Source: Amanita rubescens (Eukaryota > Basidiomycota > Agaricomycetes > Agaricales > Amanitaceae). Taken from it: a DNA stretch of 51,921 nucleotides. The stretch spans positions 1 to 51,921 of the forward strand of contig WION01000372.1 in assembly GCA_015039365.1 (NCBI GenBank). Reading direction: 5' to 3'. Under the pieces are notes generated by a model. It did not search any database and was not told the DNA's origin. It worked only from the letters and a program-made list of their open reading frames with translations. The position numbers were made by a program, and so were the translations under genes. Below are positions 1 through 51,921 of the stretch, in pieces. The stretch's first letter is position 1, and the number at the start of each line of letters is the position of its first letter.

Positions 1-433
1 CAAGACATTGAAGCCACCCTCAAGCACCTCGAATAACGCGGAATCAACCACTCTTATTACGACGAAGATGATGATGGCGAAAGCATAAGGCGATGCCATG
101 TCGACCACGGAAAAACCCTCCAACAACCGAAGAAGCGACGGGAGACGCGACGTGAAGGAGCCCTCTCCGCTGCCCCCTCGTCGCCTCAGTGGCATAATAG
201 AACATCCTTAATTCACGATAGTACTCCGGCAATATGAATTTGAAGGCCATGGCAGAGAAGCGAGAAAGACAGAAATGATATAATGCGAAAACAAGTTGAG
301 TCGGACTGAAAAGATAACGCGAAGAAAAAGATATGAGATGAGAATTGAAAGATAAGATCGCCCATGCTCCCGCGATTTTGGGGGGTTGTGAGCGTCGTTT
401 GTGTTCTTCCGTACCACCAGTCTTTGCTAAGTA
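1..433. other. Left edge, no gene recognised
   Basis: The first 36 bases read on + as a short open C-terminal-looking segment ending in TAA (…DIEATLKHLE stop), which could be the tail of a gene lying outside the window. The rest up to the HsbA-like remnant holds only short unconvincing reading frames on both strands. Confidence 0.2.
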
Positions 434-660
434 CCATGGTCACGGTCAAGTTCACTATTGCGCCGCTATCGTTCATGGCCGAGGATGCGTGGTACAGCCT
501 GTAAATCGAGAGTCAGCAGAAGGAATGAAAGCATGACAAGAGAAGGCAAAGTATGATAAGAAAGTCATTCATGTCAGCGACCCTCACGAGAAAAATGGTG
601 GGGACGATTCGACTATGATGCGCTAAAGTGGGTTGAAAACAACGCTCATTACCAGTAAAG
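434..660 (+). pseudogene. Internally deleted HsbA-like remnant
   Basis: The + strand opens with an ATG at 434 and about 13 codons (MVTVKFTIAPLSF…) that match the signal-peptide start of the intact HsbA-like gene at 25625-26340 (MVKFTIAPLLLIP…). After about 45 bases the similarity jumps: 478-655 is the reverse complement of 25290-25470, which lies downstream of the intact gene. The middle of the gene is therefore missing. The short frame stops at a TAA about 23 codons in. This is a deletion derivative in the opposite orientation to the intact copy. Comparison is by eye. Confidence 0.65.
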
Positions 661-2515
661 TTCTTGACCAAAAACCGTAATCCTGTTGCACAGACAAATA
701 ACAGACATTCAATTTCGAACTCGAAAGTCCCGCGCTCTATTTGTCTGGAAAAGCAAATTAGAATAGCAGATATAGAAAGAATTAAGCGAACGAAGTACGA
801 GTGTCCGTTTTTTGCAGGGTAACTCTAGCAAAGCTAAAAACGATAAAAAGATAAGATTATGTAAGTGATGAAGCTTGACAGATGGGATATGTGGTCAGGT
901 AACGGAGCGTAGCGTACAGTCTGTGATATCGAATGGTTAACGAAATGTGTTCTTTTTTGTGAAATGCTAACGGGACATAATACCATCTAGCGGCTATTCC
1001 GTCTTTCGAGCCACGAGCCGAGTTCGGCGGCCTCGTGGGCTTCTTTTTCGATGATCGTCACCCAGTTGAAGCACATAGAGCAATTGACGGCTCCGTGAAG
1101 TATACACTCAAAAGACCTTGTGTATCGGGAATTGCTGTTGCCCCACGTGCATACACGTTAATGGTTGCGTTCCTAGGCGTTTGTCGTTTCAATGTTTGAA
1201 GCTCGATCAATGAAAAATTACGCGCACCTCGAGCCCGATTTCAAACACGTCCTCCAGATTACTCAGGTCATCCGCGACTTGTGCGTTGTTCGCCAGCCTA
1301 TGGTCAACCCCGCATGATTGACAATACTCGTCGCCGTGCCTCTCGCAAAACGTGAATGAATTCACTATGATCTGCGAGGTCGACATGGGCACTTTGGGAA
1401 AGAGTGTGAGGAAATTTGGAAAGGAACGTGAATGCCAAGGTGTTGGACCTGAATTGCTGGCAAGGTGTATATAAATACCTAGGGGCGTCTCGACGCTGCG
1501 TGTGAAATTCAATTTAAATAAAAATGGTTCGAACATAAACTGAGCGCGCCCCTAGTACGTTTGTTTTAAGTGATCAACAGGCCATATGGCATATACTACC
1601 ACGATTTGCTCTCGAGAGTAAGGCACGTGTTGAAAGTAGGATTCGGACACCTGTGACGGGGGCGCGTGATGTTGAATGTGACAGGTACCATCGCTCCAAA
1701 AACGCTCACCAGTACACACCCGGGCCAACGCTGAAAATGTGAATACTCCTAAAGGTCAATCGCGTCCCAAGATATTGTTACAACGAGCCTGGTTATCGCC
1801 ACTGAAGGCTACGCCCACATGAGACAAGCAAAATTCTCTCGATGATGAAAGGTGTCAATCAGAAGTAAAAGTGACACTTTGAACGCTTTCTTTTGGACTC
1901 GCCTAAAGGATTTTCCTTGGGCGCTCGACATTGGTGTTCTAATGAAGACATAATGCGCCCAAAAACATATATAAACTGTTCCATGAAATGGACTACGACC
2001 ATAGCCCGGGAATGCCCCGCCGATTGGACGACAGTGCCAAACCAGACGTCTGACTCTTACGGTCCACTGCGCCTGTGAATGCGGGATGAGCCATTCATGT
2101 GGAGATGTAAAGATGTAACATGTGTGGGAGGCCAAAAATGGCGAAAACCGCGGTCGCTTTGGACACCATTGGTATCCCACCATTGAACGAATTGCCCTTT
2201 TCCTCTATCTGGATTCATTGATATCGGTCAATTGCAGGTACAAGCTTATCAATATCCTGCAAACACATTCAATTGAAAAGTCTCTCATTTTTCATTTTAG
2301 TTTTCATTCTAATCCTTTCTGGTATAGTGAAACGCGTAGGTTGGTCAAAAATATCCTTGTCAGGTACGATACTTGGATGACATGGTCGTCGGGTGTCGTA
2401 CTTCCGGAGGTCGTGGTTCCCTCGACAAATTTGTCGCTTTGATCGGAATAATTCGACCCGACTTAAAATACGCAATCCATCGGATGTAGAGCGCCTCTGC
2501 CCCTGACGGCGCAGC
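661..2515. other. Intergenic, no supported gene
   Basis: About 1.9 kb with only short frames on both strands (longest about 124 aa on - at 1809-2183) and no recognisable domain or coherent splice pattern. I see no RNA gene or repeat array. Confidence 0.35.
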
Positions 2516-2630
2516 TTGCCCCACCGCCTCTCGGAGTGCTTTCCAGCTTTTATTTATCTTCTCTTCCACGTCGTTCGTTCGTTCAACAGCCTTTCTTTCA
2601 GCTCGCATCGACCCTTCTGTCTACGTGTAG

Positions 2631-4551
2631 ATGGAGTCGTTCTTGGAACGACTTTGGGTGCGTTACTCATAGGTGGATTGGGAACCGCCATGTACGGAAT
2701 CAATATCTACCGGAGTTAAAGGGAGTGCGCTAAACGGTCATCCCGCAGACTCTACGGGTGTACTAATATCCAGATATACGTGTATTTCAGCAATTATCGG
2801 CAGGATCGGCTGATATTGAAATCCACGGTAAGTACTAACGAGGATTCCGGGCCAAACGAGCTGACTCTTCACAAGGTCGTTTTTCTTTGGTATGAAAAAA
2901 AACTAGGTACCGGAAAGAATTCAGAAATTGAAACATAGCAGGATCGTGGACTCGTTTCATATGGTTTTCACCATCATTATCCTCTGGCATTACTTGATTG
3001 AATCGTTCGGGGACTATCTGGCTTTGCTGACGACTCCTTGGTGCGTTTTACGTCTTGTGCTTCAACTCGTGTATCAATCTGTCATATAGGTCGGTTAAAG
3101 TACGCTGTTTATTGTCTTAACGTGCTATGTATACTGACTTGGGACACCTTTTTAAGGTACAGAACAGCGTGAACGTGAGTTGAACCCTTCCCTGTTGACT
3201 GCGACTGACGCCTTTTGTCCACTAGGTCCTCGCAATCCTTGTTGTGCAAACGTGTGTTCATGGCCACCTTCGTAATCTAGTGATATATATTAATTCCACT
3301 CCTAGCCTCTACACTATGCGAATCTGGACATGTAAGGCGTCGAGATTCATTTTGCCCTAGCAGGTTAAATATATATTCTATTTATCAGTGAGCTCAAATC
3401 TTGATCACAAATGTTGGGCACGTGTTCTAGTGAGTCGAATCTTAAAGACATGTCGATTTAACTGGTGATTCTTTCTGCAGAGTATCGTCCTTGTAGCCGG
3501 TTACAGTAGGTCACTCGTTATATGCGCGTCGCGGTCCACTCACCTATCCCGCCCAGTTAGCGGAATAAGTACGTTGAGATTCTTTATCTGTTTACACGCC
3601 TAACTCCTGCTTGCTCCAGTTCTTGTAGTGGAGATGTGAGTACGATCTCGAGAGCTTTTCTCCGAAAGATATGAAATACACAACTATTAGATGGCGTTAC
3701 GATAGAATATACGGAAGTTGCACAATACCGCGTATGTCTTCGAGTTCATTTTTGTGCATGTGAACCTCGACTGCTAACATCGTTCATTCGTAGTGGGCGA
3801 TTTACTTGTCACTCTCCATGTCCACGTTCAACGACTTTATGATAGCAGCTGCAATATGCCATTTGCTAGCTACCTGTGGGTCAACGCTATCAGAGTGAGT
3901 TTTTTATCTTGGGTTTCAACTTTCGCTCGCAATCCTAAAAACGGCTCTCAGGATGAAATCCAAAGTTTGGATCATTATGCGTTATGCCGTCATTTCAGGG
4001 ACTTTAACAAGGTATGAAACGTTTACTACTTATCTCAACCTCGAGCTGACATGATTTCTTAGTTTTCTTCTCGTTATCCGCGTTGATTTCGGTGATTAAT
4101 TCTTTTTTTATTTATCTTGACACGAATCAGAAACGTTTAACATGGACCCAGTTTTACATTATGCCTAGCAACCTCATCTACTTGGCACAGATTTTTTTAA
4201 TCTCGAAACGTAAGCCGACACTCTGCTTACGTTCAGAATTCTGAAAATTGATTTTATTATTATTAGTGTATATTAACAGTTATCTCGCCATGTGAGTCTT
4301 TTTGTTCGAGTTTGCATTATATCTATACTGAGAGATTCGCGTATAGGTTGAACGCAAGGAATAGCTTGCGTGAATGCGGGTCGTTAAATTTATCCAGGAT
4401 GGAGGCGTGTGTGGTAGATCCACGCCACTCGGAGCATGTGATACCTGTGACTGATATGGAGATGAAACGCTCTACTCTGGTTGTAGACAATCATAGCATG
4501 TCAAGTGAAGAGTCGGATTCCGTGCATTTTATTCGAACCGTCGCAAGATAG
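2631..4551 (+). CDS. DUF6534-type multi-pass membrane protein (basidiomycete family), N-terminus unresolved
   Basis: Small exons on + spell the usual order of the basidiomycete DUF6534 family. A first membrane segment (GTTLGALLIGGLGTAMYGI) is followed by IYVYFSNYRQDRLILKST (2774-2828), then IVDSFHMVFTIIILWHYLIE (2943-3050). Further on come WAIYLSLSMSTFNDFMIAAA (about 3793-3895), MKSKVWIIMRYAVISGTLTR (about 3953-4012) and MPSNLIYLAQIFLISK (about 4162-4210). The diagnostic VYINSYLAM-LNARNSLRE and a hydrophilic C-terminal tail run to the TAG ending at 4551. Typical members have seven membrane segments and unknown function. The first exon-exon junction does not splice cleanly in frame and no in-frame ATG precedes the first segment, so the 5' end is unresolved and mild decay is possible. 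Neighbours give no functional hint. Confidence 0.7.
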
Positions 4552-5725
4552 GGTGGGATGGGTTCAAATTGATTGAACCAGCAGATTTGACATCTCCGGT
4601 TCTTTGAAAGAAAAGATAATTGTCGCGTATTTATGGTGTATGTAAAATGAATCGTATTTAATTGTAGTTATAGTACGGTTAGGGATGTGTAGAGATTAGG
4701 AATGAATAGTGGCACGCGATATGATATGAGTTGTAAACATGTGGTCAACATGCAGCATATGCGTGCAGGTTCCGCGGGCGCTGCCATCGCAAAAGCCGCT
4801 GCCCGGTCGGTCCATCGAATGCGTGAGCGATGGGCAAGAGCGCAACTCATGCCCGTCTTGCCTTTCCCCTCTTCTTTGGTTTTGTAACGGACTCGGGTAG
4901 CCACTCATTCGCACTCGAATCTTATCGGAGTCGGCCGGTTTTTCCACTCTTTCCACTAGAGGCGGTCGGTCGAGTATGCTTGAACTGGTATCTTGGTTAC
5001 GATGCATTTTCTCCGCCCGTGCGGCTGCCTCTGCGATTTCTTCAGGGCTAACCTCCTCTCCTCTCCTTATCCGGGCTGCAATATCTGGCGTGACACGTAT
5101 TTTCTTGACGTTCGTTTGAAAGCCTGGCGCTGTAAAGCAAACGCGTTAGTAAGGTCGAGTTGAAACCAAATTCTCGTTTCGCACCGCCTTTTCCAATCCC
5201 GTGTTTTTTTAGACGCCAAGCGAGGTACCATTTACGAGCAAAGTAACCTGCAGTTAGCAGGACTGGAGGTATACTAGTATTCCAACACTCGTTAGTTAGG
5301 ATATATAGCCTTGAGAAATACGCACATTATCCACCACAATGAAGGGTATTGATCAGACATCGCTTGCCACGTGGCAAAAGATCAACTCAAGTCAATCAAT
5401 GCCAGTTCTTCACCTCAGCACGATCATCTCTCGCAATTCAACTTCTCTCCTCTCACACATTTCTCACCTCGCTAGATCCTTCCCAAACCACCCCCTCTTA
5501 TTCACACTTTCACACAACAGCACAACAGAATCAGCGGTTGATTTGTCTAGGATAGTCGGACAGTTGACCACTTTCTCTTCGCAGTCGATCGGGTGTCTCT
5601 CTGCACCGTTACCGGGGCCGCATTCGGGGTTTACAGCTTGTTCGTTGGCGATTTTTTGACCCTCAAAATGTCGCGGCCGTGTTTCGTTCGACGGTCCCTG
5701 GAAAGCAACGGGCGCAGGTTGGTCG
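4552..5725. other. Intergenic, possible 5' exons of the next gene
   Basis: Nothing recognised between the DUF6534-type gene and the next coding exon. A 106-codon frame at 5339-5659 (+) and a hydrophobic stretch at about 5600-5650 (GAAFGVYSLFVGDFL) could be a signal-anchor exon of the downstream gene, but I could not splice them convincingly. Confidence 0.25.
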
Positions 5726-6910
5726 ATGGAGGCCAGTTGGACAGAAAAGGAACTTGACAAGGATCTGCGATTAGGCCAAGGTTGGTGGCAAGGAGAAAGC
5801 GTAAAAGATTGGGAAAACGTTTGGAATTCCAGTGTTGAAACTCAAGTGTTGCCGGAAGGATTGAAAGGCAAAGAGTCAGTGATTCCGTATAAGCTTAGAA
5901 TCTGGCTTTTTGACTCGCGTTTCAGGGATATCTCATCTATCATATATCTGACGGACGATGCACCCGAAGGGTTGTCCAGTTCGCTGTTATCCAACTATTC
6001 CAATTCGTCGCAAGTTGGTCTCGTTGCTTCCTCGACGCCATTCGTAAACGGCAGGCCATTCACGCTCTTTCACAATAAACACGTGTACGACTTGGGCGCC
6101 GTTGGGATTGCTCTCAAAGGATCCACTGCGCGCGATTTTGCCTCTGGCGTCTCTTTCGTCGGTCTTTCGCCTGTATCGAAACCCATGAATGTAACACGGT
6201 ACGCCTCGCTTTGCCTTCCCATTTTGGCAAAAGCTCATATATATATGCGCATGTAGATGCGAAGGCAACATGGTCATCTCGTTGGACGACCAAAATCCAA
6301 CTCAATTATTACTATCGTGTATTCGCGAATCTGGCCTCGCTGAGACTCCTTCCAGTCTCAAAGATGACCTAGGATTCGTCCTAGGCGTTGTCGAAAACGG
6401 AGAGGTGACGTTTCACGTCAGTGTATCAGACAATGGTTACTCAACTGGAGCTTAGCTTGTCCAGGTGCACAAAATAACCGCCGGTGACCCGTCCCGCGGG
6501 ACCATCTCATTGGGTACCCAAAGTTCTCCTAAACAGGGCACTACCGTTCAGGTGCGAATTGTCTAACTACTTTATCCTATTTTTATCTCATTCGAACCTA
6601 GTTTTTCCACCGCGGGACAAATTCGCTACACGATCCTCTCACAGAACAAGGCATACTTTTCACGCCTTATGCATCTACTGGGGAACCATCGTTCAAGCCG
6701 AAATCATTGAACTTTTTCTCAGTTACCGGAGACGACATGTTCAAGGCTCAAGCAAATAGCGAAGGCGCATATATCTTACAAGATACTTTTATAGCGGCGA
6801 GCGAAAATGGGTTTTTGTTCAGCCCGAAGCAGCGTAAGCTACGGGAAAACTTGTGGACTTGCGCTGTCCCTGGGGCTCTCGCTACTTTGGAATGCGTCTA
6901 TGGAGATTAG
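5726..6910 (+). CDS. Hypothetical multi-exon protein
   Basis: I do not recognise this gene. Exon 1 (from ATG 5726) is Trp- and acid-rich (WTEKELDKDLRLGQGWWQG) and runs about 158 residues to PVSKPMNVTR, with a GT donor near 6200. The next exon (about 6253-6417) reads CEGNMVISLDDQNPTQ through VENGEVTFH. A third exon (about 6457-6551) reads LVQVHKITAGDPSRGTISLG. A last open stretch (about 6655-6910) reads ILFTPYASTGEPSFKPKSLN and ends in TAG at 6910. The junction into the last exon is not in clean phase, so the 3' end could instead lie at 6759 in another frame. Ser/Thr and Asn-X-Ser/Thr content would suit a secretory-pathway protein. The true start may lie upstream, since the coding-like frame extends before 5726. 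Confidence 0.45.
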
Positions 6911-7029
6911 GGAGTATACTACTGACCGGGCGGCGTTTAATGTTAATGTTAAGTACTCAAAGAAAGATACCCTGTGCTTATTCAAATTCCGAAGCCCGAA
7001 AGGACAAGGTCGCACGGCGTTAACCAAAT

Positions 7030-7636
7030 GAAAATGAGTAGCGTGATATGTATTTCAAGAGGCAGTCATCGTGATTGGCATTAAATTTGACTTGTACCGC
7101 CAATCTCCCTTCCTTTCTTTCCTTTATTCACTCACCACACCACCTCATACACTGAGGCAAACACTAATGAAACTATATTGTCTTCATTTTCCTTGCTGCC
7201 ATTCCTGATTGTTAAAACTTTCATTTGCCAATGGCCCTGAAGCTTGCCATTGAATCTATGTTCTCATGCAGTTTGTTGTCCCACTGTGGTATCCCTGTCT
7301 TTTGTTAACATGTCAATGTTGAGCATATTAATGAGTCTCCATCCTTGACTTTCATATTTCTTTAGAGCCAGTGAGTTGATCTTTGTTGTCAGACCACATA
7401 CAAGTGTTGATTCCATCACAAAATGTTGAAAACAGATATACAGTACAGTAGTACAAAAGCAGAAAACTGAATGAGAAAGGCTGAAAGTACTATAGCTAAT
7501 GAGTTAAACATGAGAGGATACTAGGGCAAGTTGACATGCCATTGAGTGGAGGTTTTACTAGGATGTGCTGAAGATACTAGGGGCAAGTTGACATGCCATC
7601 ATTGAGTGGAGGTTTTACTAGGATGTGCTGAATATA
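7030..7636. other. 3' flank of the GTPase gene with a short tandem duplication
   Basis: No coding exon is seen. About 57 bp beginning near 7521 is repeated immediately from near 7576 with only small indels (each copy contains CAAGTTGACATGCCAT and TTTTACTAGGATGTGCTGAA). The stretch from about 7100 onward has almost no CpG and belongs to the CpG-poor domain reported under findings. It lies just downstream of the GTPase stop codon and is presumably its 3' UTR or terminator region. Confidence 0.5.
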
Positions 7637-10600
7637 CTATATCAGCAATTCCAGCTCAAAGAAGACAGGGACTGAGTTACATAATAAATTGTTAAGAACT
7701 ATTTTCCTGAATTCAGCACACTCTTCATCAGATGGGTGATGTTTGATGGTGAACCAATCACCGATGTCCTTTGACCTCAAGTAGTGATCCACTTCTTGTT
7801 CAACCAGTGCATGCTGGGTCTTCAGATAAAGTTTCCAGGCCTTGGTGAAGCCATCAGTGGAATTGCAGCCTTGCTGGACAATCCAAAAGGAATGTTCAAG
7901 ACAAATAAGGATGGCTGTCCATGTAATGGTAAGAAACTGCAAATATAGAAAGGGTAGGATTAATCAGACCAAAGAGACAGTGCAAAGAAGGTGCCTATGT
8001 AATTGGGAATACTTGAGTGAAGGGAATGAAAGAAGGAAATATGACCTTACATTGAATTGAGTTTTCACAAGACCCTGAACATTGTTTACCTGTGAAATGT
8101 AGGCCTAGTATTAATGGAGTAGGGCAAGGAGAATGGATGGGAGAAGACAGGTACAAACTAAACAAATGTTAGGAATTCAAATTGAGCTAGGAGGCACACA
8201 GCGACTCACTGCCTGGATGGGATTTCATGGCAACATGTCAGCAATTCAAATTGAGCTAGGAGGCACACAGTCACTCACTGCCTGGATGGGATTTCATGGC
8301 AACATGTCAGCAATTCAAATTGAGCTAGGACGCACACAGTCACTCACTGCCTGGATGGGATTTCATGGCAACATGTCAGCAATTCAAATTGAGCTAGGAG
8401 GCACACAGTCACTCACTGCCTGGATGGGATTTCATGGCAACATGTCAGCAATTCAAATTGAGCTAGGAGGCACACAGTCACTCACTCGCTGGATGGGATT
8501 TCATGGCAACATGTCAGCAATTCAAATTGAGCTAGGAGGCACACAGTCACTCACTCCCTGGATGGGATTTCATGGCAACATGTCAGCAATTCAAATTGAG
8601 CTAGGAGGCACACAGTCACTCACTCCCTGGATGGGATTTCATGGCAACATGTCAGCAATTCAAATTGAGCTAGGAGGCACACAGTCACTCACAAACTGGA
8701 TGGGATTTCATGGCAACATGTCAGCAATTCAAATTGAGCTAGGAGGCACACAGTCACTCACTCCCTGGATGGGATTTCATGGCAACATGTCAGCAATTCA
8801 AATTGAGCTAGGAGGCACACAGTCACTCACATACTGGATGGGATTTCATGGCAACATGTCAGCAATTCAAATTGAGCTAGGAGGCACACAGTCACTCACA
8901 TACTGGATGGGATTTCATGGCAACATGTCAGTAATTCAAATTGAGCTAGGAGGCACACAGTCACTCACTTGCTGGATGGGATTTCATGGCAACATGTCAG
9001 CAATTCAAATTGAGCTAGGAGGCACACAGTGACTCACTGCCTGGATGGGATTTCATGGCAACATGTCAGCAATTCAAATTGAGCTAGGAGGCACACAGTC
9101 ACTCACAAACTGGATGGGATTTCATGGCAACATGTCAGCAATTCAAATTGAGCTAGGAGGCACACAGTCACTCACTCCCTGGATGGGATTTCATGGCAAC
9201 ATGTCAGCAATTCAAATTGAGCTAGGAGACACACAGTTACTCACTGCCTGGATGGGATTTCATGGCAACATGTCAGCAATTCAAATTGAGCTAGGAGGCA
9301 CACAGTCACTCACTCGCTGGATGGGATTTCATGGCAACATGTCAGCAATTTAAATCAAGTGAAGGAGGCACACAGCAGCTCACCTTCTAGATATGAGGTG
9401 AATCATTTCTATCAATTTGGAATTCTCCATGTAACTTGCTTATTACCTCCTATTCATGACATTCAGAAGTTACCTTCCTATCACTTTGAAATTCTCACAT
9501 CATCCCCCTTATCATTTGCATAATTATATTGTCAAATGAGCTTAATGTCATACTCACATACTGAATACCCAGATTAAACTTTGTCACCAATATTTGGTCA
9601 TGATACTTACATCCTGAAACAACTGTCATCACCATCTTCCCTGGCTCAAGTAGAAGTGGACTCTCACATAATCCTTCTCAGTTTCAGTCATGGCTCAAGA
9701 AAATGCATTCAATTTGCATACCTGCTGATAGCAATGTCCAAACCAAGATGCAGCCCTGTAAATCAAGTTATCCTTTGTTTATTTGAGCACTCAAATCTCT
9801 ACAATTGAAGAAAAAATGTACCACTGTTGAGGTATTCTCAAAGATAAACCTCATAGAGAGATGAGTTGAAGGAACAGCATATGAGTGGATGACAGACTGG
9901 TTCAATGCATATTCAATGCAGACCTCTAGGTTATTCTGTTGGACAGTGACAAACAACATCTTCAGTGCCATGTCATCAATTGATGACGCTGTCTGTTTGA
10001 TTAGTTCCCCAACTTGTTCCTGATGATTACCTTCATCCTCCTGGATAGCTGGGCATGCTATAAGTCCCAAGATTGGTCACTAAATGTGAAGAGACATACA
10101 TTCAAATCGCACATATGTGCAAGGTGGAAACTTGTAACCCTTAAGTGGCTTCTCAAATTTCTTCTCCAAGGCAGCACAAGCAACTTCTCTATTCTTCTCA
10201 TCATCTTCATTCCTATCATAGACCTGGGTGATGAGATCATCGAATTTCGTGAAGATTGCCACAACCGGAACTGTCTGTGGTCAGCCACAGTGAAGAGTCT
10301 GGAGATTCTAAATGATCTTACCATTGCCACATTGTTGCTCATTGAAGAACCTCTGTTCCAATCCCAATAACGGGCGAGATATGTCCGGGGCAAAACAAAA
10401 CCTGAACACATTGTCAGTTGCGCCACATAAAGGAAGGATAAAACTCACCATATTGCGTGTATTTGGTCCTTTACTTCATTCGCTTTTGCCTTCTCTTGTA
10501 TGAAAGAGACTACGTCCTGAAGTTCCTGCTCGCCTCCTGCCTCAAAACCAGGAGAGTCATGGAAGATGAACTGTGGGTTGCTCTCGAATGAAAACTCGTC

Positions 10601-11083
10601 ATGGACATTATGAATCCCTCGCTACAGCATCAAAGTCAACAACCTGGTTCAACTAGAGAAATGCACAAGGATCACCTTCGAGGTCGGGTTAATCTGTCGG
10701 TGGAAGGGATGATGAAAGTGAGGTATCAATTGAAGCGGATATCATACCTTGCTGTAAACTGGATCCTCCTTCGTATTGCAGACCCGCTTCAGCAGCGTCG
10801 TTTTACCGGCATTCGCCCTCCCGATAACGAGGATACGGAAGTGGGTGTACTTGGCCCGGAGTTTCGCAGCTTCTTCCGGGTCGGTCGTCATCGTTAATGC
10901 AGTTTTCGCAGCTTCTTCCAGGTCGGTCGTCATCGTTGATCCAGTTTTCGCAGCTTCTTCGGGGTCAGTCGTCATCGTTGATGCAGTGGGCGTGCTCTGC
11001 GATCCCCGTCCGAACATCTTCTTCAGGCGATTGGAAAGTCCTTTAGACCCTTTGGCAGTCTGTGGCGGGCGTTGGTCAGCCAT
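7637..11083 (-). CDS. P-loop GTPase (G-domain) protein with a C-terminal array of single-codon micro-exons
   Basis: My model has about 33 exons and encodes roughly 477 aa. The G-domain exons are 10748-11083, 10676-10693, 10449-10621, 10322-10401, 10100-10270, 9850-10048 and 9722-9755; all junctions keep frame and total exactly 337 codons. Exon 1 starts MADQRPPQTAKG, carries a threefold TMTTDPEEAAK repeat, then G1 GRANAGKTTLLKR. G3 is DSPGFEAGG and G4 is TKFDD, so nucleotide binding is likely. After the phase-0 end at 9722 come very small exons: 9668-9673 or 9668-9676, 9611-9613, 9558-9560, 9499-9507, 9447-9449 and 9384-9386. Then follow 17 one-codon exons (8210-9316), another at 8155-8157, a 13-codon exon (8051-8089, VNNVQGLVKTQFN) and the last exon 7637-7936 (FLTITWTAILICLEHSFW… to the stop). 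All are phase 0. The catalytic cycle, location and partner are unknown. The neighbour on the same strand is a kinase. Confidence 0.8.
8158..9386 (-). repeat. 69-bp tandem array: 66-nt near-identical introns plus 3-nt variable micro-exons
   Basis: Seventeen variable triplets lie at 8210-8212 and every 69 bp up to 9314-9316. On the - strand, in transcription order from 9314 down, they read CGA GCA GGA TTT GCA CAA TAT TAT GGA TTT GGA GGA CGA GCA GCA GCA GCA. Each 66-nt spacer begins GTGAGT, has a CTGAC branch motif with its A at position 41 (25 nt before the end), no AG between that A and the end, and finishes CCATCCAG. I find only five substitutions across the 16 complete spacers (8331, 8932, 9031, 9229, 9238), none touching the GTGAGT, the branch motif or the AG. 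A diverged 67-nt intron (9317-9383) precedes the core. A 52-nt intron with a CTAAC branch (8158-8209) follows it. Confidence 0.9.
9387..9721 (-). other. Non-repetitive micro-exon zone upstream of the core array
   Basis: On the - strand, short exons are bracketed by acceptor and donor signals: GATTAT or AAGGATTAT (ending 9668, donor GTGAGA), GAT (9611-9613, CAG before and GTAAGT after), TAT (9558-9560, CAG and GTGAGT), GGGGATGAT (9499-9507, donor GTGAGA) and GAG (9447-9449, TAG and GTAATA). The AAG at 9384-9386 (CTAG and GTGAGC) follows. The implied introns are 45-60 nt and unrelated in sequence to the 66-nt core introns. All exons are multiples of three and in phase 0. The GAT and TAT exons are the clearest; the 9-nt and first exons have weaker acceptors. 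Confidence 0.6.
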
Positions 11084-11307
11084 ATCGATGAGGGGAGGAG
11101 ATAAGAGTTTTCGGGTCCATCCACGAGGCTTCTCGTCACTTCAGTTCAGAACGCTCCTTATGGAAGGCGACCGTTACAGAGTTCTCCCACGTCATCCTTT
11201 GCGAATAGGCCATAGGCTAAAGCACCGCAGAGCCTCATTGTTTCCGTAATATACTCTTTGGATAAGAGCCGTTTATCCCAAGTGGTTCATATCAAGGCGC
11301 CATATAA

Positions 11308-12832
11308 TCACAAAACCATGATCTTTTCCACAATATCCTCCATCGCAGGACGCCTCACCACTTCCTTCACCCAACATTGCTTAATCAACTTCCACGCCCT
11401 ATCACTCAAAGGCGGCTTTTCCAATCGAGGCGGACGCTTCCCCCTTGAAGAGACAAGCTTCACGATTTGAATCTCATTCGCACCCTGGAAAGGTATAGTA
11501 TCGAACTGGATCTATGCAATTTACGCGTTGAGCGTCTAATTCGACCAACGCAGACTTGGCGCACTCTCACCTCGTAATAAAGGCAACCAAAAGCATAAAC
11601 ATCCGATTTTTGCGTTCTTGCGGTCAATTGCCCATCATCGTCTGATTCTGAGACATCTGCTTCCTCTTCATCCCAATTTCCGAGTAACTCAGGCGCCGCA
11701 AAGTTGTAATGTAGCGCTCCAGATTGCGTGACAGTAGCTTCTGAATGTCGAGTTAACCCAAAGTCGGCGATTTGAGCGTGGAAGTCACAGTCCAAAAGAA
11801 CGTTGTCCTGCGATAGATATGTCAGTTATCTAACCAGGCAGGTTGAGGTGGACGTACGCCGCGGAGGTCGCCGTGAACTATGCCTTCTGAGTGGATGTAT
11901 TGGATTCCTTCAGCTACTTCTAAAATCTATAATGATTGAGCTTTTGAATATGAGCAGGTCAAGTGAACTCCGTACAAGTCTTTGGATCTCCAATGTCGAA
12001 CGACCCGTCTTCTTTCTCCACTGAGAAAGAGTACCGTTCTTCATGTACGGCGATACAAGGAACATGCGAGAAGCTGATTCATCTTCACAGATCCCAAGAA
12101 ATGGCAGAACGCGCTCATGATTTAAAGATCGCCACATCAACGCTTCTCGACAGAAATCCTATCAAACAGCAATTGGTATATCCGTTCAAGATTAGTAAGC
12201 AAAACGGCTTACATCGTCATGACGAGTTTTATATAACAATTTCAGCGCAACGGCAGCTCCCTTGAGTTCTCCCTTGAAAACGAATCCAAATCCTCCGCGA
12301 CCTACATAATCATAATCAACCTTGGCGTTAATCCCTTTGACGAACAAAGAGCTTGGTGTGACAGGCGTCTTTGTTATCATTTTCAGCATCAGTCGCCTGG
12401 CTCGGCGGTTCGCATCCGGTACTTCGGAACATGACAAATGGCCACTGCATAGCAGACGGAGCATAAAATCGAGCAAAAGCTCAGTGTCGGATTCACTAGT
12501 GAGTTGTAAAGCAACGTTGGCATAGTTCTTCGTTGTCAAGAGTGAGCGTGCAAGGTCGATTGTCGCTATATTGACGACAGAGCCGATAGGTGATCCTGGC
12601 TTATCAAGTTTAGCGAAAAAAAGTAGATGCTGTTCAACTTGCTTATTTTATACCTTTTCCCCTCGTAAAATGGTGAGCAGCGATGAAAGTGGAGAAGCAT
12701 ATACCTTCAAAAGTAAGATTAAGTTTATATTCGATCTCGGTCGTACTTTGATTTACCTTCGTATTGACATCTCCCGTCTGTATGCTCTTGTCAACTTTAT
12801 TTGCTACAGCGTCCTTGAGTCTGATTAGTCTA
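11308..12832 (-). CDS. TKL-type protein kinase (agaricomycete expansion)
   Basis: Exons on - give a complete kinase domain. The glycine loop is VGRGGFGFVFKGEL and the ATP-binding lysine is in AAVALKLLYK (about 12220-12300). A hydrophobic core exon reads LMWRSLNHERVLPFLGICED (about 12070-12140). The catalytic loop is IVHGDLRG-DNVLL, split by an intron near 11860, with DFG in QIADFGLTRH (about 11750-11785). The activation segment ends APELL, and SDVYAFGCLYYE precedes the last exon ending RPAMEDIVEKIMVL with TGA at 11308. HGDLRG in place of HRDLK is usual for these fungal TKL kinases. About 120 residues precede the kinase domain (LARSLLTTKNYANVALQL…), with no convincing ATG of their own. They splice in phase to the Sey1-like exons upstream, so this may be the C-terminal half of one fusion gene starting at 14094. 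Activity is likely, since all key residues are present. Confidence 0.8.
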
Positions 12833-12879
12833 GCTGATCAGGGAATATAGTGGTATGACGTACCCCTTGAGATCCAGGG

Positions 12880-14094
12880 TCAAACTGGAGCCCGTTTATT
12901 TCGTGACGATCCTTCAAAAAAGTTTGGGAGGACGCTAGTTTTCGATCACGAACTATTGGGGGCACTTCAACACGGCGAAAACTCTCAATCAGGCCACTGA
13001 CGACCGAAAGATCGATATTTTCATATTCGGTGTTCAGCTGCAGCTAAATCACGTTTAAGTGAAAAATGTTACAAATAGTATGGTACCATCTCACCCAGAG
13101 ACGCTCCATACACAATCCGAGTTTATCGATCGCGATTTTCTTTTGATACCTGGGCTTGAAAGCGTAATCCAAGCAATCTTTATCAAGGAATCGCGCCTTT
13201 AACCTAGAGACCTCGGCCCCCGCCCATTCACGCATGCTCAAATATGGAGCAATAACGAACGAGACGTCAAAGTAATCATATAATCGGTGATCTGCTGGTT
13301 TGCTCTGTTCTGCCCATACTCGCTCGAGGTCTGCGATAAGCATGGTTTGGATCTGGGATATGGATAAAGAATGAGTTGGAATTGGTGTGACGACGAAGAG
13401 AAGAAGCGTTTGATCGATGCTGGCATCCAAACTACGTGAGTCGGGTTTCGAACACAAAGAACTGATAACGTACACCCTTGGGGTCATCTTCGAAAAGAGG
13501 CCAATGGCAACTTCAAAGATGGGTTTAATCAAGTGTATCGGAAGCCCATGGCGGATGTTTGTAACATGAAAGATGAGGACGTCGGAGAAGATGATGGAGA
13601 GCAAGGCGCATTTGCGGACCACTGAGTACTACGTTGGTGAGTCCCTACGGCCCATTTCAAATGAACACTGATGCTTACCGACATCTTGCTGTCCCTATTC
13701 TTGACGTTCAAAATTATCGCATTATTTGCCCCACACAACCATACACCTGCGCAAGTGCCAGCTTTCAGAGATATATTCGCCTCATATATGCATATGCTTA
13801 TACTTTCGTTGTCATCCGTATTTTGGAAGTCTGTGCCGAAAACTAGGTTGAGAAAGGCATCTAGTAGGACACTAGTTAGTTCGTTCAGCCATGCGTCTTC
13901 TAAAGATCTGACATACTTTTGTAATCGAAGGTCGATCCAAAGGCGGTGACAACCTTATGTCCGTCATTCAAGCTCCATCGTTTAATCTTTGCATCAAGGT
14001 TTCGCCTATGGGAATAAGCTATAGGGAAGGAATAAATAATAATAGGGACGAACTGGAGCTCTCCTTGCTGATTGATGAGTTTGATGGCGGGCAT
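12880..14094 (-). CDS. Sey1/RHD3 (atlastin-like) GTPase-derived region with a degenerate P-loop
   Basis: The start ATG at 14094 sits in good context (CCACCATG) and begins MPAIKLINQQGELQF. The order of segments follows the N-terminal GTPase of Sey1/RHD3: a KRWSLNDGHKVVTAFGS strand, LNLVFGTDF, a QTTKGIWM-equivalent TGTCAGVWL, then SVVRKCALLSIIFSDVLIFH, IKPIFEVAIGLFSK, LLLFVVTPIP, LERVWAEQSKPADHRLYDYF and DYAFKPRYQKKI. The segment LQLNTEYENIDLSVVSGLIE resembles the Sey1 NKDLDLPTQQELL region. The Walker A that should read GSQSTGKST reads GSTFDYKNA across an intron with a CTAAC branch site. The lysine is kept but the GK and S/T are lost, and the G3 DxxG is not visible. No C-terminal stalk or membrane hairpins are seen. 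The end at about 12880 continues in phase to the kinase exons. Genuine Sey1 fuses ER membranes; this copy is probably a pseudo-GTPase domain. Confidence 0.6.
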
Positions 14095-14279
14095 GGTGGG
14101 ACACAAAAGGGGAAAGGCATCACGATCGTGAGCGTGCAGGCGAATCAATAAAGGAAGGAACCCTAATACGACCGTGGGAAGCGTATAGACAGTACCACCG
14201 GAGAACGCCGAATATTTTAAATAAAAGACTCGCGTCGTCAATCGCCCTTGAGCGCAAATCCTCGTAAAGTGAGTATTCG

Positions 14280-15010
14280 AAACTTCTTCGGGTTACATGA
14301 CGAGTGTTGTTTTCAACCCATTGGCACCTCTTAGTCGACTCGTCCCCACTTTAACTCGTGTGGGTCGCTGACATGAATGACTTTCTGACTTTTTACGCTT
14401 TTGCCTCTTTTTTTTCGTTCCTTTTTTTTCTGACTCTTGATTCATAGGCTGGACTACTACTACGCATCTTCTCAATTATGTTCAATTCCCGGTGATGGAT
14501 TCGTTGCTGCGTGACTAATGTCTCGAGTGCTATGACCGCCACGTCACCAATACCGAAAATCATCTGGCCAGTAAACGTACTTAAGACTAGGTGACCATGA
14601 AGAGTCGATTCCCGGCAAGTAATGGCCGGGTGGTCGAATGCCGACGTTGGAAGCCTAAAATGAAAATCCTATGGTCAGGTTCTGCGCTTAAAAGGGGCAA
14701 ACATCCGCGGGTGCAGTCGTGGCCGCTGCAAGGAAGTTGTTTGCGCTAGCGAACAGCTTTGCTGGACGCCTGTTTTCGATGATTGCAGTAAACGACGACA
14801 CCTCTGCCATGTGCGGACATTCGGCTGGACGCTAATTCAGCTTACAATGGATTGTGCCTCAGTTTCCCGGGATATCGTGTATGTTCTATTAGTATATTTT
14901 ACCGATGCCACCTGCTAATTTCGCCATCCGCATAGAACAACTTGGCGCCATTATCAAAGTCATTCTGCGGCTGCGTAGTTTGAATATCTTCACCAAGTTC
15001 CGGTAACAAA
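14280..15010 (-). pseudogene. Decayed HsbA-like locus, direct copy of 25290-26120
   Basis: Three segments align by eye in the same order with the intact locus. 14280-14510 matches 25290-25500 (downstream flank), 14640-14830 matches 25690-25850 (third exon region), and 14870-15010 matches 25970-26110 (intron and second exon). Frames are interrupted throughout, and no 5' exon with the MVKFTIAP start is found upstream, where similarity fades after 15010. It is a remnant of a duplication rather than a functional gene. Confidence 0.65.
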
Positions 15011-15328
15011 GATTCGGTGTACTACTACAATTTTGTAATTTTGAAGCGACGATGTCGCGGTTCCAACGTGTCAATATAACGATTCCTTGCCCATTTCACT
15101 GGTAGTCGCACCGTGGGGAAGCGCAGAGACAGTACCAGCGTAGAATGCCAAACCGCCCTGAACCTGTCAAAAAATTGAAACTGACAGTCGTTCCCGCAGC
15201 ATTGAGCCAAGATGTTTAATTTCAACGAAGTAACTCTTTGACCAATCATTCATACATAAAGCGGTAGACACCGAGGAAGTTACAAGTCCGCAGGGAGTAG
15301 AATTACATTCAACAACTAAAAATTAAAA

Positions 15329-16715
15329 TCACATCGAGAGATCTTTTACCTGCTCTTCCAACCACGTCCACAACTTTTCTCCCAACTCTGGATCCCGTGA
15401 CGCTGGTGTCGATTCTCCAAGGCGCGCCCATGGGTATAGATACTTGGATCGTCACATGATTAGCCCGGATCATAAGAAGAATCAGTTGAACGTACTTTTC
15501 CATTATAATTAACCGCTTCTGGCATCGTCCCCGCATAGAGCTGTGTCAGCGCGCCATAGCTAACGTCGTAACATAAAGCGTTCTGCGAAAGCATCACAAA
15601 CATTCTTGGTCGAGAACAAGGAATATGCCCGTACCGTTAAAATCTTCTCCAATAATGAAAGATGGCGTTGAAGATCCGATTTGAGGTTCCCTGCACAGAG
15701 ATTAAGATGGAAGCAACTGAAGGGACAATAACTTGTTACTTACCTGGATTCAAGGATGTCGATACAATTCCCCGGTTGTAATATCGCTTGGCGAACTCGT
15801 TGGCTACAACCACATTGGCCTGTTGAAACATCGAGTCCATATGTAACTTGGCAATGCAGGGAATCCTTGACTGACCATTTTGCTTTGGAAATAAAGATTC
15901 CATGAGCCTGATCCTTGTCGAGCTGGACTGTCCTTCAACGTATCAAAGTTGATGGTTGAGACTAATTCGTGTGCACCGGACGATATGTTGACGACTCTGG
16001 AATGTCCGTCTGGCGAGTTTTTCGCGGCTTGTTCCAGGACGGGAAGAAGTAGCTTCGTGAAGTAAAAATGGCCTGAAAACAGATACTTCAGCTACTGGCT
16101 TTGTCTCGAAACATCATTAACCATACCTAAGACGTTTACTCCGAATTGTAGATCATATCCTTGAGCACTCAGGAGCTCGGTGGGGCACGCCATTACACCA
16201 CTGTGTAAAATTAGAGCCTTCCACTGGCCAAGGAAATCATCAAGCTTACCCGCTGTTAAATAGCACGTTTAATTCCTTTTCTTGGCTGTAAAAGATAAAT
16301 GGTAAGAACGTCAATCAAAATTTCTTCAAGTGACTTGAACCCACCTCATGAAGATTTCAGCGGCAGCCTTGACAGAACGAAGGTCCGCCAAGTCAAGCGG
16401 TAAGAAAATACCCTCATTACCCGTCGCCTGCCTTAACTCCGCTATGGCTTCACGCGCCTTTGATTCGTTTCGACACGCGAAATATAACTTGGCGTTACGA
16501 GCCAACAACGCCTAGAAACCACGTCATCGTCTGAGGGCTGCAGAAATTGAACGATTGAATATACCCACCTTTGCAGTCTCTTTGCCTATACCCGTATTTG
16601 CACCCGTCACAATTATCACTTTCCCAGAGAGATCTGGTATGTCGTCCACCGCAAACAATGGCGCGGGAGGGAAGGATTGAGTGAAAAGTTGAGTGAAAGT
16701 CGAGATGAGCCTCAT
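15329..16715 (-). CDS. Short-chain dehydrogenase/reductase (retinol dehydrogenase-like SDR)
   Basis: Multi-exon gene on -. It starts at ATG 16715 ([15 protein letters not shown]) and reads [20 protein letters not shown] with the Rossmann TGxxxGIG motif. The next exon is [20 protein letters not shown]…[11 protein letters not shown], giving the cofactor-adenine Asp-Leu-Ala. It continues [13 protein letters not shown] (NNAG position altered to NSG), VVNISSGAH with the catalytic Ser strand, [20 protein letters not shown] with the Tyr-X3-Lys pair, and STSLNPG. The end is [14 protein letters not shown] with TGA at 15329. Length is about 330 aa, normal for the light-dependent protochlorophyllide reductase/retinol dehydrogenase group. 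It likely reduces or oxidises a small carbonyl/alcohol using NAD(P); the substrate cannot be read from the sequence. It lies between two blocks duplicated elsewhere in the window but is itself single-copy here. Confidence 0.85.
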
Positions 16716-16789
16716 AACGTGTATTCTTTTCGGTGGAAAGGAGTGAGATTGATTCAAACCATGTTCACCAAGCGGTATTTGAGGCTTGG

Positions 16790-17880
16790 GACGTAAGCCG
16801 ATGAAACCGCTCGAACGTCCAGCTAGCCACCCGCGGATCCCCCTGCCGAGGTAATTGCGTCAATTCGGATACATGACTGTTATTTCGCGTTCTGTTATTT
16901 TCCGCACGCATACGTCAGGAGGCTTGCCGATGAATATCATTGCGGCCTGCAGTGAGACGTAAGCGTATATTGCAGCTGGAGATTGGTAAACAATACCTTC
17001 GCTTTACTATGTCAACAGTGTATTTCCCGCTTACGCGTCCGATGAGGCCGAAACTGAACTGGGTGTCATATTCGCTGAGTTTTGGGCGCCGGAGTTTCAA
17101 AAAATATTTTAGTGCTTGGCCGTCATCTGGCACACCTACACAAGGAACCGTATATCTAAGCACGGCAGTCACAAGAGGTTGCAAGGGATTTCACGTGTAA
17201 AGACATGCTCATATTCGCTCGGTGGAGGTGATTCCAATGATCCCGGCCCGCATGTCCGCACGTACCGGGGTCCTCTCCCAATGCGATCGCAAACGGCACC
17301 CCAGCATCAGACTGCCGACGCTTGGATAAAAAGTCCATCTGTGTGGGCGATGAGATTTGTAAATATAAACCGAATGGTGATCACCTACCTGAACGCTTGC
17401 ACCTAGGCTCACTACACTCCTTCAGCAGCTAACACAACGCCATTATGCCTTTCACTCTTTCAGGCCACACCAGTGCGAATATGCTTTGCCCAAAAATACA
17501 CGGTAATTGCGGCGCCTTTGTCTGTTTGAGAGGATTCGCCAGTTGCGGCCTAACAAAAGTTTGTCGTATAGACTGCCAAAATACGGTTGTAGTAAACTAG
17601 ATCGCGAGCTAATGACAAGTTAAAGACAATGTCAGGACAGGGCGCGAGATATTTGCAGCAAACTCACTCTATTCTTGATCCGATAAGAAAGAGAATTACT
17701 TCGACCTGGCCAATTGCACTGGACATTTCAGCAAGCGAGGAATCGGTCAACAGCCGTGCCCAGAGTCATTTTCAGAACCAGATCGCGGTGAGTGGAACGG
17801 TATATGTTTTGACATATTTGGATCCAACAATTAAGGAGCGGTGGACGCGACGCGTGTCACGGCTTCGGAAAAGTTAAAGT
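16790..17880. repeat. Segmental duplication block, copy 1 (partner at 23830-25080)
   Basis: Long collinear similarity to 23830-25080 in the same orientation, for example GATACATGACTG, CATACGTCAGG, GTGAGACGTAAGC, TTGCAAGGGATTTCACGTG and AGAGGATTCGCCAGTTGCGG in both. On - it holds short coding-looking pieces: MDFLSKRRQSDAGVPFAIAL at 17338 downward, and a frame at 16915-17184 reading FGLIGRVSGKYTVDIVKRR. They suggest an unrecognised gene now broken by indels relative to the partner copy. Confidence 0.65.
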
Positions 17881-18128
17881 ACAAAATTTAAAAGCCCAGA
17901 GGGTTACCTCACGTGGCCGGATCTGGTGATTTGATCAGGTCATAAAGACATGTCCGGGGAAGAGGACTCGTATTGAAAACTACATAACAAAGGGTAGTGT
18001 TTTTGGCATATAGACAAGAGATCGTGGTAGACTCGTTTATGTTAGAATCCGAAGAAAAGGAGACTAAAATACACAAACTCTTCAGAAGTACAAATATACA
18101 AGTAGCGGGCGAACCGAAAAAATATCAC

Positions 18129-21100
18129 CTAGTTCTGTTTCGCCAGACGTTGAACAACAGGAAGGAGAATGGTACCAAAAGGCTGAAGATCAGAGTCAGA
18201 ATCGAAGAAGCCATAAGGATCATCTTTCGAAACATCAGCAGCTTCCTTGGGAAAGAATAACAGCTTCATAAGCTGGACATCTGTTTCTTGCCCATATTCG
18301 AGGATGTAACTCAAGCGCGGAGCGGACGACCCATAGCCGACAGGCTGCGATCCCCCATTTGCCTTCAAAAGCTGGCCAAGTTTAAACTGTCCACTGGGTG
18401 TTGAATCGTAGGTTGCTAGTAGCATATGGGTCAGAAAGATGATATTAACATTAGTTATGCGTTGAACGCAGCTACTCACTTTGGTCGAACACACCAAAGT
18501 TAATGTGGTCAAAGGACAAGACTGCCATGTACAAGTCGCATGTCGTGTTGTTGGTGACCCTCAAGCCGTAGTAATCTGAGAGTGTGTCCTCCTTCTCGAT
18601 GACAACATCGATGACACCGTCGCGATAGAGATTCGGCATGATATTGATAGGGGTATCAAAAGGGTCGTCGACGTCGCCTGATAATTCTAGTCTCGTGAAT
18701 TCGATTTGGATCTTCTCCAGATCAGAATTCGGTGCTGACACCCCATTGAAGCAATTGTAAAACCGGAAGAATACGGCAGCATCCAACACCGCGCCGTAGA
18801 CATCGGTAGCAGAAGATGGGTCGAGTTTATGATAAGTACGTGTCAGCTCGTATCGCGTGACGACAGGCTCCAATATATTGAAAACCAGTTTATTATTGTC
18901 CACGGTAATCCACTTTGCAAGTTTATCCTTGGGAAGATTCTCCAGCATGGCTGAAGATCCTGCAGCGCGAAGATAGTGCACGATGAGAGTCAGATTGCAA
19001 GCAAAAGGTTGAAGAAACATACCCCGAGCAGCAATCTTACACAATAGCGACGCGCCAGCTTCTTTCACCTTTTCAGCCTCGCTCCCGAGCATCTTACAGA
19101 CCAACTCGAGGTTGGGATCGGCATCGCTAATCGCTTCAGCTCCTTGGGCTAGAAATGTTAAGGAATGACGCTAACAGCAACCATGGAGCCGAACGTACAA
19201 AATGAAGCCATGAATTGCAGACGCCCGGTGAAGAAAGTGTCGTGAATATCGTTTTTGGCTAACTCAACAGTTATCGCTGCACCGCTTGAATAGTCGAAAA
19301 GGTCCATTTCCAATAGATGCTGAAGCCCATCCGCCCAATCAACGTTATCCTTTTGTCCCCTGCAAAGTATGTGTTCCCACTCTATTTCGGCCCCGCTTTT
19401 CAGAAGCGTTGCTTTCGGTTTATAGTTGCAATGTATGAAAGCGACGGAGGCATGGACCTTCTGGCCTGGCTTGATCTTACGAGCGCCAGCTAAATTGGGC
19501 CACCTGAAAGCTTCCGTTAAACAATCGTATCCATTCGCCACAATGATCTGCATTACCAGGTGTAGTGCGCCTTTTCAGTATAAGACAGCCGCTTGAACGG
19601 AAAAATTTCGAGAAAGCGCCATCCTAGAGTGAGTGATTCCTTGGGTTTACTACCCCGTAGTTTGTCCCAGTTCCATTCGAATTGGGTTGGGTGCAGCTTA
19701 AGACCAGCGATAAGAGCTTCATTTCCCATCCAGAGGACTGGAACGGAGGCATTATTCAGCTCTGCATTGCTCTGGCCACCACCACCACTATGTATGGGCA
19801 AACGTCAGACACAACAATGGGATGATTAGAACTCAGGAACGAACATACATGTCGGAGTGGCACCCTGAAAACCAGACTTCTTTGACGCTGTCATGGTCTC
19901 TATCCCCTTTAGGGTCTTCTGATGGAGGTATGTATGACTCTCCACCAAGTACATACTCGGGCAGAAACTTCACACGGCGCTCATCCAACGCAAGTGCATG
20001 TCGAAAATAACAGATACCGTCATTGAACTCATCCGTCATTCGTAAGCTCTTTCCTCTAATCACGCCGATAGAGGAGACTGTGTCCCTGATAATGCTCGTA
20101 AGGCATAATAGGATTGAGTTTAGAGTTATTTAGACACACCACACCCCAATGAAGTGGACTTTTACATCTGGACGAGAGAACGTTTTCTTGAAACGATCAG
20201 GAAGCTTGTCACCACAGCCCTTGTTCAGATCTGCATACAGTTCGAAGGCACTGACAACAATCTGAAAAACTGAGCACCGACAACAAACGACAAACATACA
20301 ACGGGATCTGTTCTTCGTTGCCTGGCAAGATGAGTCCAACCTGGAGATGTCTCAGAGGTAAGCGCCATCAGGCGTAAGAAAATCTCACTTTGCTGATCAT
20401 TCCCGCAAGCGCTCTGACCTGATATGCGCCTCGGGAAAACCCTTTGCAACGAGAACTTGTCAGCGTGTTCCCTGTTATATTGGGGAATACGCAACATACC
20501 AAAAAGAAAAATTCTATCACCAGGTTTATATTTATCTGATAGCCAGCGGTAACCGGCAAGGATGACTTTCTCAAAGTTCCTAGAAGTGGTATTAAACGAG
20601 TTGTATGATAGCACATAGCTTGACTATACCATGCGATGGCGAGATCGATTTTGTTGCTCACAACCTGTTTCCAGTACCTAAGGGACGTAAACGATGGTCT
20701 TGCGTAGGTGCCAATGCCACTATTGTAGTATGTAAGTTGGGTCTCATCCTTGACAATACGGGCATAGAGCTCGATGACGTTCGTATTCTGTCATGGCATA
20801 GATTTAGTGAAAAAATGCAGAAATTGATAGGAAGATAGGCAACATTTTCTCCGAACTTATTCGAGGTCCCGTCGAAACAAAGGATGAGATTGCGACCGTC
20901 TTTCTTTGCCTTGCAATGCTTGCAAGGGGATAGATCCTTTCCTTTATCGAATTTTATGCGATCCTTCTCTTTATCGTATATGGGATCCTTATCTTTATCG
21001 AGTATGCCATCCCTACAGAAAAGGGCTCCTTGTTTGAGCTCATGCCCGCGAGTGAGGGTCGGATGTGATGACGTACCTAGGAACATAAGGGGATGGGGCC

Positions 21101-21446
21101 CGGGAGCTTATGCCAACTTCTTGGTCGTATATGCGATCCTTATCTTTATCGAGTATGCCATCCCTACAGAAAAGGGCTCCTTGTTTGAGCTCATGCCCGC
21201 GAGTGGGGGTCGGATGTGATGACGTACCTAGGAACATAAGGGGATGGGGACCGGGAGCTTATGCCAACTTCTTGGTCGTATATGTGATCCTTATCTTTAT
21301 GAAGTATGCCATTCCTACAGAGAAAGGCTCCTTGTTTGAGCTGATGCCCGTGAGTGGGTGTCGGATGTGGTGACGTACATAGGAAGATCAAGGGATGGAG
21401 CCCGAGAGCTTACGCCAACTTCTTGGCGTGGTGGGGAAGAAGACAT
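18129..21446 (-). CDS. DUF2235 alpha/beta-hydrolase with fungal C-terminal extension
   Basis: The start is ATG 21446 (MSSSPPRQEVGVSSRAPS). The N-terminus is low-complexity and built from tandem exons ending YDKEKDRIKFDKGKDLS. It then carries a CKHCKAKKDG motif and the DUF2235 core: ILCFDGTSNKFGE, NTNVIELYARIVKDE, YYNSGIGTYAR, the nucleophile elbow GFSRGA (split by an intron at about 20450), and WFSGCHSDIGGGGQSN with the catalytic His/Asp region (about 19800-19870). A C-terminal part of roughly 450 residues follows (LTRTYHKLDPSSATDVYGAV, RVTNNTTCDLYMAVLSFD, LKANGGSQPVGYGSSAPRLS, ending RLAKQN at TAG 18129). Such tails accompany both DUF2235 and caspase-like domains in agarics. The DUF2235 family includes Tle1-type phospholipases; the fungal substrate is unknown. 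The layout suggests an intracellular hydrolase. Confidence 0.8.
20985..21425 (-). repeat. 151-bp tandem repeat: triplicated exon/intron unit of the DUF2235 gene
   Basis: Units start near 21001, 21152 and 21303 with a 151-bp period. On - each contains a 64-nt intron (GTACGTCA…TTCTGTAG) and an 87-nt exon. Full copies encode DGILDKDKDRIYDQEVGISS-RAPSPYVPR or close variants. The exon ends in phase 2 and starts by completing the codon, so adding or removing a unit keeps frame. The first exon (MSSSPPRQEVGVSSRAPSLDLP) and the last, diverged copy are also recognisably related. Confidence 0.85.
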
Positions 21447-22619
21447 GGCGAATGCAGGAGGTCACCTTCCTAAAACGTGGAAGGATGAAGGGAGGAAAGC
21501 ACAATATAAAATGGATGGTCGACAGAACAAGTTTCAGTGTAACTTCAAGCGAGTAGGTCACCGAAGTCGATGTCGGGATGGAGTCGAAGGTCCAATGCCG
21601 CTAAAGTCTTTTGTGTGAGTTGCGCCCATGTGGTCATGAGCGTTGACACGGCCTGACCTGGCCCGCCCAAGGCTGTGGCTCGCAAGGTATCTTGTCATTG
21701 GTTGCGTTTCTATACCCTAAAAAAGTATGTCTAATCTGAGCAGCTTGCGGAGCGGGCGCCAAAGAACTTAAAATACTCGCTCGTGCTAACCCAGAAAGTG
21801 TGATAAGGTCTGGTGTGTGGGAGAGGAAAGTCAGTATTTGCAAACTGGGAAGAAGAGAACAGACCTGGTGAGAGGAGAGTCCTGTATACTGTCGCGGGAG
21901 GTGTGCCAGTGAGCGACCGATATCGATATGCGACATCAGGTCCTGAGCGGTGTTCTGTATTAGGCTACATAAACTCATATCATCATCACTGATCGATGAT
22001 CTCCCTTATTTAGACTTGCTGATAACCAGGACGTCAGATCGCTGGACCTCTCCTCAAAAGGGGTGTGAGAGGTTCACTACTGGAAGGGTCAGTCTTGAGT
22101 CTATTCCCACACAGCTTAATCCCACGGTACTGACCAATTGAGGGAGAGAGATTGGATAGCAAGAAAGCGGCGCGCCCTGTGAATTAACGAGGTTTTCAAT
22201 ATTTTTTCCGCTTTGACCACTTCCCGCTTGATCGCTCCCAATCCCATCTTCTCAGAGGCAGCGCTCTCTTCCATTACTTCAAACATACTCCAGCCCGCAT
22301 GCGCTGGGTTATCAACGCCATCACGCCATCACGCCACCGCTCGCCTGTCATATCGTTCGCCGTCCCACAATGTCAATTATCACCCCCATTGTGCAGCAGG
22401 CACATGCCTGTCTTTTTGGGACTCGAGCTCCCAGGGATGAGTACCACCTGCGGTGGATCCAGTTAAGCGAAAAATAGCCCTCCACTATAAGCGCCCGCTT
22501 CGTCGCGCTCGAAGAACGAGAAAAGAAAAACCGAGCCTCTGCAGAACAACGGTGGTATACGCGCACGTGAATGGCGCCAGGATGGAGAGGAATGCGAGGA
22601 TTATCGAGTCACCAAGGGC
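21447..22619. other. Intergenic with one possible small gene
   Basis: A 114-codon frame on - (21634-21978) begins MSLCSLIQNTAQDLMSHIDI and could be a small protein or gene fragment, but it has no recognised domain. The remainder up to the HsbA-like remnant shows nothing I can support. Confidence 0.25.
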
Positions 22620-22775
22620 TACCGGATTGCGAACAACTCCGATGATTGTGCCAGCCATGTGGATACGAGAGCAGATAAGAGCACAGGGATCAACAATAAC
22701 CGCGCAATGATGAACTTTGATCATAGTAGCTGGATGCTTGAACCGAACTTCGGATCTGTTTTTAAATTCACTCAT
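22620..22775 (-). pseudogene. HsbA-like 5' remnant
   Basis: On - the segment starting at ATG 22728 (ATGATCAAAGTTCATCATTG) matches the first about 90 bp of the intact HsbA-like gene (26340 downward), including GTTATTGTTGATCCCTG. Its upstream flank (CTTGAACCGA on +) matches too. An extra base pair or so shifts the frame, so the signal peptide is lost, and similarity fades within the second third of exon 1. Confidence 0.6.
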
Positions 22776-23829
22776 GGGAGAGTATGTACTTGGATCTTAC
22801 AATGTACATCACTGGCCCGGGAGTTGTACCAAAACCGTCGACATTATTAGTGTAGTTTATGTTTTTCGATACACGCGAGACGTAAATGCGCTATCAAATG
22901 CTACTGTGGAACTCCTTATACAATCTCTATTAGTGCACGGATACGTTATAATCATGTAGTAAAGACTAACCTCAAAATGCCCACCTTTAGCCTGATCAGT
23001 GTTCATCTGCGTTAGGCTGACACACACCCTGGTCCTTTTACCTGCCAAAGCCGTGTGCACGATCCCAGGATCAAAATTAGTTGATGCCAGGGTTGAGTTA
23101 CCTTGCTAATGGTATGGCGGTCGCCGAACCAGATATCTCTTCATCTTCTGAATACACATGTTGAAATATACTTGATTGCCCATCGTACGCAACTTCCCCG
23201 TCGCCGCAGACCAAGAACTGGAGTGAAGGCATGGCCATTGTTGACAATGGCACACCAGGAGAGGCGAAGGGTGACGGGGATGGAAAGGTGCATATATTGA
23301 ATCGAAAGACTTTTAGTTGATTCGACGGGCGCAGTGCACAATGAAGCGCCGTTGACCAAACTCGGACTCCCGCGATTTCCAATAATGGCGCCCTCTGCTC
23401 GCATATTAGCAGCCGTACGTAAGCCTGCCCGATGCAGCATCCTTCTGTATCATTTATTGCGAACGTTCGAAATCGGGGCTGCGGGTCAAGTATAAGAACA
23501 GTTATACTATCGTGAGGAGAGGAATGGCTTAGAGAGGCTTGGAACTATGGACACGTATAAGGACAAATTCGTATGGAACAGCTGGTATATGCGCACCGTC
23601 ACGGTACTCGAATCCTTCGCATCAAACCCGAACTGTGAAAACGGGTTGTATCTTGTACCGGTACGTAGATAGCTGAGAAATTCGATTAGTCAACGATAGT
23701 TTGCCTGGGTAAGAGGACGAACTCGCTTGGACGGACTAGGCTTGATGAAAGACGAGTGCTGAGATTCCCAAGGGTGGATGCGGCAGAGTCAACCTGCAAA
23801 TAAAAACGACGCAGAGCATGTGTAAGACG
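22776..23829. other. Intergenic, nothing supported
   Basis: Only short frames on both strands (up to about 99 aa) and no recognisable domain. No repeat or RNA structure noticed. Confidence 0.3.
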
Positions 23830-25080
23830 ATGAAACCGTCCGAATGTCCACCTAAACACCTGCAAATCCCTCTGCCGAGATGATTGCGTCAACTCGGATA
23901 CATGACTGTGTGTGTTATTTCGTGTTCTGTTATTTCTCGCATGCATACGTCAGGCGGCTTGCTGATAAATAGAATTGCGACCTCAGGCAGTGAGACGTAA
24001 GCATATATTGCATCTGGAGATTGGTAAAGTACCTCACGATCAGGGCTCCCTCGCTTTATATAAACCAACAGTGTATCTCCCGGAAATGACAGCTTACGTG
24101 TCCGACGAGGCCGAAACGGAATAAATATGCCTCGGTTACATTTCAGCGCTTACTGTCCCGAATTCGGCCGTCATGCCACTCTGGCACGCCACAAGAAGCT
24201 ACACCAGGAACCGTACGTCTCGAGGAACTAGACACGGCGATCATGAGTTGCAAGGGATTTCACGTGCGAAGTCATGCTCACATTCGCTCGACGATGTTTG
24301 GTAATGATTCCGGCCCGCAGTCTTGTTTATAATCCTCTCATTCTTGCAATCTAACAGCTACTTGCTCCTCGGAAGTAACCAATGGATTCTAACATCGTTC
24401 TCTCCCAATGCGATGGTAAACGGCACTTCGTCTCGCTCCCCGGCGGCGGACTGCTGCCGATGCTTGGACAAAAAGTTCATCTGCATGGGCGATGAGGGCT
24501 GTGAAGATAAACCGAAAGGTGATCACTTACCTGAACCTAGGCCCACTATGCTCCTTCAGAGCCATATCCCCAGCAGCTAATACAACGCCATTGTATGCCC
24601 CTTATGCATTTCAGGCTACACCAATGCGAATACGCTTTGCCGCGGCGCCTTAGAGGATTCGCCAGTTGCGGGAACCGTAAACATAACAACGAGATTGTCA
24701 TACTGACCACTGGGGGCGTCGGAGTGTATTCACCCAGCTCAGGCCTCAATTTTCTGTTGTTTTGAACTAGCCGACTGGCAAAGATGCGTTGGCGTGAAAT
24801 TAGAACCGAAGCGAAAGTTTTTACAACCACTTGTAGTAAAAAACGTCAGGACGGGCGTGAGATATTTGCGGCAAACTTACTCTATTCTTAACTTGTTAAA
24901 CATCTAAGAAAGAGAATTACTTCGACAATCCCTCCTTGGCCAATGGCGCTGGACGTTGCGGTAAACGAGGAATCAGTGCCCAAAGTCATTTTCAGAATCA
25001 GAACAAGATCCGATCGGACCGGCAGTGAGCGCTTACCTTTGCGCTTGACGTAGTACTCTCCAGTCTGGGATCCCATTTCC
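23830..25080. repeat. Segmental duplication block, copy 2 (partner at 16790-17880)
   Basis: Same orientation as the partner, with a roughly 60-70-bp insertion near 24325-24395 and many substitutions. On - it includes MEMGSQTGEYYVKRKG with a following GTAAGC donor (about 25080-25037) and MNFLSKHRQQSAAGERDEVP-FTIALGEN (about 24480 downward). The latter is paralogous to MDFLSKRRQSDAGVPFAIAL in copy 1. The source gene is unrecognised. In this copy the block is followed directly by the HsbA-like locus, whereas in copy 1 the HsbA remnant lies on the other side of the SDR gene. Confidence 0.6.
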
Positions 25081-25289
25081 ATCTGTCACATCCTTCTTGA
25101 CTTCGGCACAAGATGATACCTTGAAAAAAGAAAAGAAAAACAAACAGAGCTGTACACTGAACCTATGCAACTCACCTTGTCCGCCATCGTTGTTTGGAGT
25201 CACGCGTGACGAGGTAGCAACCACTCGCCTTTGATTTTCGCGCAAACCATCGCTAGGTGAGTACCTGAATGCTCGACACTTCTTCGGTG

Positions 25290-25500
25290 ATCTGATGAGC
25301 GTTGTTTTCAACCCACTTTGGCACCTCTTAGTCGATTCGTCCCCACCGTTTTTTCGTCCGGGTCGCTGACATAAATGACTTTCTGACTATACTTTACCTT
25401 CTTTCGTCGTGTTTTCATTCCTTCTGCTGACTCTCGATCCACAGGCTGTACCGCGCATCTTGGTTTACCAATGATGGATTTACTGCTGCACTACCAGTCG
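25290..25500. repeat. HsbA downstream element, three copies in the window
   Basis: About 180-210 bp downstream of the intact HsbA-like gene recurs at 14280-14510 (direct) and at 478-655 (inverted). Shared blocks include GTTGTTTTCAACCCA, TCGTCCCCAC, GGGTCGCTGACAT, AATGACTTTCT and a TTCCTTC…TGCTGACTCTCGAT run. It carries no coding potential and always sits next to HsbA-derived sequence, so it is best read as co-duplicated 3' flank. Confidence 0.6.
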
Positions 25501-25624
25501 CTCATGATCACTACTATACATCAAATTGGGAATGACTAGGAAACCAACACCGTGAAAATCATTTGGCTAGTATACAATTCTTAATTCAGGCTATCGGTAT
25601 GTATCATCGAGAATCCATTCGTCA

Positions 25625-26340
25625 TTAACTGCTGAAGCAAGCAATAGCCTTAGTGAATGCCATCGCGAAGGCGTTGTGGACAACACCAAGTTGGCCGACA
25701 TTGGGAGCCTGAAACAAAGTCCTAAGATCAGATTCTGCGCGTAAATGCAAAGTAAAGGGACAAACATTGGCGAGTGCAGTCCGGGCCGCTGTAAAGAAGC
25801 TGTTCGCACTATCGGACAGCCCTGAAAGACGGGCCTGCGCAAGATTGTTCATATTAACAGGAAATCCCTGCAGAACAGTCTTTTTCGCGCAAACAACAGT
25901 CAGGATGTTCTCGACAGTTGACTGCGTGCCGGTGATCTCGTTAACGATGGACTCTGCTTCATCTGCTGGGATATTTTGAGTGTTCTATCAGTATATTCAG
26001 CGATGCCATTTTCTAATTTCGCTAGCTGCAGATTAACTCACCCCCATGGCAATAGCGCCATCGTTCAAGTCACGATGAGTAGCTTGGATACCTTTATTAA
26101 GTTCCTGTGACAGGATAATTCAAATTTTCGTCGAATCATTGCACAAATATGTTTTACCAAAGCATTGCCGAAGGTAAGACCATTATTAATTGACGACGCG
26201 GCAGTATTAACGCCAGCGAGATCGGCAACAAGTTGTTGCACCACCGTCTCAACTCCTTGCCTCTTGACAGGGGTGGCCAAGACGACAGCGGATAAGATGG
26301 CAGGGATCAACAATAGCGGCGCAATAGTGAACTTGACCAT
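25625..26340 (-). CDS. Hydrophobic-surface-binding protein A (HsbA)-like secreted protein
   Basis: The start ATG at 26340 gives MVKFTIAPLLLIPAILSAVV, a clear signal peptide ending near LATPVKR. The mature chain reads VETVVQQLVADLAGVNTAAS, SINNGLTFGNAL, then (after an intron at about 26110-26160) ELNKGIQATHRDLNDGAIAM, a second intron, AESIVNEITGTQSTVENILT, FPVNMNNLAQARLSGLSDSA, and after a third intron (57 nt, GTTTGT…TTTCAG) PNVGQLGVVHNAFAMAFTKA ending IACFSS with TAA at 25625. Length is about 170-180 aa, usual for HsbA. The family was named for binding hydrophobic surfaces and recruiting hydrolytic enzymes; here an extracellular or wall location is inferred. It is the only intact copy among four HsbA-derived segments in the window. 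Confidence 0.8.
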
Positions 26341-27174
26341 GGTAGCAAAGACTGGTGATGCAGAAGAAGACAAGCGACGAGTCTTGGTTCTTGAACCGAG
26401 CTTCAGCTTGCTTTATACTCGAGGCAGCATCGCAGGTATGGAAACTGTATATAATTATCAATCCATCGTGCTAAACTAGCGGATTTGATTAGTTTAAAAG
26501 TTCGGACCGCATAGTGCACCACCAAGCCATTCCAGGAGAAGCGAATAAAGTACATTTGTATCGAAATCCACAAGTCCTTATGCATGCCCTCCTCGACGGT
26601 CGCAATCTCTTGTTTTGAAATTCTCGTGGTGGCTCCAGGCGATTACCGCCGGTCGGAATCAAAGCTATCAGCCGATATGGTTGCCGATCATCTGGTCACT
26701 TATCAATTGCTCTTTTCTATTCGGATCAGACCGTCTGATGACCCTTTTTTTTTAAGTGGAGGGGAAGTGGATATGTAGTCTGTCCAAAGCGCACTTGACA
26801 TCTTCTAGTTCAGAATGAGTAAATGAACGACCTAGAACGATGTCACAAGGCCTGTGGGCTAAGTACAGTATCGAATCATAATAAAAGAGAATGTACGTAC
26901 TTGCGTTCGAGCTGTCGTATGGCCATGCCTAACCTAATTACGTTAGCCTTCCGAGACAAGATCTTCCTAATGGACATCTACCCTGCAGGGTCCATTGATA
27001 ACTCCTTGTGAACGCAAAGTAGACCCTTGCCGTCGGTTGCATGCCTACCCACAATGTGCGCGTTTGACGCTATGATACACGTGCTATCTCATAGTCTGGC
27101 GTAAGCGTCAGCGCTTTCTGCGTCGCAGGGTGCTCTCAACAAAGAAGGGCAACGTTAAACTTGTGATATTCAAG
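26341..27174. other. Intergenic, nothing supported
   Basis: Upstream region of the HsbA-like gene (-) and of the giant octapeptide gene (+). The first about 80 bp upstream of the HsbA ATG is partly shared with the remnant near 22740. No other feature recognised. Confidence 0.3.
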
Positions 27175-30100
27175 ATGCCGTCCCCCATGGGAGAATTGTC
27201 AAATATAGCGCCCGTGGGACCAGGCGGTCAAAGCGGGTCGAAGATCGTGGAAGCAAACCTTGGCAAATATCATATTCATGTGTTCCGCGAGCTGATATGT
27301 CCGAAGGAAAACGGAAAACTCTCGTGAGTTCGCCCCGTTGGCATAACTCCATCACTCTCCGTAAGTTCACCGTCCAGCATAATGGCAATGTCTTACTATC
27401 GATTGCAGTCGCTGGCCAATAATGGGATGTCCGAGTCTCCCTCTGATCCGAAGTCCCTCGAAAAGGAAATCAGGCGCACTTCCGTCTGCCTTCAGACCCT
27501 CATTCGTTTCCCCGTCAGCGCGAGCTGTACCATATCGAATCTCATACCTATCCACCTCATCTTCGCGAGCAACAGCTCCTGTTCTGATAACTTTCGACGA
27601 CTGGGATAGGGGCGGTATCTTTGACTGGTACAGAAGTCTCCATCGCACCGCCATCCACAGAATCGAACTCTGGAAGGAAAGGGACGACTTCAAGCACGAG
27701 TTTGTCGTAATCCATTTGGAAAGCGGAACTCTTTACCGCCTTGACAGGAGGCCATTCGGAGGAGCGAATCCCGACGCCGTTACTGTGAAAGGGTGCAAAG
27801 CCGAAGACAGTGTAACCCTCGTTGACAGGAAGCAACGAGAAACTATCGCATCGAAAGCAGACGTGCAGATTTCGGTGGACTTCAATGGACACAAGAAGCC
27901 CGATCTGTACACTGTTGTCGCTATCTGCGTCAGTGTTCAGATGGACGACCAAGCTAAAAACTATACGTTGCAGCAGTATAACTGCTACTTCCTCGCACGC
28001 ACCATTGTTGCTCTCCTAGTCCGTCATCACTTGCTCCAGCAGTTCGCGTCTCTAGAAGGCATCAGGTGGGACACCGTAGCTGCATCGACCTTCCCGAGGC
28101 ACATTTTCGGCAATAACGGGGCTGTTTTGGATCGGGCCCAGAGATCCGCGTTAATTACAAGCCTTGAAAAGAGGCTTTGGCCGATTGTCAAAGCCGATGC
28201 GGAGACACTCGTTCGAAAGCAAAAACATTGGCATCAACTTCAATCGATCATGAAGGACGTCATCCGTGATACCACTTCAAGGTTGGAAAGCTTGGTTGTC
28301 GATTCGGTGAAAACTGGCGCGAACGAATGGGTTATGGCCGCGATACAAGCAACTTTATGGCATGGTAATCTCGAACGGAATTTGTCAGAGCCCCGTTACA
28401 GACGCAGCTATGAAGAATCAGTGGCAAGCGTCTTGAAGAGAACTGTCAGCAAGGAACTCCAGAAGGAACTACCTCGGAGGATGGTGTCCAGGCTCGGGGA
28501 CATACTCCCGCAGCGTCTCTTCTCCAGGCTTCCGCCGTCGCTACTCGCAAATTTACCTCCAGAGCTTCTAGCTCGACTTCCAGCGAGAGTCCTTGAAAAA
28601 CTTCCACAGGATATTCTTGTCAATATGCCTCCAGAACTCCTATCACAATTACCTCCGGAACTTCTGGCGCGCATTCCAAAGAGTATTATCGAGAAACTCC
28701 CTGATGAACTGCTCGTCAATCTCCCGCCCGCGCTACTGGAAAATATGCCGCCGGAACTCTTATCGCGTATTCCGGTCAGCGTTATGGAAAGGTTACCGGA
28801 CGATTTCTTCGCCCGATTACCACAATCTCTACTGGAACGAATGCCTCCAGAGTTCATAGCGCGTATTCCTGTTAGCGTAATGGAGAGGTTACCTGCCGAT
28901 CTTCTTCTCCGACTGCCGCACTCCCTACTTGAGGCTTTGCCGGCGGAAGTCCTGACTCGTATCCCCATTAGCGTTATTGAGAGGTTACCAGATGACCTTC
29001 TCGTTCGGCTGCCATGTTCTCTACTCGAACGGATGTCTCCGGAATTTATGGCGCGTCTTCCGGTCAGCGTAATAGAGAGGGTGCCAGATGATCTGCTTGT
29101 TCGACTACCACACTCCTTACTTGAAAAATTGCCTCCGGATCTCTTGGCCCGCATTCCCACCAGCGTCTTTGAAAGATTGTCGGATGACCTTCTCATCCGA
29201 TTACCACATTCCTTGCTTGAAAAATTGCCTCCAGAGTGCTTGAAACGGATTCCAATCAGTGTACTGGAGAGGTTACCCGACGATCTCCTTGTTCGGTTAC
29301 CTCGTTCTTTACTCGAGTCTATCCCTCTCGAACTCTTAGCTCGCATCCCAGTCAGCGTCATAGAGAGGTTGCCTGCTTACCTCCTGGGCCAACTACCGAA
29401 CTCCGTACTTGAGATTATTCCTCCGGAACTCTTAGCCCGTATTCCGGCGAGCGTCCTTGAGAAACTCCCAAGTAATCTCCTCGCGAGGTTACCAAATCAC
29501 GTCCTAGAGAAGTTGCCGAATGATCTCCTTGGCCGGCTACCAGCCTCCCTCCTGGACAGTCTACCACCCGAGCTCTTGGCTCGAATTCCCATCGACGTCC
29601 TTGAGAGGTTGCCCGACCCCCTCCTTGCCGCTTTGCCTCCGTATCTCCTTGAAAAAATGCCTGCGGAACTGCTAGGACGTATTCCGGTCAGTGTTCTCGA
29701 AAGGCTGCCGGACGAACTTCTCGTCCGATTACCATCGTCTCTATTGGAAAGGTTACCAGTCGGCTTATCAACTCGCATCCCAACAACCTTGCTCGAGAGA
29801 TTGCCGAACGACCTTCTCGTCAGATTACCACCTTCGTTCCTTGAACGACTTCCTGCCGAAGTCTTGGCACGTATCTCTTCTGCCGTGCTCGAGAGACTGC
29901 CCGAAGAACTCCTCGCTAGTCTTCCGCCCACTCTCCTTGAAAATCTCCCTGTTGAACTTTTAGCGCGCATGCTGAGCGTTCTCAATGACTTGATAGACGA
30001 TCCACCTATTAAATTGCCTGCTGATCGAGCCTCGAAGTCACCAGAAGAATTCGTACAGTTACTCCATGACAATTTGGCTGCGCAACTTCCTAATGTCATT

Positions 30101-31177
30101 TCGTTCGCGCTGAAGGGAGATTTAGGGGGCAGTGCTCAGGGAAACCTTAGGATCGTATTGCAGGGCATGCGGGTCATGTTCAAGGACACGCCTGATCATC
30201 CAGATCAAGGATTACCCGAGGACTTGCCAAAACGCCTCCCAGACCAATTAAAAGAGCAATGTAATCAATGCGAAAGTGGATCCTCGGCGATGCCAATCGG
30301 CTCTCAAAAAACGGTTTCTCCCGAGCCACCGGCTATCTCCACGGCCGTGGCGCCAATCTTCGGGCCTGCTGTTTTAGAGGCGGAGGCCGAGAAATCCCCT
30401 GTTGAAAGGACGGCTACCGACCTATCGACGACTTCCATTGCAGAAGCTCAATTCAGCATCCTCGGATTGGCACTGACCGTCACACCTCGCTTTGTCCTTG
30501 AACAGCTTCCATGCATGATTTCCTTATTCCCGATATCATGGTTGAAAACAATTCCGCCGAAAGCTCTTGGAAAGCTGCCGCCCAAGTGTATGGCCAGATT
30601 TCAAGCACAATGCCTCGAGCGACTGCCTCAAGAGCTCCTTGCCAATCTACCTCCTTCGCTGTTGCAGAATTTGCCACGGGTGACACTCGAGAGGCTCCCG
30701 ACGACTCTTTTAGCAAGATTGCCCGTATCGATCCTGAAGAATATCCCAGATTCATTGCTGGAAAATCTACCGGAAGATCTCTCCGATATGATATGCCAGG
30801 CTTTAGCGTCTGAAAACCTTATAAGTCAGGAGATGATGAATGAAATCGTTAAGAGCGTTGTGGAAGTCGTCAAGGAATCGTTGTTGACATCATCAGGCGA
30901 TCTACCAGAATCCATTATCCGGGTTTCGGTCAAATCGCGGTCGAGGGCGAAGGCGTCGGGCAACCTGAAGACGTTAAAGAGGCATGAGGAGTTACAAAAC
31001 CATATCCTTGACATGACCCGGAGACATAGCAAAACGGTCGCTCAAGTTTCTCGCTTTGGTCTTGGTGAAGAGGCGGTCTACAATGGGTTGCGAGATAAAA
31101 CAGAGGATGTATGGAGGACTATGCGTTCTCATGGAACCCCTCCCAAACGTTTTGGCCGGATGCTCGGCGGAAGTTGA
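27175..31177 (+). CDS. Giant Leu-Pro octapeptide-repeat protein with papain-fold-like N-terminal region
   Basis: Exon 1 (ATG 27175, MPSPMGELSNIAPVGPGGQS… GKLS) splices at about 27324/27409 in phase to one long exon ending TGA 31177, about 1,300 aa in total. Residues near 130-260 form a compact domain with KHEFVVIHLESGTLYRLDRR and QQYNCYFLARTIVALLVRH. The His and the Asn-Cys pair recall NlpC/P60-LRAT-type papain folds, but that is tentative. From about 28510 to 29970 the protein is roughly sixty consecutive octapeptides of the form [LIM]-P-x-x-[LVF]-[LIM]-x-[RKN]. They are arranged in a 32-residue super-period (PPELLAR, IPVSVIER, LPDDLLVR, LPHSLLEK types). A second, shorter block lies at about 30560-30790. 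No membrane helices are evident. Function is unknown; a solenoid or coiled scaffold is plausible. Confidence 0.75.
28510..29970 (+). repeat. 24-bp (octapeptide) repeats with 96-bp super-period
   Basis: The DNA repeat is heavily diverged at third codon positions while the protein pattern is kept: Leu/Ile-Pro at positions 1-2, aliphatic at 5-6, basic or Asn at 8. Four octads form a higher-order unit of 32 residues (96 bp). Codon-level divergence with strong protein conservation points to old repeats kept by selection rather than recent slippage. Confidence 0.85.
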
Positions 31178-32135
31178 TCCAAGCGCTCTAACATTCTACT
31201 TGTTGTATATATTTGGTATGTCTGCGTAGCCATCAGGCCGTTGTTAATACTCACCTAAGCCTTGCAGGGTATAATACTTTAGCGTATAAAAGTCAGTTCA
31301 ACAATCTGGCGTGGGTATTAGAATACCTTTGTTGATGGCGTGGTCCACCGGGCCTGCGGGAAAAGGGGATTCTTCAACGACACATTTTCGGTCGCATCTT
31401 CTACCATAATCTGTGAAATATTGGGTTCTTTGTTGTATTTGATACCGTGTAACTTACTACCGTTGTATGTGATATTAGTTTAGCGCTTCAGAAAAAAAAA
31501 ATGCTTACGATCGAACATATCAGAGTGGTTACAGGATGCTGAAGCGTAGAGTCTCATGAGCGCAAGTTATAGTGTCCTCTGAGGGACAGCCTCATCACGC
31601 CGCGTGGGGCAAACGCTGTGCAACGGTAGCCCGAAATATTTTTCCCACACCACTCTCAGAAGCTTCTTATCACAGTGCTGTAACATGGTCCATATATGAT
31701 GCTAATTTTGTGTGAGTAGGTATTCCTCAATAAACGTGGAACTTTGACATTACGAGATACTATCCGCCACGAACGTGGCCAGGAAGATTTAGAAATCATG
31801 GTAGAAGCGTTGGATAGATACGCGAAACGTTACATCCGCAGGAAAGCCTGCCTTCCATCAGGGATTCTGGCCGCTCTAGAAGCAACTGTCCCCTGAACCC
31901 CTGGCAGCCAGTTCTTATGCCGACAATAGAATGCATGCGATTGGAGTAGAGACGCCTGAAGTCGCTCATGACCACACTTCTTAACATAATTAGACGGAGG
32001 GTGACCCACGACAGAATCGGCTACTTCTCGAAGCCTTACTGGGTGCTTCCTTCTCCCAAATTTAATATGACAACGAGAGGGGTATAAAAGCTCATAAGCT
32101 TTCGTCCCCCAGAAGAATTCCCTCACTACATATCA
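31178..32135. other. Intergenic, nothing supported
   Basis: A 98-codon frame on - (31830-32126) has no recognisable domain. A short A-run at about 31492-31501 lies downstream of the octapeptide gene. No other structure seen. Confidence 0.3.
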
Positions 32136-32163
32136 ATGTCGTCCGAGTTGATCAGGTCTGTCG

Positions 32164-33786
32164 ATGTCACTGAACGCGCCAGAGATAGTAAGTGGGGCGA
32201 CGCTGAAAAGTAGGTCAATCGCGAGCTGAACAACCCGGTGCTGACTATAATCCATAGGTATCTTCTCACCAAAAACACCATAAAATTTCTGGGTGTACTC
32301 GCTTTCCAGGAGGTTGACTATGCGCCGTTGGAAGCTACTTTGCGAGATATTGTCCAACTCCTGGATGAGCGTCTCTCCACGGCCAGCAATTACGTCGACC
32401 TCAAAGATGTGACTAAACCGGCTGTCGCCCTTCCACCCACCAAAGTAATCCTTCAACCTCGCGGCTCCTTCGCATCGCGTACCGCCCTGCGTGGGCACGT
32501 CGATCTCGACTTAGACTTGTGTTTTCCGGAGAATTTCAAAATCCTGCTCAAGACCAGCAAAGCCCTGATACAGCGCTCCATCGGCCAGGTCTTGGGCGCC
32601 CCCGACTTTCTCGATAATCCAAAGGCCGATGGCCGTGATGCAAGCGGTAGCCAACTCTTTACCAAGGACGGCCTGCGCTTCGTTATGCTTTATGTTTGGG
32701 GGAAGCTTGTCAGCGCTACTCCGGAGACTTTCGCCCTTGAGGAGAAGTACTTCCCTGGGAAAATAACCGACCAGACAACGATGGAAGTTAAAGTTACGAA
32801 GCCCCTTACTATGCGCATACACCCTGACAAAACTCTCTCGACACTCACGCGATCCATCTCCGCCCAAATCACGAGCAATAAAACCTATCCCAATCTCGAA
32901 GTGGATTTTTTTGTCAAAGTCATCACGACTAGGTTTGCTGGCCAAGAGGTTCTGGTTGGCGTAGATAAAGATGGTCCGCTAGGAGTCAGGCAGTACCAGG
33001 TTACAACGTTCATTCCCAGTGGAAAAGAGTGGATCGGTAGTCTTCCCTTAGGACCAATTGACCGAGCTGCCATTTTGGCGCTCAAATGGTGGAAGAACAG
33101 TATCAAGGACGATAAAACAATTCCTATGTTTCCTGTAAGCAATGCATACACATCTCCAACTTAGATTAACGATTCTCTGTCAGGTTCGTGATCCAAGCCT
33201 GATGAAGACCCCCGACGACCCGACGGTTCCGATACGAGACAGAAAGCTGGAAGATATCAAGATCAAGTCCCATCATTTTCTCGCTGCCTTGAACACGTTG
33301 CACGAGCTTCCAGTGACGGACCCGCTGTATGTCCCCACTGTCTCTTCGCTTCCCTTCTCCCTTGTCAGAGTTATGGACGTTATGATCAAGATATTGACAT
33401 TTCTTGATCGTGCATATTCCCCTCCTCAGCGTTTCGGCATCGTTTTGGACAATAACTGGAGCAAGGACATACCTCCAAACGTAGTGGATCCAAAGACTGG
33501 CAAAGTCACAAAGTACAATGATAGGGTGATTTACCCCTTCCCAGTGGTAATTTTATCTGTGTTGTGTTTGTAGAATTGGAGTAACGACATTTGAATCTTA
33601 CAGGAATCGCTCGGCGTATTCGATATTATCTATCGGCAGGCTAGCTCAAACATTGCCGAATATGAGGCCATTATCAAAAGCAAAGTTATACCAAGCTTCG
33701 TGTCCAGGCTAAAGGATGCCCTGGATAAATTGGCAAAAAGTAAACCTGCATATACCCCCTCTACCTACGCTTTCGAAGAACTTTAA
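32164..33786 (+). CDS. OAS/CD-NTase-like nucleotidyltransferase
   Basis: The catalytic signature is GSFASRTALRGHVDLDLDL at about 32462-32518. It matches the OAS/cGAS-type pattern GS-x-x-x-x-T-x-L-x-G-x-x-D-x-D, with the two metal-binding Asp. A third acidic strand, YPNLEVDFFVKV, lies at about 32886-32921. The helical C-terminal part includes ALKWWKNSIKDDKTIPMF, then after an intron (33136-33183) VRDPSLMKTPDD and KIKSHHFLAALNTLHELP, and after another intron (about 33547-33603) ESLGVFDIIYRQASSNIA ending TAFEEL-type residues at TAA 33786. Length is about 480-500 aa. The 5' end is uncertain: ATG 32164 splices in phase to GAGGTTGAC at 32310, while an ATG at 32136 does not give clean phase. OAS and CD-NTases make 2'-5' or cyclic oligonucleotide second messengers in immunity; the fungal product is unknown. 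Confidence 0.75.
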
Positions 33787-33829
33787 CTGATGGTATACGT
33801 GTGGTGATGCATATGTAGTTATTCTCCAA

Positions 33830-34465
33830 TGCCGCCATACCTGTCGCTGTTGTGGGCATCTTTCAATGTACGAACTAATCTGATCTTGATTACGCACATA
33901 TGCATGCTGTCGATGTAAACATGGACCAATGGATGACTCCGTCAAGGACCCACGGTTAGCCAGGGCAAACACTATAACTTGTATGGGACATCGATGATGA
34001 ACAGTGATCGACACAATCGTTGCCTCGGAGGCTTCATCGTCAATGAAACCTGGTCCTTGGACTCGGACGTTGTCTTCCAGATTTTTGTCCGGTAGGGCGT
34101 CGGAAACTCTCAACAGAACACAAGAATCGGCTTTTCTCCTCATTGGACACGAAAGGCTTACTCCTCGATTTCTAGTTTGAAGGTTGGTTCATCGCCGTGC
34201 AGATAAGTAGCAGAAGCTCAGTCTGTCGCGGCTGAGGCGGCTGAGGGACGCGCTAAAACTTTAAACCACACGTGATGTGAATCTGATGCCCAGACCACAC
34301 TGGCTGTGACAGGTGCTGCGAAGTACTAACTGGATTAGACTCTGCATTATTGATGCCTCCCACACCAATGTGCCAGACATGCGGAGATAAGAAGACTGCA
34401 CCTTCTGATATGTCCGCAACGGCCCCACTGTTGCGATTAAACTGCGCCGCGGCGGAAATGTTCAA
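33830..34465 (-). CDS. Possible small hypothetical gene
   Basis: Two coding-looking frames on - could be exons of one gene. The first is 34253-34465 (MNISAAAQFNRNSGAVADIS, VWHIGVGGINNAES). The second is about 33830-34143 (VLLRVSDALPDKNLEDNVRV, ASEATIVSITVHHRCPIQVI). Residue composition resembles a beta-rich domain, but I do not recognise the family and could not establish a splice between them. Confidence 0.3.
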
Positions 34466-35024
34466 ATGTAAAATGGTTAACCTGTGATATAGATAAGCTG
34501 CTGACCGTGTTGCGCTTAGCTGGTCATGTGAAATTATATAAAATAGACATTCTGCGACGGTTACGACGTCCGACGATTCAGATTTATGTAACCTGTTTGA
34601 CAGAAATCATGATCAGGGTCGTCGGGATGATATCGGCAACCAACGTATTGCACGATTAACTGCACCATTGAAGCTTATAGGAGAATTTACTGCTACTTTG
34701 GCGCAAGCATTGTTAATCACAAGACAGTGCAAAGACAGTGTTCAAGCTCCTTATTGACCATAATCTTCGCTTTGACCTCCATGTTGGAGCCGAGCGACAT
34801 AACAGGCACAATTTCTACAGAAATAGACGCTTACGGCAATCTTTAGGCTCTGGGGTTTAACTTACGTTAATGTCACTTCAAGCCTTTATGTCGTCGTGAG
34901 ATATCCCGCTCCAAGGCTCGTGTTCTGCGCCTGCGTAAACATGCGGCGAGATAACAGTAGAACCAAGCGAAGTGCATCCGTCTCTCAAAATACTTAAACT
35001 ATGCACTTAACATCTTGTTTCAAG
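34466..35024. other. Intergenic or unresolved 5' region of the next gene
   Basis: No supported exon. A short ATG frame near 34942 may belong to the 5' end of the downstream membrane protein, but its phase does not match. Confidence 0.25.
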
Positions 35025-36397
35025 TCATCGAGAAATTCAAAGCGTTTCTGCTGCCGACGGCGACCGAGCATTTCAAAGCAACTGAGGTATCATCCTATCC
35101 TTAGCGGTCAACCATTTGCTCATATTATGATGAGAGGGACGTGGCAAGCTGTTATAGCAATGACATTTGCACCTTGGAGAACGACCGCGACACGTTGAAG
35201 TATCTGGTGATTACTTTACCTGCTGGGTGTATATCTCTCTTCTAACTTTAAGTTAGGTACTTGCATCGCGCTCAAAACGGACGGAAGTGCTGGATGAACT
35301 ACGAAGTGGGCTACCTTGTGGTGCTGTCAGAAAAAGATATGGCAAGGAAATACATGGCCCAGTTCGTGATTTTTTCTTTCTTTTTTTGACAACCTTCCCA
35401 ATTTGTCATCTAGACCGTATCGGAAAGCTTACTATATGAAAGGGTTCAGCGTTTCTCAACGCTCGAGTCCGACGTAGAACCCCTCACGCCTGATCAAGAA
35501 GTTCTACTAAATACGTACCTGCACTATGTCAAGACGAGTCGTCTATTAAGAGAACATGTATGGTTCACACTGGATTTTTAAATATGCAATCTTACGGGAG
35601 CTACCTAAAAGCTGGAAGAGATTGATAAAGACTTGGAAGAATTCAAGTATACGGTCAAGACGCAAGCTGTTGCAGAGCTCACAAACTATCGCGGGATTAA
35701 TGACTGGGGAGAGGTAAGATACATTCTATTTATAATCATTTGTTTGACACGGCTATCAGACGATGCGAGCCTATGTGAGCAACTATGCGAAGGGTTTGGG
35801 CGCACTTTCCATCGCGGGTGCCGGTTTAGTATATTCAACAATATTTACGTAAGTATGTCATTTTTTCATCGGCTCCTTGGGTTGAAGTGTGTCTCTAGCA
35901 AAACAGATAAGAGTGTGGGCCTCATGAGCATCACATTTCCGCTCTTTACGGTTGGGTTTCTCATTCCTGGCTTCGTATATATCGGGACATGTTGGGCCGC
36001 AAATGTACCCAAGGGATTGACTTTTGCAAGTCAGAGGTTTTGGACCGCAGCGATGGTGTAGGCCTCCATCGATGTCTCCACCTTAAAGGTACTGACATTC
36101 AATGTTAATGTTAGGTTTGCCCTTCTTGTCGCATCAATTATGGTTATTGGTGCAATTATCATCGTAAACGTAACCATTTTCAACCTCAATGCTGGCGCAA
36201 AAGATCATGGTTCCCTTACGCTTGTTGAAATTGCCGGTATTATATCATTGATTTTTTCCGGGTCCATTATCTCTATGGCGGTCATAGCCCTCTTCCTCGG
36301 CCTACTCTCTCAAAAAATGAGGACTAGTATCAAGGAGTACTATCAGGCAATTACCGAAAGGGAGCGTGATGCCCTCAACACCTACAACCACCTATGA
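35025..36397 (+). CDS. Coiled-coil protein with four transmembrane segments, unknown family
   Basis: Exons on + splice in phase to IEKFKAFLLPTATEHFKATE, DVASCYSNDICTLENDRDTL, VLASRSKRTEVLDELRSGLP, ERVQRFSTLESDVEPLTPDQ, a charged helix LEEIDKDLEEFKYTVKTQAV, then membrane pair one (GLGALSIAGAGLVYSTIF and LMSITFPLFTVGFLIPGFVY) and membrane pair two (FALLVASIMVIGAIIIVNVT and GIISLIFSGSIISMAVIALF), ending DALNTYNHL at TGA 36397. The first exon is not resolved. Long helices before two hairpins recall membrane-acting effectors, but no family is recognised. It sits 1.2 kb downstream of the OAS-like gene on the same strand. Confidence 0.6.
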
Positions 36398-36669
36398 ATT
36401 TATTAATATTTTATCTCCATGATCAGTAGCATTCCAACATGTAACGGACATCGCATATATACCATAGGATTATCCAATAGTAACAGATTGCGTCGATTCA
36501 GATTATAACTTATTCGTGACGCCCGACTCAGGTGGTGTCGCAGTTTCTATGCCTCGTAGCGAGTCGTCAGAAAGTTCATATTAGTTAACGAGACAAATTT
36601 CATATACATCTGCACGATCCCATTACTACTGGGGCACTTTGAGGCGTGGTAATAGTGCATATAATATGT

Positions 36670-39600
36670 CTACTTCGAAAGATCGCGCACAAAATGGACA
36701 AAATCTACGCTTGAAGCATTAACGCCACATTTATAAATCTATTTTCAGACTATTAGGAGAACAGCGTATAAGATCGAACAGAAACTTACAAATTGGGATG
36801 CTATCCAGCTCGAAAAGAGCGCCCGTTGATAAATGATTGGTAATCGCTCCACAAGTACGTCCAAACCGACTTTCTCCAACAGGACTGCAGGTACTGCGCA
36901 GCTAATAGCTTTCTTTTTGGGGACCTCGTCGGCGAAAAGATCGGAGTTCTCCAATTCAGTTTGGAGACTACTGAGTTTCAATGATAGTTCATCGGAAATG
37001 ATTGACCGCGGCTTCGCGCCTTGTAGACGAGCATATTCCTTCCAAATACAGTGAAACTCTGCGGTAGCGTTATCTGTGATCCTTGCTTGGATTTCCTTTA
37101 CGTAGGTCTGGTAGAATTCCGATGGTCTGCCATCCTTGAAGACCATCAGATTCATGTAATCCTCCGTCGGAAGTACTAGGCCAGCCAAAACTTCTAACGA
37201 GGAACTTGTTACGCCACCTGTGTCGCAGATGCGAACGTAAATCGAAACAGAAAGGGGGAATCTTACCTTTGTTTGCGCTGGAGTCCTTGAACAGAATGGC
37301 CTTACGCTTTTCCAGGTACAGACGAGCCTGTTGGGTGAAAAATAGGTTCGCTCCTTCAACGATGTATTTATAGTGGGGCTTGCCATTGGCATCGATTAGG
37401 CCAGCGACATTGGATATGTTCACAGCCTCTGGCCTTCCGAACGAGATTGTCAGAAAAGTTTTCGCACTGATGTCCCGTTGAACATACCTTCCACCGCATG
37501 GTACAAAGATGTCAGCCTTAAATCGAAAATGTGCGGAATTGCGGAAGTCAGTGCCATCAAGGACGATTTCGCCAGCTGTATAAACCCCGGTTTGAATCGA
37601 GCTTGCAGAAAGAGGGGGGTTACTCACATGGCAACTTAATATCTGTCTCTTCTACACGCACGAGATACCCGCCTTCACTTAGTTTAGATGTGTCGAAGCG
37701 TGATACTGGGACTCGCAGTTTTGCTAGCCTAATGAGTTCGGCTCTGTCAATCCCATGGGGGTCAGCGAGAACTCCACTACGATCGATTACAGCGATTGTT
37801 TTGTCACTGGATAAAAGAATTTCGTCTGTTTTAATCAATTTCGAATGAATTGGGACGGGTAGATGGATCATCGTCACTTACTAGATCCCAAGTCACCGTC
37901 TTAACGAAGAGTAACGACCTCGATTAGCTCGAAATGTCCGGGAGTATAGTACTGACGCACCCGGGCCGCCTGTCTGCACTTTCGTAATATCTCTTTCCCG
38001 AAGTCCGAGCTGCTTATAAATACCGAGCACGAATTGGCGCATGGATAATGATGTCATCCCGTAGGTATCGTGCGGTACACCGCCCAGTATCTGCGCACTT
38101 TTGCCGGTGGTAAAGGATTTCCACCATTCGGCACCGCGAGATCGGGCATGAACTATCAAGGTATCATGAGTGCTCGAGGCTGGAAGATGGGCAGAGAGGT
38201 CATACGCGCAGCCCAATCCATCATATCTGCTGTACCCTCTACCAAACAAATAGTTATATCATTGCAAGCTCGTGGATGGTGGTTGCACGTACCATCCGGA
38301 CCAAAGAATAGCAATTCTGGCTTCCCGTAATGGTCTATAAAGCGTTCTTTCAGGGCTGAAGTTTGATTGGGGATAAGCAGGTCGATCATAGCCTGGATAC
38401 CTTGTTGAGAGAGAGGGTGGAGAAACACCGCTTTTACAAAGACGTACATCAACATATTTCTCGAAGCAATGCCTTGGGCTCGCGCCGACCCTGAGTAAGG
38501 GAGATCTGAGTTTGCTAAACCTAGAGAAAACGGAAATAACTCACGATGGAAGAATTGTACCCTTCGCTCCTCCTTCTGGTATATCTTTATTCTTCAAGGA
38601 TTGTGTGGCCGCCAATGCATAATTTTCATCGAACCTTATAGCAGAATGTTAGTCTGTTGTAAATGGTATCACGACATCTACGCACAGCGTACGCTGATTG
38701 ATAGAATAAATCCTATAGTTTCTCAAGCAGCAAATAGCAATGCGTTACATGGGGCTTACTCTTCATTCCTGGACGTCACGATCCTTATTCCGCCCCGAGC
38801 GACATCTCGGAAACGAACATGAAACCCCCTGAAGTCATTGCCTGATAATATTCTGTATTAGATCCCTAGGATTGTATGCACGAGACCAACCAATCACGAT
38901 GAATATTCCAAAAGGCTTTGTGGGATACTCAACCTCGGGTAGGAAATCCGGGGATAGTCGAAAAGATATCGCAACTTTTGTCGGTTGATACAAGTTAGTC
39001 TTCAGGACGTGCCTTGTGCGATGGTTACGACATTCCCATTGTACAAGAATAGCACGCACTGGTTAAAGACAAGGAATGATTCAAGTACTTGCAAATCGTG
39101 CTTGTTCTGCGCAGCGCGACGCATCTTATTGTACAACTCTTCGTCGGTGAGATGCTGAGTACTCTGTAACCGCTGGTGGGATAGTGTAGGCCTTCGAGAC
39201 GAAATGTTAAACAGGACGATCATGTAACAAAGATCCACACACATACATTAGTTGTGCATCATCAGAAGTGGGGTAGTGCCTGGCGGCAAAATTGACATAT
39301 AGTAGCTGGATCTGTGTATCGATGTGAATAAGCTGACGCACAAATGGTTGGCGTTTTTTCCTACCAATTCGGGATAATTATCAATGATGTGCGCGATACT
39401 CTCTCTCGTGTATGTTTCATCTCGAAAACGGCGCTTAATGTCTCTAAGCACTTCCGCATGCGTAGTGTTGTTCTCGTCGAGGATATTCTTAAGTTGCAGA
39501 TATGAGGGACCAAGGCGATTACAAAAGTGTTGCGCAAATATCCACAAGCAGTCTAAAACATTTCAAATTATATAACCAGGAAGAGAACACAAGAAACAAC

Positions 39601-40985
39601 GAACAAGCATACGTAGCCTCTTGGACTGCATGATTACCGGGGGACTTGGCTAGGAAAAATGGATTGTTTGGCAAGCAGAAGAGAAGAGAAGCCTCCTTCA
39701 TCACTTGGACAATTGAGTGCTCAATCGGCGGCGCATTTGAATTCGGCAGAGGTTTCAGGTAGAGTGAAATGATTGTGACCCCGTTTGAAAATTGCTCTGG
39801 CTCAACGTCGGAACGTAAATCTGACGCTGCTAGACTTCAACTTACCGACATATTTACGGGTGGAAGTTAACGAGTAAAAATGGTACAATCTTGATAGGGC
39901 ACTATAGTAGCCCGCTGATTAGCAACTTTGTAAACGTGGATTATCAACCTACCTGAAGTACCGGGAAATGCTTCCCATCTTAAATCCTATGACTAACCTG
40001 CGTTCCTTCGTACCTTCAATCTCGAAGACTTCAAGTACTGGTCCGAATCTTCTCTCGACATTCCACAAAACCTTAAAAAACTGAGAATGCGATCTTGGCT
40101 GAAGAAAAGGTAATACCTGTTGGTAAAGGTCCAAAGTGTTCTGTGTTGCCTTGTCCAAGAATGCAGAATCGGATACTGAACGAATATCGGTCTTCCCATC
40201 CGTCGCCATAGGAGAGTTTGATGGGAAATTGCATTTCGTCACGAAATGACAACGCAATTGCCGAGAAGCCGTGGCAGAGATAGAGCCTGTCGACCGGAAC
40301 GTCTCCAGACGATACGCGTTGTCGGGAGTAGATTTGTCCAGGAACAATTCGTCGATCCTAAACGTAGCGCATTGGTGACCCGAATCAAGGCAAAGATGTG
40401 CCACCGTGTATATGCACGAGGCACTACAAAACCTAATCGAATTAGAAATGCAAACTTACTTTGCTTCGTAGAAAGCTCCATAACCGTCGATACCAGGGGT
40501 GCTAGTATGGATAAACGTTGCTCCACTACCGTCCTCGTTGACCTTCTCGAGCTGGATAACGAGATTGGTTGGATCACGTTTTGTGTATGCAACGACCTTG
40601 GCCCCAAACAATGCGATAATGTGGTCGGAGATAACCTCTATAGTTTCGTTCTGAAAATAAGTATCATCGATACCAAGGTTATAGTAGAACCAAGTGACCT
40701 CGCCAGCAACGAGCTCGCGAGGGATGAAGCCCTAGACAAGAATAATATGTGAATACTGTCGATGATTGCGCGATGTACGCATGCCTTCTTAGCGACTTCT
40801 TGCTCAACCATAGCCCGCTGTTTATCCTTTCCGCCAAAGACGAGCCAGGTGTAGCCTGTATGATTCTCTGTATGGTTTAGCGATCCGTTCGCAGCTGCGC
40901 AGCAGTGCAAGGATGGGGAAGAGCCCGGAAACGGCGAATTGACGCCATTTTGCTGGGCACAAGTTGTAGTGGAAGCGCACATCAT
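36670..40985 (-). CDS. GDH2: NAD-specific glutamate dehydrogenase, large fungal type
   Basis: Oxidatively deaminates glutamate to 2-oxoglutarate and ammonium using NAD. Many short exons on - follow the order of fungal GDH2. The N-terminal regulatory part reads NHTGYTWLVFGGKDKQRAMV, GFIPRELVAGEVTWFYYNLG and EVISDHIIALFGAKVVAYTK. The catalytic part includes ISFRLSPDFLPEVEYPTKPF, HYGKPELLFFGPDGT and WWKSFTTGKSAQILGGVPHD-TYGMTS, followed by GEIVLDGTDFRNSAHFRFKA, DIFVPCGGRPEAVN and KYIVEGANLFFTQQARLYLE. The C-terminus ends IYKCGVNASSVDFVHFVRDL SK at TAG 36670 after a last intron near 36730-36790. The start at 40985 (MMCASTTTCAQQ) is the best ATG before the conserved TGYTW block. Predicted length is about 1,000 aa, normal for the family. 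It is a housekeeping nitrogen-metabolism gene with no oddities seen. Confidence 0.88.
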
Positions 40986-43335
40986 TGGTTGACAGGAGGA
41001 AAATTGAAATGGGATTATATACGACGAGGAAATGGATGGGTAAAAGTCTCCCATTAGGAAACAATGAAAGTCCGGCGGGAAATACCGGTGAGGAGGGGTG
41101 GCTAAGTGTAACTCACACTGTTTCAACATTCACATGAATCGCCTGTCTGCCCGCCTTATGCAGATATTCCCCCTCATCGTACGTAATGGTACACGCCCCT
41201 TATGTGCTGGCATTCAAAGACACGAGATTTGGGCCCAGATGTACCATGTCTGTATGCTGAAACGCGATTTAGTCATCGGTAAGTGCCGTTAGAACGGAAT
41301 GGAAGAGTCAACTCCGCATCGACGGCTTGTTTCGGGAGCCCGGGTATAGTGCTTGCATTTACGTCTAAGCCGTGCCGGAGTTGGATCTGGGGTGAATTAA
41401 AATACGCGCACGGTCCGGGAGATTTTCCCCATGAATGCTATGAACGGACGTAGGCAAACGAGAAGAGGTTTTATATGTAAACTCACAGCGCATTGTAATT
41501 AAGAAGCGTATGATCTTTTTCAAGTGCTAACCAAACCAGGAGCGCGGGTCGCGATGGCCAGACACAGTACGGAGTTAAGCTGTGAGACCGGATGGACAGC
41601 TGCGATCCTACATTCCATTCGAACAGCAGAGTCAGGTCTGAGCCCATGCAAGAGTAGCAGCCCCGCGAAACGAGTTTGACGCTACGAGAGCTCCCATCCC
41701 GTAGGAATCCGTCAGCCTGTTCTGCACGAATCCATTCTGTGAGACAATTATTGCAGTTGTCGTTGCGGCGTTCAATAGAACGCCACAAAATCAGATTTCA
41801 AGGAAACGAAAGTACAGTTCGAAAGCACCCAAGAATTATTTTGTCGGATTTAGATGAAACTTGACACACTTGTGTGGGTCACCACTCCGCATGTCTGGTG
41901 ACTGAGAGCTTCGGAAAAAACCGGAATCTTCAACCAATGAGAAGGAGCAGGAGATAAACCGTGTACTATTAATTTCTCCAGATCTAGGTTGCAATTTGTG
42001 GGAGATGGTCGCGTGAGGATTGTTGGTTGGTGGAAAATCACAATTATTTCTGTCCGATGATGACTCGATGATCCTCGTAAGCATGACGTGTACCGGGTAC
42101 CGGGTGCAACATTAGTCTCCTTGTACGTGCCGTTGTTACGCGTCGACATCCCCGGAGGCCAGGGGATGTGGCGTCACTTTGTCCCTCGCTTGAAGTCCCG
42201 GAACTGGGGAAAAGAGTCGAGCAATTCACAAGGATGTAGACCACCATTGAAAATCGATTGAAGATCTTCAAGGAAACGGCCACAGCATCCAAAGAAATGG
42301 AACGTCGATTCGAAAGAAATGATAGTAGTAGCCCTTGAACATGCCGAAACATGTATGGATAATTGTTAATACAATATTGAGATGGGCTGCTTCAAAAACC
42401 CCACCTGTCACAATTGCTGAAGAACGTGCGCGTTGCAAATAAATCGAAGCTATTCGACGTCGTCATATCGATGGAAAAAGCATCTGGCAGATAAAAAGGC
42501 GTATCAAAGAGAAGTTTATGCGAGTGTTCAGTGGTTTGTGACGTACAACGAACTGCGTTTCGACAGTGTGTCAGCAGATGTGACGATGCGAAAGACGAAA
42601 AATACGTGACTTTTGATTTGAAGCCTGGCGCTGTTCCCAGAATCAAAACGACTCAGTACCCTGTTTCGATGACCTTTGACTCGTGGAAATAGGAGGCGTA
42701 TCCGTACAGATGTGCGAACTCTCAAGCTAGTCACGCTGTGGTACCAAGATGATCAGCAGACTCCGTCGTCGAAAAACAGAACGTCGCCCGATTTGCCTGG
42801 GATCAAGGAGCTATTAAGCTGGAAATAGGGACGCTTCCGATATCGGGCCATCTGCTGGGGTCAACTTACCTGCGCAACCAGATGGAGTTAATCAATCGGG
42901 CCGCCCCCTGTTTTGCAATAAAGCAGAGACTGTCCCCCTTCGAGTTCTTGACTGATTTTAACTAGATTGGCAGACATGATGTGGTTGTATCTTGGAAACA
43001 AAAATGACTGCAGATCGGACGGGTGCAATACTACCGAAACTCCCCAGCTCCGATTAAACGGACTACCGTCGACTCGTCACTAGACACACTTTCGTCACTG
43101 GCCGGAAAGGACATTGGCACAAAAGGGATACGAACTTTCCGTGCCAAGTTGCCGCACTGATTCTTGCCCGGTGACACCCGCATCGCAACATTGGATAAGA
43201 TCTCGAGCATCTACGGGCTCAATTTGACTGATTCAAAGAGCTGTTGTAGATCGTACTGTTATTCGTCATGGCCGTCCAAATGCAGAAAAAAAGCAAATAG
43301 TCGCAAACAAGACATAAACCTATCCTCATTCATCC
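40986..43335. other. 2.3-kb intergenic stretch with possible gene remnants
   Basis: No complete gene recognised. On - near 42780-42830 a segment reads IPGKSGDVLFFDDGV and near 42900-42970 one reads SANLVKISQELEGGQSLLYC. These might be fragments of one old gene, but stops interrupt both. Frames elsewhere (for example 41483-41788 and 42044-42352 on -) show no domain. Confidence 0.3.
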
Positions 43336-46300
43336 ATGCTCGACACGTCCTTTTTGCCGACGCTATCACAGCCAGACATTGAACGCGCAATACAAGTCAG
43401 TATGATGCGCATACAATCTGGAATTAACAGGAAATCCTGATTCCTCCTTTGCTCGCGCCTCGTCGCACATGTTCCTCGAAATCAACAGCTCATTCGGCAA
43501 GCTTATGCTCCCCAAACTGCCACCACGACCCCAGACGACCTGAAACGCCTCCAACATGAGCTTTTCGAGATGCAGAAGCGGCCGGAAGCGTGGGGACTGG
43601 TCATTCCTTTACTAGAGCATCAGGATCCAAATGTGCAGTTCATCGGGGCGCATACGGCACAGGTTAAGATTGCTCGGGACTGGTGAGATATGCAAAATCG
43701 AGCGCATATACCCACGTCTGACCGACATTTCAGGGAATGCTTCCCCTCTGAACACGCCGAATCGCTCAAGAACGTTGTGGTCCAATTAACCGCCCACGCG
43801 ATCGCCATAGGGCGGAGCAAGTTCATCCTCCGCAAGTTATTCGTTGCCGTACGCCCTTATTATGTCGGTCTGGGCCATCCCGAATCTTAATCACCAATCA
43901 GCTCACCTCGCTGGCGCTCAAGCTTGCCCCTGGTCGACCGACGAGATGGCCGGATTGGATCATGGCCTGCGTGACGTCTTTTTCTGGCGTTGGTGCGCAG
44001 ACCCAGTATATCCACGATTTCCTCGCTATCGCGGCGGAGGAAGTGAGTAGTGCTGATTTGCTGGGATCGAGTAAGTGAGTCAATTATTTTCTATCATGCG
44101 AATGCCGTCGATTAACGCATGTTTTGGGGACAGAGTCCAGATGCAACAAACGCTCAATGATGCGGTACCGATAGTAGTGCATGCGGTGAAGTCTACTGTC
44201 GAACGACCTCCTGGAACTGTGCCTGTCCACGAGATACAGTCGGCATTGAAATGCTTCCAGGCGTGGATGAATCTTCTTCCTACAAGGTTCGCACACCTGG
44301 CATACATCATTGTCTTTACTAAGAACTTGACAGCGACCTTATTCCCATGATCCCCGTACTCATAACTCTCCTAGATCCGACAGCGGAAGACGATGCCATC
44401 TTCATAGCGTCCTCTGAAACATTACAAGAAATCTTGTCAAAATCGGCGCTTTCGGATGGCTCAGGAACAAGAACGTTAACTGAACCTCTTCTTCTCTGGC
44501 TAGATTCAACAGGCGCAAAGATTGTCGACAGAAGCGTCTCGACAGGTGAAGTTAACTCCATCTCACATTCGCTCTGTCAGCTGCTTGTAGCGATCGGCGA
44601 TCATTCCACGTCATACCTCGCTATGAATATCACATCACAAACACTAGTATCAATGCAGTTCGCTGCTCCCAATTCCGTCTCACAACAGGGAGAAAACAAA
44701 ACAAGAGCTTATTTGGTTCAAACCTTTTTGAGGCTCATACTAGCCTATACTGGTTTCCCCGGATATTATGGTATAGATGAAGAAGAGAGCGAGCTGACGC
44801 TCGGGTTTTGGTACCTATTCCAAGAGACTCTTTGGAGCACTGATTTCTACACATCGGGAGAAGAAGAGCAAACTGCGTTGGAAAGAAACGGCCCGGAGCA
44901 GGTGGCTATGGCCCGGGCTGTCTATTTTGAGGTCGTCAAAGTGTTAAGAAGAAAGGCGACGTTCCCGATACCGGGGAGCAGTTGGTCTAAAGGTAATACC
45001 AATTTGGATGTCAAGCGGTCCCTCCGCTGACCACCTGGTAGATCAAGTGGAAAAATTCCAAGTGTGCGTATACAGAGACCAAACGGTGCAGTGACATTGA
45101 ACATTGCGACAGGTACCGAAGAGACATTGGTGACACTCTCATAAATGCGTAAGCTCTGGTTTCGACGCTAATTCCTTCACGGTCTTACAGAAACATAGGT
45201 ATTACGTTCTACGCGATGAGATGCTCGTATATTACATCAATGATCTGGCAGATCACTTGGCTTCAATACAAGACAAAAAGGAGTGGCAAGTATGTGTTAC
45301 TCTAACCGCATGACTTTGAGCTGCATGAGACTTGCAGAACGCTGAGGCGACGTTGCATTGTATCATGTCCATCCAAGAAGCGATGGAAATGGAGAAAACT
45401 CCCTACCTAGCACGGTTGTTTGGGCCTGATATCCTTGGCAGGCTGCCTACGACGGGTCGATCCAGAATTCGCAGAACGATGCTGAATGTTATTGGTAAGT
45501 AAGCATCTGTTAATGACTGGACTGCTGAAACAACTATGAATTATAGGCGTGTACTCTTCTTGGTTTGCGACTCAGCCCACCCCGCCACCCAACTCGGCGG
45601 GGCCAAATTTATTGTTGTCTGCTCTTAATTACATCGTCGCTGCACTGGAAGATCCTAGTTTTTGCTTACACGCTGCCAATGCGTTAAGAAATCTTTGCGA
45701 CGCAAACCGCAAAGCGCTTGCTCCACATATAAGCGCTTTTGGCGAGCTCCATGCAAGGATAGATAACATAACCGTAAGTTGTGTCTTTGACCTGAGTCGA
45801 GTATCGGCTGGCTCATCGTTCCTTGATAGGATTCCGAGAAGAATAAGATAGTGCAATCCGTTGCTAGCATAATTCAGGCTCTACCAGCAGAGGAGGAGAT
45901 TGTACCCGTCGAGGTTGGTCATTTGTCTCCTAAGGCCATTGGCGGCCCTAAATCCGTCATACAGGGAATTGTACAGCCAATCATTCAGAAATTAGCCTCC
46001 ACGCTTCAGTCAGCTATTTCGGTAAGGCATGCGGCAGTCCGTGGTTCTAGGCTAAGAGATTTGAATGCCGTAGTTACCGGAAGAAGCGCGTTCAATGGCC
46101 ATCCTTCATTTGGAAACGCTGTCAGGCATTTCCAAGGGGCTTACAAGAACAAATGAAGATGCCTTTGGCATTGAGGACGATCCAGCCGTGCAGGCAGGAC
46201 TTGAGAAGATCAAAAAAGCACGAGAAGATTTGAGAATGATCAAAATCAGAGAAGATATCTACGGGATACTACGGAGCATTGTTGATTTCTGGTCGACTGA

Positions 46301-47490
46301 CGCCAGTGTCAGCCACGTGCGTTCATCATGGCGTCGAAAATCAGATTTTCATTCATGTCCATCTTTTAGGCGCTTAGCGATCTGTTCAAAAGCATTACGT
46401 GCTTACCACATGACCTAACGCTGATTTCGCTTCCTGCTGGTCCGCTATTGGAACTCGTTTGCTTTGCTGCGCAAAGGCATTTGACAGCAGTTTGGCTCTC
46501 ACTTGCAACGATATTGATATCTCAGCTCAACCCACCCTCAATGATTACGAGTGCAAAGAGTGTACCACCTCCTGAGATTCACGCAGTGGTGACAGCCGCA
46601 TTGCCCGTATTGCTGCAATGCTCACTTGGTCACCTAAGTCAGCCCAGAGCTATGATTGCGGTGAGAATGGATAACGTAACAGGTGCAACGTGGCTGATGT
46701 CATGGTAACAGAATCCTGATGTTGTGCAGGAATTCTTCTCGTGCATGGACAAAGTGGGCTATTTCAATTTCCGCGTTGCCGTGTTAACACGTCATGCAGG
46801 TTGCCCAAGATTTCACTAACACTTTCTATTCACTGCCTCCGGGAGCGCTAGATGCCCTGATGCACTGCGCCATTGAAGCTCTTTCATTGCAGGAACGGTA
46901 TTCGCTCGTCTCAGCTTGCAATTTTCTTGTTCGTTTTCATTATTCTTTGATTTGCCCTCGATCATTGATTAAACCTTACAGACGTCCTTGATTCATCGAT
47001 CATCGAGTCATGAGGAGCTCGCTCCATACAGAATACAACTACTGCAAAGCCACGGACGTGCTATAATGCGCGCCATCCTCGAAGGATTTGCTGGCGTTGC
47101 TCCTCGAAGCTCTATGCCGAACTTAATAGAAATGTTGGGAACGTTGTTATTGAACCGATCAGGGGATGTGGAGAGTATCAACAGTGCCGGGACTTGGATG
47201 GCAGAAATTCTTTTCGCCGTGAGTATGCTCTCTTGCATGTAGATATGTAATTCTCACTTGTTTTGTGGTTAGGACGACTTTGTGCAGAGTAAGGCTACAC
47301 CGGAGGTGAAAGATCGATTTGTAAAGGCAGTGCTTGGGTAAGTATGAGTAACGCTGGATGGGCGTATTGTTTTGACTTGATTCCAAGATCGCGTTCTCTT
47401 AAACGAATACGTGAAGCCGCGCAGCAGTTTACACTCGTCGCGCGTGGCCTCGAGGGATCTAACTTTGGAATTGCAACAGTGACGATGTGA
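43336..47490 (+). CDS. Importin-beta family karyopherin (importin-13/Kap122-like)
   Basis: Nuclear transport receptor that would bind Ran-GTP and cargo at the nuclear pore. The start ATG 43336 gives MLDTSFLPTLSQPDIERAIQ. The importin-N-like region reads LKRLQHELFEMQKRPEAWGL and VQFIGAHTAQVKIARDW. Then come FILRKLFVA, TRWPDWIMACVTSFSGVGAQ, LSSLEV-type helices, and a long HEAT-repeat body (SISHSLCQLLVAIGDHSTSY at about 44545-44610, AYLVQTFLRLILAYTGFPGY at about 44707-44770). The body continues past 47000 (APYRIQLLQSHGRAIMRAIL). The last exon after a splice near 47338 reads RSLKRIREAAQQFTLVARGL-EGSNFGIATVTM with TGA 47490, a C-terminus typical of this karyopherin. About 20 short introns interrupt it. 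Total length is near 1,000 aa as expected. Confidence 0.8.
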
Positions 47491-47629
47491 TATTTTTACA
47501 CTCGCGATTCGAATCCTGTAAAATGAAATCGAGTTTGTATCATAAACGGAGAGATGGTCGTTTAATACAGATTCATGTCCACAGTCAATGGTCCTGATGT
47601 CATTATGCATATGGATCGTGGTCGTTAAT

Positions 47630-50510
47630 TCATTGGTCGTCGGGATCTGGCATGGACTCCTTGGCAATGTGATTCCACGCCGCGTACGCAACACATGTGG
47701 ACGATTCGCCTTTGACCCACCACTCAGACAAAAGTGCCTTATGGTGTTCAGATATCCAAGAAGCCCAAAATTCCATCATATACTGCAAAATATTGCGGTC
47801 TTTGTTATCCCTCGCATCCAACGTTGCACCATTTTTACAAAAAAGCTCAATGACGCGCTTGAGCCATGTCATCGTCAGGTGCTCCGGCTCTGAGTCTTCG
47901 AACTCGTAAAAGAAAGAGTCCAAGATATACGAATAGTTTATTAGGAAAAGCCTTGGAACCTGATTCACCACACCGCGCAGAGCGCGTAAATCGTAATCAT
48001 CCAGAGGCTTTTCCATCTCCGTCTTGTCCAGCAAATGGAGGGCGATCTGTCTAAAGGCTATCCATGACACGCGCCAGTGATTTTCAGAGCGGAAGGCGTT
48101 CAGGACGGGTGCGACCTTGGCAGCTAGGTGAAGCGGCGTGGCAAGGTTGACATCTCGACAGTCGACACGTGCACCTCTTTCGAAGAGAAGGGTGAACACG
48201 GATTCAGGGCATTTTGATGATGCTGCGAGATGGAGAGGTGTCCACTCTTTCTCTGTTGTTTTCGCGTGGACGTTGGCATTGTGATTGAGAAGGTGCTTTA
48301 CGGTAGTCTCGCGATCTTGGTGAGAAGTCATGTTGGCAACGGCGTCATGAAGAGGCGTTGAGCCTTCTTCGTTGCACGCGTCGACTTCTAACCCGTTTTG
48401 TAAGAGAAACTTCGACGGCAAATGCGATGCTGTAGCCCGCTGCGGCGTGCAAGGGTGTATCGCCTTTCTTGTTCTTGCAGCGTAGATCGGCGCCTTTGGC
48501 TACCAATATTTGCAAGAGTTCCAGATAAATGTGGGAATATCTTATCGCTTCTGATTCGTCATCTCCTGGTTCTGAAAAATCCCGGGCGAATACGTATTCG
48601 ACAGCCGCAGCAGCGATGTGGATCGCTGTGTTCCCTTCTGAATCTGGTGTATCTAGCTTAGCTCCGTGCTGCAAGAGCAGAGTCGCACATGATACAGCAT
48701 CGCGCTTGGGATATGACATTAACAAGTGCAGTGGTGTTCTGTTCGTGCTTCCAGAACCGGTGACTTTGTTGACGTCTACTCCTGTTCGGATTAAAGCCTC
48801 GATCATTGTAGGAGAACGAGATAGTTCTATTGCGGTATGTAGAGCGTTGAATCCTCTATGATCCTCTACCATCAATTCCTCTGTGGTGAAATGAGGAATC
48901 ATCACCGGAAGGTCGAACAAGACTGCTATGTGCGCAGCGTCTATACGTTCCAATTGTTCATCCATATCCATCCGATCAGATGACTGGGAGTCTTGGTTTG
49001 ATATCGTTTTGTACAGACGTTTCCACGTCTCGATGGTTTCCGATCCTGGACTAAAGAACTCTTTGAAATCCGGGCTAGAGTGTCACTTCCAGAGGCTCGA
49101 ATGTGGTCGTGCAAATGAGAGACTGCGTAGGAAGCAAAGGAGTTGTCGGTTAATACCGCGTTACTATCATTCAGATCCTTGATTCTGAGCCTAAGGTACG
49201 ACAAGCACAACTTCGCAATGTCATTATGGACATCGGCAAGTGGGTGAAGAGCGTATTTTACGAGTGATTCCGTCAACTTTGCCGGTTGCCCGAGTAAGAA
49301 TTCTTTTAGATCTGGACTGAATGGTAAAACCACCGGAGGTTTCGAGTCGAGATCACACGTGAAAAGGTCTGCAACAAGGTGTTCAGGATTGGATGTAACC
49401 TGCGATGGATCCCATGTGTGATGTTCCATGTTTAGTGTTGCTATGCCATCAGCCAACTCGGCAAGTTTGAGTGGTCGGAATGCGCCGAGGACTAACCGCA
49501 AAACATGACGTGTGCGCTCGGAGGACGCGTGCCGGTTGTCAACCAACAGTAGTTTGTGCAGGATATCTATATCTGTTCCTTGCGGGAGAGCTTGTCGAAT
49601 TGCATCATCTGTATCTAATCCTTGTAGTTGGGGTAATAGATATAGCGGCCAAAAAAAGCTATTACTTGCAAGTCACTAAAATGTCGTGAAAGAAAGGGAA
49701 TAGACCACCCACGATCCACGGGCATCCGACACCAGCTTGAGGACAAGTTCATCGGCGAAGGCCGGGTCCTGAATCTTCATTCCTTTGACTTGCTTTTGTA
49801 CGAATTCCTTCAAGTCTTCGGATACATCTTCGGGACTAATTTCAACTTGTATGGAGTTCTGAAACGTTTCAGTGGAGTCGGATTGTACGCGGGTTGTCAC
49901 AAATATCTTGAATTTGGCGGCTAGGCGACTGAGAGTTCGGAACACCGATGGCGTCGAGTCTCCACACTCGTCCAGTGAATCAATCACTATGAAATCATCC
50001 GCCTGCCCGTGCTCCCCGGCGAGTTCCAACAAGAGAGATGGAAGATCTGTCGTATTTGAGAGTCCAAATGCTGACTTGGTAGGACGGAGTCCTTCGAGTT
50101 GGATAAGAAGGCTTTGAAAGATGGTTGTAGAGGCGCAATTGGCAGAGTCACAGTAGAAGAATGCAAGCGCCGAATTCGTATGTTTTTGGCTTCTTTTGAT
50201 GTCTTCTATCACGACCGAGCTGCGTAAATTTACTCTTTTTGTTGTTCCGAAAGACGGACATACAGGCCTTCGTACCTGAGCACAGTCTTGCCTGTACCAG
50301 CTGTTTTGAGAAAATTAGACTAGAAAAAAGGTATTAGGAACTGAGACTCGCTCACCGGACCCATTAGAACAAATAGACTCGATGATGATCCCGTCTTCCA
50401 TGAATTGTATGTGGGATTTTGGAGGAGCCATTCTCCCCGCTCGCGAGTGATCTCGTATGATGGATCTCACTTGATCATGCCTCTCATTACAATCGATGGT
50501 GGAAAGTGGA
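47630..50510 (-). pseudogene. NACHT-ankyrin STAND receptor (NLR-like), frameshifted
   Basis: Order on - is: linker PLSTIDCNERHDQVRSIIRD; P-loop AGTGKTVL split by an intron at about 50300-50355; RSSVVIEDIKRSQKHTNSAL; Walker B FIVIDSLDECG (about 49965-49995); IFVTTRVQSD; a winged-helix-like LPQGTDIDILHKLLLV and LGAFRPLKLAELADGIATL; then ankyrin repeats (HRGFNALHTAIELSRSPTMI, TPLHLLMSYP, GNTAIHIAAAAVE, GDTPLHAAAGYS, STPLHDAVANM, WTPLHLAASS, ATPLHLAAK) to TGA at 47630. Two defects are visible. The ankyrin frame shifts between SIAFAVE and KFLLQNGLEV at about 48410. The 40 codons before the P-loop are out of register with the expected EWLLQNPTYNSW/FVLMGP frame, shifting back at the P-loop. Such receptors act in fungal self/non-self or pathogen sensing. 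It is a pseudogene unless these are assembly errors. Confidence 0.7.
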
Positions 50511-51077
50511 GTCTGTGGATTTTATGATTTAAATATGAGTGTTTAGATGCAAATTGATCGCGTACGGTTGTGGTGGACTGCATCAAGCTGCCAAATTAGG
50601 CAAATAAGACTTGCACGCAACTTCGACTGTGAGTTGGCTTCTACGGTGTTAAATTTGTTTTCCCGCTAACCTTTCTTTTGGTCCCCAGTAATTCCTGATG
50701 TGACGATTTCACTTGTTCGCAAGTTGGGGATTCCAGTCTCTTGCCGGCGAGGATCCTGATGATCCTTGTTTAGCTGAGGATTCCTATCCTCCTCCCTCAG
50801 TATACCAAGTTCATCTTATTCAATCATCTGTCGTCAACCACTATTCATTATTTCTATTGGTCATGTACCTTCTTGGCGAAATGAACTTTCAACCATCAAA
50901 ATTCAAGAGGCCATTGATGTTGTTGACAGAGGTGCGTAGCTCGTTCACACCCGCTGGGTCTCTGATAGACGATTTCCTACAGCTCCGCTGCAACTCTGTT
51001 CCTCATTCGACTTCTCAACTGCTGCGTCATCACAGCCATCGCCTACGTTGCTCAAACACGTCCTGACGATGACACCT
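50511..51077. other. Region between two divergent receptor genes
   Basis: A 117-codon frame on + (50713-51066) ends the stretch and may hold an upstream exon of the right-edge gene, but no domain is recognised. The two NLR-like genes are transcribed away from this interval. Confidence 0.3.
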
Positions 51078-51921
51078 CTATGGATGTGGCCCCTTCCAAA
51101 GGATTGAGCCAGAGGGCGAAAGTATCGCGTCGCATATCAACACTAGAAACTGCCTAAGCAGGGGCGGAGTGGCAGATTCGACTAAACTGCCAAGGCGCGT
51201 CAACGAGAACGCCAGCTACAACGCCTTCGACACCTAAAAGTGAGATGAGTGGGGTAAAGGGGATATGTTGGCGCTGATCAATATATATTCGTCCTCGCAA
51301 CACGTCCGCAAATGTAGATAGGCGACAAGACCTCACCCTTCGCGTCAACTGCGCAGAGCAGGCTTGAGACGGTGCGTTATAGTTTTTCGACATAATTCAC
51401 GTTTTTCAACCTAAATCATCGCAGGCTTTCGTTTCCCAAGCTCAAATTCACAGCCAATCCAAAATATTCTAGCATAGAACTGAGCGACCTACTACTGTTT
51501 TCGAAAATTCTGGAAATAGGGCTGGAGGAAATGGTCACTGAAGACGTGGCAGGCGCTGCCCTAGACACGCCTACTGCAGAAATGGTTCCCCCGAAACTTG
51601 AATGCAGTGCATGGAAAGCAAGAATGTCATCCTCCCGCCTACTTTTGTTGACGGGTATTGTGAGTGATATCTCATGCACTGCTTTTGTTCACAAGTTGCG
51701 GTATCTACAAGCGGGCACTGGCAAGACAATTATCAAGTATGAACACTTGTATTTGCTCCGGCATGGGGAAGAACCAAAAACACGTCATTCGCCTAGTTTG
51801 ACATGCGGTGAGACTCGTGACGACCCGGACAATCACGGTCATGTAACCTATCAATTCACAGCGTCTTCTCGCGGGATATCCTCATGATATACCTCGCAAA
51901 GTCAGAGTAGCAAAAGAACTT
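51078..51921 (+). CDS. Partial P-loop STAND receptor, truncated by the window edge
   Basis: The frame at about 51424-51650 reads KLKFTANPKYSSIELSDLLL, ILEIGLEEMVTEDVAGAALD and AWKARMSSSRLLLLT. After an intron (about 51658-51711) the exon 51712-51736 reads AGTGKTII, a Walker A preceded by a hydrophobic strand, exactly as at the start of a NACHT/STAND domain. The next donor is GTATGA at 51737. A plausible start is ATG 51078 (MDVAPSKGLSQRAKVS), but the exons between are not resolved. The gene continues past the window end. It is divergent from, and probably paralogous to, the NACHT-ankyrin gene at 47.6-50.5 kb. Confidence 0.5.

Follow-up and report, generated by a model that had tools for sequence, protein, structure and literature searches.

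A probable tandem array of one-codon exons between near-identical introns in a GTPase gene family of Amanita rubescens

Tens of codon-sized microexons are spliced in the nank (NACHT-ANK) genes of Tuber melanosporum, where they are described as a mechanism of diversification through alternative splicing; this account is taken from three papers citing Iotti et al. 2012 (PMC4986451, PMC3689799 and PMC10197012). As summarised in one of them (PMC4986451), the NWD genes of Podospora anserina (het-d/het-e) carry repeats that are homogenised within and between family members, and a few codons diversify under selection. For the micro-exon genes (MEGs) of Schistosoma, exons of 3-81 bp, introns of up to 5 kb and secreted variable products are described (PMC10526429). 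In Fusarium, CYP621A is reported to have a single constitutive one-nucleotide exon (PMC12940212), and the introner-like elements of fungi are described as many near-identical introns within one genome (PMC4457414).

We analysed a window of 51,921 nt from Amanita rubescens (contig WION01000372.1), by which we mean the whole stretch of DNA and not the feature under study. A GTPase gene on its minus strand contains a 69-nt tandem repeat at 8158-9386. We consider it likely that this repeat is a tandem array of one-codon exons, which would be spliced and joined into a variable loop peptide. A preliminary description of the same DNA knew of no precedent for this arrangement. Given the reports of truffle nank microexons, a system of this kind is already known; what appears new against those reports, as cited above, is the GTPase, the homogenised introns and the divergence confined to codons. 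Among the literature matches listed, none dealt with codon arrays, whether in Amanita or in GTPase genes, most subscription journals lying outside the coverage.

The array and its gene in the window

On the minus strand there are 17 triplets at a spacing of exactly 69 nt, from 9316 down to 8210, each preceded by ATCCAG (the CCATCCAG side of the junction) and followed by GTGAGT. GCA occurs six times, GGA four times, CGA, TTT and TAT twice each and CAA once, with no stop codon, and the predicted peptide has 17 residues (RAGFAQYYGFGGRAAAA). The 16 full spacers hold five differences from their consensus in total, and Tandem Repeats Finder reports a period of 69 with 17.6 copies at 8166-9383. Number of triplets, period, codon counts, absence of stops and the five substitutions had all been given in the preliminary description, and each was reproduced when we recounted.

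The spliced gene model that we predict around the array (Table 1) has 32 exons, 21 of them of 3 nt, and a complete open reading frame of 475 residues; its introns, 42-120 nt long, are GT-AG in 31 of 31 cases, and its exon ends were placed by hand with relatives as a guide. Of the Pfam families with E up to 1 (12 listed), MMR_HSR1, a GTPase family, alone scores above its cut-off. Six Amanita gene models of the family all end ahead of the array. The phase-0 flanking exons proposed earlier agree with our model; for the exon ending at 9722 the phase-0 end holds, to which we add a probable start at 9772. Beyond what had been seen before, the model contains five more tiny exons ahead of the array (GAT, TAT, the 9-nt GGGGATGAT, GAG and AAG). 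At the GAG exon, window-type copies show another acceptor context. The intron after the AAG exon is a diverged array unit of 67 nt, and the AAG exon is without a normal acceptor at two of the other loci, L022 and L021, the latter having no AG acceptor.

Table 1. Features of the predicted GTPase gene, in gene order (window coordinates)
Feature	Position	Strand	Basis
Exon 1: start codon, P-loop GRANAGKT, 42-bp coding repeat (10862-10987)	10748..11083	-	Pfam MMR_HSR1, splice model
GTPase exons 2-6: 10693-10676, 10621-10449, 10401-10322, 10270-10100, 10057-9898	9898..10693	-	splice sites, frame; pN/pS for exons 3-6
Exon 7 (9849-9822, weak GAG acceptor) and exon 8 (9772-9722, weak AAAG acceptor), phase-0 end	9722..9849	-	boundaries after annotated relatives
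One-codon exon GAT (Asp), outside the 69-nt array	9611..9613	-	27/27 loci (GAG in one); D of the homologues' DYG
One-codon exon TAT (Tyr)	9558..9560	-	27/27 loci; Y of the homologues' DYG
9-nt exon GGGGATGAT (Gly-Asp-Asp) or variants	9499..9507	-	26/27 loci
Probable one-codon exon GAG	9447..9449	-	15/27 loci by the search pattern used
One-codon exon AAG (AAG or AGG)	9384..9386	-	22/27 loci
Predicted array of 17 one-codon exons and 16 introns of 66 nt	8210..9316	-	splice-site anatomy, splice model
Codon order of the array: CGA GCA GGA TTT GCA CAA TAT TAT GGA TTT GGA GGA CGA GCA GCA GCA GCA			
Exon VNNVQGLVKTQFN, first after the array (intron 8209-8090)	8051..8089	-	splice model, pN/pS
Last exon: C-terminal helical domain (..AILICLEHSFW..) and stop codon	7637..7936	-	C-terminal matches, pN/pS, homologues

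The 42-bp tandem repeat in exon 1 has three copies and is in frame (MTTDPEEAAKT..), and the length of this exon varies among copies of the family. Elsewhere in the window, a single-exon ORF of 1,251 aa (27422-31177, plus strand) has many Leu/Pro-rich repeats (LPPELLARIPxSVLERLP..), with a DNA period of 96 and 68% matches at 28745-29290, and resembles another diverging repeat protein. An ORF of 263 aa (47630-48421, minus strand) is ankyrin-repeat-like by eye, and a 151-bp tandem repeat of three copies with 93% matches lies at 20974-21426.

Extent of the gene family and conservation of splice signals

A search of the 75.7-Mb assembly for the exact junction CCATCCAG-NNN-GTGAGTGACTGTG returned 485 copies, against none for a reversed control, so the pattern is not due to chance. 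All 485 lie inside 27 arrays (26 further loci and the window), and every array occupies the same position within a single GTPase family. Allowing up to three mismatches per side, these arrays hold 633 units, 4-41 each. The codons are GGA (189), GCA (94), CGA (86), TTT (76), CTT (69), CAA (51), GAA (21) and GTT (18), followed by AGA (12), TAT (6), TGG (3), TTA and AAA (2 each) and four singletons, with no stop. The triplets had been thought to vary freely; they do not, since the first eight of these codons fill 604 of the 633 units and the window array is identical to that of locus L013. In all, 17 of the 61 sense codons are used. The absence of stops is weak evidence alone, 17 random codon types being stop-free with a probability of 0.39, and that the eight commonest codons all encode different amino acids is also a weak test (chance probability 0.21). 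A second intron type (GTGAGTTGCT) gave five matches in the A. rubescens genome, two exact and three with one mismatch.

A P-loop motif (RILVIGRANAGKTT-like) stands ~1.4-1.5 kb upstream of the array in 25 of the 27 loci, and in L015 the distance is 3.5 kb; the P-loop region is absent at L023, leaving 26 of the 27 loci checked with a P-loop. For the C-terminal exon, 28 candidates were scored and 27 matched at E up to 0.001, all of them behind an array; the one at C134:31421 follows array L020 at a distance of ~8.6 kb, two matches are the halves of a single copy, and L011 has no C-terminal exon in reach. Four of the 27 matches carry one stop each, so some copies of the family have probably decayed. 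Most distant copies share homology from ~7.2-7.6 to 11.1-11.2 kb, which is the gene itself. L013 is a near-copy of the window, L024 of L014 and L032 of L031, and these three may represent second haplotypes or duplicates of recent origin. They are included in the unit and codon tally, the column entropies and pN/pS, and omitted from the substitution-event, junction, neighbour/synonymous and antisense counts, the column ranking and the linker composition.

Over 531 units of 69 nt (near-duplicate loci included), the three triplet columns have entropies of 1.51, 1.78 and 0.89 bits, and the maximum among the 66 spacer columns is 0.36 bits; GT and AG are invariant throughout. To avoid ascertainment through the splice sites, we also located units by the intron body alone, a test that omits spacers whose body has indels or more than eight mismatches. 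It gave 458 junctions between intron bodies, of which 435 were standard (18 nt), and AG-NNN-GT is kept in 435 of 435. Changes were counted in 2 of 3,480 cells at AG and GTGAGT, compared with 54 of 3,045 at the seven remaining junction positions. The exon is 3 nt in 454 of the 458 junctions: the 23 non-standard ones comprise two 6-nt exons, one of 2 nt, one of 4 nt and 19 of 3 nt, and the 2-nt and 4-nt exons (2/458 junctions) would break the reading frame. Both 6-nt, two-codon exons lie inside arrays (ACTGCA in L014 near 5216 and GGCCCA in L027 near 4939, oriented coordinates). Of 240 substitution events, 5 fell on the nine splice positions (p = 4e-10; these positions are themselves covered by the unit filter used); a body-only filter without indel handling (p = 0.015) was discarded, as it read spacers with indels out of register. 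The earlier picture of constrained introns around diverging one-codon exons thus extends to 27 arrays, the splicing itself being something that we infer from sequence.

The same junctions bear on whether the whole array could be one long intron, with its donor at AAG or TAT and its acceptor at 8089, so that the repeat would be an intronic minisatellite and the triplets untranslated. The product that skips every triplet is also in frame and complete, and an almost loop-less relative exists in Laccaria (P0020). However, a minisatellite needs no internal GT and AG, yet every standard junction keeps them; it offers no reason why variation should be concentrated in three columns; and the transcript-like homologues described below have long peptide strings at the site. 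A single long intron is improbable in our estimation.

Coding constraint was compared on both sides of the array. Taking 12 representative copies together, exons 3-6 have a pN/pS of 0.26 and the two exons that follow the array one of 0.54; for the latter pair, L011 was too short and was left out, and L020 is mostly gaps. The short exons 7-8 give 1.08. In a gap-tolerant alignment of 26 copies (one mostly gaps), no in-frame stop occurs in the first 102 C-terminal codons. The repeat unit itself has stops in all three sense frames. With these frames closed and the downstream domain under coding selection, the C-terminal domain would need the array to be spliced.

Turnover of codons and homologous proteins

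Close paralogues have flanks that are 96-100% identical and codon strings that are very different. L015 and L029 are identical over the compared flanks (1.000/1.000) at an array edit distance of 14 of 29; L016, L023 and L025 have identical downstream stretches at array edit distances of 17-24; and in group A, flanks 97-100% identical go with distances of 12-19, the window and L013 being at 0. In groups A-C, the edit distance is ~45-86% of the longer array, the window/L013 pair excepted, and spacer identity between arrays is 0.96-0.999. Between the window and L013 there are 72 differing sites in 9.6 kb, none of them in the 1,284-bp array region, so the codons are not fast-changing at that pair. 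The arrays of L016, L023 and L025 begin with four AGA units (one CGA in L025) at 68-nt spacing, a sub-block common to the three.

Adjacent triplets are identical in 158 of 543 cases, against a shuffle mean of 100.8, and 0 of 2,000 shuffles were as high. This enrichment, with the array lengths of 4-41, points to duplication of units. It counts against an intron invasion, in which an introner-like element would have been copied into every codon boundary of a low-complexity linker and the codons would be host sequence, as does the confinement of all 485 exact junctions to one gene family. Such copying would directly yield near-identical introns around unrelated codons, and the site is occupied by a Gly-rich linker in other lineages; we nevertheless judge it quite unlikely.

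Synonymous change within the triplet is limited to 3 minor codons among 480 (Arg left out), about the level of an intron column. This rarity, and the use of so few sense codons (17/61), are difficult to reconcile with a mutational mechanism targeted at the triplet in place of selection on the peptide. Targeted mutation would account for strong variation in the triplet columns only, but a mutator acting on three bases should yield synonymous codons and stops too, and we give this explanation little credence. Overall, the pattern suggests shuffling of units combined with selection favouring altered residues rather than a mutator.

The C-terminal domain is shared by ten database proteins (P0067, P0070, P0082, P0083, P0087 and P0146-P0150) whose contigs are 960-1,554 nt long. 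Eight of them run through the Amanita intron positions without insertion, and P0149 and P0150 have insertions there that resemble retained introns; these short contigs appear to be cDNA-derived. Six of the ten have DYG where the array would lie, and the remaining four have the close variants DYE, YYG, EYG and EYD. K/N-T/E/K-E-like residues follow, as the joins of GAT, TAT, GGG.. and GAG predict; in L028 the 9-nt exon reads GKT, matching the DYGKTE of homologues, and the joins would read DYGKTEK. Next come strings such as ARGFAFAGFRRFAVGAGAGRFGAGA (P0067), GGLGGGRLGGRLGHLRLGLGGRGGGLGHLRLL (P0070) and WYGGRYGRYGGGYGG (P0087), and then the C-terminal domain. The eight-residue alphabet of the arrays makes up 91% of the linker in P0067 and 94% in P0070, against a background of 52%. 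With linker ends chosen by eye, the array composition beats background in 4 of 12 scored linkers (P0067, P0070, P0148 and P0149) and is below it in eight, the homologues being compared at the protein level.

When the unit is translated in antisense, it matches 25 proteins (sources jgi, ena, src and once ncbi), among which the repeat occurs in each of the three frames, as expected from a 70-nt unit (worked out by hand, P0121). Residues at the triplet vary, with 13 kinds at LT-X-WMG (44 sites) and 12 at TH-X-LDG (41 sites). The variable site at the triplet and the three frames together point to similar arrays elsewhere, some with another unit length. A scan of DNA with CTGGATGGGATTTCATGG gave two stretches in viral_contigs and six in genome_contigs, with one match each and no array. 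In another lineage, P0151 and P0152 seemingly contain a different repeated intron (VSCSL..NWMT on read-through), and the two sequences suggest microexons with unrelated introns there.

Proteins of this antisense type raise the question of whether the plus strand codes for a 23-residue repeat protein (WMGFHGNMSAIQIELGGTQSLTX) with the triplet as its variable residue. In the window, one frame of that strand runs for 299 codons without a stop, and database proteins with this repeat exist. However, unit length is not divisible by three in 47 of 531 cases, and such a unit occurs in 13 of 24 arrays; substitutions make 30 stops (22.7 expected) and 47 synonymous changes (53.4 expected); and the database relatives, being in all three frames, look like antisense reads of similar arrays. 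With a frame free of selection and non-triplet unit lengths, the antisense protein was rejected and has almost no chance of being right.

Proposed mechanism and relation to known systems

In the mechanism that we propose, the near-identical introns of 66 nt would be excised individually and the triplets joined, giving 17 residues here and 4-41 in sister copies. Each short intron has a putative GTGAGT donor, CTGAC branch motif and CAG acceptor of its own and so could be recognised across the intron; because nearly all exons are exactly 3 nt, intermediates and skips would remain in frame. Units would be duplicated, lost and exchanged within and between arrays, with selection retaining the splice signals and favouring altered codons. 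The introns would thereby form a scaffold kept uniform by homogenisation, and the codons would supply a small alphabet (mainly Gly, Arg, Ala, Leu, Phe, Gln, Glu and Val). It is from comparison of the loci that we infer both splicing of the array in A. rubescens and selection on the triplet residues.

The joined peptide would connect the GTPase domain to a C-terminal helical bundle as a disordered loop; disorder is predicted for residues 296-312 of P0025. In overall shape the model resembles immunity-related GTPases (IRGs), and its fold may be IRG-like: by Foldseek and VIA-align the IRGs are the best matches, with the G domains of septin and EngB close behind in score. We speculate that the loop may be a recognition or specificity surface, the family a repertoire of sensors for non-self or rivals, and the splicing combinatorial. 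Wider still, and to our minds possible but rather doubtful, would be a mushroom-wide one-codon cassette system, in which IRG-like GTPases vary non-self recognition loops in an alphabet of ~8 residues by germ-line shuffling of units and, as every skip would stay in frame, by alternative splicing into many variants within each cell, with lineage-specific introns.

If confirmed, the array would be the extreme form of exon shuffling, with one codon as the unit of diversity and a homogenised portion made up wholly of intron, and a natural test of the minimal exon size that the spliceosome accepts in long runs. The truffle microexon mechanism would then have a counterpart in an unrelated protein family of another fungal phylum, and an unannotated, possibly immune-like repertoire would have been missed by gene finders.

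The closest parallels each share part of this arrangement. Like the micro-exon genes of Schistosoma, as described, the locus has very small exons, some of 3 bp, and would give variable products; unlike their kilobase introns, those of the window model are 42-120 nt, and the array is a tandem of near-identical 66-nt introns. As reported, CYP621A has a fungal exon that is even sub-codon in size, but a single one and not an array. Known introner-like elements spread through many genes, whereas the 485 exact junctions (exact copies searched) are all at one position in one gene family. Any likeness to the mammalian IRGs Irga6, Irgb6 and Irgb10 would be at the level of the fold, with ~10-13% identity, and no IRG/IIGP model is among the 12 Pfam families listed (E up to 1); a variable loop is not known from IRGs.

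As in the NWD genes, going by the account cited, repeats are alike within and between paralogues and codons are diversified, the exchange here being deduced. The NWD repeat, however, is a translated WD unit, whereas here the homogenised part is predicted to be intron and only the codon translated; among the same 12 Pfam families there is no WD family, and the sense frames are closed. As the citing papers describe them, the Tuber nank genes likewise belong to a fungal family that has expanded, and they have tens of consecutive 3-nt exons, a feature that we recognise here by splice-site anatomy. They encode an ascomycete NLR with NACHT and ankyrin, in contrast to a basidiomycete GTPase for which neither NACHT nor ankyrin is among those 12 families. 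In our reading, this basidiomycete GTPase family, with homogenised tandem introns and divergence confined to codons, is a new variant of the truffle-type mechanism.
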